A stretch of DNA of 64,000 bases from Sandaracinaceae bacterium (lineage in GTDB: Bacteria; Myxococcota_A; Polyangia; Polyangiales; Sandaracinaceae). The notes under the pieces are model-generated. The model searched no databases, was not told the DNA's origin, and was given only the letters and a program-made list of their open reading frames with translations. The stretch lies in the NCBI GenBank assembly GCA_019637095.1, contig JAHBWG010000002.1, forward strand, positions 124,001-188,000, given 5' to 3'. This document shows, piece by piece, positions 1-64,000 of this stretch; the stretch's first letter is position 1, and the number at the start of each line of letters is the position of its first letter. Both the position numbers and the translations under genes were made by a program.

Positions 1-443
1 TCCACCGGCAGCTCGCCGCTCAGCGGCGCGATGCTCTCGCGCTCGACGCTCTCGAGCGACACGACCGTGGAGTCGTTCGCCCGGCTGAGCGCGTGCTCGG
101 TCACCGTGAGCAGCGCCTCCGGCGAGAACGGCTTGCCGATCGCGTCGAGCGCGCCCGTCTGCGCGAGGAAGCCGTCGCCGATCTTGTCCGCCTTGGCGCT
201 CATGAGCACGACCGGCACGTGCTCGAGGTTCGCGATGCGGCGCATGGCCTGGACGAACTTCAGCCCGTTCATCTGCGGCATCACGAAGTCCACGAGCACG
301 ATGTCGGGCGGCTCTCGCTGCGCGAGCTCGAGCCCCTCGCGCCCGTCCGCGGCCGCCGAGACGTCGAAGCCGGCCTGTGTCAACGTCCGTCGCACCACGC
401 GACGCACGGTGGCGCTGTCGTCGACCACGAGGACGCGGGCCAT
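1..443 (-). CDS. Response regulator receiver protein (C-terminus beyond the left edge)
   Basis: The ATG at 441-443 opens a reading frame that stays open to the window edge (147 codons seen). The N-terminus MARVLVVDDSATVRRVV is a textbook CheY-like receiver start with the acidic pair DD. The phosphoacceptor lies in VLVDFVMPQMNG, the Thr/Ser position in VLMSAKAD, and the conserved Lys in IGKPFSPE, so the receiver should be phosphorylatable. After about residue 120 it continues as SRANDSTVVSLESVER without a recognisable output domain before the edge, so whether it is a stand-alone receiver or carries an effector is unknown. It starts 23 bp downstream of the large TPR gene on the same strand and may be cotranscribed with it. 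No clear ribosome binding site precedes the ATG. Confidence 0.9.
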   Translation of the reverse strand, partial: MARVLVVDDSATVRRVVRRTLTQAGFDVSAAADGREGLELAQREPPDIVLVDFVMPQMNGLKFVQAMRRIANLEHVPVVLMSAKADKIGDGFLAQTGALDAIGKPFSPEALLTVTEHALSRANDSTVVSLESVERESIAPLSGELPV

Positions 444-466
444 CGGGCGAGGATAGCAGGCGCCGG

Positions 467-3400
467 TCAGGGCGCGGGAGGCCGGCCGCAGCGCGTGCGC
501 AGGATCTCCGCCTCGGGGCTCACCCAGAACCGCGCGAGCCGCGACGCCGTGGGGTGGCGCAAGAGCTTCGCGCCAGAGAGCTCGCCGAGGTCGCGCTCGG
601 TCCGCTTCAGCACGTCGAGCGCTGCGGAGAGGTCGTCGCAGAGGACGAGCGCGATGCGGCTCGCGCTGGTCTGGACCGCCTCGACGAAGTGCGCGAAGTC
701 GATCGGCTTGGCGGCGACGTAGGCGCGCGACGCGTCGTCGAGCGGGCGCCCGCGGTTCTTGCGCGGGAGCGCGCGGTAGAGGCGCTTGCCGATGTCGTCG
801 AGCACGTCCTCGCTCGTCAGGCCGGCGCCGAACCCCGGGCTCAACCGCCGGCACGTCGCCGCGAGCACGATCTCGAGCTCGCGCGGCGTCAGCCGGTCGA
901 CCGCGTAGAGGCCGACGCTGATGTTCGCCATCGCCTTCGCGAGCGCGAACACGCGGTGCGCCTCCGGCATCTCGGCGATCCCCTGCGGGACGAGGATCGA
1001 AGGCGGCTCGGAGAGCTCGACGGCCACGCCCTTGGCGCGCGCGCGGTGCACGTAGAGCGCGAGCTCGCCGAGGCCGAAGATCGCGGCGACGCGGTCGGCG
1101 CTCGCCCGGATCGGCTCCCCCGAGCGGGTCCCGAGGCGCGCCCGCGCCGACACGCCGTAGGCGTCGTAGTCCGGTGGGTATAGCTTGCCGATCGCGGGGA
1201 CCATGACCCGCATCAGCTGCGTGAGCTCGAGCGTGCGACGCACCGGATAGAACGCCTCGGTCGTCGCGGGGTCGAGGCTGCCCGGCTGCGCGATGCCTGG
1301 GCGCGCGACGTAGCGCCCGGCCTCTTCCTGCTCGCGCGCGCTCGCCTCCCCGAGCAGGACGAGCGGCATGAGGGCGCGCTGCGCCGCCGGGCGCTGGCCC
1401 GCGGCGGCGTACGTCTCGGCGAGGTCGCGCCAGATCTCGGGGCGCGTGGGGTGCTCGTCGAGCACGGCGCGCAGCGTGCGCCCCGCCTCCTCGATCGCCC
1501 CGCTCGAGCGCTGGGTGACCGCGAGGATGCGGCGCAGCTCGACGTCGGTCGGCTGCTCGCGCACCGCGAGCTCGAGCTCCTCGACCGCGCGCGCCGGCCG
1601 CGCGAGCTCCTCGCGCACGATCCGCGCGATCTCGACGCGCCCCGCGCGCCGCGCGAGCGGATCGGACTGGTGCTCGAGCCACGCCCGCAGCGCGTCCGCC
1701 TGGGCGCTCCAATCCGCCGCGCCCTCGATCAGCGCGAGGTGACGCTCGACGCCGAGGCTGCCCGGGCCCGCGATCGCCACCGCCTGCAGCGCCGCGTTGC
1801 GCGCCGCCGCGAGATCACCGCGGTCGGACTGGATGTCGGAGTACATCACCCACGCCTGCGTGCGCAGCTCCGGTGTCGGCGCGACCTCGACCAGCCGCCG
1901 CAGCGTCTGCGAGGCCTTGTCGAGGTCGCCGGTGCGCGCAGAGAGCGTCGCGAGGCGGCGCAGGGCGAGCGGGTGATCCGGCTCGAGCGACAACACGGCT
2001 TGCAGGCTCACGAGCGCGCGCGTCGGGTCGTCGAGCCGCTCGTCCCAGATCGCCGCGAGCTCGAGGTGGGCGTCGCGCAGGATGCCTCGGTCGGGTGCGA
2101 GGGACACGACCTTCGCGAGCATCTCGGCGGCCTCGGCCCAGCGATCCTGCCGCTCGTGGAGCTTCGCCATCGTGCGCAGCGTCGGGACGTGGTTGGGCGC
2201 CTCCTTGAGCACGCGCTTGAGCGAGGTGATCGCGGCGGGGACGTTGTCGAGCAAGTCCGCTTGCAGTCGCGCGACCTCCATCCAGAGCGCCGCGACGCGC
2301 TCCGCGGAGCGGGCGGACCCGGCTGCGCGCGCGAGGCGGTCCGCGGCGCGCGCGGCCTGCCCCGCCGCGAGCAGGAGCTCGGTCATCCCGGCCGCGGCGT
2401 CGGCGTCGTCCGGCCAGAGCTCGAGCGCGCTCGAGAAGTCGACGAGGGCGGAGCGTCCGTCGCGCAGCTCGCGGCTCGCGACCTGTCCGGCGCGCACGAG
2501 GAGGCGCGCCGCGCGCGCGGGATCGGGGGTGACGGACGCCTCGCGCCGCGCGGCCTCGACGAGCGCCTCGGGATCGCGCCGCGCGAGCGCGACGCGCGCG
2601 AGGCCCTTGGCCGCGGCGACGTTCTCCGGGTCCGACGAGAGCGCGGCGCGGTAGGCGTCGATGGCCGACGCGTCGCCGGCGAGCTCGAGCGACTCGGCGA
2701 GGCGCGTCTGGTACGCGGCGACCAGCTTCACGTCGCCGGCGCGCGCGCAGAGCCGCTGGTCGACCCGCGCCAGGAGCTCTCGGTCCTCGGCGGCGAGCGC
2801 GAGCGTCTCGAGCGCCTCGAGCGCGGCCGGGTCGTCGGGCCAGAGGCCGAGGATCGCCTCCTGCACCACGCGGCCCTCGCGCGGGTCGCCGCGCGCGGTG
2901 AGCCGCGCGAGCTCGCGCAGCGCCGCGACGCGGGCGCCGGGGTCCGCGAGCACGCGCGCGAGCGCCGCGTACACCTGCGCGAGGGCGTCGTGCCGCGCGA
3001 GGCGGCGGTACAGCGCCTCGAGCGAGAGCAGCGCCTCGAGGTGGCTCGGCGCGATCTGGAGCGCGCGCTCGTAACAGCCGACCGCGCGGCGCGGATCGTC
3101 GAGCGCGTGCGACCAGATCTCGCCCGCGCGCACGAGCCGCGCGACGCGCGTGGCGTCGTCGTGGGCGGCGTTGGCTTCTTCGTCGAGCTGCTCGACGAGC
3201 CGCCGCCACGCGCCCTGTCGCGCGCGCAGGCGCGCGAGCGCGTCGGCCGCGGGCGCGTAGCCGGGCACGGCCACGAGGGCGGTCTCGAACGCCGCCGCCG
3301 CGCGCTCCGGCGACTCGAGGTGCTCCTCGAAGACCTGGCCGAGCCGGTAGGCGGCGCGCGCGCGCGACTCGGCGTCCACCGCGCCCTCGACCTCGAGCTC

Positions 3401-5383
3401 GAGGACCTCGACGAGCGCCGCGTGGTCGCGCCGCGCGGTGAGCCTGCGCTCGAGCGCCGCGAGGACCGGCCGGTGGCGAGGGTCCGCGTCGAGCGCGCGC
3501 TTGTAGCACTCGATGGCGCGCAGCTCGTCGCCGATCCGTTCCTCCGCGAGCTGCCCCATCTTGTGCAGGAGCGCTGCCGCGCTGCGTCCCTTCGGCTCGA
3601 GCGCGAGCTCGCGCTCGTAGAGCTCGAGGAGATCGTCCCAGCGGCCCGTGCGGTGGTAGATGCGGCCGAGCCCCGCGAGCGCGGGCGCGTATCGCGCGTC
3701 GATCGCGAGGATGCGCTCGTAGCGGCGCATCGCGCCGTCCGGATCGCCGAGGCGCTCGTCGAGGATCTCCGCCGCGCGGTGCAAGAGATCGACGACGTGG
3801 CCGTGCTCCTGGCGCAGGTCCGCCTCGCGCTCGAGCGCCTCGACGAGCTTGTCGTAGCGTCCCGCGCGCTCGGTCGCGCGCTGGAGCGCGTGGAGCGCCC
3901 CGAGATCCTCCGGCGCCAGCTCGAGGATCCGCCCGTAGGTGTGCGCGGCCTGGTCGTGCTCGCCGAGCGTGTCCTCGTAGAGCGCGCCGACCTTGAACAG
4001 GTGCGTGACCGCCGCCGCGGGCTCCTCCGCCTGCTCGATCGCGCGCTCGTAGAGCTCGATCAGCGCGCGGTGTCGGCCGGCGTCGGCGTAGAGGCGCGTC
4101 AGCGCCTTGAACGAGGCGGCGTGGCCGGGGTGCAGGCTCAGCGCGCGCGCGTGGTGCGTCATCGCCTCGTCGGGCGCCTGCTTGTGGACCTCGAGCACCT
4201 CGGCGACGCGCGCGTGCGCGGCGGCGCGGCGGCGCGGATCCTCGGCCTGCTCGGCCTCGGCGAGCAGCATCCGGATCAGCGGGTCCCACGCCTCGCTCGC
4301 GAGGTAGAGGCGGCCGAGCGCCTGGAGCGTCGGCACGTGCGTCGGGTCGGTCGCCAGCGCGCGCTCGTACGCCTCACGCGCCTGCGCGGGGCGCCCGAGC
4401 CGCTCGTCGAGGAGGTTGCCGACGCGGTGCCAGAGCGCGAGCTGGTCCTCGCGATCCGCGCTCAGGATGGTGCGCCGCGTGAGCACCTCGGCGAGCCGCT
4501 CCCAGCGCTCGGCCCGCTCGAGCTGCGCGGCGAGCGCGTCGAGCACGAGCGGGTCGTCGGGCGTCTCCGCGGCCGCCGCCTCGAGCGCCTCGATCGCCTC
4601 CTCGCGGTTGCCGAGCCGCTCGTGGTGGAGCCGGCCGATCCGGTAGAGCGCCATCGCGCGCTCCGCGGGGTCGGCGGCCTGATCCGCGCGCCGCGCGAGC
4701 ACGCCGATCAGCTCGCGCCACCGCCGCTGCGCGTGGCAGAGGCGCTCGAGCGCCTCGAGCGCGCCCGACGCGAGCGGGTCGAGCCGCAGCGCCGTCTCGT
4801 AGAGCTCGAGCGCGGCGTCGACGCGCGCCTCGCGGTGCTCGAGCAGGCGGGCGCGCTCCACGATCAGCGCGGCGCGGTGGCGATCGTCGGCGACGATCGC
4901 GTTGGCTTCGCGCTCGAGCGTGCGGTCGAGCTCGCTCCACGCCTGCTCCGCACGATCGCGCTGCTCGATCGCCTTGAGGATCGAGGGGTCCTGCTTGTCG
5001 AGCTCCGCCGCCGTCCGATACGCCTGCCGCGCCTTGTCGGGCTCGCCGAGCGCGTCCTCGAGCACGCGGCCCTTGGCGTAGAAGAGCGCCGCTTTGCGCC
5101 GCGAATCGGCGGTGACGCGCGCCTCGGCGTCGAAGTAGGGGAGGGCGCCGCGGTGGTTGCCCGTCGCGAGCGCCGCGCGCCGCGCGCCGCGCAGGCTCGG
5201 GACGTGGTCCTTCTGCTCGGCGAGGCACGCTTCGAAATGCGCGAGCGCTCGCTTCGGATCGGCGAGCGGTCCCTCGTAGAGGCGCGCGACCTCGTACGAG
5301 AGGCGGGCCTTGCGCGCGGGGTCGTGGGTCTCCGCGATCTCCGCGATCCACGCCTCGGCGAGCCCCTTGGCGGCTTCCGTCAA
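467..5383 (-). CDS. Giant tetratricopeptide-repeat protein (1638 aa as drawn)
   Basis: Residues from about 5 to 1350 are a near-continuous array of 34-38 residue helical repeats with the TPR pattern (A-x-x-x-Y-x-x-A-L-x-x-D-P, e.g. YERALATDPTHVPTLQALG). The last ~270 residues form a different, repeat-free domain containing HRVFALAKAMANISVGLYA and DFAHFVEAVQTSASRIALVL. I know this kind of C-terminal domain from other myxobacterial TPR proteins but cannot name its function. No signal peptide is visible, so the protein is probably a cytoplasmic scaffold. The drawn start is a TTG without a good ribosome binding site. Reading continues upstream in frame without a stop, and a proline-rich N-terminal segment exists in another frame (separate entry), so the true start is probably near 5876-5915 and the sequence may carry a frameshift. 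A long open frame on the opposite strand is a GC-bias shadow. Confidence 0.85.
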   Translation of the reverse strand: MTEAAKGLAEAWIAEIAETHDPARKARLSYEVARLYEGPLADPKRALAHFEACLAEQKDHVPSLRGARRAALATGNHRGALPYFDAEARVTADSRRKAALFYAKGRVLEDALGEPDKARQAYRTAAELDKQDPSILKAIEQRDRAEQAWSELDRTLEREANAIVADDRHRAALIVERARLLEHREARVDAALELYETALRLDPLASGALEALERLCHAQRRWRELIGVLARRADQAADPAERAMALYRIGRLHHERLGNREEAIEALEAAAAETPDDPLVLDALAAQLERAERWERLAEVLTRRTILSADREDQLALWHRVGNLLDERLGRPAQAREAYERALATDPTHVPTLQALGRLYLASEAWDPLIRMLLAEAEQAEDPRRRAAAHARVAEVLEVHKQAPDEAMTHHARALSLHPGHAASFKALTRLYADAGRHRALIELYERAIEQAEEPAAAVTHLFKVGALYEDTLGEHDQAAHTYGRILELAPEDLGALHALQRATERAGRYDKLVEALEREADLRQEHGHVVDLLHRAAEILDERLGDPDGAMRRYERILAIDARYAPALAGLGRIYHRTGRWDDLLELYERELALEPKGRSAAALLHKMGQLAEERIGDELRAIECYKRALDADPRHRPVLAALERRLTARRDHAALVEVLELEVEGAVDAESRARAAYRLGQVFEEHLESPERAAAAFETALVAVPGYAPAADALARLRARQGAWRRLVEQLDEEANAAHDDATRVARLVRAGEIWSHALDDPRRAVGCYERALQIAPSHLEALLSLEALYRRLARHDALAQVYAALARVLADPGARVAALRELARLTARGDPREGRVVQEAILGLWPDDPAALEALETLALAAEDRELLARVDQRLCARAGDVKLVAAYQTRLAESLELAGDASAIDAYRAALSSDPENVAAAKGLARVALARRDPEALVEAARREASVTPDPARAARLLVRAGQVASRELRDGRSALVDFSSALELWPDDADAAAGMTELLLAAGQAARAADRLARAAGSARSAERVAALWMEVARLQADLLDNVPAAITSLKRVLKEAPNHVPTLRTMAKLHERQDRWAEAAEMLAKVVSLAPDRGILRDAHLELAAIWDERLDDPTRALVSLQAVLSLEPDHPLALRRLATLSARTGDLDKASQTLRRLVEVAPTPELRTQAWVMYSDIQSDRGDLAAARNAALQAVAIAGPGSLGVERHLALIEGAADWSAQADALRAWLEHQSDPLARRAGRVEIARIVREELARPARAVEELELAVREQPTDVELRRILAVTQRSSGAIEEAGRTLRAVLDEHPTRPEIWRDLAETYAAAGQRPAAQRALMPLVLLGEASAREQEEAGRYVARPGIAQPGSLDPATTEAFYPVRRTLELTQLMRVMVPAIGKLYPPDYDAYGVSARARLGTRSGEPIRASADRVAAIFGLGELALYVHRARAKGVAVELSEPPSILVPQGIAEMPEAHRVFALAKAMANISVGLYAVDRLTPRELEIVLAATCRRLSPGFGAGLTSEDVLDDIGKRLYRALPRKNRGRPLDDASRAYVAAKPIDFAHFVEAVQTSASRIALVLCDDLSAALDVLKRTERDLGELSGAKLLRHPTASRLARFWVSPEAEILRTRCGRPPAP

Positions 5384-5915
5384 CGTCCCGTGCTGTGACG
5401 GACTTCGCGGCAGAGGCCGCGCCGGCTCGTGCGCGATCGGCTCGGCCGCGGCGGGCCCGCGGGGCGCGGCCGGCGGGGCCGGCCGCGGCGCTCCCGGGAC
5501 TCGGCGGCGCTGGGTGCGGCCGGGCGCCGTGCGGGGAGCGGCGGCGGCGCCGGCGGCGGAGGTGAGGTGGCGGCGCGCTGACGCGGCTGGTGGGCGGTCG
5601 CGGCGGGGGCGCGGCGCGCGCCGGCGTGGCGGGCGGAGGCGCCGCGGGCGGAGGCTTCGGCAGGGGCGGGTGCTGGCTCGCGCGGCGCGAGGGGAGCGGT
5701 GGCGGGATGGACGACTTGGGCGCGCTCGGCAGCGCCGCCGCGACCTCTGCGAGAGGTGGCGCCGGCGGCGCCTGCGCCGGTGGGTCCACCTCCTGCTCGA
5801 GCTCTCCGAGGAGCCGGTCGATGGTCGAGTCCGCCCGCGCCGGAGCGTCCTCGAGCTCGCCGACCTCCACCTCCATCGTCGAGTCGCCGCGCGTCCGCTT
5901 CCCTGGTCCGCCCAT
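5384..5915 (-). other. Probable frameshifted N-terminal extension of the TPR protein
   Basis: Reading from ATG 5915 (or ATG 5876, which gives MEVEVGELEDAPARADST) yields an acidic segment followed by a proline/alanine-rich linker (QAPPAPPLAEVAAALPSAP, KPPPAAPPPATPARAA). This is typical of the N-termini of myxobacterial TPR proteins. The frame deteriorates to poly-Arg near 5555-5575. The frame of the downstream TPR gene is open through the same interval and gives AAAEPIAHEPARPLPRSPSQ just before its drawn TTG start. One single-base shift in the very GC-rich stretch around 5500-5575 would join the two into one protein of about 1800 residues. Sequencing error, real frameshift, or use of the TTG start cannot be separated from this sequence alone. 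Confidence 0.55.
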
Positions 5916-5975
5916 CCGAAGGGCTCGACGATACGACAAGCGCGGGGGCGAACGTAAGTGCTGGTTTCCCCCTCG

Positions 5976-6824
5976 TCAGGCGGCGTGCAGCTCGAGGTGC
6001 GAGAGCCGCTTCTTCAGCTTCTTCTTCGCGCGCGCCTCGAGCTGCCTCGCGCGCTCGCGCGAGACGCCGAGCTCGCGGCCGAGGTCCGCGAGGGAGACCT
6101 GGTCGTCCGCCATGTAGCGCTGCTCGACGATGTAGCGCTCGCGCTCGTCGAGCCCGCCGAGGGCCTCGCCGAGATGCAGCTCGAGCATGCGCTGCCGCTC
6201 ATCGTCGACGTAGCGCTCCTCCAGGTCGAGCTCGTCGTCGCTGAGCGAGTCCTGGAGCGTCGCGCCCGAGTCGTCGAACAGCGGCGCGCTGAGCGAGACG
6301 TCGCGCGAGTCGAGGCGACGGAGCATCTTCTCCATCTTCTCTTCCGTCGTCTCGAACCGCTCCGCGAGCAGGCGCAGCTGCTCGTCGGGATCGGTCGTGA
6401 CGCTCGAGACCTTGGCCCGCTCGCGGCGCAGCCGGAAGAAGAGCTTGCTGCGGAGCGGCCCGCTGCCCGCCCCGACCATCGTGGTCGAGCGCACCACGCG
6501 GTCGAGCACGTACGCGCGGATCCAGTACCCCGCGTAGGTCACGAAGCGCGTGCCGCGATCGGGGTCGAACTTGTCGACGGCCATCATCAGGCCGAGGTTG
6601 CCCTCCGCGAGCAGCTCGCTCACGGGGATGCCGTAGCGGCGGTACTGGAGCGCCACGGCGACCACGAACCGCAGGTTCGCCTCCACCAGGCGGTCGGCCG
6701 CGTTCTTGTCGCCGGCGCGCGCGCTCAGCGCGAGCTCGTGCTCCTCCTCGCGGCTCAGGCGCGGGATGCGCCGGACGCGCTGGATGTATCGCTGCATGGG
6801 GGCGTCGTCGATCCGCGCTGCCAT
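5976..6824 (-). CDS. rpoH: RpoH-family alternative sigma factor (sigma-32 type)
   Basis: A 282-residue group 3-like sigma-70 protein. Region 2 is visible as ANLRFVVAVALQYRRYGIP ... EGNLGLMMAVDKFDPDRG ... YAGYWIRAYVLDRVV. The RpoH box, which distinguishes sigma-32 from RpoD, is present as RSKLFFRLRRERAKV. Region 4 ends the protein with LADLGRELGVSRERARQLE, the -35-binding helix-turn-helix. Region 1.1 is absent, as expected for this family. ATG 6824 is preferred over ATG 6839 because AAGGAG lies 6 bases upstream of it. Two palindromes lie just upstream of the gene and could carry its regulation. Its likely regulon is heat shock or envelope stress genes; ftsH and an internal rpoD promoter, both in this window, are candidate targets by analogy with E. 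coli. Confidence 0.9.
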   Translation of the reverse strand: MAARIDDAPMQRYIQRVRRIPRLSREEEHELALSARAGDKNAADRLVEANLRFVVAVALQYRRYGIPVSELLAEGNLGLMMAVDKFDPDRGTRFVTYAGYWIRAYVLDRVVRSTTMVGAGSGPLRSKLFFRLRRERAKVSSVTTDPDEQLRLLAERFETTEEKMEKMLRRLDSRDVSLSAPLFDDSGATLQDSLSDDELDLEERYVDDERQRMLELHLGEALGGLDERERYIVEQRYMADDQVSLADLGRELGVSRERARQLEARAKKKLKKRLSHLELHAA

Positions 6825-6845
6825 GGTCGTCTCCTTCATTACTTC

Positions 6846-6857
6846 CGTTACGTAACG
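6846..6857. promoter_or_regulatory. 12-bp perfect palindrome upstream of rpoH-like gene
   Basis: CGTTACGTAACG is a perfect 12-bp inverted repeat about 22 bp upstream of the preferred rpoH start. In a chromosome this GC-rich, a 12-bp palindrome with an AT-containing core next to a sigma-factor start is a plausible operator. No binding protein can be named. Confidence 0.4.
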
Positions 6858-6861
6858 TTTT

Positions 6862-6879
6862 GTTTGGCGGCCGTCAAAC
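6862..6879. promoter_or_regulatory. 18-bp near-perfect palindrome upstream of rpoH-like gene
   Basis: GTTTGGCGGCCGTCAAAC has GTTTG/CAAAC arms and a GGCC centre, with one mismatched pair. It lies 4 bp from the 12-bp palindrome. Two adjacent palindromes suggest a composite regulatory region. A canonical sigma-70 hexamer pair was not found around them. Confidence 0.35.
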
Positions 6880-6964
6880 CGGTCGTTCGCGCCGACGAGA
6901 TATGAATAGGCACCTCCGCGGTCCGATTCAGTGAAGAACTGTGAAGCGGGTCTTTAGAAACGAG

Positions 6965-6997
6965 ACGCCCCGCCGCGGACGGGCCGGGGCGGGGCGT
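6965..6997. terminator. Strong GC hairpin downstream of the Fe-S carrier gene
   Basis: ACGCCCCGCC (6965-6974) pairs perfectly with GGCGGGGCGT (6988-6997), a 10-bp stem with a 13-nt loop. On the plus strand it is followed by TTCTCT; on the minus strand, in the direction of the Fe-S gene, by CTCGTTTCT. This fits a rho-independent-like terminator for the minus-strand ygfZ/Fe-S pair ending at 7037. The U-tract is weak, as is common at high GC. Confidence 0.6.
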
Positions 6998-7036
6998 TTC
7001 TCTGGCGCGCCGCGGCGCGCGGGGCTCTCGACGAGC

Positions 7037-7360
7037 TCAGGCGCTGAAGCTCGATCCGCAGCCGCAGGTGGATTTCGCTGCCGGGTTCAGGAACTTGAAG
7101 CCCGCGCCGTGCAGCCCCTCGACGTAGTCGATGGTCGTCCCCTCGAGGTACTGGATGCTCATCATGTCGACGTAGAGCGGGATCCCGTCCGACTCGAACG
7201 TCGAGTCGAGCTCCGTCGTCTCGTCCTCGAAGAAGAGATCGTACGTGAAGCCGGAGCAGCCGCCGCCGATCACGCGGACGCGCAGCCCCTGCCCGCCGAG
7301 GCCCTCGGCCTCGCGGATCTCCTTGACCTTGTCACTTGCCTTGGGAGTCAGCGAAATCAT
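7037..7360 (-). CDS. A-type iron-sulfur cluster carrier (HesB/IscA/ErpA family)
   Basis: The 107-residue size is typical of A-type carriers. MISLTPKASDKVKEI is the usual N-terminus. The three cluster-binding cysteines are present: one in VIGGGCSGFTY and two in the C-terminal KSTCGCGSSFS. The motif arrangement is closest to ErpA/IscA, which pass 2Fe-2S or 4Fe-4S clusters to apo-proteins in the cytoplasm. Upstream in-frame ATGs at 7402 and 7417 would add a non-conserved tail, so ATG 7360 is chosen. The gene lies 53 bp downstream of ygfZ on the same strand; YgfZ-type proteins also act in Fe-S protein maturation, so the two form a functional pair. The stop codon overlaps CTGAGCTCGTCGAGAGCC, which resembles the start of the dispersed intergenic repeats. 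Confidence 0.95.
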   Translation of the reverse strand: MISLTPKASDKVKEIREAEGLGGQGLRVRVIGGGCSGFTYDLFFEDETTELDSTFESDGIPLYVDMMSIQYLEGTTIDYVEGLHGAGFKFLNPAAKSTCGCGSSFSA

Positions 7361-7413
7361 GACTTCTTCGACCTCTGTCGCCTGGACTGTCGCCTGGACC
7401 ATCGTCGCTCGGA

Positions 7414-8310
7414 TCATGGCGCCGCACGCTGCGGATCGCCACCCGCGACATAACGTATCGTAACTGGGCCTCGCGCCGATGCCAATTCGACCCCGGGCTC
7501 CGCGCTCGCGCGCTTCACGTACGCGAGCGCGATCGCGGTGCCGTCCGCAGGATCGACGACGCCCGAGCGGACCACGCCGACTTCGACTCCGTCGCGGGTG
7601 AGCGACGTCCCCGACGCGGGCAGCGCGGCGCCCGCGATCACGACCAGCCGCCGCCGCAGCTGGCCGCGGCTCTCGAGCGTGCACACGACCTCTTGTCCGA
7701 CGTAGCAGCCCTTGGTGAACGAGACGGCGCGCGGCCCGAGCGCGGCCTCCTGCGGGTAGTTCGTCTCGTCGAAGTCGAGCCCGTAGGCCGGGCGCGCGGC
7801 GCGCAGCCGCGCGAGCGTCCACGCTTCTTCGTCGACGAGCCCGCCGCCGAGCGCCCGGGCCGCCTCGATGGCGCGCGCGAGCGGCGTCTCGAGCAGGTCG
7901 AGCCCACCATGACCGAGACGATCACACGCGAACCCTGCGAGGCCGAGCGAGCCCGCCGCCGGGCCCTGCGCGCTCACGACGACGGTCTCCTCGCCGGTGA
8001 GCTCCACGTCCTCCATCACCACGTAGCGCTCGAGGTGCGCGAGCAGCGGCGCGAGCCGGGATGGCGGCACGAGCAGGTCGAGCCCGTCGCCCCGGTCGAG
8101 CGCGAACAGGTCGGAGAGGATCTTCCCGCGCACGTCCACCAAGAGCGCGTACACCGCGTCCCCCGCGCGCGTCCGCGAGACGTCGTTGGTGATCTGCCCG
8201 TTGAGCCAGCTCCGCGCGTCCTCACCGCGCACGCGCAGGACGCCGGTCGAGAGCGCGCGCACGCCCACCGACTCGGCGAGCCACGCGGCCTGCTCCAACA
8301 CGTCGGGCAT
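7414..8310 (-). CDS. ygfZ: Folate-binding protein YgfZ (Fe-S cluster repair/maturation, GcvT-like)
   Basis: A 298-residue aminomethyltransferase-fold protein. The diagnostic YgfZ motif K-G-C-Y-x-G-Q-E is present as FTKGCYVGQEVV, and the N-terminal half has LNGQITNDVSRTRAGDAVYA, matching the tetrahydrofolate-binding fold. YgfZ proteins use folate to support synthesis or repair of Fe-S enzymes such as MiaB. The motif Cys is conserved. ATG 8310 (MPDVLEQAAW) is preferred over the upstream ATG because GAGAGGT lies 5 bases before it. The gene is divergent from the CAP-domain gene, with an operator-like palindrome between them, and is followed by the A-type Fe-S carrier. Confidence 0.92.
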   Translation of the reverse strand: MPDVLEQAAWLAESVGVRALSTGVLRVRGEDARSWLNGQITNDVSRTRAGDAVYALLVDVRGKILSDLFALDRGDGLDLLVPPSRLAPLLAHLERYVVMEDVELTGEETVVVSAQGPAAGSLGLAGFACDRLGHGGLDLLETPLARAIEAARALGGGLVDEEAWTLARLRAARPAYGLDFDETNYPQEAALGPRAVSFTKGCYVGQEVVCTLESRGQLRRRLVVIAGAALPASGTSLTRDGVEVGVVRSGVVDPADGTAIALAYVKRASAEPGVELASARGPVTIRYVAGGDPQRAAP

Positions 8311-8361
8311 CACGACCTCTCTGCGCCCATGTCCGCGCCGGCGCAAGTGGCCGCACGCCGC

Positions 8362-8377
8362 GTGAACGAACGTTCAC
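8362..8377. promoter_or_regulatory. TetR-type operator-like inverted repeat between ygfZ and the CAP gene
   Basis: GTGAACGAACGTTCAC has perfect 7-bp arms (GTGAACG/CGTTCAC) around a 2-nt centre, which matches the short, tight symmetry of TetR-family operators. It sits 52 bp upstream of ygfZ and 71 bp upstream of the CAP gene, where it could control either or both. No TetR-family gene is present in the window. Confidence 0.45.
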
Positions 8378-8447
8378 TCGCGAGGCTCGAACACCGGCGA
8401 TGCGACGACGTGGCACACGTGGCTTGCTCGTTGCTAAACCTACGTTC

Positions 8448-9518
8448 GTGCGCACCCGAACCCGTCCGCGAACGCTCGCCGCGCTGATCTTCGGCGTCCT
8501 CTTCGTGCCCGCCACGGTCGGGGCGCAGAGCTTCGACACGGCGGGCGAGCAGCAGATGCTCGCGCGCATCAACTCGATGCGTGCGGCGCAGGGGCTCCCG
8601 CTCCTCGTCCGCCACGAGGCGCTCGACGCGGCCGCGCGCGCCCACTGCGCCGACATGGCGAGGCAGCAACAGCTGACGCACGTGTCGAGCACGACCGGCA
8701 CGCCGGCCGATCGCGTGCGCGCCGCCGGCGTCACCGCCTCGACGGTCGCGGAGAACGTGGCGCTCCACCGCACGAGCGCGGAGGCGCACGAGGCGCTCGT
8801 CGCCTCCGACGCGCACCGCGCCAACATGCTCTCCGCCGACGTGACGCACGTCGGCGTCGCCTCGCTGCCGACGGATCGCGGTCACTACGTGACGCAGCTC
8901 TTCGCGCAGGTCGGGCCGAGCGCGCCGCCGGCGCCGCCGCCCGCCGTCGCCGACGTCATCGCGCCGCCACCTGCCGTCGCTGAGGTCATCGCGCCGCCGC
9001 CCGCCGCCGCGCCGCCCGCCGTCGCGCCGCCGTCTGCCCCGGCGCCGGCCGCCGCGCCGCCGCCCACGGGCGGGACGCTCGCCTACCAGCCCGGCTCGAA
9101 CGGGACGGTCGTCGTCCACCGGGACGACGCCGGTCGCGTGCAGGCGTACTGGGTCTACGGCTCCGGCCGCTGGTGGTACTACCCGTTCCCGCCCGGCGCG
9201 CAGCCGGGCCAGCAGCTCGAGGTCGATCGCTCGGTGCAGGGGCCGCCGCCCGGCTTCCCCGAGCACCCCGGGGCTGCGCCGCCCCCGCCGCACGCTCCGC
9301 AGGCGCGCGCCCTCGCGCCGCAGGCGCCCCTGCTTCCGCCGCCCGGCGCCGCTGGCGTGACGTACGGCGTCGCGCCCGGGATGACCTTCTATGCGGTCCC
9401 GCCCCCGCCGATGGTGGACCATCCGACGGCCGATTGGCGGCGGCAGCAGCGCGCGTGGCAGCGGGCCTACCGTCGCTGGCAGCTCGAGCAGGCGCGGATG
9501 CGCCGCCGCGCGCTCTGA
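8448..9518 (+). CDS. Secreted CAP/SCP-domain protein with proline-rich middle
   Basis: GTG 8448 starts a clean signal peptide (RTRTRPRTLAALIFGVLF, cleavage after VGAQ). The CAP (SCP/PR1) domain spans about residues 30-155, with ARINSMRAAQGLPLL, HCADMARQQQLTH, VAENVAL and SDAHRANML, the usual bacterial signature; family members are extracellular and often of unknown enzymatic role. Residues ~160-210 are a low-complexity linker with near-repeats of APPPAVADVIAPPPAVAEV. The C-terminal part is Pro/Tyr/Trp-rich (YWVYGSGRWWYYPFPPGAQP) and ends in an Arg/Gln-rich tail, perhaps wall- or surface-associating. The upstream in-frame start at 8400 would spoil the signal peptide. The stop codon is the first element of a dispersed hairpin repeat. 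Confidence 0.85.
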   Translation: MRTRTRPRTLAALIFGVLFVPATVGAQSFDTAGEQQMLARINSMRAAQGLPLLVRHEALDAAARAHCADMARQQQLTHVSSTTGTPADRVRAAGVTASTVAENVALHRTSAEAHEALVASDAHRANMLSADVTHVGVASLPTDRGHYVTQLFAQVGPSAPPAPPPAVADVIAPPPAVAEVIAPPPAAAPPAVAPPSAPAPAAAPPPTGGTLAYQPGSNGTVVVHRDDAGRVQAYWVYGSGRWWYYPFPPGAQPGQQLEVDRSVQGPPPGFPEHPGAAPPPPHAPQARALAPQAPLLPPPGAAGVTYGVAPGMTFYAVPPPPMVDHPTADWRRQQRAWQRAYRRWQLEQARMRRRAL

Positions 9519-9547
9519 GCTCGCCGAGGGGTGCCTCCGCACCCCCC
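9515..9547 (+). repeat. Stop-codon-linked hairpin repeat, copy 1
   Basis: CTGAGCTCGCCGAGGGGTGC begins one base before the TGA of the CAP gene and is identical to the copy after recJ at 31345. The hairpin GGGGTGC/GCACCCC occupies 9528-9545 with a CTCC loop. It has no U-tract. The remaining sequence to 9788 (about 240 bp) holds no gene I can support. Confidence 0.7.
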
Positions 9548-9788
9548 GCTGCAGCAGCGCCGCACCGCGGCACGCGCTGACAGCGTCGGCGCTCGATGTC
9601 GCGGGGGCGCGAGGAGGCAGGGTCGCGCCGCGCGGGCGGAGCACGCGCGCCGGTCGCGCTCCGTCCCGTCGGATGGGGGCTGTCGGTCGACGCCGACACC
9701 ACCCCTGTCTGAGCCGACCGACGCTGACTGTCCTCCCATACCCACGCAGCGCTGCCTCTTCCCGACCGGAGTGGGCGAACGCAGGGGC

Positions 9789-10355
9789 ATGCGGCTTGCT
9801 CGACGTGGCGCCGTGCGCTCCCACCCCAGGCCGGCTCTCCTGTCGAAGCTCGCGCCGATCGCCGCGCTCGTCGCGCTGGCGCTCGTCGGCTGCGAGGACC
9901 ACCCCGAGGACCGCCTCCTCGGGTGCTGGTCGGAGGCGGATTGGCGGTACGAGCGCGTCGACGCGCACGAGAGCGCGACGATGGGGCGCTGGACCGACGG
10001 CATCCGGAGCCGGGAGCACCCGGATCGCCGCATCCTGCGCCACGAGGCGGAGCGCTGGGAGTTCCACCCGAACCGCGAGCTCGTGATCGTCGGCCGCGAC
10101 GGGACCGAGCGGCGCGCGCGCTGGCGCCTCAAGGGTCGCGGCCACGTGATGACGCTGCGCTTCGGCGACACGGGGGACTTCGAGGTCTACAACGTCCAGG
10201 AGCTCGCGTCGGACCGGTTGGTCCTGCACTACGACGTGGGCATGGAGCTGCGCGGGATCGCGCGGCTGGAGTTCCGCCGCGGGCGCGACAGCGCCGGCGC
10301 GCAGGCGTGCTCGAGCGTCCCCACCCCTGCTCGACGCACCCACGGGAGGTCGTAG
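9789..10355 (+). CDS. Small lipoprotein of unknown function
   Basis: From ATG 9789 the product is 188 residues, with a positively charged start, a hydrophobic stretch (LAPIAALVALALVGC) and a lipobox L-V-G-C, so it is very probably a lipid-anchored envelope protein. The mature part is short and charged: DHPEDRLLGCWSEADWRYE resembles the opening of lipocalin-like single-domain proteins (GxW), and the body (ELVIVGRDGTERRARWRLKG) looks like a small beta-barrel. That resemblance is an inference from pattern only. The frame is open back to 9531, but the signal peptide fixes the start. The stop codon abuts the GTG of the YoaK-like gene and its last codons supply that gene's ribosome binding site. 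Confidence 0.75.
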   Translation: MRLARRGAVRSHPRPALLSKLAPIAALVALALVGCEDHPEDRLLGCWSEADWRYERVDAHESATMGRWTDGIRSREHPDRRILRHEAERWEFHPNRELVIVGRDGTERRARWRLKGRGHVMTLRFGDTGDFEVYNVQELASDRLVLHYDVGMELRGIARLEFRRGRDSAGAQACSSVPTPARRTHGRS

Positions 10356-11162
10356 GTGCTTCTACTCGCCGGCTCGAACGAGCGCTCGGCCAAGCAGGAC
10401 TACTGGCTCGGTGGCTCGACCGCCATCGTCGCCGGGCTCGTCAACGTCTGCAGCGTGATCGCGTTCTTCGCCTTCGCGTCGAACGTGACGGGCCACGTGG
10501 CCGTGCTGACCGAGGAGCTGGTGAAGGGGCACTGGCACCAGCTGCGCGTGGTCGGCGTGTGGCTCCTCGCGTTCCTCTCGGGCGCGTTCGTGGCGCACAT
10601 GATCGTGACGGGCGTCGCCAAGCGCGCGGCGCGCATCGCCCGCGGCGTCGCCCTGACGATGGAGATCGCGATCCTCAGCGCGGTCGGCTACTACGGCGCG
10701 ATCCACTACTCGGAGACGCTCACGGAGACGGAGTACCTCGTCGGCCTGCTCCTCTTCGGGATGGGCCTGCAGAACAGCCTGGTGGCGACGGTCTCGGGGG
10801 GCGTCGTCAAGACCACCCACCTCACCGGGCTCATGACCGACCTCGGGATGGAGCTGTCCGGCTTCGTCCAAGGCAAGACGCGGACGGACCGCTCCCTCGC
10901 CTTCAAGCTGAAGCTCCACCTGATCATCCTCGGCACCTACATGGGCGGCGGGATCCTCGGCGGGCTCCTCTTCATGGAGGTCGGCTTCATGGCGTTCTTC
11001 GCCGGGAGCGGTCTCTTGACCCTCATCCTCGCGTACGACCTGCTCGGTGAGCGCGTGGCGTCGTACGGCCGGCGCGGCGCGGCGGCCTTCGATGGCTCCT
11101 GGGAGCTCGGCGCGTCCGGTGCGTCGGCCTCCTCGTCGTCCGATCCGGACCGCGCGAGCTGA
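10356..11162 (+). CDS. YoaK-family (DUF1275) integral membrane protein
   Basis: The 268-residue product has about six hydrophobic segments. It opens with the DUF1275 pattern STAIVAGLVNVCSVIAFFAF ... NVTGHVAVL and carries the second conserved block GLQNSLVATVSGG ... TTHLTGLMTDLG, both hallmarks of the YoaK family. The family's transport or other function is unsettled. The GTG start directly follows the TAG of the lipoprotein gene, and GGAGGT (inside the lipoprotein's last codons) lies 5-6 bases upstream, so the two are translationally coupled. The C-terminal ~35 residues are Ser/Ala-rich and disordered. It ends 15 bp from the convergent birA. Confidence 0.88.
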   Translation: MLLLAGSNERSAKQDYWLGGSTAIVAGLVNVCSVIAFFAFASNVTGHVAVLTEELVKGHWHQLRVVGVWLLAFLSGAFVAHMIVTGVAKRAARIARGVALTMEIAILSAVGYYGAIHYSETLTETEYLVGLLLFGMGLQNSLVATVSGGVVKTTHLTGLMTDLGMELSGFVQGKTRTDRSLAFKLKLHLIILGTYMGGGILGGLLFMEVGFMAFFAGSGLLTLILAYDLLGERVASYGRRGAAAFDGSWELGASGASASSSSDPDRAS

Positions 11163-11177
11163 GCGGCGCGGGGACGC

Positions 11178-11942
11178 TCAGGCGAGGCGGAGCGTGCCGC
11201 TGACCAGCGCGCGCTCCGCGCCGTCGCCGGACCGCACGCGCAGCGCTCCATCGGCGCGCAGTCCCACGAGATCACCGCGCACGTCGTCGCACGCCACCGC
11301 GCGCCCGCGCCAGGCCAAGCGGGCCTCCACGCGCGGCACGATCGCCCCGGCGCCCTGCGCCACGAAGCGGTCGACCTCGCGCTCGATGGCGCCGAGCAGC
11401 GTCGCGAACGCGGCCTCGCGGTCGAGCGAGGCGCCGGCGACGCGCGCGAGCGAGGTCGCGATCGGGGCGAGCGCGTCGTCGAAGCGCGCTCGGTTCACGT
11501 CGACGCCGACGCCGATGATCACGCGCTCGAGGCGCGCCCCGACGGACACCGACTCGACGAGGACGCCGGCGAGCTTGTGCGCGCCGTGCACCACGTCGTT
11601 GGGCCACTTCACGCACAGCGGCTCGCCGCACAGCGCCTCGCACGCCTCGGCGACGCCGAGCCCCACCGCGAGCGTCAGCGTCGGCATCGTCGCCGGCGTG
11701 AGGCCGGCGCCGTCGAGCAGGATCGAGAAGTAGAGATCGGTCCCCGCCGGTGAGCTCCAGCGGCGCCCGCGCGCCCCGCGCCCCGCGTCCTGCGCGTCCG
11801 CGAGGATCACGTGACCGTCGGGCACGCTGCGCGCCTCGCGCGCGTCGTCGTTCGTCGAGCCGGTCCGCGCGCGCACGTCGAGCGAGCGACCGAAGCGCCG
11901 GGTCGTCAGGAGCGACGCGATGCGCGCGGCGTCGAGGCTCAA
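11178..11942 (-). CDS. birA: Biotin--[acetyl-CoA-carboxylase] ligase, monofunctional BirA
   Basis: A 254-residue ligase that makes biotinyl-AMP and transfers biotin to the BCCP lysine. The biotinyl-AMP loop is present as GRGARGRRWSS, with KWPNDV and the catalytic region KLAGVLVES. The C-terminal SH3-like domain covers about residues 205-254. There is no N-terminal helix-turn-helix, so this is the non-repressor class. The TTG start overlaps the stop of nadC by four bases (TTGA), giving MSLDAARIASLL; a longer upstream frame is spurious. It is the last gene of the CPBP - HAD - nadC - birA operon; nadC next to birA is common in bacteria. Confidence 0.93.
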   Translation of the reverse strand: MSLDAARIASLLTTRRFGRSLDVRARTGSTNDDAREARSVPDGHVILADAQDAGRGARGRRWSSPAGTDLYFSILLDGAGLTPATMPTLTLAVGLGVAEACEALCGEPLCVKWPNDVVHGAHKLAGVLVESVSVGARLERVIIGVGVDVNRARFDDALAPIATSLARVAGASLDREAAFATLLGAIEREVDRFVAQGAGAIVPRVEARLAWRGRAVACDDVRGDLVGLRADGALRVRSGDGAERALVSGTLRLA

Positions 11943-12799
11943 GACCAGTCGAGCCCGAGATCGACCGCGCGGGCCGAGTGCGTGATCCCCCCCACGCTGA
12001 TCGCGTCGACGCCCGCCTCGGCGATCCGCGCGATGCGCTCGGGGGTGACGTTGCCCGACACCTCGATGAACGCGCGGCCGCCGACGCGGGCGACGGCGTC
12101 CGCGAGCGTCGCGTCGTCGAAGTTGTCGAGCATGATGATGTCCGCGCCCGCGGCGAGCGCCTCGTCGAGCTGCGCCGTCGTGTCGACCTCGCACTCGATC
12201 CGCGTCGTGTGCGGCGCGTGCGCGCGCGCGCGCTCGATCGCGACGGTGACCGAGCCGCACGCGGCGACGTGGTTGTCCTTGATCAGCACGCCGGCGCCGA
12301 GATCCTCGCGGTGGTTGTGTCCGCCGCCGCAGCGGACGGCGTAGCGCTCGAGGGCGCGCAGGCCGGGCGTCGTCTTGCGCGTGTCGGTGACGCGCGTCCG
12401 GCTCCCGGCGGGGAGGGCGTCGACGAGGCGGCGCGTCGCCGTCGCGACGCCGCTCATGCGCTGCACGAGGTTCAGCGCGACCCGCTCGCCCTTGAGGATC
12501 GAGGCCGCCGCGCCGCTCACGCGCGCGGCGATCTCGCCGGGCGCGACGCGCGCGCCGTCGGCGACGAGCCGCTCGACGGATAGGCTCGGGTCGACCGCGA
12601 GGAACGCGGCCTCGAAGACGTCGAGCCCGGCGACGACGAGGGACTCGCGCGCGCGCAGCACCGGCGCGCCGCGCACGTCGGGGGGCACCGTGGCGTCCGT
12701 CGTGAGGTCGCCGCGGGCGAGGTCCTCGGTGAGGGCGCGCCGCACGATCTCGTCGACGACCAGGCGGGGGATCGGGGACAGGGGGCTCGTCGCGCGCAT
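11939..12799 (-). CDS. nadC: Nicotinate-nucleotide pyrophosphorylase (quinolinate phosphoribosyltransferase)
   Basis: A 286-residue enzyme of de novo NAD synthesis, converting quinolinate and PRPP to nicotinate mononucleotide. Diagnostic motifs are DTRKTTPGLR, GGGHNHRED (substrate-binding His/Arg), LIKDNH and the C-terminal phosphate loop ISVGGITHSA. Length matches the family. ATG 12799 has GGAGGAG 5 bases upstream. The gene lies 20 bp from the HAD gene upstream and overlaps birA downstream. NadA and NadB are not in the window. Confidence 0.96.
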   Translation of the reverse strand: MRATSPLSPIPRLVVDEIVRRALTEDLARGDLTTDATVPPDVRGAPVLRARESLVVAGLDVFEAAFLAVDPSLSVERLVADGARVAPGEIAARVSGAAASILKGERVALNLVQRMSGVATATRRLVDALPAGSRTRVTDTRKTTPGLRALERYAVRCGGGHNHREDLGAGVLIKDNHVAACGSVTVAIERARAHAPHTTRIECEVDTTAQLDEALAAGADIIMLDNFDDATLADAVARVGGRAFIEVSGNVTPERIARIAEAGVDAISVGGITHSARAVDLGLDWS

Positions 12800-12819
12800 C
12801 TCGCTCCTCCGTTCGGGCG

Positions 12820-13470
12820 TCAGGTCCAGCGCTCCACCGGCCAGCCGCGGCGCAGCGCGGTGAGCCGCAGGCGGGGGTCGGGGTTGATCACGCGCGGCTC
12901 GCCGACCGCCTCGAGCATCGGCAGGTCGCTCACGCTGTCGGTGAAGAAGGCGCTCGTCTCGAGCGCGATCCCGTGGGTGTCCGCCCAGTCTCGCGCGCGA
13001 TCCACTTTGCGCGGGCCGTAGCAGAGCGGCTCGGCGAGCTGTCCGGTGAACCGCCCCCCGTCGACCTCGACGCGGCTCGCGAGGACGTGCTCGACCCCGA
13101 GCGCCTCGGCGACCGGGTCGGCGACGTAGGGCGTCGTCGAGGTGAGCACCGCGAGGACGTAGCCGGCCTCGCGCCGCCGCGCGACCTCGGCGTGCGCCGC
13201 CGTGGGCACGAGCGGGAGCACCTCGCGCTTCACCCACGCCGCGCACGCCGCGCGGAACGCGCGCTCGTCGACGCCCGCGAGCGTGGTCGCCGCGCGGGCG
13301 CTCGCCTCGGCCGCGTCGAGGACGCCGAACAGGTATTGCGCGCCCCACCACGACACGCGCGCGTAGGCGCTCCAGCCGAGCTTCTTCTCGCGCATCTGCC
13401 AGCGCACGTAGAGCGGCGCGGTGTTCACGCGCACGAGCGTGCGGTCGAGGTCGAAGAAGGCGGCCTTCAT
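12820..13470 (-). CDS. HAD-superfamily (subfamily IB) phosphatase, SerB-like
   Basis: A 216-residue protein with the HAD nucleophile motif FDLDRTLV at the very N-terminus, motif II VLTSTTPYV and motif IV FFTDSVSDLPML. The helical cap between residues ~20 and 90 places it in subfamily IB, as in phosphoserine phosphatases and related lipid or nucleotide phosphatases. Substrate is not predictable; SerB-specific residues were not checked. ATG 13470 overlaps the TGA of the upstream CPBP gene by four bases, so the two are translationally coupled. Confidence 0.88.
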   Translation of the reverse strand: MKAAFFDLDRTLVRVNTAPLYVRWQMREKKLGWSAYARVSWWGAQYLFGVLDAAEASARAATTLAGVDERAFRAACAAWVKREVLPLVPTAAHAEVARRREAGYVLAVLTSTTPYVADPVAEALGVEHVLASRVEVDGGRFTGQLAEPLCYGPRKVDRARDWADTHGIALETSAFFTDSVSDLPMLEAVGEPRVINPDPRLRLTALRRGWPVERWT

Positions 13471-14237
13471 GGTGGTGCCGAGAACCCACGCTGGAGCAGC
13501 TCCGCGAGGAGGTTGCTCAGCGCGTGCAGGAGGATGGCCGCGCCGACGCCGCCGCGCCACGCGCGCAAGAGGCCGAAGAGCAGGCCGGGGAAGAACACCG
13601 CGAGCCGCTCCGGATCGCGGATCGACACGAAGTGGATCGCGGCGAAGAGCGCCGCCGACAGGACGAGCGCGCGCGGATCCACGAGCCCGCCCAGCCAGCG
13701 CGGCCGCGAGGTGAAGCGGTCCCCGAGGCGCGTCTGCACGTAGCCGCGGAAGAACACCTCCTCGGGCAGGGCGATCACGAGGAGGTGCGTCGCGGCGAGC
13801 TCGGCGAAGTCCGCGGGGAGCCGGAAGACGAAGGGGTGCGCGGGTTGGTGCCAGTAGACGTAGCCCAAGACGAAAGGGGGAAACACGACGGCGGCCACCG
13901 CGAGCGCGATCGCCGTCTCGCGCGCGCCGCTCGGCAGCGCCGCGCGCAGCGCGCGGGCGAGGTCGTAGAGGCCGAGGGGTCCGGGCGGCCGCGGATCGTC
14001 GGCGTCGGGCGGCTCGAGCAGGCCACCGAGCGCGATGCCCATCTGCTGCATGCCACCCGGGCGCCGGCGCGCGAGGCGGACCGCCGCGAGGAGGAACGTC
14101 GCGCCGACGAGGAGCGTGACGTACTCGGTCATGCCGGGTAGCGCCCGCGGCAGCCACGTGACGCCGGCCGTGATCGCGGTGACCGCGGCGTACACGATCA
14201 GCACCTCGGTGAGCGGTCGGTCCGATGTGCGATCCAC
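13467..14237 (-). CDS. CPBP-family intramembrane glutamic protease
   Basis: A 256-residue polytopic membrane protein with the CPBP/Abi signature: PEEVFFRGYVQTRL (Glu-Glu plus Arg), AAIHFVSI (second motif His) and LLHALSN (third motif His/Asn). Family members include CAAX prenyl endopeptidases and, in myxobacteria, the myxosortases that process MYXO-CTERM tails; the sequence alone does not show which this is. Start is GTG. It heads an operon with a HAD phosphatase, nadC and birA and is divergent from dnaG. Confidence 0.85.
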   Translation of the reverse strand: MDRTSDRPLTEVLIVYAAVTAITAGVTWLPRALPGMTEYVTLLVGATFLLAAVRLARRRPGGMQQMGIALGGLLEPPDADDPRPPGPLGLYDLARALRAALPSGARETAIALAVAAVVFPPFVLGYVYWHQPAHPFVFRLPADFAELAATHLLVIALPEEVFFRGYVQTRLGDRFTSRPRWLGGLVDPRALVLSAALFAAIHFVSIRDPERLAVFFPGLLFGLLRAWRGGVGAAILLHALSNLLAELLQRGFSAPP

Positions 14238-14290
14238 CGCCGCCGGTGATAGTGCCGCGTGCGATCCCTCGCAAGCGCAGGGACCCGCCC

Positions 14291-14318
14291 TTGACCGCGG
14301 AGGGGCCCACGCTACACC
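14291..14318 (+). promoter_or_regulatory. Candidate sigma-70 promoter for dnaG-rpoD
   Basis: TTGACC (14291-14296), a 16-bp spacer and TACACC (14313-14318) lie about 55 bp upstream of the dnaG start in the divergent CPBP/dnaG gap. The -35 is good and the -10 is poor. A 6-bp hairpin CCCCGC/GCGGGG (14320-14336) immediately follows and would sit in the 5' leader. Confidence 0.35.
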
Positions 14319-14371
14319 ACCCCGCTCTCGGCGGGGGAAGGCGTGGGCGAGGCGGGTATGGAGGCGCGGCG

Positions 14372-16210
14372 TTGATCCCGGAGGACAAGGTCGCGGAGGT
14401 GCGCGATCGGGCCGACATCGTCGCGCTCGTGCGCGAGCACGTCGCCCTCAAGCGCGCCGGCTCGAGCTTCAAGGGGCTCTGCCCGTTCCACAACGAGAAG
14501 ACGCCGTCGTTCCACGTCCACCCCGATCGAGGCTTCTTCCACTGCTTCGGGTGCCAGGTCTCGGGCGACGCGATCACCTTCCTGATGCGGATCGAGGGGC
14601 TCGCGTTCCCGGACGCGGTCCGCGCGCTCGCCGAGCGCGTCGGGGTCGAGATCACCGACCTCGACGACGAGGAGGCGAGCGCGGCCCGCGAGGTGCGCGC
14701 GCGCCGCGACCGGCTCCTCTCGGTGCTCGAGTCGGCCGCGGGTTTTTTCGTCAATTCGCTCGATGCGCATAGGTTCGGGGAGATGGCGTGGGCGGAGCTG
14801 TCGCACAGGGGCATCGAGCGGGCGACGGTGGAGCGCTTCCGGCTCGGCTACGCCCCGCACGGCTGGGACGAGCTCGCGCAGTTCCTGTCGCGGCGCGGGG
14901 TGAGCCCGCGCGACGCCGAGCAGGTCGGCCTCATCGTGCCGCGCAAGGGCGGCGACGGGCACTACGACCGCTTCCGTCACCGGCTCATGTTCCCGATCTC
15001 CGACGTGCACGGGAAGATCGTCGCGTTCAGCGGCCGCGCGCTCGCCGCTCCGCCGGACGAGGCCGAGCTCCGCGAGGCGCCCGCCAAGTACGTCAACAGC
15101 CCGGAGACGGCGCTCTACAAGAAGGGCGAGCTGCTCTACGGCCTGCACGAGGCGCGCGTCGAGCTTCGCCGCGAGGGCGTCGCCTTCCTCTGCGAGGGCA
15201 ACTTCGACGTCGTCGCGCTCGCGCAGCACGGCTTCGCGAACGTCGTCGCGCCGCTCGGGACGGCGTTCACCGAGGCGCAGGCGAAGCTGCTCCGGCGCTT
15301 CGTCGCGTCGGCCGTGCTGCTCTTCGACGGAGACGCGGCGGGCCACAAGGCGGTCGCCGCCGCGCAGCCGCTGCTCGCGCGGGCGGGCGTCGCGGGCAAG
15401 GTCGTGACGCTGCCGAGCGGCTCCGATCCGGACAGCTTCCTGCGCGAGCGCGGCGCGCCGGCGTTGCGCGCGCTCGTCGATCAGGCGCCCCCGATCGTCG
15501 AGTGGCTCATCGAGCGCGCGGCGCAGCGCGCTGGGCGCGACCCGGCCGCGCGCGCCGCCGAGATCGAGGCGCTCGGCCCGGTGCTCGCCGCGATCGACAG
15601 CCCCGTCGAGGCGCGCCTCTACGTCGAGCGCGTCGCGCACGCGTTCGAGGTGAGCGACATCGGCGCCGTGCGCGATCAGCTCCGCCGCGGCGCGCGGGGC
15701 GGCGGCGCGCCGCGGCGCGCCCCCGCGGACGCCCCGGCGGCGCCGCCCGCGCCCCGCGAGGTGCGCCTGCCCGCGGTCGAGGCGCAGATCGTCGGCGCGT
15801 TCCTCGACCAGCCGTCGCTCCTCGGGACCGACTGTGCAGAAAGAGTCCAGCCGCTTTTGACGAGCGCCGAACTTCGCGCCATTCTTGTTTCCACGGCGCG
15901 ATGGGCGGGTGCTCGTGCGGTCGACGCACCGGCGCTCTTGGAGGAGCACTCCGAGAGCCCGGCGCGCCGGTGGCTCGAGCGCCGCCTCGCCGTGCAGGAG
16001 TTCGAGGACGAGACGAGTGCAAGGCGATTTGTCGAACGTGCGGCGCCGAAGTTGGAGAGAGACCGGGTCGCGCGGGAGACGCAGCGCCTGAGGCGAGAGT
16101 TTCTCGAGGCCAAGCGCGCCGGGGACGACGTGCGCGCCGAGGCCTTGATGCGTCAGATGAACGAATCCTTCCGGGGCGCGCCACGCACCGGATCCGAGGT
16201 CGAGAGGTGA
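14372..16210 (+). CDS. dnaG: DNA primase DnaG
   Basis: A 612-residue primase that makes RNA primers at the replication fork. The CHC2 zinc domain is intact (C37, H40, C58, C61: [12 protein letters not shown] ... FFHCFGC). The TOPRIM catalytic domain shows [10 protein letters not shown] (E-G-x-x-D; Asn replaces the usual Tyr) and the metal-binding DGDAAGHKA. The C-terminal ~170 residues correspond to the DnaB-interacting domain. The TTG start is chosen because GGAGG precedes it and [17 protein letters not shown] is the usual primase N-terminus; the frame is open further upstream but not conserved. Two short stretches have unusually low-GC codons (14741-14775 and 15836-15900); the second contains a promoter-like sequence facing rpoD. 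rpoD starts 3 bp after its stop. Confidence 0.96.
15857..15885 (+). promoter_or_regulatory. Candidate internal rpoD promoter inside dnaG (sigma-70 or sigma-32 type)
   Basis: TTGACG (15857-15862), a 17-bp spacer and CATTCT (15880-15885) lie in a low-GC codon island of dnaG about 320 bp upstream of the rpoD ATG. The same -10 region read as CGCCATTC fits the sigma-32 consensus CCCCATNT at 5 of 7 defined positions. In E. coli a heat-shock promoter for rpoD lies inside dnaG, and this window also encodes an RpoH-type sigma factor. Position and composition make this a reasonable, unproven candidate. Confidence 0.4.
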
Positions 16211-16212
16211 CG

Positions 16213-18075
<1,863 letters not shown>

Positions 18076-18076
18076 C

Positions 18077-18096
18077 GCCGGCGCGCCCGCGCCGGC
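18077..18096 (+). terminator. Hairpin between rpoD and tRNA
   Basis: GCCGGCGC (18077-18084) pairs perfectly with GCGCCGGC (18089-18096) around a 4-nt loop, starting 2 bp after the rpoD stop. It has no U-tract. It could terminate rpoD transcription or form a processing structure just upstream of the tRNA. Confidence 0.5.
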
Positions 18097-18101
18097 TCTC
18101 C

Positions 18102-18175
18102 GGGCCCATAGCTCAATCGGTCAGAGCCCCCGTCTCATAAACGGGTACGTGTCGGTTCGAGCCCGACTGGGCCCA
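18102..18175 (+). tRNA. tRNA with CAU anticodon (elongator Met or Ile2)
   Basis: A complete 74-nt cloverleaf. The acceptor stem is GGGCCCA/TGGGCCC with discriminator A. The D arm is GCTC..GAGC with GG in the loop. The anticodon stem CCCGT/ACGGG encloses CTCATAA (anticodon CAT), and the T arm GTCGG/CCGAC has loop TTCGAGC. The 3' CCA is not encoded, as the next bases are TGG. The unpaired-C initiator feature is absent, so it is not tRNA-fMet. CAU can be elongator Met or a lysidine-modified Ile2, which I cannot separate by eye. Confidence 0.93.
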
Positions 18176-18230
18176 TGGTCTCGCACGAGTGTCCTTGCGC
18201 GGCGGCGCGAGTCGCGTTAGTTCCGCGCGC

Positions 18231-18983
18231 GTGCAGGATCAGCTGAAGGCGTTCGTGAAGCTGGCGGAGATCGATCGGGCGGCGCGCCACCTCGAGGAGC
18301 AGCTCGAGGGCATCCCCGCCGAGCTCGAGGAGAGGCGGCTCGCCGTCTCGGCGCTCGAGCAGCTCGTGCTCGGGCAGAAGCGCGAGATGGACGACGCTGC
18401 GGCGTTGATCTCGGCGCAGGACGAGGACATCAAGCAACGCGCCGACATGCTCTCGCGCTCGAAGCAGAAGGGCGCGAAGGCGCGCAACATGCGCGAGGCC
18501 GAGGCGGCCGAGCGCGAGCTCGACGCCATCCGCCGGTCGATCAAGGACGGAGAGGCCGAGAAGGAGCGGCTCGAGGGCGTCATCGCGCAGATCCGCGAGG
18601 TGCTCGCCGAGCCGCTGCGCGAGCTCGAGGAGCAGAAGCGCGAGCTCGTCGAGGCAGAGGCGGCGAGCGGGCCGCGCCTCGAGACGCTGCGCGCCGAGCG
18701 CGAGGTGATCACGGCGGGTCGCCGTGAGGCGGCGGCGCTGATCCCCAAGCCGATCTTCCGCCGCTACGAGCGCCTGCGCACGCAGATCCACCCGACGCTC
18801 GCGGAGGCGCGCGACGGCGTCTGCACCGGCTGCCGGATGCAGATCGCGCCGCAGCTCTACAACCAGATCATCCGCGGCGACGACTTCTACCAGTGCCAGG
18901 CGTGCAACCGCTTCCTCTACCACCGCCGCGCGATCGGCGAGGAAGAGGTCACGGACGAGGGCGCCGGCGCCCCCCTCGAGTAG
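18231..18983 (+). CDS. Coiled-coil protein with C-terminal C4 zinc ribbon (CT398/CdsZ-like)
   Basis: A 250-residue protein. Residues ~1-190 form a long charged coiled coil (EEQLEGIPAELEERRLAVS, KARNMREAEAAERELDAIRR). The last 50 residues carry a zinc ribbon: CTGCRMQI ... FYQCQACNRFLYH, two CxxC pairs. This matches the conserved bacterial zinc-ribbon domain family PF02591. Roles proposed for family members include adaptor functions in secretion and motility; none can be assigned here. GTG 18231 is preferred over GTG 18189 because conserved sequence starts at QDQLKAFVKLAEID. It follows the tRNA and may share the rpoD transcript. Confidence 0.85.
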   Translation: MQDQLKAFVKLAEIDRAARHLEEQLEGIPAELEERRLAVSALEQLVLGQKREMDDAAALISAQDEDIKQRADMLSRSKQKGAKARNMREAEAAERELDAIRRSIKDGEAEKERLEGVIAQIREVLAEPLRELEEQKRELVEAEAASGPRLETLRAEREVITAGRREAAALIPKPIFRRYERLRTQIHPTLAEARDGVCTGCRMQIAPQLYNQIIRGDDFYQCQACNRFLYHRRAIGEEEVTDEGAGAPLE

Positions 18984-19005
18984 CCGCGCCCCGCGCGGAG
19001 CTGAC

Positions 19006-19926
19006 TCAGACGTACGTGAGCCAGGCGGCCACCGGCACCTCGACGCCGCGCACCACCTGGAAGTAGCGGTCCTGCACGCGCTTGGTCAGCGCGCCGCGCG
19101 CGCCGATGCCGATGCGGCGTCCGTCGATCTCGCGCACGGGCGTGACCTCGGCGGCGGTCCCGCACATGAAGACCTCGTCGGCGACGTAGAGCTCGTCGCG
19201 CGCGATCAGGCGCTCGCGCACCTCGACGCCCATCTCGCGGAGCAGCGTCATGATCGTGTCCCGCGTGATCCCGCCGAGGATGCTCGCGCCCTGGGGGGGC
19301 GTGCTCACGACGCCGTCGCGCACGACGAAGACGTTCTCGCCGCTCGCCTCGGAGACGTAGCCCTGCGCGTCGAGCAGGATCGCCTCCTGGAAGCCGGTCG
19401 TCAGGGCCTCGCGCTTGGCGAGGATCGAGTTGACGTAGTGGCCGACGATCTTGCCCTTCGCCATCAGCATGTTGACGCCCGGGCGCGTGAACGAGCTGAT
19501 GCGCGCGCGGATGCCCTTCTGGAGCCCTTCCTCACCGAGGTACGCGCCCCAGCGCCAGACCGCGATCGCGACCCGGGTCGGGTTGTTCATCGCGCCGAGG
19601 CCCATCGCGCCGTCGCCGACGAAGAACAGCGGCCGCAGGTAACACGAGTCGAGGCCGTTGACGCGCACGGTCTCGAGGCACGCGTCGCGGATCTGCTCGT
19701 GCGTGTAGGGCACCTCCATCGTCGCGATGTGGGCCGAGTCGAAGAGGCGCCGGACGTGCTCGTCGAGGCGGAAGATCGCGCTGCGTCCGTCCTCGGTGCG
19801 GTAGCAGCGGATGCCCTCGAAGGCGCCGAGGCCGTAGTGGAGGGTGTGCGTCAGGATGTGGACGTTCGCGTCCTCCCAGGCGACCAGCTCGCCATCCATC
19901 CAGATCTTCTCGACCTTGTCGACCAT
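19006..19926 (-). CDS. ilvE: Branched-chain amino acid aminotransferase (fold type IV PLP enzyme)
   Basis: A 306-residue enzyme interconverting Leu, Ile and Val with their 2-oxo acids. Family landmarks are LHYGLGAFEGIRCY near the N-terminus, the PLP-binding Lys159 in KGKIVGHYVNS, YVSEASGENVFVV and the phosphate-binding GGITRDTIMTL. Length equals E. coli IlvE. The ATG has GAGGAGGAG about 5 bases upstream. The gene is monocistronic in appearance: the convergent zinc-ribbon gene ends 22 bp away, and a hairpin repeat separates it from the PATAN gene upstream. Confidence 0.96.
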   Translation of the reverse strand: MVDKVEKIWMDGELVAWEDANVHILTHTLHYGLGAFEGIRCYRTEDGRSAIFRLDEHVRRLFDSAHIATMEVPYTHEQIRDACLETVRVNGLDSCYLRPLFFVGDGAMGLGAMNNPTRVAIAVWRWGAYLGEEGLQKGIRARISSFTRPGVNMLMAKGKIVGHYVNSILAKREALTTGFQEAILLDAQGYVSEASGENVFVVRDGVVSTPPQGASILGGITRDTIMTLLREMGVEVRERLIARDELYVADEVFMCGTAAEVTPVREIDGRRIGIGARGALTKRVQDRYFQVVRGVEVPVAAWLTYV

Positions 19927-19984
19927 CCGAGCTCCTCCTCGCGACCGACCCTAGCACACGCGCGCGAAGCGCCAGCCGCGCGAT

Positions 19985-20052
19985 GCCAGGTGTGGCCCCG
20001 GTGCGGCTTCGCCGCAGCGGGGGAGGGGTGCGAAGCACCCTCGGGAGATCAG
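19985..20052 (-). repeat. Stop-codon-linked hairpin repeat, copy 2
   Basis: Read on the minus strand it starts at the TGA of the PATAN gene (20049-20051). It contains GGGTGC/GCACCC with a 3-nt loop (20026-20040) and TGCGGC/GCCGCA with a 3-nt loop (20002-20016). The same building blocks recur in the other copies. Confidence 0.65.
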
Positions 20053-22577
20053 CGCCGCGCGATCGCGGCGAGCTCACGGTGCGCGTCGGCGTGGTCGGGC
20101 TCGAGGGCGAGGGCGCGCGCGTAGGCCTCGCGCGCCTCGTCGAGGCGCCCTGCGGCGACGAGGAGGCGCGCGGTGAGCGCGTGCGCGTCCGCGAGCTCGG
20201 GCGCGCGCCGGCGGCCGCGCTCCGCGTCGAGCACGCAGCGCTCGAGCAGGAGGGCGTCCTCGGGATCGGCGGCGTGGCGCGCCCACGCGAGGTGCACGGC
20301 GAAGTGGCCCTCTTCGGGGCACAGGCTCGCCGCCTCCTCGAACGCCGCGATCGCCTGATCGAACTGCGCCTTCGCCAGCGCGCGCTGCCCGCGGCGGAAG
20401 CGCCGCTCGGCCTTGAGCAGACGCTCGACCCGCTCGTCGAGCTCGCCGCTCGGTCGGGCGCGCAGCCCGGAGCCCGTCGCGTCGCGCTCCGGCGGCGCCT
20501 CGACCGCGGCGGAGGACGACGCGAGGGTGAGCTCCGCGCGCGCGGGAGGAGCCGGCGTCGGCTCGTCGTCGCGAGCCACCGCTTCGGGCGCGTCCGGCGC
20601 CTCCGGCGCGAGCGGCGCGCCGTTCGGGTCGGGCGCGCCGTGCGCGTCGGGCGCGGCTCGTCGTGCCGGCGCCTCGAGCGCGCGCGTGACGACGAGCCTC
20701 GCGGCGTCGTCCTCGGCCGTCGCGGGCGCGGCGGCGCGCAGCGCGTCGAGCTCGCGGGTCGCGGCGCGTGCGATCTCGCGCGCGCGGCGCGAGTCGGACG
20801 ACGGCGCGGCGGGCGCGTGCGGGCGCGGTCCGACGGTCGTGGCGTCGAGCTCGCGCGCCGCCACCGGGGGCGTGGTGTCTCGCGCGCGCTCCATCTCCGG
20901 CGCGTCGGACGGCGGGCTCGCGCGGAAGCTCGGCGGGATCGCCGGGCTGTACGGTCGGGGCCGCGACGGTTCGGGGCGCGATCCCACGGTCGTCGCGTCG
21001 AGGTCGCGCTCCGCGGGTGGCGCCGGCCCATCATCGCGTGCGTGTGCGTCGACGCGGTGCGGCGCGACGCGGGTCCCGTCGGAGTCCGCGTCCTCGACAC
21101 GCGCCGGCGGCGGCTCGGACGCGGCGGGGTCGAGCGGGATCGCGATCGCCGAGGACGAAGGCAGGGTCGGCGCCGCGGACGGAACGCTCGGCAGCGTCGC
21201 GGCGGGTCGCGCGCGCGCGCGGAGCGGCTCGGTCGAGAGCTCGAGCGCGTCGAGGCAGTGCATCGCGTAGAGGAGGATCGCGGCGCGCCCCGGGTCGCTG
21301 CTGCCCGCGAGCAGCTCGCCGATCGTCCGCGTGCCGTCCGCGCGCTGGATGACGGTCCGCAGGCCGCGCTCGTCCGCGAGCGGGAGGAACCGCACGAGCT
21401 TGCGCGCGCGCGGGATCGCGAACCGCTCCGCGCTCGCCTCGAGCGCCGCGCGCACTTCGCGCGGGTCCTGCGTCGCGGCGAGACCGCGATAGACGATCTC
21501 GGCGAGCCCGAGCTCGAGGTCGATCACGTCCGGCGGCGCGTCGCGGTCCGGCGCGAACCGGAACGTTCCGTCGCGCCACGCGAACAGCTCGAACAGCTTG
21601 AGCCGCATCTGGTGCGCGAGCGCCTCCGAGAGCTCGAGCGGCTGGATCGCCCCCATCTCGACGAGCACCTCGCCTTGTCGGCCCTCGCCCCGGCGCACCG
21701 CCTCGAGGGACTCGCGCAGCGCCACCGGCCCGATCTTCCGCATCCGGGCGAGCACCTGTCCGAGGCACTCGCCCAGGACGTTGCTCTCGACGTGGACGGG
21801 CACGCCCGCGCGGAAGTAGACGACCTTGGTCGGCTCGCTCCCCTCGGTCGTCTGTCGCCGGTCCGGCGGGTGGACGCACACGAGCGCGCCCGTCGCGCGG
21901 TGCTCCGCGGTCCAGTGCAGCACGCGCGCGAACGACGTGTCGGCGAACCGCCCGCTCAGCGCCGCGACCTCGCCGTCGAACTCCTCGGCCAGCGCGCGGA
22001 CCGCGCGACCCTCGACGCGACCGTCGGTGTCGCGCCACTCCGACGAGGCGGAGACCGGCTCGTCCTGGGTCGAGTCCTCGTCCGTTCGCGCCTCCGACGG
22101 GGTCGCCTCGGGCGGCGCGGGGATCGATCCGCTCGACGAGCGCCGCCGCTCGACCTCGAGCAGCGCGTGCTCGGTGGAGAGCACGCGCGTCTCGGCGGTG
22201 TGCGGCTCGACCGCGGCGGCGCGCGCGACGACCGCTCCCAGGGCCGCCAGATCCAGCGGCCCGACGAGCGCGGCGAACGCGTCCACCGACTCGCCGAGGG
22301 CGGCGAGCGGTCCGTCGTCGGGCTCGTGCGTCGCGGTCAGCACCACGCGCGCACGCCGCCCGCCCGGCATCCAGCGGATCGCCTCCGCGGTCGTCACGCC
22401 ATCTCGCCCCTCGAGGTCGTAGTCCACGACCACGACGTCGCTCGGCTCCTGGATGAAGCGGTCCATCGCGCGCTCGCCGCTCGTGACCGCGCGCACGTCG
22501 AGTCCGAGCGCGGCGAGCGCGGCGACGACGCGCGCGCTGGCCTCGGGGTCCGCGAGCACGACGAGCACACGCGTCAC
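20049..22577 (-). CDS. Pseudo-receiver / PATAN (DUF4388) / TPR regulatory protein
   Basis: An 842-residue multidomain protein. Residues ~1-115 are a receiver-like domain that keeps the acceptor Asp (VVVVDYDLEGRDG), but the usual Lys-Pro near its end reads VGPLDL, so the conserved Lys is missing. Residues ~185-400 are a PATAN/DUF4388 domain (SGRFADTSFARVLHWTAEHR ... KVVYFRAGVPVHVESN ... LGQVLARMRKIG). A long Pro/Ala/Ser-rich linker (~455-720) contains two near-copies of a LDATTVGxRP motif. The C-terminal ~110 residues form TPR-like repeats (FDQAIAAFEEAASLCPEEGH; YARALALEPDHADAHRELAA). PATAN domains are linked to gliding and predation regulators. The GTG start overlaps the glnE stop (GTGA), so the two genes are translationally coupled. 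Confidence 0.85.
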   Translation of the reverse strand: MTRVLVVLADPEASARVVAALAALGLDVRAVTSGERAMDRFIQEPSDVVVVDYDLEGRDGVTTAEAIRWMPGGRRARVVLTATHEPDDGPLAALGESVDAFAALVGPLDLAALGAVVARAAAVEPHTAETRVLSTEHALLEVERRRSSSGSIPAPPEATPSEARTDEDSTQDEPVSASSEWRDTDGRVEGRAVRALAEEFDGEVAALSGRFADTSFARVLHWTAEHRATGALVCVHPPDRRQTTEGSEPTKVVYFRAGVPVHVESNVLGECLGQVLARMRKIGPVALRESLEAVRRGEGRQGEVLVEMGAIQPLELSEALAHQMRLKLFELFAWRDGTFRFAPDRDAPPDVIDLELGLAEIVYRGLAATQDPREVRAALEASAERFAIPRARKLVRFLPLADERGLRTVIQRADGTRTIGELLAGSSDPGRAAILLYAMHCLDALELSTEPLRARARPAATLPSVPSAAPTLPSSSAIAIPLDPAASEPPPARVEDADSDGTRVAPHRVDAHARDDGPAPPAERDLDATTVGSRPEPSRPRPYSPAIPPSFRASPPSDAPEMERARDTTPPVAARELDATTVGPRPHAPAAPSSDSRRAREIARAATRELDALRAAAPATAEDDAARLVVTRALEAPARRAAPDAHGAPDPNGAPLAPEAPDAPEAVARDDEPTPAPPARAELTLASSSAAVEAPPERDATGSGLRARPSGELDERVERLLKAERRFRRGQRALAKAQFDQAIAAFEEAASLCPEEGHFAVHLAWARHAADPEDALLLERCVLDAERGRRRAPELADAHALTARLLVAAGRLDEAREAYARALALEPDHADAHRELAAIARR

Positions 22578-25378
22578 GGCGCGCGCTCCTCCCATGGGGC
22601 CGGCGCGTCGACGGGCGCGACGTGCTCTTCGAAGAGCGCGCGCGCGCTCTGGGCGCGGGTGCGGTAGCTCTGCGTGAGGGCCTCGGCGCGACGCATTCCG
22701 TCGCGCGCGTGGATCGACAGCATGCGGGCCACGTGCGAGCCGCTCCGCCCGTCGGGCTCGAGCGTCGGCTCCCGGTGCTCGTCGTACAGCTTGAGCGCCA
22801 GCTCGACGTCGCGCAGGAGCGCGTGGCTCGAGCGCAGGGCGTCCGCCTCGTGGGCGCGGAGGTGGCCGTGCGCGGCGAGCGCCTCGATCGCCTCGGCGGT
22901 GCTCGGCGTGCGCACGCCGAGGTCGTGTCCATGCCGCATCTGAAGCCACTGGACGAGGAGCTCGACGTCGGTGAGGCCCCCGTATCCGAGCTTCGGATGG
23001 TATCGGGTGGCCGTCTCGCCGGCCAGCTCGCGCTGCATGCGCCCGCGGATGCGCGCGAGCTCGTCGGGGGGCGTCGGCCCCTCGAGGTAAGCCAGGCGGG
23101 TGAAGCGTCGCGCGACCTCCTCGCCAGCCATCGGATCGCCCGCGACCGGCCGCGCGCGGATCAGCGCCTGGCGCTCCCACGCGGCCGCCTCGCCGGCGTG
23201 GTAGTGGTCGAACGCGGAGAACGAGACGACCAGCGTCCCGCGGCTCCCGCTCGGGCGTAGGCGGGTGTCGGTCTCGTAGCCGGGTCCCTCGGCGTCTCGC
23301 TGCCGCAAGAGGAGCATCGTCCGCTGCGCGATGCGCGTGAACAGCTCCGCGTGCGTCACGCCCCGGTCCGTCTCCCCGTCGCGGTCGTAGAGGAACACGA
23401 GGTCGAGATCGCCACCGAAGCCGAGCTCGCGCCCGCCGAGCTTGCCCATCGCCACGACGACGAGCGACGCGCCGGCGGGCGCGCCCCAGCGCGCGCACGC
23501 CCAGGCGCGCGCGGCGGCGAGCGCGGCGCGGATCTGCGCCTCGGCGAGGGTGCTGAGCCGGTCGGTGGCGAGCGCGCGGTCCGCCTCGCGCGCGACGTAC
23601 GCGAGCCCGACTTCGAGCGTGAACGTGCGCTTGAGGCGGCGCAGCTCGCGCACGACGAGCTCCTCGTCGGGGGGCGCGTCGAAGGGCCCCGCGTGCGGAG
23701 CGTGCGCCGCCTCGATCGCCTCGCGCGTCGGCGTCTCGCTCGAGAGCAGGAGGTCGAGGTCCTCGGGGTGGCCCACGAGCGCGGCCGAGAGCGTCCCGCT
23801 CGCGCCGAAGAGCCCGATGAGCCGTCGCATCACGCGTGGCCGCTCGAGCAAGAGCCGCCCGTACGCGGCGGCGTTGCCGAGGCGGGCGAAGAAGTCCGCG
23901 AGCGAGCGCAGCGCGGCGTCGGGATCCGCCGCCCCGCCGACCTCCGCGAAGAGCGCCCGCCCGAGCTCGGGCGCGGTCTCCCGAGACACGGGTCCGAACG
24001 GGCCGTCCGCGCGCCGCGCCATGCGCGAGAGGTGCGTCGCCGACTCGTGCGCGTCGTTCACGTCGAGCAGCGCGGCGAGCGGCTCGGCGAGCACGTCGGG
24101 ATCGGCGCCGGACGCGACGGCGTCGAGGAGCCCCTCCGCGGCGCCGGGGTCCGGCTCGTGCTCCGGCAGGACGGAGTCGAAGAGCGCCGCGACGTCGCGC
24201 TGCGCACGCTCGAGCGCGCGGCGGAGCTCGTCCGCGCTCGCGTGGCCGAGGCTCCACGCGATGCGCTCGAGCGCCTCGGGCTCCGCCGGCAGGGTGTGGG
24301 TCTGGTAGCCGCACCACACGTGGATGCGATGCTCGACCCGCCGGAGCAGCGCCCACGCGTGCGCGAGCGTCTCCGCCTCGCGGTCGGTCACGAGCCCGGC
24401 CGCGGCGAGGCGCCGCAACCCCTCGAGGGTCCCCGGGACGCGCAGCGCAGGATCGCGCCCACCCCAGACGAGCTGCAGCGTCTGGACGAAGAACTCCGCC
24501 TCGCGGATCCCGCCGCGCCCGAGCTTCACGTCGCGCGTCTCGTCGGCGCTGAGCTCGCGCCGCGAGCGACGCAACATTTCTTGCATCGAATAGGCAATGG
24601 TCGGATCGGGGTCGCGTCGGAACACGAAGGGACGCAGCGCCTCGAGGAGCGCCTCGCCGAAGGCGAGGTCGCCCGCGACCGGCCGCGCGCGCAACAGGGC
24701 CGCGCGCTCCCACGGGCGGCCCCACGACTCGTAGTAGCGCTCGGCGCTCGCGAGCGAGTTCACGAGCGGGCCGCGCGAGCCCTCGGGCCGCAGGCGCAGG
24801 TCGACCCGGAAGCAGAACCCGTCCTCGGTCACCTCGCTCAGCGCGGAGGCGGCGCGGCGCACGACGCGCGAGTAGAGCTCGTGCACCGAGAGCGAGGGAT
24901 CCCCCTCGACCGCGTCGTCGTCGGTCTCGTAGAAGAAGACGAGGTCCACGTCGCTGCCGAGGTTGAGCTCGAGGCCTCCGAGCTTGCCCATCCCCAGGAC
25001 GGTGAGCGGGACCGCCGAGCGGCCGCGGAGCTCGGCCTCCCGGGCGCGGGCGCCCTCGAGGGCGGCGTCGATCACGACGGAGGCCAGGTGGGCCATCTCC
25101 GCCGAGGTCTCCTCGACGTCGGCGAGGCGCAGGACCTCCCGCAGCGCGATGCGGACCACGCCTCGGTGGCGGAAGCGCCGCAGCGAGCGCCGGTGGGCCG
25201 GCGAGTCCGTCGGTACGAGCGTCGCGGCCAGCTCGGCTGCCAGCGTATCCCGATCCGCGCCGAGCTCGAGCGGTCGGGCGAGCACGTCGTCGAGCAGGGC
25301 GGGGTCCGCGCGGGCGAGCCCGAGCAGCCCGCGCGCGTGCTCGATCAGCGCCTTCTCCGCCTTGTCCTTCGAGATCAT
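22574..25378 (-). CDS. glnE: Bifunctional glutamine synthetase adenylyltransferase/deadenylase
   Basis: A 934-residue enzyme with two nucleotidyltransferase modules, the same size as E. coli GlnE (~945). The N-terminal module has VLGMGKLGGLELNLGSDVDL and the C-terminal module VVAMGKLGGRELGFGGDLDL, each with the D-x-D metal site. The N-terminal half removes and the C-terminal half adds AMP to glutamine synthetase, under control of PII. A short stretch around 24571-24600 (SMQEMLRRSRRELS) uses unusually AT-rich codons. The ATG at 25376-25378 is divergent from yajC. The PATAN protein is cotranscribed downstream, an unusual partner for nitrogen control. Confidence 0.96.
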   Translation of the reverse strand: MISKDKAEKALIEHARGLLGLARADPALLDDVLARPLELGADRDTLAAELAATLVPTDSPAHRRSLRRFRHRGVVRIALREVLRLADVEETSAEMAHLASVVIDAALEGARAREAELRGRSAVPLTVLGMGKLGGLELNLGSDVDLVFFYETDDDAVEGDPSLSVHELYSRVVRRAASALSEVTEDGFCFRVDLRLRPEGSRGPLVNSLASAERYYESWGRPWERAALLRARPVAGDLAFGEALLEALRPFVFRRDPDPTIAYSMQEMLRRSRRELSADETRDVKLGRGGIREAEFFVQTLQLVWGGRDPALRVPGTLEGLRRLAAAGLVTDREAETLAHAWALLRRVEHRIHVWCGYQTHTLPAEPEALERIAWSLGHASADELRRALERAQRDVAALFDSVLPEHEPDPGAAEGLLDAVASGADPDVLAEPLAALLDVNDAHESATHLSRMARRADGPFGPVSRETAPELGRALFAEVGGAADPDAALRSLADFFARLGNAAAYGRLLLERPRVMRRLIGLFGASGTLSAALVGHPEDLDLLLSSETPTREAIEAAHAPHAGPFDAPPDEELVVRELRRLKRTFTLEVGLAYVAREADRALATDRLSTLAEAQIRAALAAARAWACARWGAPAGASLVVVAMGKLGGRELGFGGDLDLVFLYDRDGETDRGVTHAELFTRIAQRTMLLLRQRDAEGPGYETDTRLRPSGSRGTLVVSFSAFDHYHAGEAAAWERQALIRARPVAGDPMAGEEVARRFTRLAYLEGPTPPDELARIRGRMQRELAGETATRYHPKLGYGGLTDVELLVQWLQMRHGHDLGVRTPSTAEAIEALAAHGHLRAHEADALRSSHALLRDVELALKLYDEHREPTLEPDGRSGSHVARMLSIHARDGMRRAEALTQSYRTRAQSARALFEEHVAPVDAPAPWEERAP

Positions 25379-25405
25379 TTGGGAATTCGTCTTTCGCTCC
25401 GCCGG

Positions 25406-25434
25406 TTGACGCTCCTCCGACCGTAGAGTACAAC
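25406..25434 (+). promoter_or_regulatory. Strong sigma-70 promoter candidate for yajC-secD-secF
   Basis: TTGACG (25406-25411), an exact 17-bp spacer and TACAAC (25429-25434): one mismatch in the -35 and two in the -10. It lies in the glnE/yajC divergent gap and predicts a start near 25441, giving a ~110-nt leader before yajC. Confidence 0.6.
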
Positions 25435-25498
25435 CCCGCGGCCCTGCCGGATGGGGCGGCGTTCACGCCCCTGGAATAGAGCCGGCCGAACGAGGGTA

Positions 25499-25525
25499 CG
25501 GGCGAGCACCGTCAGGGCTCGCCCG
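25499..25525 (+). promoter_or_regulatory. Leader hairpin upstream of yajC
   Basis: CGGGCGAG (25499-25506) pairs perfectly with CTCGCCCG (25518-25525), an 8-bp stem with an 11-nt loop, 28 bp upstream of the yajC GTG. It would be in the 5' UTR if the TTGACG/TACAAC promoter is used. Whether it attenuates transcription, shapes translation or is incidental is unknown. Confidence 0.35.
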
Positions 25526-25553
25526 AGCGGTCTGTGCGAGACGGGTAGACTAC

Positions 25554-26045
25554 GTGCACACGGTTTTCCTCGAGCTCCTGTGGTGGCTCCAACACCCTGG
25601 GTCCGGCAGCGGCGGCGGCAGCGGAGGCGGTGGCGGAGCCGCCGACGCGGCGGCGGGCGGCGGCTACAGCTGCGCCATGCAGGGCGGGCTGATGCTCGTC
25701 ATGCTGGTGGTCTTCTACTTCTTCCTGATCCGGCCCGAGCAGAAGCGGCGCAAGGAGCAGGAGGAGATGCTCAACTCGATCCGGAAGGGGTCGAAGGTGC
25801 GGACCGCCGGGGGAATCCTCGGCGAGGTCGTCTCCATCCAGGACGGCGAGGTGATCCTGCAGATCGCCAAGGGCGTCCGGGTGAACATCCTCCGCGCCAA
25901 CATCTCGACGGTCGAGTCGGACAAGTCGTCGGACGCGAAGTCGTCGGACGCGAAGTCGTCGGACGCGAAGTCGTCGGACGCGAAGTCGTCGGACGCCGGC
26001 AAGGACGCCGGCAAGGACGGCGACGACGCGAAGGAAGGTGCCTGA
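25554..26045 (+). CDS. yajC: Sec translocase auxiliary subunit YajC
   Basis: A 163-residue membrane protein. One transmembrane helix (GGLMLVMLVVFYFFLIRPEQ) is followed by the conserved cytoplasmic YajC domain (RRKEQEEMLNSIRKGSKVRT ... GGILGEVVSIQDGEVIL). It is longer than usual: a Gly/Ser-rich N-terminal segment of ~35 residues precedes the helix, and the C-terminus ends in five KSSDA repeats followed by GKDAGKDG. YajC binds SecDF and supports preprotein export. GTG start; secD begins 4 bp after the stop. Confidence 0.95.
   Translation: MHTVFLELLWWLQHPGSGSGGGSGGGGGAADAAAGGGYSCAMQGGLMLVMLVVFYFFLIRPEQKRRKEQEEMLNSIRKGSKVRTAGGILGEVVSIQDGEVILQIAKGVRVNILRANISTVESDKSSDAKSSDAKSSDAKSSDAKSSDAGKDAGKDGDDAKEGA
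25923..25997 (+). repeat. 15-bp tandem repeat x5 inside yajC (KSSDA)
   Basis: Five head-to-tail copies of AAGTCGTCGGACGCG (the last ends GCC), in frame and nearly identical at DNA level, encode KSSDA repeats in the hydrophilic YajC tail. Near-identity suggests recent expansion by slippage. Copy-number changes would stay in frame. Confidence 0.95.
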
Positions 26046-26048
26046 GCC

Positions 26049-28253
26049 ATGGATCGAGGCTGGTATCTCCGCCTGGGCGTAGTGGTCGCGGCGATCCTCG
26101 GCGCGCTGTTCCTCCTCCTCCAGACCGGGCATCGCGCCGGCTGGTTCGGTGACCACGAGGCGGTCACCGCCGCGATCCGCGAGGACCGCGTCGGCGAGCT
26201 CGGCGGCGTCGACTCGTTCTTCGCGTGGCTGGTGAGGAAGGTGGACCGGCAGATCACGCCGGGCCTGGACATCCAGGGCGGCCTGCGCCTGATGTACACG
26301 GTCGACATGGACGCGGCGATCGAAGATCGCCAACGCGCCCGCGCGCAGCAGCTCCTGCGTCGGCTCGGTGAGCGGCTCGACATCATCGCCGAGGGCGAGG
26401 CCCCCGACGAGGCCGAGCTCGAGCGCATCCGCGCGCGCGTCCAGGCGCAGATCGGCGACACCGACTCGCGCCTCGTGGTGCTGAACTTCCTGAGCGCGGA
26501 CACGGCGCAGGCCGACATGGGGCAGGTCGACCACGACCTGATCTCGCGCTTCGGCGACCTCGCCGAGGTGAGCCGCGCCGAGCAAGCGTCGGAGCTCGCG
26601 GCGGGGAGCGCCTCGGCCGGCTCGCGAGAGTCGCTCACGGGCGCCGGCTTCGAGCCGAACGCGTTCGGGGGCCTCTTGCTCGAGGTCGTGTCGGGGGCGG
26701 CGCAAGGGCAGCGCCGCCTCATCCGCAGCAACAACGCGACGACCATCCGCCTCGCCGCGCCGCTCGAGCAGGCCGTCGCTCCGGGGGACCGCTTCCGCGT
26801 CCTGCGGCCGCCGCACGTGCGCCTGCGCCTGCAGGAAGAGAGCATCGAGGAGCTCCGCACGGTCGCGGTGAACCAGGCGCAGGAGACGATCAAGAGCCGC
26901 ATCGCGGAGCTCGGGATCTCGGAGGCGAACGTCCGCTCGCGCGACATCGACATCAACGTCGAGGTCCCCGGCGCCGACGAGTCGCGCTTCCAGCAGATCC
27001 GCGACATCATCAGCCAGACGGCCCGCCTCGAGTTCAAGATCTGCGACGACGGCAACTCGTTCATCGCGGATCTTCCGGCGCGGGACCTGCCCGACGGCGT
27101 CCAGCGCCAGGCCTCGCCCGGCGTGCAGGCGGGCGAGGGCCGCACCGTCACGGACAACTACCTCTTCGTCGACAGCGCCGGCCCGTGCCCCGAGGGGGTG
27201 ACGCCGCCCGACGGCGAGACGCAGTGCACCGCGCGTCAGCGCCTGCTCGGGTTCGTCCGGCAGCTCCACGCGGAGGGCCGCGTGCCGGACGGTCGCCAGC
27301 TCGCGCTCGGCCGCATGCCGGTCGACATGGGCGACGCGGCGGACGCCGTCGGCTGGCGCACGTACCTGCTCTACGACCAGCCGCCCAACGGCTCCGACGC
27401 CGTCGGCGGTGAGCACCTCGAGGACGCCTCGGTCGGCACCGACCCGCAGTCGCAGCAGCCCGTCGTGCTCTTCTCCATGAAGACCGAGGGGGCGCGGCTC
27501 ATGGCCGAGCTCACGCAAGGCAACTTGCAGCGCCGCATGGCCGTCGTGCTCGACGACGAGGTCAAGAGCGCGCCGGTCATCCAGAGCCGCATCGGCCAGA
27601 ACGGTCAGATCACGCTCGGCAGCTTCCGTGACTTCCAGGCCATCCAGCGCGAGGCGCGCGATCTCGTGATCGTGCTGCGCGCCGGCGCGCTGCCGGCCCC
27701 GATCATCGCCCAGAACGAGCAGCTCATCGGCCCGACGCTCGGCCAGGACTCGGTCCAGCGCGGCGCGATGGGCGCGCTCATCGGCATCGCGCTCGTGCTG
27801 CTCTTCATGGCGATCTACTACGAGGTCGCGGGCCTCGTCGCCGACGCGATGGTGCTGCTCAACCTGCTGTTGATGATGGCGATCATGGCCTTCTTCAACA
27901 ACGACCTGACGCTGCCCGGCATCGCGGGGATCGCGCTCACGGTCGGCATGGCGGTCGACGCGAACGTGCTGATCACCGAGCGCATCCGCGAGGAGCTGCG
28001 CATGGGCAAGAGCGCGCGCGCGGCGGTCGATCAGGGCTTCGGTCGCGCCTTCTGGAGCATCTTCGACAGCCAGCTCACGACGTTCATCGCCGGCGTCGTG
28101 CTCTTCCAGTACGGCAGCCCGGAGATCCAGGGCTTCGCCAAGACGCTGATGATCGGCATCGCGACGTCGCTGTTCACGGGCGTGTTCTGCTCGCGGGTCA
28201 TGTTCGACTGGATCGTTCGCGGCCTCCGCGTGAGCCGCCTGCGGGTCGGGTGA
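26049..28253 (+). CDS. secD: Protein translocase subunit SecD
   Basis: A 734-residue RND-type subunit that uses the proton gradient to assist preprotein export. TM1 is at residues ~8-25; the P1 head follows, opening with TPGLDIQGGLRLMY, the SecD signature. The C-terminal half has five more membrane segments with LGQDSVQRGAMGALIGIALV, LPGIAGIALTVGMAVDANVL and the charged VDQGFGRAFWSIFDSQLTTF. It is longer than E. coli SecD (615), with the extra length in the periplasmic part. secF starts 4 bp after the stop. Confidence 0.97.
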   Translation: MDRGWYLRLGVVVAAILGALFLLLQTGHRAGWFGDHEAVTAAIREDRVGELGGVDSFFAWLVRKVDRQITPGLDIQGGLRLMYTVDMDAAIEDRQRARAQQLLRRLGERLDIIAEGEAPDEAELERIRARVQAQIGDTDSRLVVLNFLSADTAQADMGQVDHDLISRFGDLAEVSRAEQASELAAGSASAGSRESLTGAGFEPNAFGGLLLEVVSGAAQGQRRLIRSNNATTIRLAAPLEQAVAPGDRFRVLRPPHVRLRLQEESIEELRTVAVNQAQETIKSRIAELGISEANVRSRDIDINVEVPGADESRFQQIRDIISQTARLEFKICDDGNSFIADLPARDLPDGVQRQASPGVQAGEGRTVTDNYLFVDSAGPCPEGVTPPDGETQCTARQRLLGFVRQLHAEGRVPDGRQLALGRMPVDMGDAADAVGWRTYLLYDQPPNGSDAVGGEHLEDASVGTDPQSQQPVVLFSMKTEGARLMAELTQGNLQRRMAVVLDDEVKSAPVIQSRIGQNGQITLGSFRDFQAIQREARDLVIVLRAGALPAPIIAQNEQLIGPTLGQDSVQRGAMGALIGIALVLLFMAIYYEVAGLVADAMVLLNLLLMMAIMAFFNNDLTLPGIAGIALTVGMAVDANVLITERIREELRMGKSARAAVDQGFGRAFWSIFDSQLTTFIAGVVLFQYGSPEIQGFAKTLMIGIATSLFTGVFCSRVMFDWIVRGLRVSRLRVG

Positions 28254-28257
28254 AGTC

Positions 28258-29436
28258 ATGGAGTTCTTCAAGCCGGGCCTCGTCATCGACTTCATGCGCC
28301 ATCGGCGCGTGTACATGTCCGTCAGCTTCACGCTGGTCGCGCTGAGCCTCGCCTCGCTCTTCTTCCCCGGCCCGAACTTCGGGACGGACTTCCTCGGCGG
28401 CACCGAGATCCAGGTGCGCTTCGACGGCGAGGTCTCGAGCGGCGACCTGCGCGGCGCGCTCGCGGATCTCGGCTACGCCAGCGCCGACGTCGTCGAGGTC
28501 GTCGAGCGCCCCAACGAGTACATCATCCGCACCGGCGAGTTCTCCGCCATCAGCGAGGAGCAGCGGGTCCAGATCCGCGACGCGATCACCGCCGCGGTCG
28601 AGGGCGTCGAGGGCGTCGAGCTCGTCCGCCTGCGCATCCCCGAGGGCGGCGACAAGGTCCGCATCCAGCTCAGCGCCGACGTCGACCCCGCGGTGCTATC
28701 CGCCGCGTTCGAGGGAATCGACGTCAACGCGCTCGGCGTCCGGCAGTTCGGGAACCCCGGGTCGCACACCTACGAGGCGCAGCTCACCGGGGTCGCCGAG
28801 GAGCTGCTCACCGGCCTCGGCACGCGCTTCGCCGACCGGGCGCCGACGCCGGAGCGGATCGAGCGGGTCGGCCCGCGCGCCGGCGCGCAGCTCCGCGACG
28901 CGGCGGTCAAGAGCCTGCTCTACGCGATCTTCTTCATCATGATCTACGTCGCGTTCCGCTTCGACATGCGGTTCGCGCCCGGCGGCGTCGTCGCGATGGC
29001 GCACGACGCGATCATCACCGTCGGCGTGTTCGTGCTCCTGCAGAAGGAGTTCAACCTCACGATCATCGCCGCGCTGCTCACGATCGTCGGCTACTCGATC
29101 AACGACACGATCGTGGTCTACGACCGCATCCGCGAGAACGTCGGCCGCTACCGCGACAAGACCCTCTACGACGTGATCAACCTGAGCACGTCGCAGATGC
29201 TCTCGCGCACGATCGTCACCAGCGGCACGACGCTCCTCTCGGTGAGCGCGTTCTTCATCTGGGGCACGTCGGTCATCCGGGACATCTCCTTCGCGCTCTT
29301 CATCGGCATCCTCATCGGCACGTACTCGTCGATCTACGTCGCGGCGCCGCTGACCGAGTGGATGGACCGCCGCTTCTTCAGCCGCGTGAAGGCGCGCGCG
29401 AAGCGAGCGCGCGCGCGCGAGCGCCAGAAGGCCTGA
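28258..29436 (+). CDS. secF: Protein translocase subunit SecF
   Basis: A 392-residue partner of SecD. The N-terminal pattern ends TM1 with FGTDFLGGTEIQVRF (equivalent of the SecF D-F-x-G-G motif), followed by a periplasmic domain and five further membrane helices. GYSINDTIVVYDRIRENVG and LSRTIVTSGTTLLSV are the SecF fingerprints. The C-terminus is a basic tail (KARAKRARARERQKA). Last gene of yajC-secD-secF; a hairpin lies just downstream. Confidence 0.97.
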   Translation: MEFFKPGLVIDFMRHRRVYMSVSFTLVALSLASLFFPGPNFGTDFLGGTEIQVRFDGEVSSGDLRGALADLGYASADVVEVVERPNEYIIRTGEFSAISEEQRVQIRDAITAAVEGVEGVELVRLRIPEGGDKVRIQLSADVDPAVLSAAFEGIDVNALGVRQFGNPGSHTYEAQLTGVAEELLTGLGTRFADRAPTPERIERVGPRAGAQLRDAAVKSLLYAIFFIMIYVAFRFDMRFAPGGVVAMAHDAIITVGVFVLLQKEFNLTIIAALLTIVGYSINDTIVVYDRIRENVGRYRDKTLYDVINLSTSQMLSRTIVTSGTTLLSVSAFFIWGTSVIRDISFALFIGILIGTYSSIYVAAPLTEWMDRRFFSRVKARAKRARARERQKA

Positions 29437-29459
29437 GCCTCGTCGCGCGATCGCCCGTC

Positions 29460-29478
29460 GGGCGCGTCAGACGCGCCC
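29460..29478 (+). terminator. 8-bp hairpin with 3-nt loop between secF and recJ
   Basis: GGGCGCGT/ACGCGCCC around CAG, starting 24 bp after the secF stop. It has no U-tract. It has the same stem-plus-triloop design as the dispersed repeats but no sequence similarity to their first module. Confidence 0.45.
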
Positions 29479-29503
29479 GCCGTCGCGCGTCTGCGACGTA
29501 ATC

Positions 29504-31348
29504 ATGGCGGTTTATCGGTTCCCGGGGCGAAGGCCTGCGAAATCGGCTTGGAGGAGGGATCCGGATCCTGCATCGTCCGCCGCCATGGCGATGGGCCGCG
29601 TGATCCCGCTCTTCCCCGGCGCGCAGGCCGAGGCGCCAGCTGGTGTGGCGAGCAGCGTCGGCGCGCGCCGAGGTGTGCGCGTGCGGGCGTGTGATCCCCA
29701 GGCGGCGCGTGCGCTCGGCGAGGCGTGCGGCGTCGGTCCGAGCGCGGCGCAGATCATGTGGCACCGCGGCGTTCGCGACCCGGAGGCGGCGAGGGATTAC
29801 CTCTCGCCGCGCCTCGCCGGGCTGACGCCGCCGGAGGGGATGGCGGATCGCGAGGTCGCCGCCGACCGGCTCGCGCGCGCGGTACGCGAACAGGAGACGG
29901 TCGCGGTCTTCGGGGACTACGACGTGGACGGCACCACGAGCGCGGCGATCCTCGGCGGGATCCTCGAGCAGCTCGGCGCCGACGTTCGGGTGCTCGTCGC
30001 CAACCGCTTCGAGGGCGGGTACGGCTTCTCGCAGCCGGCGCTCGAGCGCGCGCTCGCGACGCGTGCGAGCCTGATCGTCACGACCGACTGCGGCTCGAGC
30101 GATCACGAGCGGATCGCTCGGGCGCGCGAGCGCGGCGTCGACGTCGTCGTCGTCGATCACCACCTCGTGCCCGACGAGCCGCTCCCCGCGCTCGCGTTCC
30201 TCAACCCTCACCGCCCCGACTGCGGCTTCCCGTACAAGGGGCTCTGCAGCGCTGGCCTCGCGCTGAGCGTCGGGGCGGCGGTGCGCGCGGCGGTCGACAG
30301 CCCGCTCGACCTGCGGACCTGGCTCGACCTCGTCGCGCTCGGAACGATCGCGGACGTCGCGCCGCTCGACGGGGACAACCGCCGGCTCGTCAAGGCGGGT
30401 CTCTTGCGCGTGGGCGCGCCCCGCGCGCGCCCGGGGATCGAGGCGCTCCGCGAGGCGGCGCGCCTGAAGCCGGGCACGCCGGTCGGCGGGATGGACGTCG
30501 CGTTCCGGCTCGCGCCGCGGCTCAACGCGGCGGGTCGCCTCGGCGATCCCGAGATCACGCTGCGCCTGCTTCGGGCGACGACGCTCTCCGAGGCGCGCAT
30601 GCTCGCGGCGCGGATCGAGCTCATCAACCAGGAGCGCAAGGAGATCGAGCGTCGCATCACCGAGGAGGCGATCGCGCAGGTCGAGGCGGTGTACGGCGCG
30701 CGGACCGACGGCGGGATCGTGGCCGCCGCCGAGGGGTGGCACCGGGGCGTGGTCGGCATCGTCGCCGCGCGCTTGGTCGAGCGCTTCGACGCGCCCGCGG
30801 TGGTGATCGCGCTCGAGGACGGCGTCGGCCACGGGAGCTGTCGCACGCCTGACGGCTTCTCCATCTATGACGCGGTCCACGCGTGCCGCAGCCACCTCGA
30901 CAAGTTCGGCGGACACGCCGCGGCGGCGGGGCTGAGCCTGCGGGCGTCGCGGCTCGACGCGTTCCGTGCGGACTTCGACGACACCTGTCGCGCGACGCGA
31001 GCTTCGTTGCCGCCGCTCGACGCCACGCCCTGGGTGGACGTCGTGATCGGGGAGGGCTTCCCGCTGCCGTCGGCGGCCGAGCTCGCGGCGCTCGAGCCGG
31101 TGGGCGAGGGCAACGCGGAGCCGCAGTTCCTACTGGAAGGTGCGCAGGTGCTCTCCGCTTCCGTGGTCGGCCAGGGGCACCTCAAGCTCTCGTTGCGTGC
31201 GGGAGGCCGCACCCTGGCTGCGTTCGGCTGGGAGCTCGGCGACCTCGCGGGCGAGGTCGGCGCCACCGTCGATGTGCACGGGAGCTTGCGCCCCGACACG
31301 TGGCGTGGCGGCGACGCGATCGAGCTCAAGATCGGCGCGATCCTCTGA
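29504..31348 (+). CDS. recJ: Single-stranded-DNA-specific exonuclease RecJ
   Basis: A 614-residue 5'-3' ssDNA exonuclease of recombination and mismatch repair. Motifs of the DHH/DHHA1 phosphoesterases are all present: FGDYDVDGTTS, TTDCGSSD, VVVDHHLVP (the DHH triad), GHGSCRTPDG and the DHHA1 motif KFGGHAAAAG. The OB fold occupies the last ~110 residues. The first ~45 residues are not conserved; ATG at 29591 is a possible alternative start. It follows secF, with a hairpin between. Its stop codon begins a copy of the hairpin repeat. Confidence 0.95.
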   Translation: MAVYRFPGRRPAKSAWRRDPDPASSAAMAMGRVIPLFPGAQAEAPAGVASSVGARRGVRVRACDPQAARALGEACGVGPSAAQIMWHRGVRDPEAARDYLSPRLAGLTPPEGMADREVAADRLARAVREQETVAVFGDYDVDGTTSAAILGGILEQLGADVRVLVANRFEGGYGFSQPALERALATRASLIVTTDCGSSDHERIARARERGVDVVVVDHHLVPDEPLPALAFLNPHRPDCGFPYKGLCSAGLALSVGAAVRAAVDSPLDLRTWLDLVALGTIADVAPLDGDNRRLVKAGLLRVGAPRARPGIEALREAARLKPGTPVGGMDVAFRLAPRLNAAGRLGDPEITLRLLRATTLSEARMLAARIELINQERKEIERRITEEAIAQVEAVYGARTDGGIVAAAEGWHRGVVGIVAARLVERFDAPAVVIALEDGVGHGSCRTPDGFSIYDAVHACRSHLDKFGGHAAAAGLSLRASRLDAFRADFDDTCRATRASLPPLDATPWVDVVIGEGFPLPSAAELAALEPVGEGNAEPQFLLEGAQVLSASVVGQGHLKLSLRAGGRTLAAFGWELGDLAGEVGATVDVHGSLRPDTWRGGDAIELKIGAIL

Positions 31349-31450
31349 GCTCGCCGAGGGGTGCTTCGCACCCCCCAGATCGAACGCGGCGGGGCCGCAC
31401 CGACGACCGTCCTGCGCGACGGGCTGGCCTCGATGGCGCGCTCGACCGCG
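31345..31450 (+). repeat. Stop-codon-linked hairpin repeat, copy 3
   Basis: CTGAGCTCGCCGAGGGGTGC overlaps the recJ TGA and equals copy 1 exactly. GGGGTGC/GCACCCC (31358-31374) forms a 7-bp hairpin with loop TTC. Further on, CGCGACGGGCTGG and CTCGATGGCGC match a module of copy 7 (minus strand, 60913-60944) with few changes, so the repeat is composite and at least 100 bp long here. Confidence 0.7.
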
Positions 31451-31532
31451 TGGGCGCTCGGTCAGTCGACGGTGGTTGAGCCGTGCGGTGGGTCGCTCCG
31501 ACGGAGCGTGAGCGGATCGGAGCGAGTGTGCG

Positions 31533-32702
31533 ATGCTACGGACCATCATGGAAGGTCCGGACCTGCGCGAGGTCGTCCAGCGGTACATCGGTTTTGGAGA
31601 GGAGGACAGCCGTGCTCTCGCCGGCCTGCACGCGCACGCGGCGCCACGGTTCGGACGGATCGTCGATCACTTCTACGAGTGCATCGCCCTCGACCCCGGC
31701 GCGAGCGCGGTCATGGCGGACGGTGCGCAGATCGAGCGCCTGAAGCGGAGCCTGCACGAGTGGCTGGCGAGCGGGATGCTCGGCCCGCACGACGATGTGT
31801 TCTTGGAGCGGCGCCTGCGCATCGGTCGTCGCCACGTCCAGATCGCCTTGCCCCAACGCTACATGCTCACGGCGATGAGCGTGATCCGCCTGGACTTGCA
31901 GACGATCTGCGACGACGCCTTGCGCCACGCGCCGGCCGAGCGGCTCGCCGCGAGCACGGCCGTCGACAAGTGGCTCGACATGGAGCTCGCGATCATGCTC
32001 GAGACCTACAAGGAGGACTCCGAGGCGCAGCTCCGGCGGCGGGAGCGGCTCGCGTCGATCGGCCAGCTCGCGGGGACGATCGGGCACGAGCTGCGCAACC
32101 CGCTGGCGGTGATCGAGTCCTCGCTCTACCTCCTGCGACCCGCGGTCGGCGAGGACGCTCGCGCGATGCGGCACGTCACGAAGATCGCCAGCCAGCTCCA
32201 GGTGGCGAAGGAGACGATCACCCAGCTCCTCGAGATGACGCGCGAGCGCGCCGCGGCGCGCGCGCGCTTCGACCTCGCCGCGCTCGCCGCCGAGGTCGTC
32301 GAAGCGGTCCCGCGTCCGCCCGACGTCGACGTCGGGGTCGCGATCCCGCCGGGCCTCTCGCTCGACGCCGAGCGGCCGCTCGTCAGCCGCGCGCTCGCCA
32401 ACCTCGTGGCCAACTCGGTGGCGGCGATCGGGTCCGGGCGCCCCGGCCGCGTCACGATCGAGGCTCGCGAGGAGGGCGACGAGGTGCTCGTGGTGGTCGC
32501 CGACGACGGGCCGGGGTTCGACCCGGAGATCCTGCCGCGCGCGTTCGAGCCGCTCGTGACGGGGCGCCCGGACGGGATCGGCCTGGGGCTCGCGCTGGTG
32601 CGCAACGTGTGCGAGCGTCACGACGCGCGCGTGAGCGCAGAGAACCCGGCCGGCGGGGGCGGCCGCGTGACGATGCGCTTCGGCGCAGGGGGGAGGAGCT
32701 GA
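31533..32702 (+). CDS. Globin-coupled sensor histidine kinase
   Basis: A 389-residue kinase. Residues ~10-165 look like a protoglobin sensor: RYIGFGEEDSRALAGLHAH at the start and IGRRHVQIALPQRYMLTAM, where the His fits the heme-proximal position. The kinase core follows: H-box GTIGHELRNPLAVI, N-box NLVANSVAAI, G1 DDGPGFD and G2 GIGLGLALV. This predicts a cytoplasmic, heme-based gas (probably O2) sensor that autophosphorylates. No transmembrane helix is present. ATG 31533 or ATG 31548 could be used. The stop overlaps the start of the twin-receiver gene (TGATG), and the following hybrid kinase also overlaps, so the three genes form one phosphorelay operon. Confidence 0.88.
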   Translation: MLRTIMEGPDLREVVQRYIGFGEEDSRALAGLHAHAAPRFGRIVDHFYECIALDPGASAVMADGAQIERLKRSLHEWLASGMLGPHDDVFLERRLRIGRRHVQIALPQRYMLTAMSVIRLDLQTICDDALRHAPAERLAASTAVDKWLDMELAIMLETYKEDSEAQLRRRERLASIGQLAGTIGHELRNPLAVIESSLYLLRPAVGEDARAMRHVTKIASQLQVAKETITQLLEMTRERAAARARFDLAALAAEVVEAVPRPPDVDVGVAIPPGLSLDAERPLVSRALANLVANSVAAIGSGRPGRVTIEAREEGDEVLVVVADDGPGFDPEILPRAFEPLVTGRPDGIGLGLALVRNVCERHDARVSAENPAGGGGRVTMRFGAGGRS

Positions 32703-33406
32703 TGAAGAGCCCGCGGATCCTCGTCGTCGACGACAACGTAGACCTCGCCGAGAACGTGGCGGAGGCCCTCGAGCTCGCGGGCGCGCGGACCGAGCTCGCG
32801 GCGAGCGGCCGCGAGGCCCTCGCCAGGCTCGCCGCCAACCCGCCGTACGACCTGGTGCTGACCGACATGCGCATGCCCGACGTCTCCGGGCTCGAGCTGA
32901 TCCGCGCGCTGCGCGCCCGCGACCCGGCCACCCCGGTGATCGTGATGACGGCGTACACCCGCGGCGCCGACCTCGACGAGGCGCGCGAGCGCGGCGCGCT
33001 CGAGGTGCTCGAGAAGCCGATCGATCTCGGCGCCGTGATGGCCCTCGTCGAACGGCTGCGCGACCCCGTCCGGGTGCTCGTCGTGGAGGACGACGCGATG
33101 CTGCGCGCGAACCTCACCGAGGCGCTGTTCGGGCTCGAGCGCGTGCTGCCGCTCTCGGCGGGCACCGCGAGCGAGGCGCGGCGCGTCACGGAGCGCGTGT
33201 GCCCGCGGCTCGTCGTGCTCGACCTGCGGCTGCCCGACGAGCGCGGCCTCTCGCTCCTCGACGACTTGCGCGCCGAGAAGGACTTCGAGGTGATCGTCAC
33301 GACCGGGTTTCCGAGCGAGGTCACCGGCGAGCTCGGCGACGCGGAGGTGCTCGTGAAGCCCTTCGCCATCCCGACGCTCCTACATCGAATCAAGGCGCTC
33401 TCATGA
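32702..33406 (+). CDS. Twin-receiver response regulator (REC-REC)
   Basis: A 234-residue protein made only of two receiver domains. Domain 1 (~1-115) has VVDDN, the acceptor in LTDMRMPDVSG and the Lys in LEKPIDLG. Domain 2 (~118-234) has VVEDD, VLDLRLPDERG and LVKPFAIP. Both keep all catalytic residues. With no output domain it should act as a phosphate shuttle or protein-interaction node between the globin-coupled kinase and the downstream hybrid kinase. GGAGGAG lies 5 bases upstream of the ATG. Confidence 0.92.
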   Translation: MKSPRILVVDDNVDLAENVAEALELAGARTELAASGREALARLAANPPYDLVLTDMRMPDVSGLELIRALRARDPATPVIVMTAYTRGADLDEARERGALEVLEKPIDLGAVMALVERLRDPVRVLVVEDDAMLRANLTEALFGLERVLPLSAGTASEARRVTERVCPRLVVLDLRLPDERGLSLLDDLRAEKDFEVIVTTGFPSEVTGELGDAEVLVKPFAIPTLLHRIKALS

Positions 33407-35250
33407 CGCCGCTCTCGAAGAGCCGCATCCTCGTGGTCGACGACAACCGAGACCTCGCGGAGAACTACGCCGAGATCCTCGAGCTGCGCGGCGCGTCGGT
33501 GCGCATCGGAGCCTCCGTCGGCGAGGCGCGCTCGCTCCTGTCGGACGACCTCGACGTCGGCCTCGTCGACGTGCAGCTCCCCGACGGGCTCGGCTACGAG
33601 GTGCTCCGCTCGGTCAAGGAGCGCGCCCCCGACGCGGAGGTGCTCCTCGTCACCGGTCAGGGCTCGCTCGACGACGCGGTGCGCGCGGTCGGCGCCGGCG
33701 TCTACGCGTACGTGCTCAAGCCGGTGCATCCGGAGACGCTCATCACCGACGTCGAGCGCGCGGTGCGTCAGGTGCGCAGCACGCGCGAGCTCCGGGCCAA
33801 GGAAGAGGCCTTGCGGCTCGCGCAGCGGACGGAGTCGGTCGCGCGGCTCGTGCAGGAGGTCGCGCACGACTTCAACAACCTCCTGACGGTCATCGCCGCC
33901 TACGCGGAGAACGTCGCCCTCGACGCCGACGATCCGGAGGAGATCCGCGCGCACGCCGACGGGATCGTGCGCGCGACGCGGCGCGGCGCCGCGCTCACCC
34001 GACAGCTCCTGACCTACAGCCGGCGCCGCGCGTCGCGGCCGGTGCGGCTCGAGCCGAACCGCATGATCGAGGACCTCGCGGGGTTCTGGCAGCACGTGCT
34101 CGGCGCGCGGATCCGCATGGAGGTCGCGCTCGACGCCGACCTCGGGAGCGTGCTCGGCGACGTCGGCCAGCTCGAGCAGGTCCTGATGAACCTCGTGATC
34201 AACGCGCGCGACGCCATGCCCGAGGGCGGGACGCTCCGCATCGCGTCCCAGCGACGCGTGCTCTCGGCGCCCGATGCCCGCGCGCACGAGCTCGCGCCCG
34301 GCGCGTTCGCGGCGCTCTGTGTCGCCGACACGGGGGCCGGGATGGACGAAGCGACGCGGGCTCGCGCGACGACGACGTTCTTCTCGACCAAGGGCGAGCG
34401 CGGGACCGGGCTCGGCCTCTCGACGGCGAAGTCGATCGTCGTCGAGCACGGCGGCGCGCTCGTGATCGACAGCGCGCTCGGCCGCGGCACGCGCGTCGAG
34501 ATCCTGCTGCCCGAGCTCGCCGCCGAGCGCGACTCGCGGCCGCCGAACCTGCCCGCGCCGCACGTGCTGCTCGTGGAGGACGAGGAGCTGCTGCGCCTCG
34601 CCGCCCGTGCGCACCTCGAGGGGCGTGGGTTCGTCGTGAGCGATCACGCGCGGGTGGCCGACGCGCTCGACGCCGCGCGGTCCGCGCGTCGCCTCGACGC
34701 GGTGGTGAGCGATCTGTCGCTGCCCGACGGGCACGGGGACGCGCTCGTGGCCGCGGTCCGCGCGCTCCATCCCGAGGCCGTCGCGGTGTACATGACGGGG
34801 CACGACCCGGAGGGCTCGTCACGAGCGGACGCGCAAGTCCTGTCGAAGCCCTTCGATCTCGAGGAGATCCCCCGGGTGCTCCGCAAGCTGCTCGACGGCG
34901 GCGAGGCGACGCGCCTCCCGCTGCTCTTGCTGGTCGAGGACGAGCCCGTGGCGCGCGCGGCCCTCACCGACCTGCTCGCCGATCGGTACGACGTGACCGC
35001 GGTCGGGAGCGCGGCCGAGGCCCTCGCGGTCGTGCGGCGCCAGCACCGCGGCTTCGACGTGCTGTGCAGCGACATCTCCCTCCCGGACATGGACGGCCGC
35101 GAGCTCTGGGCCGAGGTGCGCGAGCTCCACCCGAGCACGCGCGCGGTGTTCGTGACCGGCCGTCTCGACCCGGAGCTGCCCGCGGGCGCCGGCTACGTGC
35201 AGAAGCCCGTCGATCTCGACGCGCTCGAGCGCGCCCTCGCGGGCGAATGA
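33403..35250 (+). CDS. Hybrid histidine kinase REC-HK-REC-REC
   Basis: A 615-residue protein with an N-terminal receiver (~1-125: VVDDN, LVDVQLPDGLG, VLKPVHPE) and a HisKA/HATPase core (~145-375: VAHDFNNLLTVIAAYAE, LVINARDAMPEGG, DTGAGMD, GTGLGLSTAKSIV). Two C-terminal receivers follow (~385-500: DLSLPDGHG, LSKPFD; ~505-615: SDISLPDMDG, QKPVD). The HDFNN-type H-box is typical of NtrB/PAS-like hybrid kinases. No sensor domain or membrane segment exists, so input should come through the N-terminal receiver, presumably from the kinase two genes upstream. ATG overlaps the previous stop by four bases. No DNA-binding output gene is in the operon. Confidence 0.92.
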   Translation: MTPLSKSRILVVDDNRDLAENYAEILELRGASVRIGASVGEARSLLSDDLDVGLVDVQLPDGLGYEVLRSVKERAPDAEVLLVTGQGSLDDAVRAVGAGVYAYVLKPVHPETLITDVERAVRQVRSTRELRAKEEALRLAQRTESVARLVQEVAHDFNNLLTVIAAYAENVALDADDPEEIRAHADGIVRATRRGAALTRQLLTYSRRRASRPVRLEPNRMIEDLAGFWQHVLGARIRMEVALDADLGSVLGDVGQLEQVLMNLVINARDAMPEGGTLRIASQRRVLSAPDARAHELAPGAFAALCVADTGAGMDEATRARATTTFFSTKGERGTGLGLSTAKSIVVEHGGALVIDSALGRGTRVEILLPELAAERDSRPPNLPAPHVLLVEDEELLRLAARAHLEGRGFVVSDHARVADALDAARSARRLDAVVSDLSLPDGHGDALVAAVRALHPEAVAVYMTGHDPEGSSRADAQVLSKPFDLEEIPRVLRKLLDGGEATRLPLLLLVEDEPVARAALTDLLADRYDVTAVGSAAEALAVVRRQHRGFDVLCSDISLPDMDGRELWAEVRELHPSTRAVFVTGRLDPELPAGAGYVQKPVDLDALERALAGE

Positions 35251-35305
35251 GGGCGCGCGAACACTCCGTCGCACGAAGACCGTCGACCGATCGAGAGCGG
35301 GCGAG

Positions 35306-35361
35306 CGCGGCTCCGCCGCGTTCGGACGCGGGGGCGGCGAAGCACCCCTCGCCGAGCTCAG
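35306..35361 (-). repeat. Stop-codon-linked hairpin repeat, copy 4
   Basis: On the minus strand CTGAGCTCGGCGAGGGGTGC overlaps the stop of the enoyl-CoA hydratase gene (one mismatch to copies 1 and 3). CGCGGCTCCGCCGCGTTCG (35306-35324) contains a 6-bp stem with a TCC loop and is identical, over 19 bases, to copy 6. The unit lies in the 107-bp convergent gap to the hybrid kinase. Confidence 0.7.
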
Positions 35362-36143
35362 CGACCGGTCCAGCGCGGCTCGCGCTTCTGCATGAACGCG
35401 GTGAGGCCCTCGCGGGCGTCCTCGGTCCCGAGCAGCGCGAAGAGCTGGCCCTCGAGCCACGGGAGCGACTCGGCGAGCGCGAGCTCCGCCTGCCGGTGAT
35501 AGGCCGCGAGCCCCATCCGCGTCGCCGTCGGCGACTGCGCGGCGAGCCGGGCGGCGAGCGCGTCCACCTCTCGGTCGAGCGCGTCGTCGGGGACGGCGCG
35601 GTTGACGAGCTCGAGCTCGGCCGCGCGGCGGCCGTCGAGCTCGTCGCCGAGCAGCATCATCTCGAGCAGGCGCCGCTTGCTCATCACGCGCGCGAGGACG
35701 GCCATGATCATCATCGGGAAGAGCCCGCGCTTGATCTCCGGCGTCCCGAGGCGCGCGCTCTCTGCGGCGATCGCGAAGTCGCAGGCGGCGACGAGCCCGA
35801 GGCCGCCGCCCATCGCCACGCCCTCGACCCGCGCGATGGTGGGCTTGCCCAGGCTCGTGAACCGCCCGAGCAGGTCCGCGTAGCCGCCCTTGGGCGCGAG
35901 GGTCGGTCCGTCGCCGCCGCCCGCCATCTGCTTGAGGTCGCCCCCTGCGCAGAAGGCGCCGCCCGCGCCGGTGATCACCACGACGCGCACGGCGTCGTCG
36001 TCGCGCGCGTCGTCGAGCGCGTAGAGCAGCTCGTTGACCATCTGCGGGCCCATCGCGTTCTTTCGGTCCGGGCGGTGGAGCGTGACGCGCGCGACGCGGT
36101 CTGCGGCCGACACCCGGATCTGCTCGTAGGGGCGCTCCTCCAT
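35358..36143 (-). CDS. Enoyl-CoA hydratase/isomerase (crotonase family)
   Basis: A 261-residue crotonase-fold protein. The CoA-binding and oxyanion-hole segments are visible as GAFCAGGDLKQM and VEGVAMGGGLGLVAACDFAI. The catalytic position reads LGTPEIKRGLFP, with Glu retained. C-terminal ...SPTATRMGLAAYH fits the trimerisation helix. Substrate cannot be predicted; the neighbours (BKACE and MarR regulator) suggest catabolism of an acyl-CoA or beta-keto acid. ATG 36143 has GGAGG 7 bases upstream and follows the BKACE stop by 2 bp. Confidence 0.92.
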   Translation of the reverse strand: MEERPYEQIRVSAADRVARVTLHRPDRKNAMGPQMVNELLYALDDARDDDAVRVVVITGAGGAFCAGGDLKQMAGGGDGPTLAPKGGYADLLGRFTSLGKPTIARVEGVAMGGGLGLVAACDFAIAAESARLGTPEIKRGLFPMMIMAVLARVMSKRRLLEMMLLGDELDGRRAAELELVNRAVPDDALDREVDALAARLAAQSPTATRMGLAAYHRQAELALAESLPWLEGQLFALLGTEDAREGLTAFMQKREPRWTGR

Positions 36144-36145
36144 CG

Positions 36146-37051
36146 TCACGCCTCCGCGTGTCCGACCGCCTTCGCGGCCTCGCGCCCCGCCGCGACGTCG
36201 CCGAGCGAGAGGATCCGGCGCGCCTCCTCGACGGTGGCCGGCGTGCGGCCGACGTCGCGGGTCATGCGCGCCGCGACCTCGACCAGCGCGCCGTTCGACG
36301 AGGCCATCTCGCCGCTCGGCAGGTAGAGGTGGTCCTCGAGGCCCGTGCGGATGTTGCCGCCGAGCACGAGCGCGGTCGCGAGCATGCGCCAGTGGCAGTG
36401 CGAGATCCCGATGACCTCCCACTCCGAGCCCGCCGGCATGATCTTCGTCTGGAGCTGGAGCGACTCCACGGTCGGCGGGATGCCGCCGAGCACATTGACG
36501 ATGAACGAGAACTGGTAGGGCGGCTTCAAGACCCCCATGTCGAGCAGCGGCCAGATCCCGTGGTTGTGCCCCGTGTCGAAGCACTCGAGCTCGGGCTTGA
36601 TCCCGGCCTCGTTCATCGTCTCGAGGAGCTTGACGATCTTCGAGTACGGGTTCGGGAAGACCATGTCGAACGCGAAGGCCTTCTTGCTCTCCGAGTACTT
36701 CGCGTAGTTCATCGTGCCCATGTTGAGCGCGCCGATCTCGGGGCGATCCGCCCGCAAGTAGGCTTGCTGCTGCGAGACGTCCTCGAGGATCGTCCCCGTC
36801 GAGTAGTTGAGGATGATCGGGCAGCGCGCGCGGATCTCCGCCTTGATGCGCGCGAAGACCTCCGGCGCGAACGTGGGCGATCCGTCGGGGTTGCGGGCGT
36901 GGATGTGCACCACCGAGGCGCCCGCTTCGTAGGCGCGCCGCGCCTCCTCTGCGATCTCCTCCGGGGTGTACGGGATCGCGGGGCAGTGCTTACGGTTCGC
37001 GAGCACGCCCGTGAGCGCGCACGTGATCACCACCTTGTCGTCGAACGCCAT
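36146..37051 (-). CDS. Beta-keto acid cleavage enzyme (BKACE, DUF849)
   Basis: A 301-residue TIM-barrel zinc enzyme. It begins [14 protein letters not shown], followed by the metal motif [11 protein letters not shown] (His-x-His). [10 protein letters not shown] and [17 protein letters not shown] are the other family fingerprints. BKACE enzymes transfer the acetyl part of a beta-keto acid to acetyl-CoA; the founding member is 3-keto-5-aminohexanoate cleavage enzyme (Kce) of lysine fermentation. Substrate specificity is diverse and not readable here. It lies 3 bp after marR and is coupled to the enoyl-CoA hydratase. Confidence 0.93.
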
Positions 37052-37054
37052 GGG

Positions 37055-37570
37055 TCAGTCTCCGAGGTTCTCTCGCCGATCGATCTCCACGCGGACCCGT
37101 TCCGCGAGGATGCTCAAGATGCGCGTCAGCTCCGCGCGATCGTCCTTGGACAGCGAGGTGAGCGCGCCCTGGAACACCTCCATCGCCGTCACCGGGATGG
37201 AGGCGGCGAGGGCGGCGCCGGCCGGGGTCGGCTCGAGGTGGATGACGCGGCGATCGTCTGGGCTCCGGCGCCGCCGCACGAGGCCGTCCCGCTCCATGCG
37301 GTCGACGAGGCCCGTCACCGTCGAGCTCTTCGCGCTCATGCGCGCGCCGAGCTCCGAGAGGCTGAGCGTGCCGAAGCCCTCGAGGATCTTCAGCGCGGTC
37401 ACCTGCGGCCCGGTGAGGCCGTGGGCGCGCGCGGACTCCTTCGTCACCCGGCGGCTCTCCGTGTAGAGGTAGACGATGGCCTCGAGGATGCGGTCGACGT
37501 CGGTCTGAACGTTCGCGCCGGTCCGGGCCACGGTCCCGGCGGCCCCCTCGTCGTTTGCCTGTCTCGTCAA
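37055..37570 (-). CDS. MarR-family transcriptional regulator
   Basis: A ~171-residue winged-helix repressor. The recognition helix region is LSLSELGARMSAKSSTVTGL and the wing is RRRRSPDDRRVIHLEPT, the MarR signature D-x-R. Flanking helices give dimerisation. The drawn TTG start lies only about 6 nt from the predicted transcription start, so the mRNA may be leaderless or the real start is a downstream GTG (37531). It is the first gene of the marR-BKACE-hydratase operon and probably controls it in response to a pathway ligand. Confidence 0.9.
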   Translation of the reverse strand: MTRQANDEGAAGTVARTGANVQTDVDRILEAIVYLYTESRRVTKESARAHGLTGPQVTALKILEGFGTLSLSELGARMSAKSSTVTGLVDRMERDGLVRRRRSPDDRRVIHLEPTPAGAALAASIPVTAMEVFQGALTSLSKDDRAELTRILSILAERVRVEIDRRENLGD

Positions 37571-37582
37571 AGCTTCGCGTGC

Positions 37583-37611
37583 TAACTATCCGCTCACGGA
37601 CCAACAGTCAA
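37583..37611 (-). promoter_or_regulatory. Sigma-70 promoter for marR operon
   Basis: On the minus strand TTGACT (37606-37611), exact 17-bp spacer, TAGTTA (37583-37588). The spacer contains GTCCGTGAGCGGAT, a partial dyad that could hold a MarR operator overlapping the promoter and so allow autorepression. Confidence 0.55.
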
Positions 37612-37689
37612 GGGGCTGCCGTCGTCTTGCTGGCGGCGCGGTGGCCGTATAAGGTCGCGCGAGACCGAACGCTCGGGAGGAGAGAGGGC

Positions 37690-38433
37690 TTGCTTCGTCA
37701 TCCCATGCACATTCGCCTGGCGCGGGCCGCCGGCCTCGCCGTGATGGTGGCGCTCGCGCCGGCGCTGTTCGGCGCCTCGCGCGCCGAGGCCCAGTGCGCG
37801 CCGAGCGCGGACTGCGTGACGGTCGGCTCCGACGGCAAGGGCATCCTGGGCCTCGGGATCATCGGCGCCGAGATCGGCTTCATGTTGCCCGCCATCCTCG
37901 TGCACGCGGGCGTGCGCGAGCTCGACGAGTGGTGGGCCTACGTCCTGTTCCCGCTCGTGTTCGGCGCGGGCGGCGCGGTGGCGGGCTACTTCGCGCTCGA
38001 GGAGCCGATCCAGATGAGCGCCACCGGGGTGGCGACCCGTGGCTTTCCAGAGGTCGCGGTCGCGATGTTCGCGGTCGGCATGGCGCTGATCGTGCCGACG
38101 TTCGTCGGGGTGCTCGCGCTGACCGCCTACAACCCAGGGCCTTCGGAGGGTACGGGGCGGGGCGCCACCGGCGACGAGGACAGCGACGCGGACGAGGGCG
38201 GCGCGTCCGAGACTCCGTCGCCGTCCAACGAGGCGGTGCGCGACGAGGAGGCCAGCGCGATCCGCCGCACGCTCGCGGGCGGGCCGGGGCTCTTCCGGTA
38301 CGACGAGGGGCGTCTCCTGCTCGGGATCCCGATGGCGTACGCGACGGACACGTTCACGGCCGAGGAGCGTCGCCACATGCGGCTCTCCGGCTCGCTCGAC
38401 TACGTCGTCCCGCTCGCGAGCGGCGTGTTCTGA
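37690..38433 (+). CDS. Membrane protein of unknown function with signal peptide
   Basis: About 247 residues. TTG 37690 is chosen because GGGAGGAG lies 7-8 bases upstream; ATG 37705 is too far from it. A signal sequence (ARAAGLAVMVALAPALFG, cleavage after AEA) is followed by three hydrophobic segments: LGLGIIGAEIGFMLPAILV, AYVLFPLVFGAGGAVAGYFA and VAMFAVGMALIVPTFVGVLA. An acidic/Ser-rich tail and a C-terminal motif (LLLGIPMAYATDTFT ... SLDYVVPLASGVF) follow. Not recognised as a named family. It is divergent from marR and its stop starts a hairpin repeat. Confidence 0.75.
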   Translation: MLRHPMHIRLARAAGLAVMVALAPALFGASRAEAQCAPSADCVTVGSDGKGILGLGIIGAEIGFMLPAILVHAGVRELDEWWAYVLFPLVFGAGGAVAGYFALEEPIQMSATGVATRGFPEVAVAMFAVGMALIVPTFVGVLALTAYNPGPSEGTGRGATGDEDSDADEGGASETPSPSNEAVRDEEASAIRRTLAGGPGLFRYDEGRLLLGIPMAYATDTFTAEERRHMRLSGSLDYVVPLASGVF

Positions 38434-38483
38434 GTTGGCTGGAGGGGTTGTTTCAACCCCTCCCCATGCGGCAACGCCGCATG
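38431..38483 (+). repeat. Stop-codon-linked hairpin repeat, copy 5
   Basis: Starts at the TGA of the membrane protein gene. GGAGGGGTTG/CAACCCCTCC is a 10-bp hairpin with a TTT loop (38441-38463), and CATGCGGC/GCCGCATG an 8-bp hairpin with an AAC loop (38465-38483). The first stem core GGAGGGGTT recurs in copy 7. Confidence 0.7.
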
Positions 38484-38579
38484 AGCGCGTGGTCGCGCGA
38501 TCCGTCGAGAGCCTTCGAGCTGCCCCGGGCGCTCGCCGGCGCGCGGGCGCTCGATGAGTCGATGGGCCTCGAGCCGGCG

Positions 38580-39041
38580 CTACGCGGCGGGCTCGTCTCG
38601 GAAGACGGCGGCGCGGTAGTGGCGCAGCTCGGCGAGCGCCGCGTCGATCGCGTCGTGGCTCGGGCTCGTCGGGCTCGCCGGGCGCGCGGCGTACGCGTCG
38701 GGGTACCAGCGCCGCACGAGCTCCCGCAGCGTCGCGACGTCCACGTTGCGGTAGTGGAGGTAGCCGAAGAGCTCCGGCATGTGCGCGGCGAGCGCGCCGC
38801 GGACCTCGTGCACGTCCGTCCCCGCGAGGACGCCGGCGCCGGCGCCGACGTGCGCGCTCACCAGCGCGACCGCCGCGCGCTCCGCCTCGGCGACATCGTC
38901 GACCTCGATGGGGGCGAGGCGCGCGATCACCTCGAGGTCGCGATCGGTGATCGCCAGTGCGAGGCGCTCGACGCGGCGCGCGTCCGTGCGTGCGCCGCGC
39001 ACGCCGATCTCGATCCACAGCATCCGGTCGTTCACCTTCAT
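38580..39041 (-). CDS. Oligoribonuclease (Orn)-like protein lacking catalytic residues
   Basis: A 153-residue protein that aligns by eye with Orn at both ends: MLWIEIGVRGARTDARRVER against the Orn N-terminus, and HMPELFGYLHYRNVDVATLR then HDAIDAALAELRHYRAAVF against the Orn C-terminus ([38 protein letters not shown]). The DEDDh active site is degraded: IDLEMTG reads IEIGVRG (Asp to Glu, Glu to Gly), the middle Asp region reads TDVHEVRG, and the last Asp of HQALDD is Ala, though the His is kept. About 30 residues of the middle are absent (Orn ~181 aa). It is therefore probably not a nuclease; it may bind dinucleotides such as pGpG, but that is speculation. Not a recent pseudogene: the frame is intact. 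Confidence 0.75.
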   Translation of the reverse strand: MKVNDRMLWIEIGVRGARTDARRVERLALAITDRDLEVIARLAPIEVDDVAEAERAAVALVSAHVGAGAGVLAGTDVHEVRGALAAHMPELFGYLHYRNVDVATLRELVRRWYPDAYAARPASPTSPSHDAIDAALAELRHYRAAVFRDEPAA

Positions 39042-39051
39042 CGTCTTCGGA

Positions 39052-40383
39052 TCAGCGCCCGCACTCGAGCAGCGCGAGGAAGCCAGGGCTGGCGTCGATC
39101 TGCGTGCCGAGCATCGCGGTGAGCCCGGCGCCGCTCGTCGTCACGCTCAGCGACGTCGGGGGGAGGGTGCCGCGCGCCACGATCTCCGCGGGGGTGAAGG
39201 CGGCCTCGTAGCGCGTGAGCGTGGCGTCGAGGAGCCACGCGCGCACGTCGTCGCCGCGGCGGCGCGCGACGAGCACGCGGGGCAACGCCGCGAAGATCTC
39301 CACGTCGTCCTCGCGCCCGCCGAAGGGCGCGGTGGTCGGCGACGTGGACGAGACCGGGGTCAGCCGCGTCATCGCGTGATCGAAGGCGTCGCGGTAGACC
39401 GCGTAGACGAAGCCGTCGCCCGACGCGAGGCCGCGCGCCGCGAGCGGTCCCGGGAGCCGCCGCATGCCGACCTCGACGCCGCTGCCCAGGAAGAAGCGCA
39501 CCGCGTCGTCGCCCTCGGTGACCGCGACGTGCCGGCCGTCGGTGGCGAGCCGCGGCGGGAGCGAGCCGCGGGCGAGCAGGATCCGCTCGCCGGTCTCGCG
39601 CAGGAGCACGCGCGCGCCGCTCGCCGTGTCGAACACGATCCAGCGCTGGCCGCCGATCAGCGCCACGTCGAGGCGCGCGACGTCCGCCTCCGCGGCGAGC
39701 GGCTCCCGCTCGATCGACACGAGCGAGTCGCCGGACTGCATCAACCGGTGCACGACCGGCGGCTCGCCGGGCGCGCCCGCGCTGACGACCGTGAGCTCGC
39801 CCGCGTCGCGATCCGCGCCGAACGGGCGCCGCGGGTCACCCGGCGCCGGCGCGGGCTCGAGCATCAGCGCGGGGCCCTCCGCGCGATCCGGCCCGACGAG
39901 CATCGCCACGAGCGCGCCGTCCGCGTCGTGCCCGACGATCGCGTACGCGCGCTCCATGCCGACGATCACCGCGCTCGCGAGCGCGCGCTCGATCGCCATG
40001 GAGTGGATCCCCGGCGCGCCCTCGTCGATGCGGCCGTCGCAGTCCTGATCGACGCCGTCGCAGAGCTCGGTGGCGCCGGGGAAGATGCCCGCGTTCCGGT
40101 CGTCGCAGTCCTCGCCGCAAGGGAAGGGCGCGTAGCCGTCGCCGTCGCCGTCGATCGGGAGGCCGCTCTCGACGCACTCGCCGCCGACGCACGCGAGGGC
40201 GACGCACATGTCGGTCGGCACGCAGTCGGCGTCGACGAGGCAGCCGCCCGTCGACTCGGGGAGCGTGCCTTCGTCCGGGGGCGCGCCCTCGAAGCTGCAC
40301 GCGCGGAAGCGCGCGCCGACCAGCAGGCACGACGACGACACGAGGGCGAGCGTGAGGGCACGCCGCGTCGACGAACGGAACAC
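39052..40383 (-). CDS. Secreted MopE-like protein with metal-binding motif
   Basis: 443 residues from GTG 40383. The N-terminus (RRALTLALVSSSCLLVGARF) is a signal sequence, possibly lipoprotein (SSSC). A short Cys-rich region (CVPTDMCVALACVGGECVE) is followed by the putative metal-binding motif DGDGDGYAPFPCGEDCDDRN ... ELCDGVDQDCDGRIDEG, as in MopE-type proteins common in myxobacteria. The remaining ~310 residues have short repeated beta strands (RLATDGRHVAVTEGDDAVRF; GLASGDGFVYAVYRD) that look like a beta-propeller. Surface or periplasmic location is likely; function unknown. It ends 10 bp before the Orn-like gene and may be cotranscribed with it. Confidence 0.8.
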   Translation of the reverse strand: MFRSSTRRALTLALVSSSCLLVGARFRACSFEGAPPDEGTLPESTGGCLVDADCVPTDMCVALACVGGECVESGLPIDGDGDGYAPFPCGEDCDDRNAGIFPGATELCDGVDQDCDGRIDEGAPGIHSMAIERALASAVIVGMERAYAIVGHDADGALVAMLVGPDRAEGPALMLEPAPAPGDPRRPFGADRDAGELTVVSAGAPGEPPVVHRLMQSGDSLVSIEREPLAAEADVARLDVALIGGQRWIVFDTASGARVLLRETGERILLARGSLPPRLATDGRHVAVTEGDDAVRFFLGSGVEVGMRRLPGPLAARGLASGDGFVYAVYRDAFDHAMTRLTPVSSTSPTTAPFGGREDDVEIFAALPRVLVARRRGDDVRAWLLDATLTRYEAAFTPAEIVARGTLPPTSLSVTTSGAGLTAMLGTQIDASPGFLALLECGR

Positions 40384-40422
40384 GCGGGGAGCATAGCACC
40401 GGCCCTCGTGCCAGAGTGAGGC

Positions 40423-41445
40423 GTGCTCCGTCGCGTGCGCCGTACCGTCCGCGAGCGCGCGCTGTTCTCCGCCGGCGCGCGGGTGCTCGTCGCCGTCTCG
40501 GGGGGCCCGGACTCCGCGGCGCTCCTCTCGGCGCTCGCGCGCCTCTCGCGGCGAGGGGCGCTGCCGCTCACGCTCCACGCCGCCTCGGTGGACCACGGCC
40601 TGCGCGAGGACGCGGCGGCCGACGTCGACGTCGCGCGGGCCCTCGCGGAGCAGCTCGAGGTCCCGTTCCACCCGCTCGCGATCCAGGTCTCTGCGTTGGG
40701 TGGGTCGCTGATGGCGCGGGCGCGCGCCGCGCGGTACGCGGCGCTCCGCGAGCTCGCCGGGGTGCTCGGCGCCGACGCGATCGCCGTCGGACACACGCTC
40801 GACGATCAGGCGGAGACGGTGCTCTCGCGCCTCCTGCGCGGCGCTTCGATCACCGGGCTCGCCGGGATCGAGCCGCGGCGTGCGGACGGCGTCGTGCGCC
40901 CGCTGATCGACTGCCGCCGCGCGGAGGTGCACGCCCACGTCGCGCGACACCGTCTCCCGCACGTCGCCGATCCGAGCAACCGCGATCCGCGCTTCGAGCG
41001 CGCGCGGTTGCGCGAGACGATCCTGCCGGCCCTCGCCAGCGAGGACCCGCGGGTGGTCGAGCACCTCGCGCGCCTCGCGGACGACGCGCGCGCGATGCGC
41101 GGGCTGCTCGACGCGGAGGCGGACGCGATCGCCAGCGACTCGGGGTCGTGCGCGATCGCGGGGTCGGAGCCGGTGCGCGCGCGCGCGGTGAGCCGCTGGA
41201 TCGAGCGGCTGACCGGCGCGCCGGCCAAGCGCGCGCACCTCGACGCGCTGCTCCGGGGGGACACCGCGCTGCTGCCAGGGGGTTGGATCGCCCGCCCGGA
41301 CGGGGCGCGCATCGTCGCCGAGGCCGCGGGTGATCACCCCACGCGGGCCCGGCGATCGCGCGCGCTCGACGCGAGCGGGCTTTCGGCGGACGGGTCGAGG
41401 CCGCACACTTCTCTCGACGGTCGCGCCAGCGGCCGTTACGATTGA
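40423..41445 (+). CDS. tilS: tRNA(Ile)-lysidine synthetase
   Basis: A 340-residue enzyme that converts C34 of the CAU-anticodon tRNA-Ile2 to lysidine with ATP. The N-type ATP pyrophosphatase P-loop is VAVSGGPDSAALL, followed by VDHGLREDA and AVGHTLDDQAETVLSRLLRG and the substrate-recognising PLIDCRRAEVHAH, ADPSNRDPRFERARLR. The C-terminal part is shorter than in E. coli (432), like other short TilS proteins. GTG start. It precedes ftsH by 50 bp, the same tilS-ftsH order as in many bacteria. Confidence 0.94.
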   Translation: MLRRVRRTVRERALFSAGARVLVAVSGGPDSAALLSALARLSRRGALPLTLHAASVDHGLREDAAADVDVARALAEQLEVPFHPLAIQVSALGGSLMARARAARYAALRELAGVLGADAIAVGHTLDDQAETVLSRLLRGASITGLAGIEPRRADGVVRPLIDCRRAEVHAHVARHRLPHVADPSNRDPRFERARLRETILPALASEDPRVVEHLARLADDARAMRGLLDAEADAIASDSGSCAIAGSEPVRARAVSRWIERLTGAPAKRAHLDALLRGDTALLPGGWIARPDGARIVAEAAGDHPTRARRSRALDASGLSADGSRPHTSLDGRASGRYD

Positions 41446-41465
41446 TGGGCTGCAATCACTATGCT
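41436..41465 (+). promoter_or_regulatory. Possible promoter upstream of ftsH
   Basis: TTACGA (41436-41441), an 18-bp spacer and TATGCT (41460-41465) overlap the tilS end and lie 30 bp upstream of the ftsH GTG. The -10 is fair, the -35 poor. The segment is AT-rich relative to the surroundings. Confidence 0.35.
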
Positions 41466-41495
41466 AGCTAGTCGGACGGCCCCAGAGAGGTCCTC

Positions 41496-43424
<1,929 letters not shown>

Positions 43425-43428
43425 GCTG

Positions 43429-44325
43429 ATGAGGGGGGAGCCGCGCGCCGCCGGCGCGCCGACCACACGAGCGCCCGCGCGAGAGACCTCGCGCGGGCCT
43501 CGCGCATGTGAGGTCTGGGGCGTCCTGAACGTCACGCCCGACTCCTTCAGCGACGGGGGGCGCTACCTGCACCTCGACGACGCGGTGCGGCAGGCGGCGC
43601 GGATGCTCGAGGAGGGCGCCGACGTGATCGACGTCGGCGGGGAGAGCTCGCGACCCCCAGGCGTCACCTACGGCGCGGGCTACGCCCCGGTGTCGGTGGA
43701 CGAAGAGCGCGCGCGGGTCGTGCCGGTGGTCGAGCGGCTCGTGCGCGAGCTCGGCTGCCGCGTGAGCGTCGACACCGTCAAGCCCGAGGTCGCGCGGGCC
43801 GCGCTCGACGCGGGCGCCCGCATCGTCAACGACGTCTCCGGCGCGCCCGCGGACGCGCTCCTCGACGCGGTCCGGGACCACGGCGCGGACCTCGTCGTGA
43901 TGCACTCGCGCGCGCGCGGCCGCGTCGACGCAGAGAGCACGCGCTACGAGGACGTCGTCGCCGAGGTCCGAGCCGAGCTGTTGCGCGAGGCCGAGCGCGC
44001 GCTCGCGCGCGGCGTCCCCCCGGGCTCGATCTGGATCGACCCGGGCGTCGGCTTCGCGAAGACGGCACGCCAATCGGCGGCCTTGCTCGGCGGACTGGAC
44101 GCGCTCGTCCGGACGGGGTACCCGGTGCTGGTGGGAGCGTCGCGCAAGTCGTTCATCGCCGAGGCGGTCGTGGCCGCGGGCGGCGCGCCACCCCCGCCCG
44201 ACGCGCGCCTGGGGGGGAGCCTCGCGGCGGTCGTCGCGGCGGTCACCGCCGGCTGCCGCGCCGTCCGCGTGCACGACGTCTTCCCGTCGGTCCAGGCCGC
44301 GCGCGTCACGGAGGCGATGCGCTGA
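43429..44325 (+). CDS. folP: Dihydropteroate synthase
   Basis: A 298-residue enzyme joining p-aminobenzoate to dihydropterin pyrophosphate in folate synthesis. All motifs are present: GVLNVTPDSFSDGG, DVGGESSRPPG, SVDTVKPEVA, IVNDVSG and GASRKSF. The N-terminus carries ~25 extra Arg/Ala-rich residues from ATG 43429. The stop overlaps the cdaA start (TGATG). ftsH-folP-cdaA-cdaR is a common bacterial order. Confidence 0.96.
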   Translation: MRGEPRAAGAPTTRAPARETSRGPRACEVWGVLNVTPDSFSDGGRYLHLDDAVRQAARMLEEGADVIDVGGESSRPPGVTYGAGYAPVSVDEERARVVPVVERLVRELGCRVSVDTVKPEVARAALDAGARIVNDVSGAPADALLDAVRDHGADLVVMHSRARGRVDAESTRYEDVVAEVRAELLREAERALARGVPPGSIWIDPGVGFAKTARQSAALLGGLDALVRTGYPVLVGASRKSFIAEAVVAAGGAPPPPDARLGGSLAAVVAAVTAGCRAVRVHDVFPSVQAARVTEAMR

Positions 44326-45275
44326 TGTGGCAGGACCTCGCGGTCTACGTCCATCAGTTCGTGAACCGCGACGCGCTGCGGGTCGCGACGGACATCCTCG
44401 ACATCGGCCTGGTCGCCTACCTGCTCTACCGAGTCCTGCTCCTCATGCGCGGCACGCGCGCGATGCAGATGGGGATCGGCCTGGTGCTGGTCTTCCTCGT
44501 CTACAACTTCGCCCGCCGGCTCGGGCTCATCACGCTGTGGTCGATCCTCGACTCGGTCCTCACCTACGTCGTCCTGATCATCGTGGTGATCTTCCAGAAC
44601 GACATCCGCCGCGCGCTGATGCGCGTCGGCTCGCGCAAGTGGCTGACGCGGGGCAGCGCGCGCGAGTCGCAGGTCATCGAGGAGGTGGTGAAGGCGACCG
44701 CGGCGCTCGCGCAGAAGCGGATCGGCGGCCTCATCGTGTTCGAGCGCGACGCTGCGCTCGACGAGTTCATCGAGGAGGGGACGCCGCTCGACGCGGCCGT
44801 CTCGAAGGAGCTCCTCTACAGCATCTTCGTGCCGAGCTACGAGAACCCGATGCACGATGGCGCGGTCGTCATCCGCGACGGGCGGCTGTGGCAGGCCGGC
44901 GTGTTCCTTCCGCTCACCGAGACGACCAAGCTCGAGCGCACGCTCGGCACCCGCCACCGCGCGGCGATCGGCGTCTCCGAGGAGACCGACGCGGTCGTCG
45001 TCGTCGTCAGCGAGGAGCGCGGCAGCGTGAGCCTCTGCTACGGCGGCAACATCGTGCGAGACCTCGACTCGAACACGCTGCGCAAGACGCTCGTCGGGCT
45101 GTTCGAGACGCCCGCGGGCAAGAAGGCCGCGGCCACGCCGCGCGATCGCGCGCGCCGCGCGAAGGAGTCGACGGGCAAGACGTCGGTGTCTTCGCCCGGT
45201 GAGGTCACCGCCGCCGAGCCGTCGAGCCCGTCGAGCCCGCCGCCCCCGAGCGCGACCGAGGAGCCCGCGCCGTGA
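44325..45275 (+). CDS. cdaA: Diadenylate cyclase CdaA (c-di-AMP synthase)
   Basis: A 316-residue membrane enzyme making c-di-AMP from two ATP. Three N-terminal helices (IGLVAYLLYRVLLLM; MGIGLVLVFLVYNFA; VLTYVVLIIVVIF) precede the DAC domain with the catalytic MHDGAVVI (DGA) and LGTRHRAAIG (RHR) motifs. The C-terminal ~45 residues are a Pro/Ser-rich tail absent from Firmicute CdaA. CdaR follows with a 4-base GTGA overlap; glmM, the usual third gene, is not next. Confidence 0.96.
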   Translation: MWQDLAVYVHQFVNRDALRVATDILDIGLVAYLLYRVLLLMRGTRAMQMGIGLVLVFLVYNFARRLGLITLWSILDSVLTYVVLIIVVIFQNDIRRALMRVGSRKWLTRGSARESQVIEEVVKATAALAQKRIGGLIVFERDAALDEFIEEGTPLDAAVSKELLYSIFVPSYENPMHDGAVVIRDGRLWQAGVFLPLTETTKLERTLGTRHRAAIGVSEETDAVVVVVSEERGSVSLCYGGNIVRDLDSNTLRKTLVGLFETPAGKKAAATPRDRARRAKESTGKTSVSSPGEVTAAEPSSPSSPPPPSATEEPAP

Positions 45276-46210
45276 ACGCGCGCCGCGCGAGCGCCGGCTG
45301 GCTCCGCCGTGCCGTCACCGAGAACGTCGGCCTCAAGCTCATCGCGATCGTCGGCTCGCTCGTGCTCTTCGTGATGCGGGGCACCTCGGACGACACGGGC
45401 ATCGTCAGCGCGCGGGTGATCGCCCCGGCGCGCCCGGGGCACGTCCTCGTCAGCGAGGTGCCCGAGCAGGTGCACGTCACGTTGTCGGGCTCGCGCGCGC
45501 TCGTGAACGCGGTGCGCTCGGAGACCCTCGCCGACGTCCGCATCCCCGACGGGTACACCGAGCGCTTCTTCTACATCGAGCCCAGCCAGTTCGATCTGCC
45601 CCCCGGCGTGACCGTCGATCGGGTCGAGCCGACGGCGATCCCCATTCAGTGGGCCGTGCAGACCGAGGGGCGCTTCCGCGTCGAGCCGGTCGTCGACGGC
45701 ACGGTGGCCGAAGGGTTCGCGCGCTCGCGCGCGACGGTGCAGCCGACCAGCGTGACCGTGCGCGGCTCGGCGGAGGCGATCTCCGCGCTCTCGCGCGTGC
45801 GCACGCAGACGATCGACGTGAGCGGCCTGACCGCGGGCGAGCACGCGATGCGCGTCCCGCTGATGCAGCTCCCACGGCACGCGGAGTACGCCACCGTGCA
45901 GATGGTGACCGTCACGATCGTCATCGAGGCGGAGGTCGCGAGCCGGGTGTTCGAGGACGTCGAGGTCGCGATCGTGGGCGGCGCCGAGCTCGAGGCGCGG
46001 CCGAGGCAGGTCGACGTGACGGTGCGGGGGCCGCGCGCCCGCGTGGACGCGCTCGCGGCGCGGCGCGTGATCCCCTACGTGGACGTCAACGGCTACGACC
46101 CGGCGCAGGGGGCGCGCCCGTTCCCCCTCAGCCTCCGGCCGCTCCCCGAGGAGCTCGTCGCGGCGCCCGAGCCCCTCGAGGTGCTCGTCTCGCCACGCGC
46201 CGAGCATTGA
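45272..46210 (+). CDS. cdaR: YbbR-domain protein, CdaA regulator (CdaR)
   Basis: A 312-residue protein with one N-terminal membrane helix (LKLIAIVGSLVLFVM) and an extracytoplasmic region of three YbbR repeats: VSEVPEQVHVTLSGSRALV; VQPTSVTVRGSAEAIS; EARPRQVDVTVRGPRARVD. YbbR proteins bind and modulate CdaA in Firmicutes. The GTG overlaps the cdaA stop, supporting the pairing. Confidence 0.92.
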   Translation: MNARRASAGWLRRAVTENVGLKLIAIVGSLVLFVMRGTSDDTGIVSARVIAPARPGHVLVSEVPEQVHVTLSGSRALVNAVRSETLADVRIPDGYTERFFYIEPSQFDLPPGVTVDRVEPTAIPIQWAVQTEGRFRVEPVVDGTVAEGFARSRATVQPTSVTVRGSAEAISALSRVRTQTIDVSGLTAGEHAMRVPLMQLPRHAEYATVQMVTVTIVIEAEVASRVFEDVEVAIVGGAELEARPRQVDVTVRGPRARVDALAARRVIPYVDVNGYDPAQGARPFPLSLRPLPEELVAAPEPLEVLVSPRAEH

Positions 46211-46226
46211 CGGTATCCTCCCGACG

Positions 46227-46628
46227 ATGCCGCTCCCTCCGCGTTCGAGCGATGGTCTGACCGTCTGCCCCGCGTGCCGCGCGCACGTCGTCGCCGCGTC
46301 GCGGCCGAGCGTGACGGTGTGCCCCTTCTGCGGCGCGAACCAGCACGCGGACCGCGCCCGCCGGCTCGCGGGCGTGGGGCGTGGCGGGCTGCTCGCGGCC
46401 TCGCTCGTCGCGTGGAGCGCGAGCGGGTGCGGCTCCCCCGACGCGCGCGACGACGACACGACCGTGTCGTCGGACGACGGCGCCGGTGGCGACGACGCCG
46501 CGGGCGGTGACGGCTACCAGGACGCGCCCGACTACGGCCCGGTCGCGGAGTACGGCGTCGCGCCCGAGGAGGAGGACCGCGGCGCGCGCCCGGTCCCTGC
46601 CTACGGCGTCGCGCCCGCGCCACGCTGA
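46227..46628 (+). CDS. Zinc-ribbon protein with internal lipobox and YG-repeat tail
   Basis: A 133-residue protein with an unusual layout. A zinc ribbon comes first (C14PACR17; C32PFC35, CxxC-x14-CxxC). It is followed by an Arg-flanked hydrophobic stretch (GGLLAASLVAWSASGC) that ends in a lipobox-like SASGC. The tail is acidic (DARDDDTTVSSDDGAGGDDA) and ends in YG-containing near-repeats (DYGPVAEYGVAP, PAYGVAPAPR). The same ribbon + lipobox + YG tail pattern seems common in myxobacteria, but I know no function. It sits 16 bp after cdaR and 26 bp before the SdpA-like gene. Confidence 0.7.
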   Translation: MPLPPRSSDGLTVCPACRAHVVAASRPSVTVCPFCGANQHADRARRLAGVGRGGLLAASLVAWSASGCGSPDARDDDTTVSSDDGAGGDDAAGGDGYQDAPDYGPVAEYGVAPEEEDRGARPVPAYGVAPAPR

Positions 46629-46654
46629 CCCACGCGCTCTGGCATGCTCGCGCC

Positions 46655-47407
46655 GTGAGACGACGCAGGGGACGCGGGACCCGTCCGAAGGCGGGCCGCC
46701 GCACCGAGCCCGCGGAGGCGGCCCGGAGGCCGCCGCGTCACGTCGCGCCGACGCCGGCGGCGCCTCGTTGGTACGCGCAGCTCGTCGCGGCGTTCGTGCT
46801 CTTCCACCTCGCGGGGAGCTGCGTCGCCGTCCTGCCCGACGCGCGCTACGGGCTCGACCGGCGCGCGTGGGCGGACGCGCGCGTCGAGCGCGAGCTCGCG
46901 GTGTGGGCCGACCGCGTCGGCATGACGCCCAGCGCGTTCCAAGACCGGCTCTACGAGCTCGCGGTCGGCTACGAGGGCGCGCGCAGCGCCGCGCTCGCGC
47001 CCTTCGAGGCGTACTTCCGCGTGAGCGGGGTGTCGCAGAACTGGTCGATGTTCGCGGCGGGCACGGTCGAGAGCGACCGGTTCGGGCTCCGCGCACGCCG
47101 TTGCGAGGACTGCCCTTGGGAGTGGCTCTACGTGCACGCGGACGACGACCACGCGTGGAGCCGCGCCGTCCTCGGCCACCCGCGTGTCCGCTCCGCGATC
47201 TTCCGGTGGAGCTGGCCCAGCCACGCCGGCCGCTACGAGCGCGGCTGCCGCGCGCTCGCCGAGCGGGTCGCCTCGGCCGACGCGGACGTCGTCGCGGTCG
47301 AGTGCAGCTTCGAGCGCAGCACGCTGCCCTCGCCTTCGCGACCGGACGTCCCGGCGCCGGCGTGGGGGCGGGCGCGGGTGGTGCAAACGCGGACGGTGGC
47401 GCGGTGA
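46655..47407 (+). CDS. SdpA/DUF5819-like membrane-anchored protein
   Basis: About 250 residues: a basic N-terminus (RRRRGRGTRPKAGRRTE), one membrane segment (YAQLVAAFVLFHLAGSCVAV), then an extracytoplasmic domain containing SGVSQNWSMFAAGTVESDRF. The QNWxMFA phrase is characteristic of small proteins paired with HTTM proteins (DUF5819 and SdpA-type). The next gene is an HTTM protein overlapping by four bases, which supports this reading. Assignment rests on motif and context and should be taken as probable. It would be predicted to work with the HTTM protein in modifying or maturing a peptide or lipid. Confidence 0.65.
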   Translation: MRRRRGRGTRPKAGRRTEPAEAARRPPRHVAPTPAAPRWYAQLVAAFVLFHLAGSCVAVLPDARYGLDRRAWADARVERELAVWADRVGMTPSAFQDRLYELAVGYEGARSAALAPFEAYFRVSGVSQNWSMFAAGTVESDRFGLRARRCEDCPWEWLYVHADDDHAWSRAVLGHPRVRSAIFRWSWPSHAGRYERGCRALAERVASADADVVAVECSFERSTLPSPSRPDVPAPAWGRARVVQTRTVAR

Positions 47408-48393
47408 GCGGCGCGAGCGAGGCGTCTCCGGGGCGCTGGGCGCGGCTCACCGGCTTGCTCGTCGGCGAGGAGGATGCGCTCGGCCTCGCGCTCGTGCGCC
47501 TGCTGGCGTGCGCGACGGTGGCCGCCCACGTCGGTCGCTTCGCCGCCACGGGCGCAGCTCGATTTGCGCTCCTCCACCGCGACCGCGGCGGGATGAGCGA
47601 CGCGCACGGGTGGCTCGAGCCTCTCGGCGGCGCCGAGCCGTGGATGATCACGCTCCTCTGTGTCGTGACGTGTCTCGCGGCGATCCTCGGCGCGGTCGGC
47701 CTCTTCACGCGGGCGGCGCTGGTCGTGACGTGGCTCGGCCTGCGCGTGATCTCGAGCCTCAACCCGGAGGCGCACGGGAGCTACGACGGGCTCCTCGTCG
47801 ACACGCTGTTCATCCTGATGCTGTCTGGCGCGGGGCGCGCGCTCTCCCTCGACGCGTGGCGGAGCGGCGCGCCTGCGCTGGCGGCGCGCTGGCCGCGTGT
47901 GCTGCTCGTCGCGCAGCTCGGCCTGCTGTACCTGGGCAGCGGCCTGCACAAGGGCTCGTCGGGCTGGGTGCCCGGAGGCGACGCGAGCGCGCTCTGGTAC
48001 ATCCTGCAGCAGCCGACGTGGTCGAGGCTCGGCGCGCTCCCGCTCGCGCTCTACCCGCTCACGCAGGTCGCGACCACGCTCGTCTGGTTCTTCGAGGTGC
48101 TCGCGCCGCTCTTCGTCGTCGCGGTGTGGTTACGCGAGAGCGCGCCGCGAGGCCGCGCGCTCGCGGCGCTGCGCCGCGGGCTCGAGGGCGTCCGCTTCGT
48201 CGAGGTCTACCTCGCGTTCGGGCTCGCGATGCACGTCGGGATCGAGGCGATGATGGAGGTCGGCCCGTTCTGCTTCGCCTCGCTCGCGCTCTACCCCGCG
48301 GCCCTCGCGCCCGCGCGGCTGCGCGCGTGGCTCGAGCGCGCGGCGGGGTGGTGGCGCGCCGTCGGCGCGAGGCGTCAGGGCGAGAGCTCGTAG
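47404..48393 (+). CDS. HTTM-domain membrane protein (SdpB / gamma-carboxylase-like)
   Basis: A 329-residue polytopic protein with about 7 hydrophobic segments. The HTTM pattern is seen in LALVRLLACATVAAHVGRFA, the GAARFALLHRDRGGMSDAHG loop and VLLVAQLGLLYLGSGLHKGS, where the LYLGSGLHK motif is the HTTM hallmark. HTTM domains occur in vitamin K-dependent carboxylase and SdpB, which helps produce the SdpC peptide toxin. GTG start overlaps the previous stop (GTGA). Its last 19 bp overlap the convergent kinase gene. Confidence 0.8.
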   Translation: MSGASEASPGRWARLTGLLVGEEDALGLALVRLLACATVAAHVGRFAATGAARFALLHRDRGGMSDAHGWLEPLGGAEPWMITLLCVVTCLAAILGAVGLFTRAALVVTWLGLRVISSLNPEAHGSYDGLLVDTLFILMLSGAGRALSLDAWRSGAPALAARWPRVLLVAQLGLLYLGSGLHKGSSGWVPGGDASALWYILQQPTWSRLGALPLALYPLTQVATTLVWFFEVLAPLFVVAVWLRESAPRGRALAALRRGLEGVRFVEVYLAFGLAMHVGIEAMMEVGPFCFASLALYPAALAPARLRAWLERAAGWWRAVGARRQGESS

Positions 48394-50516
48394 TACACCC
48401 GCTCCGTGCCGTTCGCGGGGACGTCGACGACGCGCTGGTGGACGTTCCCGTCGCGGTCGACGAGGCGCAGGCGCAGGCGCCCCGAGGTCACCGAGGCCTC
48501 GGCGATCGGGGTGGTGCCGATGAGGCGGTTGCCCACGTACACCTTCGACCAAGGGCGCGTGTTGATCGAGAGGCGGCCGGGCGCGCGCTCGGGACCGCGA
48601 TCGGCGCGGGTGAGCCTCGCCTCCACGCGCGCCTCGCCGTCGGCGGGGACCTCGACCCGCGCCTCGTGCGGCTCGAAGCCCTCTCTCTCGACGAGGATCG
48701 CGTACCCGCCGGCGGGCAGGCGCGCGAGGGTGATCGGCGTGCGTCCGGCGACGGGCTCGCCATCGAGCCGCACGCTCGCGCCGGTCGGGACCGACGTGAC
48801 GACCAGCACGCCGAGGGCGAGCGGCGCCGGGGGCGGGACCGGCGCGGGCTCGGGGGTGACCGGCCGTGGATCGGCGAGCGACTCGGGCTCCGGGTCGGGG
48901 GCGCGCGGCTCGGGCGCGGTGAGCGTGGGCTCCGTGGGCGGCGGCTCGCCGCGCGGCCACACCGCGACGGTGCCGACGGCGACGAGCGCCACGACGAGCG
49001 CGGCGACGATGGCGATCCACGCGACCGGCGTGCGCGCGGGCGGCGCGGGGAGGGCCATCGCCGGCGCGCTGCCGCTCGGGGCCTCCGCGATCGGCAGGGC
49101 GGCCTGGGCCGACGGGCTCGACGCCGCGTCCGGGCTGCGCGCCCGCTGGAACGACTGCCCGAACGGCGTGGAGTCGACGAGCGGCCCCCGGCGGATCTGC
49201 TCCGCGTAGAGTCGCTGCATCAGCTCGGCCACGCGCGTGGCGTTGACGACGTGCCCCTTCGCGGCGAGCCAGCGCTCGAGCTCCGTCTGGAGCTCGGCCG
49301 CGCTCCCGTGTCGGTTCTCGCGGGCCTTGGCGAGCGCCTTCTTGATGATCGCGTCGAGCCCGTCCGGGGCGTCTTCGCGCTCCCACGCGAGCGGCGGCGG
49401 GTCCTCCTCGATGATCGCCTTCATCGTCTCGAACTCGTTGTCGCGCGTGTAGAGCGCGCGGCCGGCGAGCGTCTCCCAGAGGCAGATGCCGAGCGCGAAC
49501 ACGTCGGCGCGTCCGTCGAGCGGCTTGTTCAGGCACTGCTCCGGGGCCATGTAGGAGAACTTGCCCTTCACGGTGCCGGCCTGCGTCTTCGAGGCGTGGG
49601 TCGTGGCCTTGGCGATGCCGAAGTCGAGCAACTTCACTTGCCCGTCGTAGGCCACCATGATGTTGTGTGGGCTGACGTCGCGGTGGACGATCTCCAGCGG
49701 CCGGCCCACCGCGTCGCGCGCGTTGTGCGCGTAGGCGAGGGCGCCGGCGATGTCCGCGATGACGCGCACCGCCACCTCCGCCGGCAGCCCGCCGGCGGCG
49801 CGCGCGCGCCGGATCAGCTTGCCGAGCGGGACCCCGTTGACCCACTCCATCGCGATGAAGAAGGCGTCGTCGAGCTCGCCGAACTCGTAGATGTGACAGA
49901 TGTTCGCGTGGTTGAGCTGGATGGCGAGCCGCGCCTCGTCGAGGAACATCTCGACGAACTGCTCGTCGTCGGCGACGTGGGGCAGGATGCGCTTGATCGC
50001 GAGGTAGCGGACCGCGCCGAGGCTCGTCGTCTCGCGGCCGAGGAAGATCTCCGCCATCCCGCCGAAGGCGATGCGGCCGAGGATCTCGTAGCGGCCGAAC
50101 GTGCAGATCGCGGGGAGCTGTGGCGGGCGGTCCGAGGGCGGGCCGTCGCCGATCACGTCGATCGCGTCGAGCGCGATGTCGATGCTCGCCGAGTCGACGG
50201 TATCGCTCGCGGCGCTGGCGTCGCTCGCGTCGAGCGCGTCGAGCGCGTCGAGCTCCGCCGACTCGGTGCTCTGGGTCCTGCCCTTGCGGCGCACGGGCGC
50301 GAGGGCGGGGAGGTCGGTGCGGGTCGGCGGCGCGGACGAGCGCGTCGAGCGCTCGCCGGGGACGTCCGCGCGCCGCGCGCCGGTGACGACGCCCTTGGCC
50401 TCGGGGAGCGCGGCCACCCGCGCCTCGAGCGTCGCGACGGAGGCGAGCGCGCGCCCGGGCGGCGGTGGCGGCGGCACCTTCCGCTTGGCGCCGCCATCGT
50501 TCGGTGGCTCCTTCAT
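48375..50516 (-). CDS. Ser/Thr protein kinase with PEGA repeats
   Basis: A 713-residue kinase. Residues 1-135 are a disordered, acidic linker (ELDALDALDASDASAASDTV). The kinase domain spans ~140-405: glycine loop GRIAFGGMAEIFLG, Lys in YLAIKRIL, catalytic HRDVSPHNIM, DFGIAK and MAPEQ. A single membrane helix follows (~500-520, WIAIVAALVVALVAVGTVAV), then a Pro/Glu linker and two PEGA-type beta domains (VVTSVPTGASVRLDGEP; LSINTRPWSKVYVGNRLIGT) on the outer side. Typical myxobacterial receptor kinase. A PP2C phosphatase is encoded 6 kb away. It overlaps the HTTM gene by 19 bp at the 3' ends. Confidence 0.95.
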   Translation of the reverse strand: MKEPPNDGGAKRKVPPPPPPGRALASVATLEARVAALPEAKGVVTGARRADVPGERSTRSSAPPTRTDLPALAPVRRKGRTQSTESAELDALDALDASDASAASDTVDSASIDIALDAIDVIGDGPPSDRPPQLPAICTFGRYEILGRIAFGGMAEIFLGRETTSLGAVRYLAIKRILPHVADDEQFVEMFLDEARLAIQLNHANICHIYEFGELDDAFFIAMEWVNGVPLGKLIRRARAAGGLPAEVAVRVIADIAGALAYAHNARDAVGRPLEIVHRDVSPHNIMVAYDGQVKLLDFGIAKATTHASKTQAGTVKGKFSYMAPEQCLNKPLDGRADVFALGICLWETLAGRALYTRDNEFETMKAIIEEDPPPLAWEREDAPDGLDAIIKKALAKARENRHGSAAELQTELERWLAAKGHVVNATRVAELMQRLYAEQIRRGPLVDSTPFGQSFQRARSPDAASSPSAQAALPIAEAPSGSAPAMALPAPPARTPVAWIAIVAALVVALVAVGTVAVWPRGEPPPTEPTLTAPEPRAPDPEPESLADPRPVTPEPAPVPPPAPLALGVLVVTSVPTGASVRLDGEPVAGRTPITLARLPAGGYAILVEREGFEPHEARVEVPADGEARVEARLTRADRGPERAPGRLSINTRPWSKVYVGNRLIGTTPIAEASVTSGRLRLRLVDRDGNVHQRVVDVPANGTERVYYELSP

Positions 50517-50596
50517 CGCACCCTCACCAGGATAGCCGATCGCGCCGCGAATGCGCAGGATGCGTACTCGCGGGCCGCGGGTGTATCCTGCGCAGG

Positions 50597-51478
50597 GTGT
50601 CCTCTTCGGTCGGCCGCATCGCGCTCGTGCTCACGCTCCTGCTGGCGGTGGCGCCGGCCGCGGCGCAAGGCTCGGGTGACGCCGCCGCCTCGCTCGCGCG
50701 AGCGCGGGAGCTCCTGCTCTACGCCGACTACCCCGGCGCCCTCGCCGCCGTGACGGCGCTGCTCGAGCGAGAGGACCTCGACGCGACCCAGCGCAACACG
50801 GCCCTCGAGGTGCTCGCGACGGTCCACGTCGCGCAGCGCAACAACGCCGCGGCGGACCGGGCGCTCGCGCAGCTGTACGCGCGCGACCCGGGCCATCGGC
50901 TCTCGGACGTGGACGCGAGCCCGCCGGTGATCGCCGCGTTCGGCCGGCTCCGCGCGAACCCGCCGCCCGCGCTGCCGATGCGCCTCTCGGATCGGACGGA
51001 GCCGCTCGCGACCCGCCGCGCGCCGGAGATTTCCGTCGCGATCGAGGAGGGCGCGGACCTCGTCGAGACGCTCCGCCTCTCGTACCGGCACGGCGGTGGC
51101 GCGTACCTCTCCGTGGCGATGGAGCGCGATGGCGCGCTCGCGCGCGCGCAGATCCCGGTCCTCGACGAGGCGGACTCGTACCCCGTGGAGTACACGGTCG
51201 AGGCGCGCGCGCCGAGCGGGCACGTGCTCGCGCGGATCGCGTCGGAGGCGGAGCCCGCGCGCCTCGTGGTCCCGGCGCGCGCCGGCGGGCTCGCGGTCGA
51301 GGCGCCGCGCGAGGCACCGGCCGGCGGGGGCGACGATGGGGTGGTGATCGGCGTGGTGATCGGCGTGGTCGCGGCCGCGCTGCTCGCCGGCGGCATCGTC
51401 GTGGCGGTCGCGCTCGCGGGCGGCGGACCGCAGGACGGAAGCCTCGGGAACATCGAGCTCCCGCTGCTCCGCTTCTGA
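50597..51478 (+). CDS. Secreted TPR-like protein with C-terminal membrane segment
   Basis: 293 residues from GTG 50597. The signal peptide is IALVLTLLLAVAPAAAQG. Residues ~30-110 are helical TPR-like repeats (ELLLYADYPGALAAVTALLE; ALEVLATVHVAQRNNAAADR). A beta-rich middle domain resembles a Fn3/carboxypeptidase-regulatory fold (LRLSYRHGGGAYLSVAMER). Near the C-terminus, VVIGVVIGVVAAALLAGGIV is a membrane helix. This architecture is common next to myxobacterial Ser/Thr kinases; here it is divergent from one with an 80-bp gap. Function unknown. Confidence 0.8.
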   Translation: MSSSVGRIALVLTLLLAVAPAAAQGSGDAAASLARARELLLYADYPGALAAVTALLEREDLDATQRNTALEVLATVHVAQRNNAAADRALAQLYARDPGHRLSDVDASPPVIAAFGRLRANPPPALPMRLSDRTEPLATRRAPEISVAIEEGADLVETLRLSYRHGGGAYLSVAMERDGALARAQIPVLDEADSYPVEYTVEARAPSGHVLARIASEAEPARLVVPARAGGLAVEAPREAPAGGGDDGVVIGVVIGVVAAALLAGGIVVAVALAGGGPQDGSLGNIELPLLRF

Positions 51479-51519
51479 GGCGCAGGGGCTCTGAGGCGCC
51501 GGGCGCGATCCCGACGAGG

Positions 51520-53613
51520 TCAGAGGCCGCTGATCGCGAGCTCGAAGCTGCCGCAGTCGCAGGTGCCGCCGAGGTAGCCGTCGACGAAGAGGTAGTAGAG
51601 ACCCGGCCCCAGCGTCGTCGTGACCGATGAGCGGAGGGCGCGGTTGCAGGCGCGCATCCCCCCGCACGCGTCGTCGTTGCAGGCGGGCATGTTCGCGGCG
51701 CCGTCGAGGGCGCAGACGTGGCGGACGTAGAGCGCGGAGTCGTAGGTCGACCCCGCCTGACAGCCGTTGAACGTGACGGTGCGCGCGCTCGGCAGGACGA
51801 AGTAATAGACGCGGTCGTTCGCGCCGCCGGTGCCCACGAAGCCGCACTCGCTGGTGACCGCGGGGCGGTAGTCGGCGCCGAACGTGCAGGTGTTGCCGCT
51901 CAGCGTCGTCGCGCCCGCGGGGAGGAACGTCGGCTGGCCGCAGCGATCGCTCGGCGTGGCCGGCGCGCCGAGGTACACGTCGACGACGACGCTGTCGCTC
52001 GCCGGCGCCTTCGTGTCGACGAACACGTTGTAGGAGCCGGCCGGCAGGGCCGTGAGCTGGAGGGTCGAGGTGACGAGCCCGTCGGCGTCGTCGTTGCACC
52101 CGACCTCGACGCCGTCCGCGCAGCCGCAGCGGCGCACGTAGACGACCGTGTCCACCCCCGCGGACGCGTGCGTGGTGATGAACACGTCCGAGGGCGCGGC
52201 GAGCGTGAAGGTGAGGTAGCCCTCCGCGCCGGGACCCCCGCAGCTCCCCGTCTGCGCGTGCGCGGCGAGCGGGACGGTGAAGCGTCCGCCGGGCGCCGAG
52301 ACGGTGGTCGCGCCGGCGCACGCCGCGCAGGACCCGCATCCTTCGTCGACCGCGCCGTCGCAGTTGTCGTCGACCCCGTTGCAGACCTCCGCGGGCGGGA
52401 CGCACGCGCCCCAGGCGCAGGCCGCGTCGCACGCCGAGAGCCCCGTCGAGCCGCAAGACGTCGTGCAGAATCGGGTCGCCGGCGGCGTGCAGTCGAAGCC
52501 GTTGTCGATCGCCCCGTCGCAGTCGTCGTCGAGCCCGTTGCACGTCTCGGCGGGTGGCGTGCAGCCGGCGCCGAAGGTGCAGTCGAGGCGGCACGTCCGC
52601 GTCCCCATCGAGCCGCACGTCGTGGTGCACGCGCTGCTCCGGCCCGAGCAGCACTCGAAGCCGTTGTCGCAGACGCCGTCGCAGTCGTCGTCCGCCCCGT
52701 TGCAGGCCTCCGTGGCGTCGGGGCTCACGAGCGGGTCCGAGTCGTCGCAGTCGGTCGCGGGCACGCCACCCACGGAGGGGCACGCTGCGTCGCCGTACCC
52801 GTCGCCGTCGCGGTCGCGGGTGCGCTGCACACACATCGCGCTGGCGCCCTCTTCGCAGCGACCGGTGGTGCACTCGTCCATGTCGTCGCAGCTCACCGCC
52901 GTCCCCGCGACGCAGACCGCGCCCACGCACCGCTCGGCGCCGTTGCAGGCGCGCGCGTCGTCGCACTCCGCGTCCCCGTCGCACGCGCGAGGCGGGCAGC
53001 CGGCGACCGGGTCACAGGTCGTCCCCGCGCGGCACAGCGCGTCCTCGGGCGTGCTCGCGCACGCACCGGCGGCGCAGCGATCGACGGTGCACGCGACGCC
53101 GTCGTCACAGTCTTCGTCGCGCGCACACCCGAGGCCGCCGTCGAGGAGGGACCCGTCGAGCGTCCCCCCGTCCGTGGGGCCGCCGTCGCCGGCGCCCCCG
53201 TCGGGCTCCTGCACGCCCTCGCAGCGGCCCGCGACGCAGTCGCGCCCCTCCTCGCAGACCACGCCCACGCAGTCGCGCCCGATGGCGACGGCGACGCGCG
53301 TCTGCACTCCCGGCACGAAGGCGCTCCGCACGACCCGCCTCGCGACGAACGCGCCGCCGCGCGACGCGGTCACGGTGATCGTCACGCCGCCGCGCTCCAT
53401 CGCTCCGGGCCGGATCGAGACCGTCTGGGGCCAGGTCCCGTCGAGGTCGTAGCGGCGCTCGACGACGTTGCCGTTGTCGCCGCGGACCACGAGGTCGAGC
53501 GCGTCGACCTCGCCAGGGACCGCGAGGGGCGAGGTGATCTCGACGAGCAGCGCGGTGGAGTCCGCACACCCGCTGGTGAGCACGAGGGCGAGGAGCCAGG
53601 CGCGGCGGGGCAT
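51520..53613 (-). CDS. Large Cys-rich MopE-type lipoprotein
   Basis: 697 residues. RAWLLALVLTSGCADS is a lipoprotein signal. The order is: beta-type N-terminal domain (~20-120); Asp/Gly linker (GGAGDGGPTDGGTLDGSLLD); Cys-rich repeats (CARDEDCDDGVACTVDRC; CDGDAECDDARACNGAERC); DRDGDGYGDAACP with CDDSDPLVSP; three CNGxDDxCDGxxDxG repeats (CNGADDDCDGVCDNG, CNGLDDDCDGAIDNG, CNGVDDNCDGAVDEG), the MopE metal-binding motif; and two C-terminal beta domains resembling bacterial pre-peptidase domains. Exposed surface or periplasmic protein. ATG 53613 fits the signal; ATG 53622 is three codons earlier. Confidence 0.85.
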   Translation of the reverse strand: MPRRAWLLALVLTSGCADSTALLVEITSPLAVPGEVDALDLVVRGDNGNVVERRYDLDGTWPQTVSIRPGAMERGGVTITVTASRGGAFVARRVVRSAFVPGVQTRVAVAIGRDCVGVVCEEGRDCVAGRCEGVQEPDGGAGDGGPTDGGTLDGSLLDGGLGCARDEDCDDGVACTVDRCAAGACASTPEDALCRAGTTCDPVAGCPPRACDGDAECDDARACNGAERCVGAVCVAGTAVSCDDMDECTTGRCEEGASAMCVQRTRDRDGDGYGDAACPSVGGVPATDCDDSDPLVSPDATEACNGADDDCDGVCDNGFECCSGRSSACTTTCGSMGTRTCRLDCTFGAGCTPPAETCNGLDDDCDGAIDNGFDCTPPATRFCTTSCGSTGLSACDAACAWGACVPPAEVCNGVDDNCDGAVDEGCGSCAACAGATTVSAPGGRFTVPLAAHAQTGSCGGPGAEGYLTFTLAAPSDVFITTHASAGVDTVVYVRRCGCADGVEVGCNDDADGLVTSTLQLTALPAGSYNVFVDTKAPASDSVVVDVYLGAPATPSDRCGQPTFLPAGATTLSGNTCTFGADYRPAVTSECGFVGTGGANDRVYYFVLPSARTVTFNGCQAGSTYDSALYVRHVCALDGAANMPACNDDACGGMRACNRALRSSVTTTLGPGLYYLFVDGYLGGTCDCGSFELAISGL

Positions 53614-53701
53614 CGGCTCCATGGTACGTCGAAACCGCGCCCGGCGTGGAGCCCACCGCGCGCTTGCGCGCGCTTGGCCGGCGGCGTAGCCCCGAGCCGC
53701 C

Positions 53702-54976
53702 ATGAAGATCGTCGACCCCGAGACGGCGCTCGGCGCCGTCCGCTCCTCGATGCGCGTCTACGTGCACGAGGCGCTGATGGCTCCCCTCTCGCTCATCGAC
53801 GCGCTCGCCGAGCGCGCCCGCACGCTGCGCTCGGTCGAGGTCGTGCACCTCCACACGAACGCGCCTGCGCCCTACGTCGAGCCCGCGTTCGACGGCCACG
53901 TCCGGCACAACGCGCTCTTCTGTGGGCCGAACGTGCGCGCCGCCGTGCAGGCGGGCCGGGCGGACTTCACGCCGGTGTTCCTCTCGGAGATCCCCCAGCT
54001 CTTCCGCGACGGCACGCTCCCCCTCGACGTCGCGCTCGTGCAGGTCTCGCCGCCGGACCGCCACGGCTTCTGCCGCCTCGGGCTCTCCGTCGCGACGGCG
54101 CGCGCGGCGGTCGACCACGCGGACGTCGTCATCGCCGAGATCAACCCGCAGGTGCCGCGCACCCTCGGGCACAGCGCGGTCCACGTCAGCCGCATCCACT
54201 ACGCCGTCGAGGTCGATCGCGCGCTCCCGGAGATCCCGAGCAGCCCGATCGACGAGACGGCGCGCCGCATCGGGGAGCACATCGCCGCGCAGATCCCGAA
54301 CGGCGCGACGCTGCAGATGGGCATCGGCGCGATCCCGGAGTCGGTCCTCGAGGCGCTGCACCGCCACGAAGACCTCGGCATCCACACCGAGATGTTCAGC
54401 GACGCGCTCATCCCGCTCGTCGAGTCCGGCGCGGTGAGCTGCCAGAAGAAGACGCGCTTCGAGGGCCGCATCGTGACGAGCTTCGCGATGGGCACCGAGC
54501 GGCTGCGGGCCTTCGTCGATCAGAACCCTTTCGTCGAGTTCCACCCGAGCGAGCTCGTCAACGATCCGGTCGAGATCGGCAAGCAGCACCGGATGATCGC
54601 CATCAACTCCGCGCTGCAGATCGACCTCACCGGGCAGGTCTGCGCCGACTCGATCGGCGATCAGATCTACAGCGGGATCGGCGGGCAGATGGACTTCGTC
54701 CGCGGTGCGCAGTGGAGCCCCGGCGGGATGGCGTTCATCGCGCTGCCCTCGACGGCGAAGGGCGGCGCGCTCTCCCGGATCGTCGCGCGGCTCGATCCCG
54801 GGGCGGGCGTGGTGACGACCCGCGGGCACGTGGAGTACGTCGTGACCGAGCACGGCGCGGTGAGCCTGCGCGGGCGCTCGCTCCGGCAGCGCGCCGAGCT
54901 CCTCATCTCGATCGCCCACCCCGACCACCGCGGGGAGCTCCGGCGCGCCGCGGTCGCGCGCAGGCTGATCGCCTGA
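53702..54976 (+). CDS. Acetyl-CoA hydrolase / 4-hydroxybutyrate CoA-transferase family protein
   Basis: A 424-residue type I CoA-transferase. The catalytic Glu region reads LGIHTEMFSDALIPLVESGA. CoA-binding glycine motifs are MGIGAIPESVL and YSGIGGQMDFVRGA, followed by LPSTAKGGALSRIV and VTTRGHVEYVVTEHG. Matches the AbfT/Cat1/acetyl-CoA hydrolase family in full length. It moves CoA between short-chain acids such as acetate, succinate, butyrate and 4-hydroxybutyrate. No metabolic neighbours refine the substrate. Confidence 0.92.
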   Translation: MKIVDPETALGAVRSSMRVYVHEALMAPLSLIDALAERARTLRSVEVVHLHTNAPAPYVEPAFDGHVRHNALFCGPNVRAAVQAGRADFTPVFLSEIPQLFRDGTLPLDVALVQVSPPDRHGFCRLGLSVATARAAVDHADVVIAEINPQVPRTLGHSAVHVSRIHYAVEVDRALPEIPSSPIDETARRIGEHIAAQIPNGATLQMGIGAIPESVLEALHRHEDLGIHTEMFSDALIPLVESGAVSCQKKTRFEGRIVTSFAMGTERLRAFVDQNPFVEFHPSELVNDPVEIGKQHRMIAINSALQIDLTGQVCADSIGDQIYSGIGGQMDFVRGAQWSPGGMAFIALPSTAKGGALSRIVARLDPGAGVVTTRGHVEYVVTEHGAVSLRGRSLRQRAELLISIAHPDHRGELRRAAVARRLIA

Positions 54977-55019
54977 GCGGGCTCGCGCTCGCGGCCCGGG
55001 TCGAAGTAGTGTTCGGGCC

Positions 55020-56474
55020 GTGGATCACGAATGGGTGGAGCACGACCTCGGGGTCTCGCTCGGCCGCGTCGCGAGCGCGGTGGTCGGAGGCACGTCGCTC
55101 TACCTCGTGCGACACCGCGACCTCGCGAGCTGGTCGATCGACGGGGAGCGCGCGCAGCCGTGGCACGAGCCGGTCGACGCGGAGACCCGCGTGCAGCTCG
55201 ACGAGCGCAACCTCCACGTCGCCCTCGACGACGAGGGCGTGCTCTACGCGCTGCTCGTCGACGGGAGCACCTGGTCGCGCGTGCGCGGCGGGCCGCTCAC
55301 GCCGCTGACCGGCCCGGACGTCCGCCTCGCCGGCCACTACGCGCACCGCACGGGCTTCGTGTGGGATCCGCGCGGCCGCCGGCTCGTGGTGGTCGGCGGT
55401 GACCAGCGCAACGACGGCTACACGATCGATCCCACCGTGCGCGCGCTCGTGCCGCTCGCGGCGGGCCCGGGCCACGGGCCGGGGCAGACCGTCGGCACGC
55501 CGCACGGCGTCTTCCGCCTGACGGACGACGAGCTCTGGTTGCTCCAGGGCGAGCGGTGGTCGCTCGTCGGCAAGCACGATCTCGCGCGGCGCGACCGCGG
55601 CCTGCTCCTCTACTACGACCCGAGGGCCGACGCGATCTTCGTCGTCGGCCAGCCCAAGACGCACCGCGAGGGCGCGTTCCGCGTGCAGCTCACGACCATG
55701 GGCTCCACCGAGCCCGTCGCGCTGCCCGGCTCGTTCGAGGGGCCGCTCGAGGCGCACGAGGCGGTGGCGGCGATCGATCCGCGCGGCGGCCGCTTCTGGC
55801 AAGTCGACCGAGTCGGCGCGCGGTGGATCCCCGCCGAGCAGCTCGGGCTCCAGCGCGGGTGCCCGCTCGTGGCCATGGTGCAGCCGCGGCACGTCGTCGT
55901 CGCGCCGCCGCTCCACTGGTACCGCGAGGCGCTCGCGCTCCGGCAGCGCGACGAGGAGGCGCCCGCGCTCGGGATCCCGGTCCGCGACGGCTGGGTCCTC
56001 GTCGCGACGTTGCCGATCGGCCCGCACCTGCCGGTCGGCGAGTCGGGCGCGGTGCTCGTGTTCAGCCGCGAGCTCCCGTACGACTACGACCCGTGGACGC
56101 TCTCGTACACGAACGCGTTCGAGGTACGCATCGTCGACGAGCGGTTCCCGTCGACGGCGGGCGGCATGCTCCTCGACGAGATGAAGTACGTCGAGGTCGA
56201 TCCCGTGCTCGCGCACCGCGTCGACACCGCGCACGACGGCTCGGCGTTCCTCGCGCGCGGCTCGAAGATCGGCGGCTTCCCCGCGCTCGTGTCGGGGACG
56301 CGCGAGGACGCCGCGAACGCGCTCGTCGCGGATCTCTCGTGTGAGGACTGCGACGCGCGCCTGCGCTTCGTCGCGCAGCTCGCGTGGCCCGAGTTCGATC
56401 TCATCAGCGCGCGCGTCTACGTCTACGCGTGCCCGTTCGGGCACTCCGGCGCCGCCCGCGCACAGAGCGTGTGA
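55020..56474 (+). CDS. Beta-propeller-like protein fused to DUF1963-type C-terminus
   Basis: 484 residues, no signal peptide. Residues ~15-300 contain recurring short blades (GFVWDPRGRRLVVVGGDQ; LLLYYDPRADAIFVVGQP; GGRFWQVDRVGARWIP), like a WD/Kelch propeller. Residues ~300-484 resemble DUF1963 (YwqG): VSGTREDAANALVADLSCED with a CxxC (CEDC), then LRFVAQLAWPEFDLISARVY and YVYACPFGH. Proteins with DUF1963 domains occur in contact-dependent polymorphic toxin/immunity contexts and elsewhere; nothing nearby suggests that here. Function unknown; the fusion itself is the notable point. Confidence 0.7.
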   Translation: MDHEWVEHDLGVSLGRVASAVVGGTSLYLVRHRDLASWSIDGERAQPWHEPVDAETRVQLDERNLHVALDDEGVLYALLVDGSTWSRVRGGPLTPLTGPDVRLAGHYAHRTGFVWDPRGRRLVVVGGDQRNDGYTIDPTVRALVPLAAGPGHGPGQTVGTPHGVFRLTDDELWLLQGERWSLVGKHDLARRDRGLLLYYDPRADAIFVVGQPKTHREGAFRVQLTTMGSTEPVALPGSFEGPLEAHEAVAAIDPRGGRFWQVDRVGARWIPAEQLGLQRGCPLVAMVQPRHVVVAPPLHWYREALALRQRDEEAPALGIPVRDGWVLVATLPIGPHLPVGESGAVLVFSRELPYDYDPWTLSYTNAFEVRIVDERFPSTAGGMLLDEMKYVEVDPVLAHRVDTAHDGSAFLARGSKIGGFPALVSGTREDAANALVADLSCEDCDARLRFVAQLAWPEFDLISARVYVYACPFGHSGAARAQSV

Positions 56475-56496
56475 ACGCCCTCTTGGCGGAGCGCGC

Positions 56497-57243
56497 TCAA
56501 CCCTCGGCGATCGTGACGACGAGCGCGGTGATGTTGTCGTGGCTGCCCGCCGCGTACGCGGCGTCGGTGAGCGCGCGCGCGACCCGGTGCTTCGAGGTCA
56601 TCGCCCACCCGATCGCCTCGTCGTCGAGGACGTCGGTCAGCCCGTCGGAGCAGAGCAGGAAGCGGTCGCCGGGCAGCACGTCGACGACGCGCAGGTCGGG
56701 CGAGACCTCGCGCCCCTGCCCGAGCGCCTGCGTGATGATGTTCTTCAGCCGCGTCCCGCCGCCGCCGATCGCCGCCGAGAGGCCGGCCGCGCGCATCTCG
56801 TTGACGAGCGAGTGATCGCGCGTGAGGCCGATGACCTCGCCTTCGCGCAGGCGGTAGACGCGGCTGTCGCCTACGTGCGCGATCGCCGCGCGGGTCGGGC
56901 CGACGGCGAGGCACGCGAGCGTCGTCCCCATCCTGCTCAGCGTCCCGACCGCGCGCCGCCGGACCTCGCGGTCGGCGACCTCGATCGCGCGCGCGAGGCG
57001 CTCCTTGACGACCCGCTCGCCGTCGGGGCGCTCGAGGTCGCGCACGCCGAGCCCCGAGTCGTCGAGCAGCTCGCAGTACGCCGCGAGGCTGGCGAGCGCG
57101 GCCTTGCTCGCGATCTCTCCGCCCTCGTAGCCGCCCATCCCGTCGGCGACCGCGAACAGCCCGCGGTCGGGGAGCTCGAGGAGGGCGTCCTCGTTGTTCG
57201 ATCGACGCCCCGTGATGCTCACGCCATCGTGCAGGATGCGCAT
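56497..57243 (-). CDS. PP2C-type protein serine/threonine phosphatase
   Basis: A 248-residue PPM phosphatase. Metal-binding motifs are NNEDALLEL, VADGMGGYEGGEIAS, GTTLACLAV, HVGDSRVYRL and the terminal GSHDNITALVV. No regulatory domain. ATG 57243 is chosen because the protein starts with the usual MRILHDGVSITGRRS; an upstream TTG/ATG frame extension is not conserved. Likely counterpart of the window's Ser/Thr kinase, and able to act on FHA partners such as the neighbouring FHA-GGDEF protein (inference). Confidence 0.95.
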   Translation of the reverse strand: MRILHDGVSITGRRSNNEDALLELPDRGLFAVADGMGGYEGGEIASKAALASLAAYCELLDDSGLGVRDLERPDGERVVKERLARAIEVADREVRRRAVGTLSRMGTTLACLAVGPTRAAIAHVGDSRVYRLREGEVIGLTRDHSLVNEMRAAGLSAAIGGGGTRLKNIITQALGQGREVSPDLRVVDVLPGDRFLLCSDGLTDVLDDEAIGWAMTSKHRVARALTDAAYAAGSHDNITALVVTIAEG

Positions 57244-57628
57244 TGCGATACGGAAGGCTTGCGATGGCCGTGCCAATGCCTGGAGCCCCCTCGGCACGCC
57301 GCGATCTTCGCCTAGATCGGGGCAGAGTTGCCGATTCGTCACCTTCGGAGGACGACGCGACCACTTTCAGACCCGCAACCGAGGCTTTCACTCGTGGCGC
57401 CTGCACGAGCCGCTGGCCACCTGAGCCACCGCCCTCGGCCACCTCAGAGCTCCTGGCCGACGGCGTCGTTCGAGGCCAGGCCATCGCGCAGCGATGGCCG
57501 TTGGCCGAGGGGCCCCATCGCCCCGCGATGGGGGTCGACCGCGGCTCCGCCGCGTTCGCACTGGGGAGGGGGGCCCCGCTGCGGCTTTTCCGCGGCGGGG
57601 GAGGGGTGCGAAGCACCCCTGCGCCAAC
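57244..57628. other. 385-bp intergenic region dominated by hairpin repeats
   Basis: No gene is supported. From 57479 to the GGDEF stop it is a continuous array of hairpins (see copy 6). The 57244-57470 part holds a direct repeat of the ATCGCGGC type and the leader of the PP2C gene; no convincing promoter hexamers were seen there. Confidence 0.6.
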
Positions 57629-57632
57629 TCAG
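57479..57632 (-). repeat. Stop-codon-linked hairpin repeat, copy 6 (five hairpins)
   Basis: Begins on the minus strand at the TGA of the FHA-GGDEF gene. Hairpins in plus coordinates: 57603-57619 (GGGGTGC/GCACCCC, 3-nt loop); 57574-57600 (11-bp stem with one G-T, 5-nt loop); 57540-57554 (CGCGGC/GCCGCG, TCC); 57513-57533 (CCCCATCGC/GCGATGGGG, CCC); 57479-57499 (GGCCATCGC/GCGATGGCC, GCA). Confidence 0.75.
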
Positions 57633-58516
57633 CAGCAGACGCGGTTGCGGCCGCCGCGCTTCGCTTCGTAGAGCTTCTCGTCGGCCGCCTTGATGAGCGA
57701 GAGCACGTCCATCTCGCTCCCCTCGAGCTCTGCGCAGCCGAGCGACACGGTGACGGGGATCACCTCGCCCTCGAACACGAACCGGCGCTCTTCGATGCGG
57801 CGGCGCAGATCTTCCGCGATCGACGCGGCGCCGGCGGTGTTCGTCTCGGGCAGCGCGGCGCAGAACTCCTCGCCCCCGTAGCGCCCGATCACGTCGTCGG
57901 GCCGCAGGCGGCTCTTCACCAGCGTCGCGAGCTCCTTCAGCACGTAGTCGCCGGCGAGGTGGCCGTAGTTGTCGTTGATCACCTTGAAGTGATCGATGTC
58001 GAACATCACGACCGAGAGCGGGCGCTGGTGGCGGCGCGCGCGCGGGATCTCGCGCTCGAGCGCCTCCATCAGGTAGCGCTTGTTGTTGATGCCCGTGAGC
58101 CCGTCGACGATCGTCATGTTGTAGATCGTCTCGTGGTACTGGGCCTCGAGGTCCGACCCCGAGAGGAACTTCACGATCGTGTCGCCGATCTTGATCTGAT
58201 CGCCGCGACGCAGCGGGAGCTCGCTGACCTGCTGATCGTTGACGTAGGTCCCGTTCGTCGAGTCGAGGTCGACGATGTGCCACGTCGCCCCGCGCTTCTC
58301 GGCGCGGCAGTGGCGCCGGCTCACCGAGTCGTTGTCGAGCACGATCCGGTTCTCCTGGCCGCGGCCGACCGTGAGCGGCTCGTCGCCCAGGATGTAGCGC
58401 TTGCCGAACTGCCGCGCGTCGCTCGAGTAGATCACGACGAGGCAGTCCTGCCCCTTGGTCTGAGGGCGCAGCTCCTCGAGAGGGGTGACCCGGGTCTTGA
58501 TGTCGGAGTCTTGCAC
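57629..58516 (-). CDS. FHA-GGDEF diguanylate cyclase
   Basis: 295 residues from GTG 58516. An N-terminal FHA domain (~25-115) shows LTVGRGQENRIVLDNDSVSR and HIVDLDSTNGTYVND, with the pThr-binding Arg, Ser and Asn in place. The GGDEF domain (~140-290) has VVMFDIDHFKVINDNYGH and the active site RYGGEEF, with a complete inhibitory I-site RPDD exactly five residues before GGEEF. So it should make c-di-GMP, be product-inhibited, and dock to phosphothreonine proteins. Soluble. Confidence 0.95.
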   Translation of the reverse strand: MQDSDIKTRVTPLEELRPQTKGQDCLVVIYSSDARQFGKRYILGDEPLTVGRGQENRIVLDNDSVSRRHCRAEKRGATWHIVDLDSTNGTYVNDQQVSELPLRRGDQIKIGDTIVKFLSGSDLEAQYHETIYNMTIVDGLTGINNKRYLMEALEREIPRARRHQRPLSVVMFDIDHFKVINDNYGHLAGDYVLKELATLVKSRLRPDDVIGRYGGEEFCAALPETNTAGAASIAEDLRRRIEERRFVFEGEVIPVTVSLGCAELEGSEMDVLSLIKAADEKLYEAKRGGRNRVCC

Positions 58517-58554
58517 GGCGTCAGGCGCGACCGAGGAGGGTACCAGACATGCAC

Positions 58555-58583
58555 AGGCTAGAAAGATGGCGCCTCGTCGTCAA
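58555..58583 (-). promoter_or_regulatory. Sigma-70 promoter candidate for FHA-GGDEF gene
   Basis: Minus strand TTGACG (58578-58583), exact 17-bp spacer, TAGCCT (58555-58560). Predicted start near 58548, about 31 nt before the GTG. Lies in the divergent gap to the deoxynucleoside kinase. Confidence 0.5.
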
Positions 58584-58625
58584 CAGGGAGGTGGGCCGCC
58601 GGGTCCGAGCTGATATCGTCGTGAA

Positions 58626-59267
58626 GTGACCGGGCGCGTCTTTCTCGCCGTCGCGGGGAGCATCGGGTCGGGCAAGACGACGCTGACGCGGCGCCTCGAG
58701 GCCCGCCTCGGGCTGCGCGCTCTCTACGAGGACACGGCGGACAACCCCTACCTCGCCGACTTCTACGCCGACATGCCGCGCTGGGCGATGGCCCTGCAGC
58801 TCCGCTTCCTCGGGACGCGCGTGGCGGACACGCGGGCGCTGCTCGAGAGCGGCTCGAGCGTGATCCAGGATCGCACCTGCTACGAGGACGCGGAGATCTT
58901 CGCCGCGAACCTGGCGGCGCGCGGCGACATGGACGCGCGCGATTGGGCCACCTACCAGCTGATCGCGCGCCAGCTCCTCGACGGGATCGAGGCGCCGCAC
59001 CTCCTCGTCTACCTCCGCCGCTCGCCCGAGAGCTGCCGGGCGCAGATCGCGCGGCGCGGGCGGGACTACGAGGCGGCGATCCCGATGGACTACCTCATCG
59101 ACCTCGGGCGCCGCTACGACGAGTGGTTCGAGCGTTACCTGCGCGGGCCGCGGCTGCTCGTGCGCGCCGAGGAGCACGACTTCCTCGAGAGCGAGGCGGA
59201 CCTCGAGGCGCTCGTCGGGCGGATCGTGGAGGCGCTGCCGCAGCGGACGCTGCCATTCGCGCGCTGA
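58626..59267 (+). CDS. Deoxynucleoside kinase
   Basis: A 213-residue kinase of the dNK/dCK/dGK family that phosphorylates deoxynucleosides for salvage. P-loop AGSIGSGKTTL, substrate Glu in LYEDTADNPY, the DRS-like motif as VIQDRTCYED (Thr instead of Ser), and the LID RRGRDYEAAIPMDYLIDL. GTG start. Monocistronic and divergent from the FHA-GGDEF gene. Confidence 0.93.
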   Translation: MTGRVFLAVAGSIGSGKTTLTRRLEARLGLRALYEDTADNPYLADFYADMPRWAMALQLRFLGTRVADTRALLESGSSVIQDRTCYEDAEIFAANLAARGDMDARDWATYQLIARQLLDGIEAPHLLVYLRRSPESCRAQIARRGRDYEAAIPMDYLIDLGRRYDEWFERYLRGPRLLVRAEEHDFLESEADLEALVGRIVEALPQRTLPFAR

Positions 59268-59305
59268 GGTGCGCGGATCGCCCGGGGGCGATAGGCTCGG
59301 CTCGC

Positions 59306-60850
59306 GTGCGCGCGCTCTCCCTGTCGCCCCTCGTCTGCCTCGCGGTCGCGGGCTGTGGTCCGCTCGGCGCGAGCCCGAGCGCGGACGGATCGCGCGTGGT
59401 GCGCGGCGAGGTGCTCTACGAGGCGCGGCACGCGACGCCGACGGGGGTGTCCGCGCAGATCGAGCTGCGACCTGCGCGTCGCGTCGACGTCGCGCTCCTC
59501 GCGGGCGGCGAGGTCGTCGCCGAGGGGCGCACCGACGAGGCGGGTCGCTTCGCGATCGAGGGGCCGGCGCGCGCGACGCACGTGCGGGTCTACGCGCGCG
59601 CGCGCGCCGACGGCCAGGACGCGGCGGTCGCGCGCGACGCGGGCGGGCTCGACACGCACGCGATGGAGGCGCCCATCGGCGCGGAGCCGCTCGCGCTGCG
59701 CGCGCTCGACGCGCGCGGGGACGCGGGCGCGTTCCACGTCGTCGACACGATGCTGCGCGGCCTCGACGCGGTGCGCGCGTGGACCGGCCGCAGCCTGCCG
59801 CCCGTCTTCGTGTACTGGGTGCGCGGCGGCACGCGCGAGTGGAGCTTCTATCGCGGCGAGCGCCCCGCCGGCTCGGGCCGCTTCGCCCTCGAGCTGCTCG
59901 GCGGCGATCCCGGCCAGCAGTCGACGACGGACACCGACGAGCACGACGAGGCGATCATCCTGCACGAGCTCGGGCACTTCGTGATGGACCGGCTCACCTC
60001 GAGCTCGTCATCGGGCGGGATGCACCCGCGCGGCGTGCGCGTCGATCCGGGGCTCGCGTGGGAGGAGGGCCGGGCGAGCTGGTTCGCCGTCGCGGTGCTC
60101 GGCGAGCCGTACTACCGCGACACGATCGGCGTCGAGCCGTGGGGGAGCCTGCGCGTCGACGAGGACCTCGAGCGCGGAGAGGACCCCACCGCCGGGCTCG
60201 CGTCGGAGACGACGACCTCGCGCGTGCTCTGGGATCTCTCCGACGGAGAGGCGCTGCCCGACGAGGACCGAGACGGCGTCGCGCTCGGCCCTGCGGTGGT
60301 GCTCGCGGCGATGATCGCGCACGGCGAGGAGCCGGGCGCGTTCCCCTCGCTCCCGAGCTTCCTGCGCCACCTCGTCGCCGCGGGCCGGATCGACGAGGCG
60401 CCGCTCCGCGCGATGCTCCGCGCGACGGGGCTGCCCGCCGACGAGCTCCTGCCGGCCGACGGGACCGTGCCGTGGCCGCGCGACCTCGAGGTCGGCGCCC
60501 GGCGCTCCGCCAAGATCGACGGCCTCACCCAGCCCGCGCCGAGCGGCGGCCCGAACCTCCCCCAGGTCGGCTTCGACGCGAACCACACCTACCGCGTGCG
60601 GGTGACCGAGCCGGGGATGCTCACCGCGCGGCTGCGCATCGTCGGGAGCGGCGGCGCCGAGGACCGCACGGATCTCGATCTGGAGCTGCGCGATCTCCGC
60701 GCCGAGATCCTCGCGGACGCGCGCGGCCCGCAGCCGATCGAGGCGGTCGCGCGCTTCGTCACGCCCGGCTGGTACGTCGTGCGAGTGCGCGACCACGGCG
60801 ACGGCAACCGCGCCGACTACACCCTCGAGGTCGACCTCGAGACGCTCTGA
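59306..60850 (+). CDS. Lipoprotein with HELGH metalloprotease motif
   Basis: 514 residues from GTG 59306: RALSLSPLVCLAVAGC is a lipoprotein signal. An N-terminal carboxypeptidase-regulatory-like beta domain (LLAGGEVVAEGRTDEAGRFA) follows. The catalytic block HDEAIILHELGHFVMDRL (HExxH) is followed ~38 residues later by LAWEEGRASWFAVAV, whose Glu fits a gluzincin third ligand. The C-terminal ~95 residues form a pre-peptidase-like beta domain (RVRVTEPGMLTARLRI; TPGWYVVRVRDHGDG). Probable envelope-anchored zinc peptidase; substrate unknown. Confidence 0.78.
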   Translation: MRALSLSPLVCLAVAGCGPLGASPSADGSRVVRGEVLYEARHATPTGVSAQIELRPARRVDVALLAGGEVVAEGRTDEAGRFAIEGPARATHVRVYARARADGQDAAVARDAGGLDTHAMEAPIGAEPLALRALDARGDAGAFHVVDTMLRGLDAVRAWTGRSLPPVFVYWVRGGTREWSFYRGERPAGSGRFALELLGGDPGQQSTTDTDEHDEAIILHELGHFVMDRLTSSSSSGGMHPRGVRVDPGLAWEEGRASWFAVAVLGEPYYRDTIGVEPWGSLRVDEDLERGEDPTAGLASETTTSRVLWDLSDGEALPDEDRDGVALGPAVVLAAMIAHGEEPGAFPSLPSFLRHLVAAGRIDEAPLRAMLRATGLPADELLPADGTVPWPRDLEVGARRSAKIDGLTQPAPSGGPNLPQVGFDANHTYRVRVTEPGMLTARLRIVGSGGAEDRTDLDLELRDLRAEILADARGPQPIEAVARFVTPGWYVVRVRDHGDGNRADYTLEVDLETL

Positions 60851-60923
60851 GTCCGCGGTGAGCTCCGGCTCGAGGACTTCGGCGAATCGAGCGCTGCTCC
60901 GTCGAAGTGCGCCATCGAGACCA

Positions 60924-61136
60924 GCCCGTCGCGCGGCGACGGGCGTAGGTCGAGGGCGCCCCATCGCTCCGCGATGGGGTCGAACGCGGCTGCCGCGTTC
61001 GTCTCGGGACGAGGGCCCCATCGCGGCTTTGCCGCGATGGGCGGAGGGGTTGGGACGTTGGAACAACCCCTCCGAAGACATCGAGACCTGCACGTCGCGC
61101 AGCGACGGGCGCGGAACGACCCCTCCGAGAGCTCAG
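60924..61136 (-). repeat. Stop-codon-linked hairpin repeat, copy 7 (six hairpins)
   Basis: Begins on the minus strand at the TGA of the CPBP gene. Plus coordinates of perfect stems: 60924-60944 (9 bp, loop GCG); 60959-60979 (9 bp, loop TCC); 60981-61001 (10-bp arms around T); 61017-61041 (11 bp, loop TTT); 61043-61073 (9 bp, 13-nt loop); 61093-61107 (6 bp, loop GCA). This fills the convergent gap between the metalloprotease and CPBP genes; no gene is supported there. Confidence 0.75.
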
Positions 61137-61759
61137 CGCCGCTCGCGGTCGCCGACCAGGCGCGGCGTCCGCGTCGGCCGCGGGCCGCGCGGATCGTGCT
61201 TCACGATGTGCGCGAGGTTGATCGCGTTGATCGCGACGTGCGCGACGATCGGCCCGACGATCGAGCCGGTGCTCTGGTAGAGCGCGCCGAGCAGGAAGCC
61301 CATCGCGATCGCCCACACGGTCCACGGGAGGAACCGACGGTCGGGGCCGACGTGCACGATCCCGAACAGGATCGACGTGATCACCCAGCCGAGGGCGGGC
61401 TGCATCCCGGCCCGGAAGAACAGCTCCTCGCCGATCCCCGAGGCGAGCGCGAGCACGACCACCGCGCCCCCGCCGACCCCGCCGAGGAGCTCGCGGAAGC
61501 TCTGGTGCAGGGCGCGCGCCCAGGCGAAGCGGTCGGTGATGGCGCGGGTGAACAGGACGGTGAGCCCGGCGAGCAGGGCGCCGAGCCCCGCGCTCAGCCC
61601 GTGCGCGCCGCCGGGCGACAGGTCGAGCCACGGCGCCGGGTGCGCGAGCGGCGGCCCGTCCCCCCGCCAGAGCGACCAGAGCGCGCCGAGCGCGCCGAGC
61701 GGGAGGTACACCGCCAGCGTGATCCGGACGATCCGGCGTGACGTGTCGTTGACACTCAT
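61133..61759 (-). CDS. CPBP-family intramembrane protease (second copy)
   Basis: A 208-residue polytopic membrane protein with the CPBP motifs GIGEELFFRAGMQP, LFGIVHVG and VAHVAINAINL. Shorter than the first CPBP protein and not its close paralogue. Substrate unknown. It is divergent from the HD-GYP gene with only 27 bp between start codons. Confidence 0.85.
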   Translation of the reverse strand: MSVNDTSRRIVRITLAVYLPLGALGALWSLWRGDGPPLAHPAPWLDLSPGGAHGLSAGLGALLAGLTVLFTRAITDRFAWARALHQSFRELLGGVGGGAVVVLALASGIGEELFFRAGMQPALGWVITSILFGIVHVGPDRRFLPWTVWAIAMGFLLGALYQSTGSIVGPIVAHVAINAINLAHIVKHDPRGPRPTRTPRLVGDRERR

Positions 61760-61786
61760 GGGGCAAGGGAATTAGTAAGACGCGAG

Positions 61787-63286
61787 TTGATCTCGTCATC
61801 GTACAGCTCCAAGGACGCCCCGAGGGTCCTCGTCGTCGACGACGAGCAGGTCATCCGCGAGATCCTCGCGGACTTCTTGTCGATGGAGGGGTTCTTCGTC
61901 CGCACGGCGGAGGACGGCAGCGCGGCGCTCGTCGAGCTGTCGCGCAACCACTACGACCTCGTCCTGTCCGACCTGAAGATGCCCAACATGGGCGGGCTGG
62001 AGCTGCTGCAGGCGATCAGCAAGCACGCGCCCAACGTCGTGACCGTCATCATGACCGGGTTCGGGACGGTCGAGACGGCCATCGACGCGATGAAGCGCGG
62101 CGCCTACGACTACATCCTCAAGCCGTTCAAGGTCGAGGAGGTCGTCCACACGATCCGGCGCGGGCTCGAGAAGCGCAAGCTCCAGGCGGAGAACCTCCGG
62201 CTCAAGGAGGCGCTCTCGCTCTACAAGGTCTCCGAGGCCATCGCCGCGAGCCTCTCGCTCGACGAGGTGATGGGCACCGTGACGGACGCCGCGATCCACG
62301 AGGTCGACGCGGACCAGGTGGTCGTGCTGCTCGCGGACGGGGAGGGTGGCTACTACGAGCGCGCGTGCGAGCTCCACCCGGACTTCCGGCCGCGCTCGGG
62401 CATCGCGACGCTCGACGCGGCGGCGCTGGACGAGTACTTCCAGCAAGACCTCCCGCTGCGGGTGCGCGGGGACGAGGTGCGCAAGTACCTCGCGTCGGTG
62501 CCGCCGGACATCACGCCGCACTCGTTCATCGCGACGCGGATGATGATGCGGCAGCGCATCCTCGGGTTCCTCGCCGTCGTGAGCTACACGCGGGGCAAGC
62601 ACTTCGACGAGGGCCAGCGCAAGCTCCTGCGCATGGTGGCGAACCGTGCCGCCGCGGCGATCGAGAACGCGAAGCTCTACGAGGACCTGCAGGCCACGTT
62701 CAAGCAGACCATCAAGGGCCTCGCGAGCGCGATCGACAAGATGGACCGCTACACCGCGGGCCACAGCGAGCGCGTCGCCGCCTACGCGCAGCTCCTCGCG
62801 ATCAAGCTCGGGCTCGGCGAGGAGGAGGTCGAGATCGTCCGGCAGGCCGCGCTGATGCACGACATCGGCAAGATCGGCTGCGTGATGAACCTGAACAAGC
62901 CGGGCAAGCTCAGCCACGAGGAGTACGAGATCTTCAAGATGCACCCCGGCTTCGGGCGGGACATCCTCGAGCCGATCACGTTCCTGCACCCGCTGATCCC
63001 GGGGGTGCACCTGCACCACGAGCGCTGGGACGGCCGCGGCTATCCCCTCGGCCTGACCGCGCAAGAGATCCCGCTCATCGCGCGCATCATCAGCGTCGCG
63101 GACACCTACGACGCGATGACGAGCGATCGCGCGTACCGCAAGGCGCTGCCGCACGAGGTCGCCGTCAACGAGATCATCCGCTGCACCGGTTCGCAGTTCG
63201 ATCCGGACTGCTCGCACCCCTTCTCCGACGCGATCGAGGCGCACCGCGAAGACGCGACGGATCGCGGCGAGCCCATCCCCGAGTAG
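61787..63286 (+). CDS. REC-GAF-HD-GYP response regulator (c-di-GMP phosphodiesterase type)
   Basis: 499 residues from TTG 61787. Receiver (~10-130: VVDDE, LVLSDLKMPNMGG, ILKPFKVEE), GAF-like domain (~150-300: LYKVSEAIAASLSLDEVMG ... LLRMVANRAAAAIENAKLYE), and HD-GYP domain (~305-490) with HSERVAAYAQ, LMHDIGKIG, HHERWDGRGYP and VADTYDAMTSDRAYR, all metal ligands and the GYP loop present. Predicted to hydrolyse c-di-GMP in response to phosphorylation. No cognate kinase adjacent; the phosphorelay at 31.5-35 kb is one candidate. Confidence 0.95.
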   Translation: MISSSYSSKDAPRVLVVDDEQVIREILADFLSMEGFFVRTAEDGSAALVELSRNHYDLVLSDLKMPNMGGLELLQAISKHAPNVVTVIMTGFGTVETAIDAMKRGAYDYILKPFKVEEVVHTIRRGLEKRKLQAENLRLKEALSLYKVSEAIAASLSLDEVMGTVTDAAIHEVDADQVVVLLADGEGGYYERACELHPDFRPRSGIATLDAAALDEYFQQDLPLRVRGDEVRKYLASVPPDITPHSFIATRMMMRQRILGFLAVVSYTRGKHFDEGQRKLLRMVANRAAAAIENAKLYEDLQATFKQTIKGLASAIDKMDRYTAGHSERVAAYAQLLAIKLGLGEEEVEIVRQAALMHDIGKIGCVMNLNKPGKLSHEEYEIFKMHPGFGRDILEPITFLHPLIPGVHLHHERWDGRGYPLGLTAQEIPLIARIISVADTYDAMTSDRAYRKALPHEVAVNEIIRCTGSQFDPDCSHPFSDAIEAHREDATDRGEPIPE

Positions 63287-63328
63287 CGCCGGGTCGTTCA
63301 CCCGACGCGACGACGCCGGGACGATTCG

Positions 63329-64000
63329 TCAGAACGCGTCGCCGGGAGGCGTGGGGACCTCCCAGGTGAACGCGAGCGCGGCCGTGACGTTCCCGTACTG
63401 AACCAGGTCTGCGAACACGTAGAGGCGCACACCCACGTCGTCGGCCCCGAAGCGGACGCCGAGCTCCGGGCCCACCGAGAACAGCCACCGCGTCAGGGAC
63501 GCGTAGAGCCGCCCGCGCGAGGAGGCGTAGAGGTTGGCGAACTGGAACCCGATGCGGCCGCCGAGCCAGAGCTGGACGTGTGGGCCGAGCTGCGGCGCGT
63601 AGGCCACGAAGGGGGAGATGCCCCACCACCAGCCGTCCGCGATCTCCGAGCCCTCCTCGTAGGCGCCGTGGTCGAGGGAACCGCTCGCGTCGACCGTCCC
63701 GCCGCCGGACATCACGCCGCCGACGCGGAGCCGATCGAGGACCGCCATGGCGCGCAGATCGAAGCCAGCGAGGCCGAACCAGCCGGCGCTGAGCCGCTGA
63801 CGGTGGCCGCGGGTGCCCTCGAACGCGTGCGCGTTGCCATCGTCGAGCGCGCCCGCCGCCCCGATCGAGAGCCCGAAGCCGGGGACCCGGTTGCCGATGT
63901 AGACGTCCTCGGGGTACACGCAGAAGCCATCACGGACCCTGGTACAGTGGTAGCCGCCAGCGACGTAGAGCGGGTCGTCGATGGCGATTCGGTGGAAGGT
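63329..64000 (-). CDS. Outer-membrane beta-barrel-like protein (5' end beyond the right edge)
   Basis: The frame is open from the stop at 63329 through the right edge; a GTG at 63919 (VYPEDVYIGNRVPGFGLSIG) is internal, since TFHRIAIDDPLYVAGGYHC reads in frame above it. The visible 223 codons show alternating-polarity strands (GFGLSIGAAGALDDG; LWLGGRIGFQFANLYASSRG; GPELGVRFGADDVGVRLYVF) and end in a Phe, as in outer membrane barrels. Function unknown. It converges on the HD-GYP gene across 42 bp. Confidence 0.7.
   Translation of the reverse strand, partial: TFHRIAIDDPLYVAGGYHCTRVRDGFCVYPEDVYIGNRVPGFGLSIGAAGALDDGNAHAFEGTRGHRQRLSAGWFGLAGFDLRAMAVLDRLRVGGVMSGGGTVDASGSLDHGAYEEGSEIADGWWWGISPFVAYAPQLGPHVQLWLGGRIGFQFANLYASSRGRLYASLTRWLFSVGPELGVRFGADDVGVRLYVFADLVQYGNVTAALAFTWEVPTPPGDAF

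Follow-up and report, generated by a model that had tools for sequence, protein, structure and literature searches.

A putative Nmp-type oxygen-sensing operon whose second kinase has probably been exchanged

Three genes on the forward strand of a Sandaracinaceae genome probably form a diverged Nmp-type oxygen-sensing locus in which the second-kinase stage has been swapped, and which now signals to an unlinked target other than NmpR. In Myxococcus xanthus, NmpRSTU is described as a hypoxia pathway whose output is the NtrC-like NmpR (PMC6211767, PMC11841059). The gene order nmpU-nmpT-nmpS is already known from that pathway, and the unusual part of the operon is its third gene. By sequence, the sensor resembles NmpU, the twin receiver NmpT, and receiver 1 of the hybrid the receiver of NmpS. 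The kinase core of the hybrid is of a different class from that of NmpS, and two additional receivers come after it.

Results

The operon consists of three open reading frames arranged head to tail at 31533-35250 of the window, the 64,000-nucleotide stretch of DNA that was analysed. The first gene (31533-32702) encodes an NmpU-like globin-coupled histidine kinase of 389 residues, the second (32702-33406) an NmpT-like twin receiver of 234 residues, and the third (33403-35250) a REC-HK-REC-REC hybrid kinase of 615 residues. The original prediction of a soluble protoglobin kinase, a twin receiver and such a hybrid was borne out by the reading frames and by Pfam, which found Protoglobin (2.6e-29), HisKA and HATPase_c in the first product, two stretches of Response_reg in the second, and three stretches of Response_reg with HisKA and HATPase_c in the third. 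As had also been predicted, start codons overlap the preceding stops, by 1 base at the first junction (TGATG) and by 4 bases at the second (ATGA). In each of the five translated receivers the acidic pair, the acceptor Asp, the Thr and the Lys are conserved, in agreement with the intact Asp and Lys that had been foreseen. No output domain was found by Pfam across the three products. The proposed synteny check recovered the nmpU-nmpT-nmpS order in M. xanthus and others, and because the order recurs in other genomes it is not due to chance.

The protoglobin sensor domain (PF11563) comprises residues 16-164 of the first product (31578-32024). Since the 50 matches listed by Foldseek are kinases, the globin match was taken from a second structural comparison, in which the N-terminal model aligned to AfGcHK (PDB-id 5ohe) with a Z-score of 22.9 and an RMSD of 1.3 Å over 151 residues. 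The phmmer E-value against 5ohe is 3.8e-31. The domain therefore models as a globin; failure to do so was one of the outcomes set beforehand as able to overturn the prediction. The proximal histidine, also singled out for checking, is His101 (codon 31833-31835) and is invariant in all 14 aligned sequences; the phospho-acceptor is His185. The protein thus combines the protoglobin fold and heme-ligand histidine of globin-coupled sensors with a fused transmitter, and corresponds to NmpU in being a soluble protoglobin-histidine kinase with a proximal histidine. That it is an oxygen sensor is well supported, with heme and oxygen binding predicted from homology. In the sensor tree its closest neighbours come from three distant genomes, whereas the other NmpU of the same genome groups with its own family.

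Beside this gene lies a twin-receiver protein, as NmpT does in NmpRSTU, and its two receivers fall with receivers 1 and 2 of NmpT. In M. xanthus, NmpU is reported to phosphorylate receiver 1 of NmpT but not receiver 2, and NmpT is proposed to be a phospho-sink (PMC6211767). The role of shuttle that had been assigned to the twin receiver does not agree with this. Helix 1 of twin-receiver domain 1 is 78% identical to that of hybrid receiver 1, and the whole domains are 40% identical. This helix-1 surface similarity would link two domains that are presumed to be targets of the sensor.

By score, hybrid receiver 1 (33424-33759) is most like NmpS receivers. Its 13 best other matches listed are all NmpS-type receivers, as are the 19 top-scoring other entries in a second scoring. 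The AU tests of its placement, which had only 113 columns, rejected no placement (non-Nmp placement p 0.45 with all D1 and 0.36 with L166/L222). The kinase core (33823-34515), with phospho-acceptor His155, is of the HDFNNLL (CckA-like) type. It falls inside the HDFNNLL group with an SH-aLRT value of 99, and grouping it with 24 NmpS kinases was rejected (AU p 1.94e-8); it is thus not an NmpS-type core. As in HDFNNLL hybrids, receivers follow the H-box core: receivers 2 (34561-34881) and 3 (34924-35235), which make up segment 34561-35235 and are 41% identical to each other. Among PDB sequences, the hybrid matches LvrB of Leptospira (8vc9) best.

The operon has the only REC-HK-REC-REC third gene among the 74 loci compared, which were of at least 4200 bases and had a fused globin-kinase by our own HMMs; the duplicate loci L063, L066, L071, L092 and L094 were left out of this comparison, the receiver scoring and the trees. 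In a wider search, full REC-HK-REC-REC coverage was seen in genomes G354 and G150 only, and no globin kinase was found beside these matches in the stretches examined; this negative is soft, because scoring was limited to the best 3-4 candidates in each genome. The layout of L166 is that of an HDFNNLL-type hybrid also by Pfam. We considered L034/L035 as a second case of a kinase swap. In the free tree their S kinases (HEINNPL) are not part of the NmpS clade, but placement inside it was not rejected (AU p 0.24), and no swap is claimed there. Grouping the kinase core of the operon with these S kinases was rejected (AU p 1.1e-4).

The earlier statement that there is no output gene holds at the locus, where no NtrC-like NmpR was found within 19 kb around the operon. 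Elsewhere, relatives use NmpR as their output, and this genome has one. It is the single NmpR found there, lies on contig C143 and is linked to a second, ordinary Nmp locus, which has no twin receiver. An NtrC-like gene is present in the stretches of 40 of the 74 loci, and none was found in those of the operon and its three sensor-tree relatives (4 loci, one of them a 6.4 kb contig). NmpR was not detected in two of the three relatives' genomes (those of L034 and L035) by a search whose motif filter missed 7 of 26 NtrC-like loci (2 of 4 of G107 and 1 of 4 of G164). The genome of the third, L064, keeps an NmpR-like gene elsewhere.

The intergenic region that separates recJ from the operon (31349-31532, forward strand) has no sigma-54-like or NmpR-like site above shuffles. 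Our scan was a simple one against mononucleotide shuffles; it covers 350 bases and therefore extends into recJ. The best sigma-54-like score was 6.5, equalled by 80% of shuffles, and the best NmpR half-site pair scored 8 of 10, equalled by 46%. The same scan gave 9.5 and 9, respectively, for the M. xanthus positive control. Several ordinary Nmp loci likewise had no sigma-54 site in the scan, some with approximate start positions. No sigma-70 promoters or terminators were found. Two genes of the window were considered as linked outputs and rejected, one for a REC-GAF-HD-GYP regulator (61787-63286) and one for an FHA-GGDEF protein (57629-58516), since they lie at a distance of 22-26 kb and no evidence connects them with the operon. 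Hpt gave four matches genome-wide, none of them on the contig of the operon; one lies in a 208-residue frame elsewhere.

Horizontal arrival of the operon is suggested, though not proved, by the grouping of its sensor with three distant genomes and by its patchy presence (3 of 13 genomes in the family of G107). The alternative is an old duplication with loss elsewhere. RecJ was found in 9 of 10 family genomes, including that of the operon. The recJ-crotonase interval, a further hint of horizontal arrival, holds unrelated genes in the three relatives for which its two ends could be located, and none of six fetched stretches contained a globin, receiver or kinase domain.

Discussion

By analogy with M. 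xanthus and AfGcHK, oxygen on the heme would cause the sensor to autophosphorylate on His185. Its phosphate would go to twin receiver 1, as a sink, and to hybrid receiver 1, which would gate and probably inhibit the hybrid kinase. A drop in oxygen would lead the hybrid to autophosphorylate on His155. As in other hybrid kinases with terminal receivers, phosphate might then pass to receivers 2/3, probably to an unlinked Hpt protein, and to a target other than NmpR. The original prediction proposed multi-step oxygen signalling into an unlinked target. Oxygen sensing stands by homology, and the guess of an unlinked target may be right on grounds not foreseen there, because a second kinase core that is not NmpS makes an unlinked, different target likely. 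A single linear phosphorelay lacks a precedent in M. xanthus, where NmpU phosphorylates the NmpS receiver (PMC6211767).

Such a relay, from the sensor through the twin receiver as shuttle to the hybrid and on to an unlinked target, is highly improbable. The catalytic residues kept in all five receivers would suit it, but no histidine phosphotransfer domain stands between the twin receiver and the hybrid, and in M. xanthus NmpU reaches NmpS directly and does not phosphorylate NmpT receiver 2 (PMC6211767). It is unlikely, though less so, that the operon is a second Nmp copy still ending in the single NmpR of the genome, with the hybrid phosphorylating NmpR and the extra receivers serving as buffers. 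NmpR is indeed present and the front-end proteins are Nmp-like; however, the kinase core is unrelated to NmpS by the AU test, no NmpR-type site was found upstream of the operon, and the related loci L034/L035 are in genomes without detectable NmpR. Slightly less weight than to this second copy is given to the hybrid being an internal phosphate dump or integrator. In that case the twin receiver and the last two receivers of the hybrid would mainly buffer phosphate for the globin kinase, and the true output would arise by cross-talk to the NmpS receiver encoded at the other locus. The two sensors resemble each other (42-43% identity), that locus lacks a twin receiver, and a sink role has been proposed for NmpT (PMC6211767). 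However, the other NmpS receiver does not share the helix-1 letters of the presumed targets in the operon, and the tree places the two sensors in separate lineages.

The exchange of the second kinase stage remains the preferred reading. A bolder version, to which we give a little under an even chance, is that a complete oxygen front end (globin kinase, sink and gating receiver) has been reused on a foreign CckA-like kinase and two receivers, free of NmpR, with an ordinary Nmp pathway in the same cell. If true, nature would here have rewired a two-component pathway by replacing the stage that follows a gating receiver, and one bacterium would run two oxygen circuits insulated from each other. 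In the laboratory, two-component systems are usually rewired through changes in specificity residues; the locus suggests that in nature the kinase can also be replaced while the receiver that gates it is retained. The genome still carries the ordinary pathway, so that insulation of one circuit from the other is directly testable. The reading as a phosphorelay without output is corrected to that of a relative of a characterised hypoxia pathway.

Among known systems, LvrB shares a receiver ahead of the kinase, but its match is confined to the receiver and the kinase, without the rest of the hybrid, and we know of no globin kinase partner for it. CckA carries the HDFNNLL box. With CckA/ShkA-type hybrids the operon shares an HDFNNLL-type core followed by receivers; ShkA has a two-receiver layout and an Hpt partner. 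ShkA is described as a kinase with a central pseudo-receiver (PMC7010744). Its first receiver is a pseudo-receiver, whereas receiver 1 of our hybrid keeps its Asp. The HDFNNLL hybrids L166 and L222 have the same REC-HK-REC-REC layout, but their first receivers are not NmpS-like (receiver 1 of the operon scores 27.5 and 31.9 bits against them, and up to 95.5 bits against NmpS receivers), and their fetched stretches contain no globin kinase. AfGcHK of Anaeromyxobacter sp. Fw109-5, a relative of the sensor, shares the globin fold and the proximal histidine; its partner is an NmpT homologue, the first receiver being preferred (PMC6211767), and its locus has retained both nmpS and a divergent nmpR (PMC11841059), unlike the operon, which has no linked NmpR.

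The closest comparison is with NmpRSTU of M. xanthus, in which NmpU phosphorylates the NmpS receiver directly and is proposed to turn the second kinase off in this way (PMC6211767). The order nmpU-nmpT-nmpS is shared (PMC6211767, PMC11841059), and so are the protoglobin kinase, the twin receiver and a hybrid with an N-terminal receiver, with identities of 42% for the sensor, 36% for the twin receiver and 45% for hybrid receiver 1. The operon differs in lacking a linked NmpR and, in the upstream scan, a sigma-54 or NmpR site, and in a third gene whose kinase core is of another class and is followed by two more receivers.

Operon anatomy and sensor structure

The three genes of the operon (31533-35250, forward strand) have the order and overlapping ends that the original prediction described, as borne out by ORF coordinates, sequence and Pfam. 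Pfam assigns Protoglobin-HisKA-HATPase_c to the sensor kinase (31533-32702), two Response_reg stretches to the twin receiver (32702-33406), and three Response_reg stretches with HisKA-HATPase_c to the third gene product (33403-35250). Modelling of the N-terminal domain as a globin had been set beforehand as a check, and the AlphaFold model (mean pLDDT 82.7) does match the AfGcHK globin domain 5ohe, with a Z of 22.9 and an rmsd of 1.3 Å over 151 residues. The proximal His101 is invariant (14/14 aligned sequences).

Distribution of the gene order

The available text of PMC6211767 and PMC11841059 describes NmpRSTU of Myxococcus xanthus with the gene order nmpU (protoglobin kinase), nmpT (two receivers) and nmpS (receiver-kinase), and with the NtrC-like NmpR as output. 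Loci from whole genomes and named genomes were surveyed with our own domain HMMs, giving 74 loci with a fused globin-kinase after duplicate removal, the window included. The third gene is REC-HK in 54 of the 74, a fused REC-REC-REC-HK in one, HK-REC in one, and REC-HK-REC-REC in the window only; none was seen in 17, some of them at contig ends. An NtrC-like gene lies inside the fetched stretch at 40/74 loci, where stretch lengths differ and some such genes may be others. Pfam agrees on chosen members (M. xanthus NmpS, REC-HK; the other NmpS of the window's genome, REC-PAS-HK) and gives the NmpR candidate as receiver-Sigma54-HTH_8. At one Anaeromyxobacter sp. RBG_16_69_14 locus (L123:8815-12081), an HK-REC hybrid stands in place of REC-HK after the globin kinase, perhaps another partner change.

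Composition of the third gene

Each window receiver was searched against 201 receivers from the surveyed loci. Twin receiver 1 matches mostly NmpT receivers 1, and the first matches of twin receiver 2 are NmpT receivers 2 of two loci, L038 and L034. Hybrid receiver 1 (33424-33759) matches NmpS receivers, the 13 best others among the matches listed all being of this class. Helix 1 is a region of receivers that helps to set partner choice; here twin receiver 1 and hybrid receiver 1 share 78% identity (whole domains 40%), against 12-41% in the remaining window pairs. According to the available text of PMC6211767 (2018), the first receiver of M. xanthus NmpT and the receiver of NmpS have nearly identical specificity residues.

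The hybrid kinase core (33823-34515) reaches 153-167 bits with four HDFNNLL hybrids, compared with a maximum of 72.5 bits for any other REC-HK kinase, and it forms one group with the HDFNNLL hybrids (SH-aLRT 99). Grouping among 24 NmpS kinases was rejected (p 1.94e-8). Whole REC-HK-REC-REC relatives occur in genomes G354 (42%) and G150 (37%), with no globin kinase in the fetched stretches around them, and their first receivers match hybrid receiver 1 with only 27.5 and 31.9 bits. Since receiver 1 and the kinase core match different classes, and these scores are low, the third gene looks, from sequence, like an NmpS receiver joined to an HDFNNLL-REC-REC module; AU tests on hybrid receiver 1 alone are too weak for proof of origin. 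The loci of these relatives, L166:5637-9474 and L222:5570-9385, carry a kinase, a single receiver and a REC-HK-REC-REC hybrid consecutively, without a globin kinase, as a recurrent three-gene set.

Second locus, NmpR and genomic site

The window's genome carries a second globin kinase on contig C143 (43% identical to the window sensor); behind it come a REC-PAS-HK NmpS and an NtrC-like NmpR, and this locus lacks a twin receiver. In the sensor tree this copy falls with its own family (97), and the window sensor with L034, L035 and L064, from more distant phylum members (95). Only one NmpR was seen in the window's genome, the next NtrC-like protein being 49% identical (400 bits); relatives in M. 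xanthus and in family members score 543-726 bits, those of the family members being linked to their Nmp loci. In the draft genomes G107 and G164 the best NtrC-like matches (414 and 413 bits) do not outscore unrelated NtrC-like proteins; five proteins from these genomes were placed in the tree, all outside the NmpR clade. The genome of L064 retains an NmpR-like gene; its orphan nmpU-like gene (L064:7420-10158) adjoins universal-stress and CBS genes, types also in the M. xanthus NmpR regulon as far as the available text describes it.

Upstream of the operon, no sigma-54/NmpR-like site scored above shuffles. Such sites do in M. xanthus, Archangium and genome G287, and scores are also low at at least five ordinary Nmp loci. 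The operon occupies the recJ-crotonase interval, which holds unrelated genes in 3/3 same-family cases with both ends seen. This interval (29504-36584) varies within the family: loci L185, L187 and L188 have some 4 kb of unrelated genes there. Elsewhere in the window are a CdaA-type diadenylate cyclase with a DAC domain (44325-45275, +), an FHA-GGDEF diguanylate cyclase-like protein (57629-58516, -) and a REC-GAF-HD-GYP response regulator (61787-63286, +), likely a c-di-GMP phosphodiesterase.

Proposed mechanism and comparison with NmpRSTU

In M. xanthus, as given in the available text of PMC6211767 and PMC11841059, NmpU hands phosphate to the first receiver of NmpT and to the receiver of NmpS; the proposal is that NmpS is off once phosphorylated, and at low oxygen NmpS phosphorylates NmpR. 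In the window, the anatomy, the kinship and the absence of a linked output are the observed parts of the mechanism. Oxygen would switch the sensor on, which would pass phosphate to twin receiver 1, as a sink, and to hybrid receiver 1. Phosphorylation of the latter may gate the hybrid kinase, by analogy off; the M. xanthus pathway supplies this direction, and a foreign kinase core could change it. At low oxygen the hybrid would pass phosphate to its own terminal receivers (within 34561-35235) and an unlinked carrier. The genome has four Hpt matches, one within a 208-aa frame.

In the available literature text, no published description was found of a globin-kinase locus with a REC-HK-REC-REC third gene; the 2018 paper's supplementary figure on synteny might draw such loci. 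The pathway type, NmpRSTU, is already known, and AfGcHK of Anaeromyxobacter is a relative of NmpU (PMC6211767, PMC11841059, available text). Identity to the M. xanthus proteins is 42% for the window sensor (against NmpU), 36% for the twin receiver (against NmpT) and 45% for hybrid receiver 1 (against the NmpS receiver).
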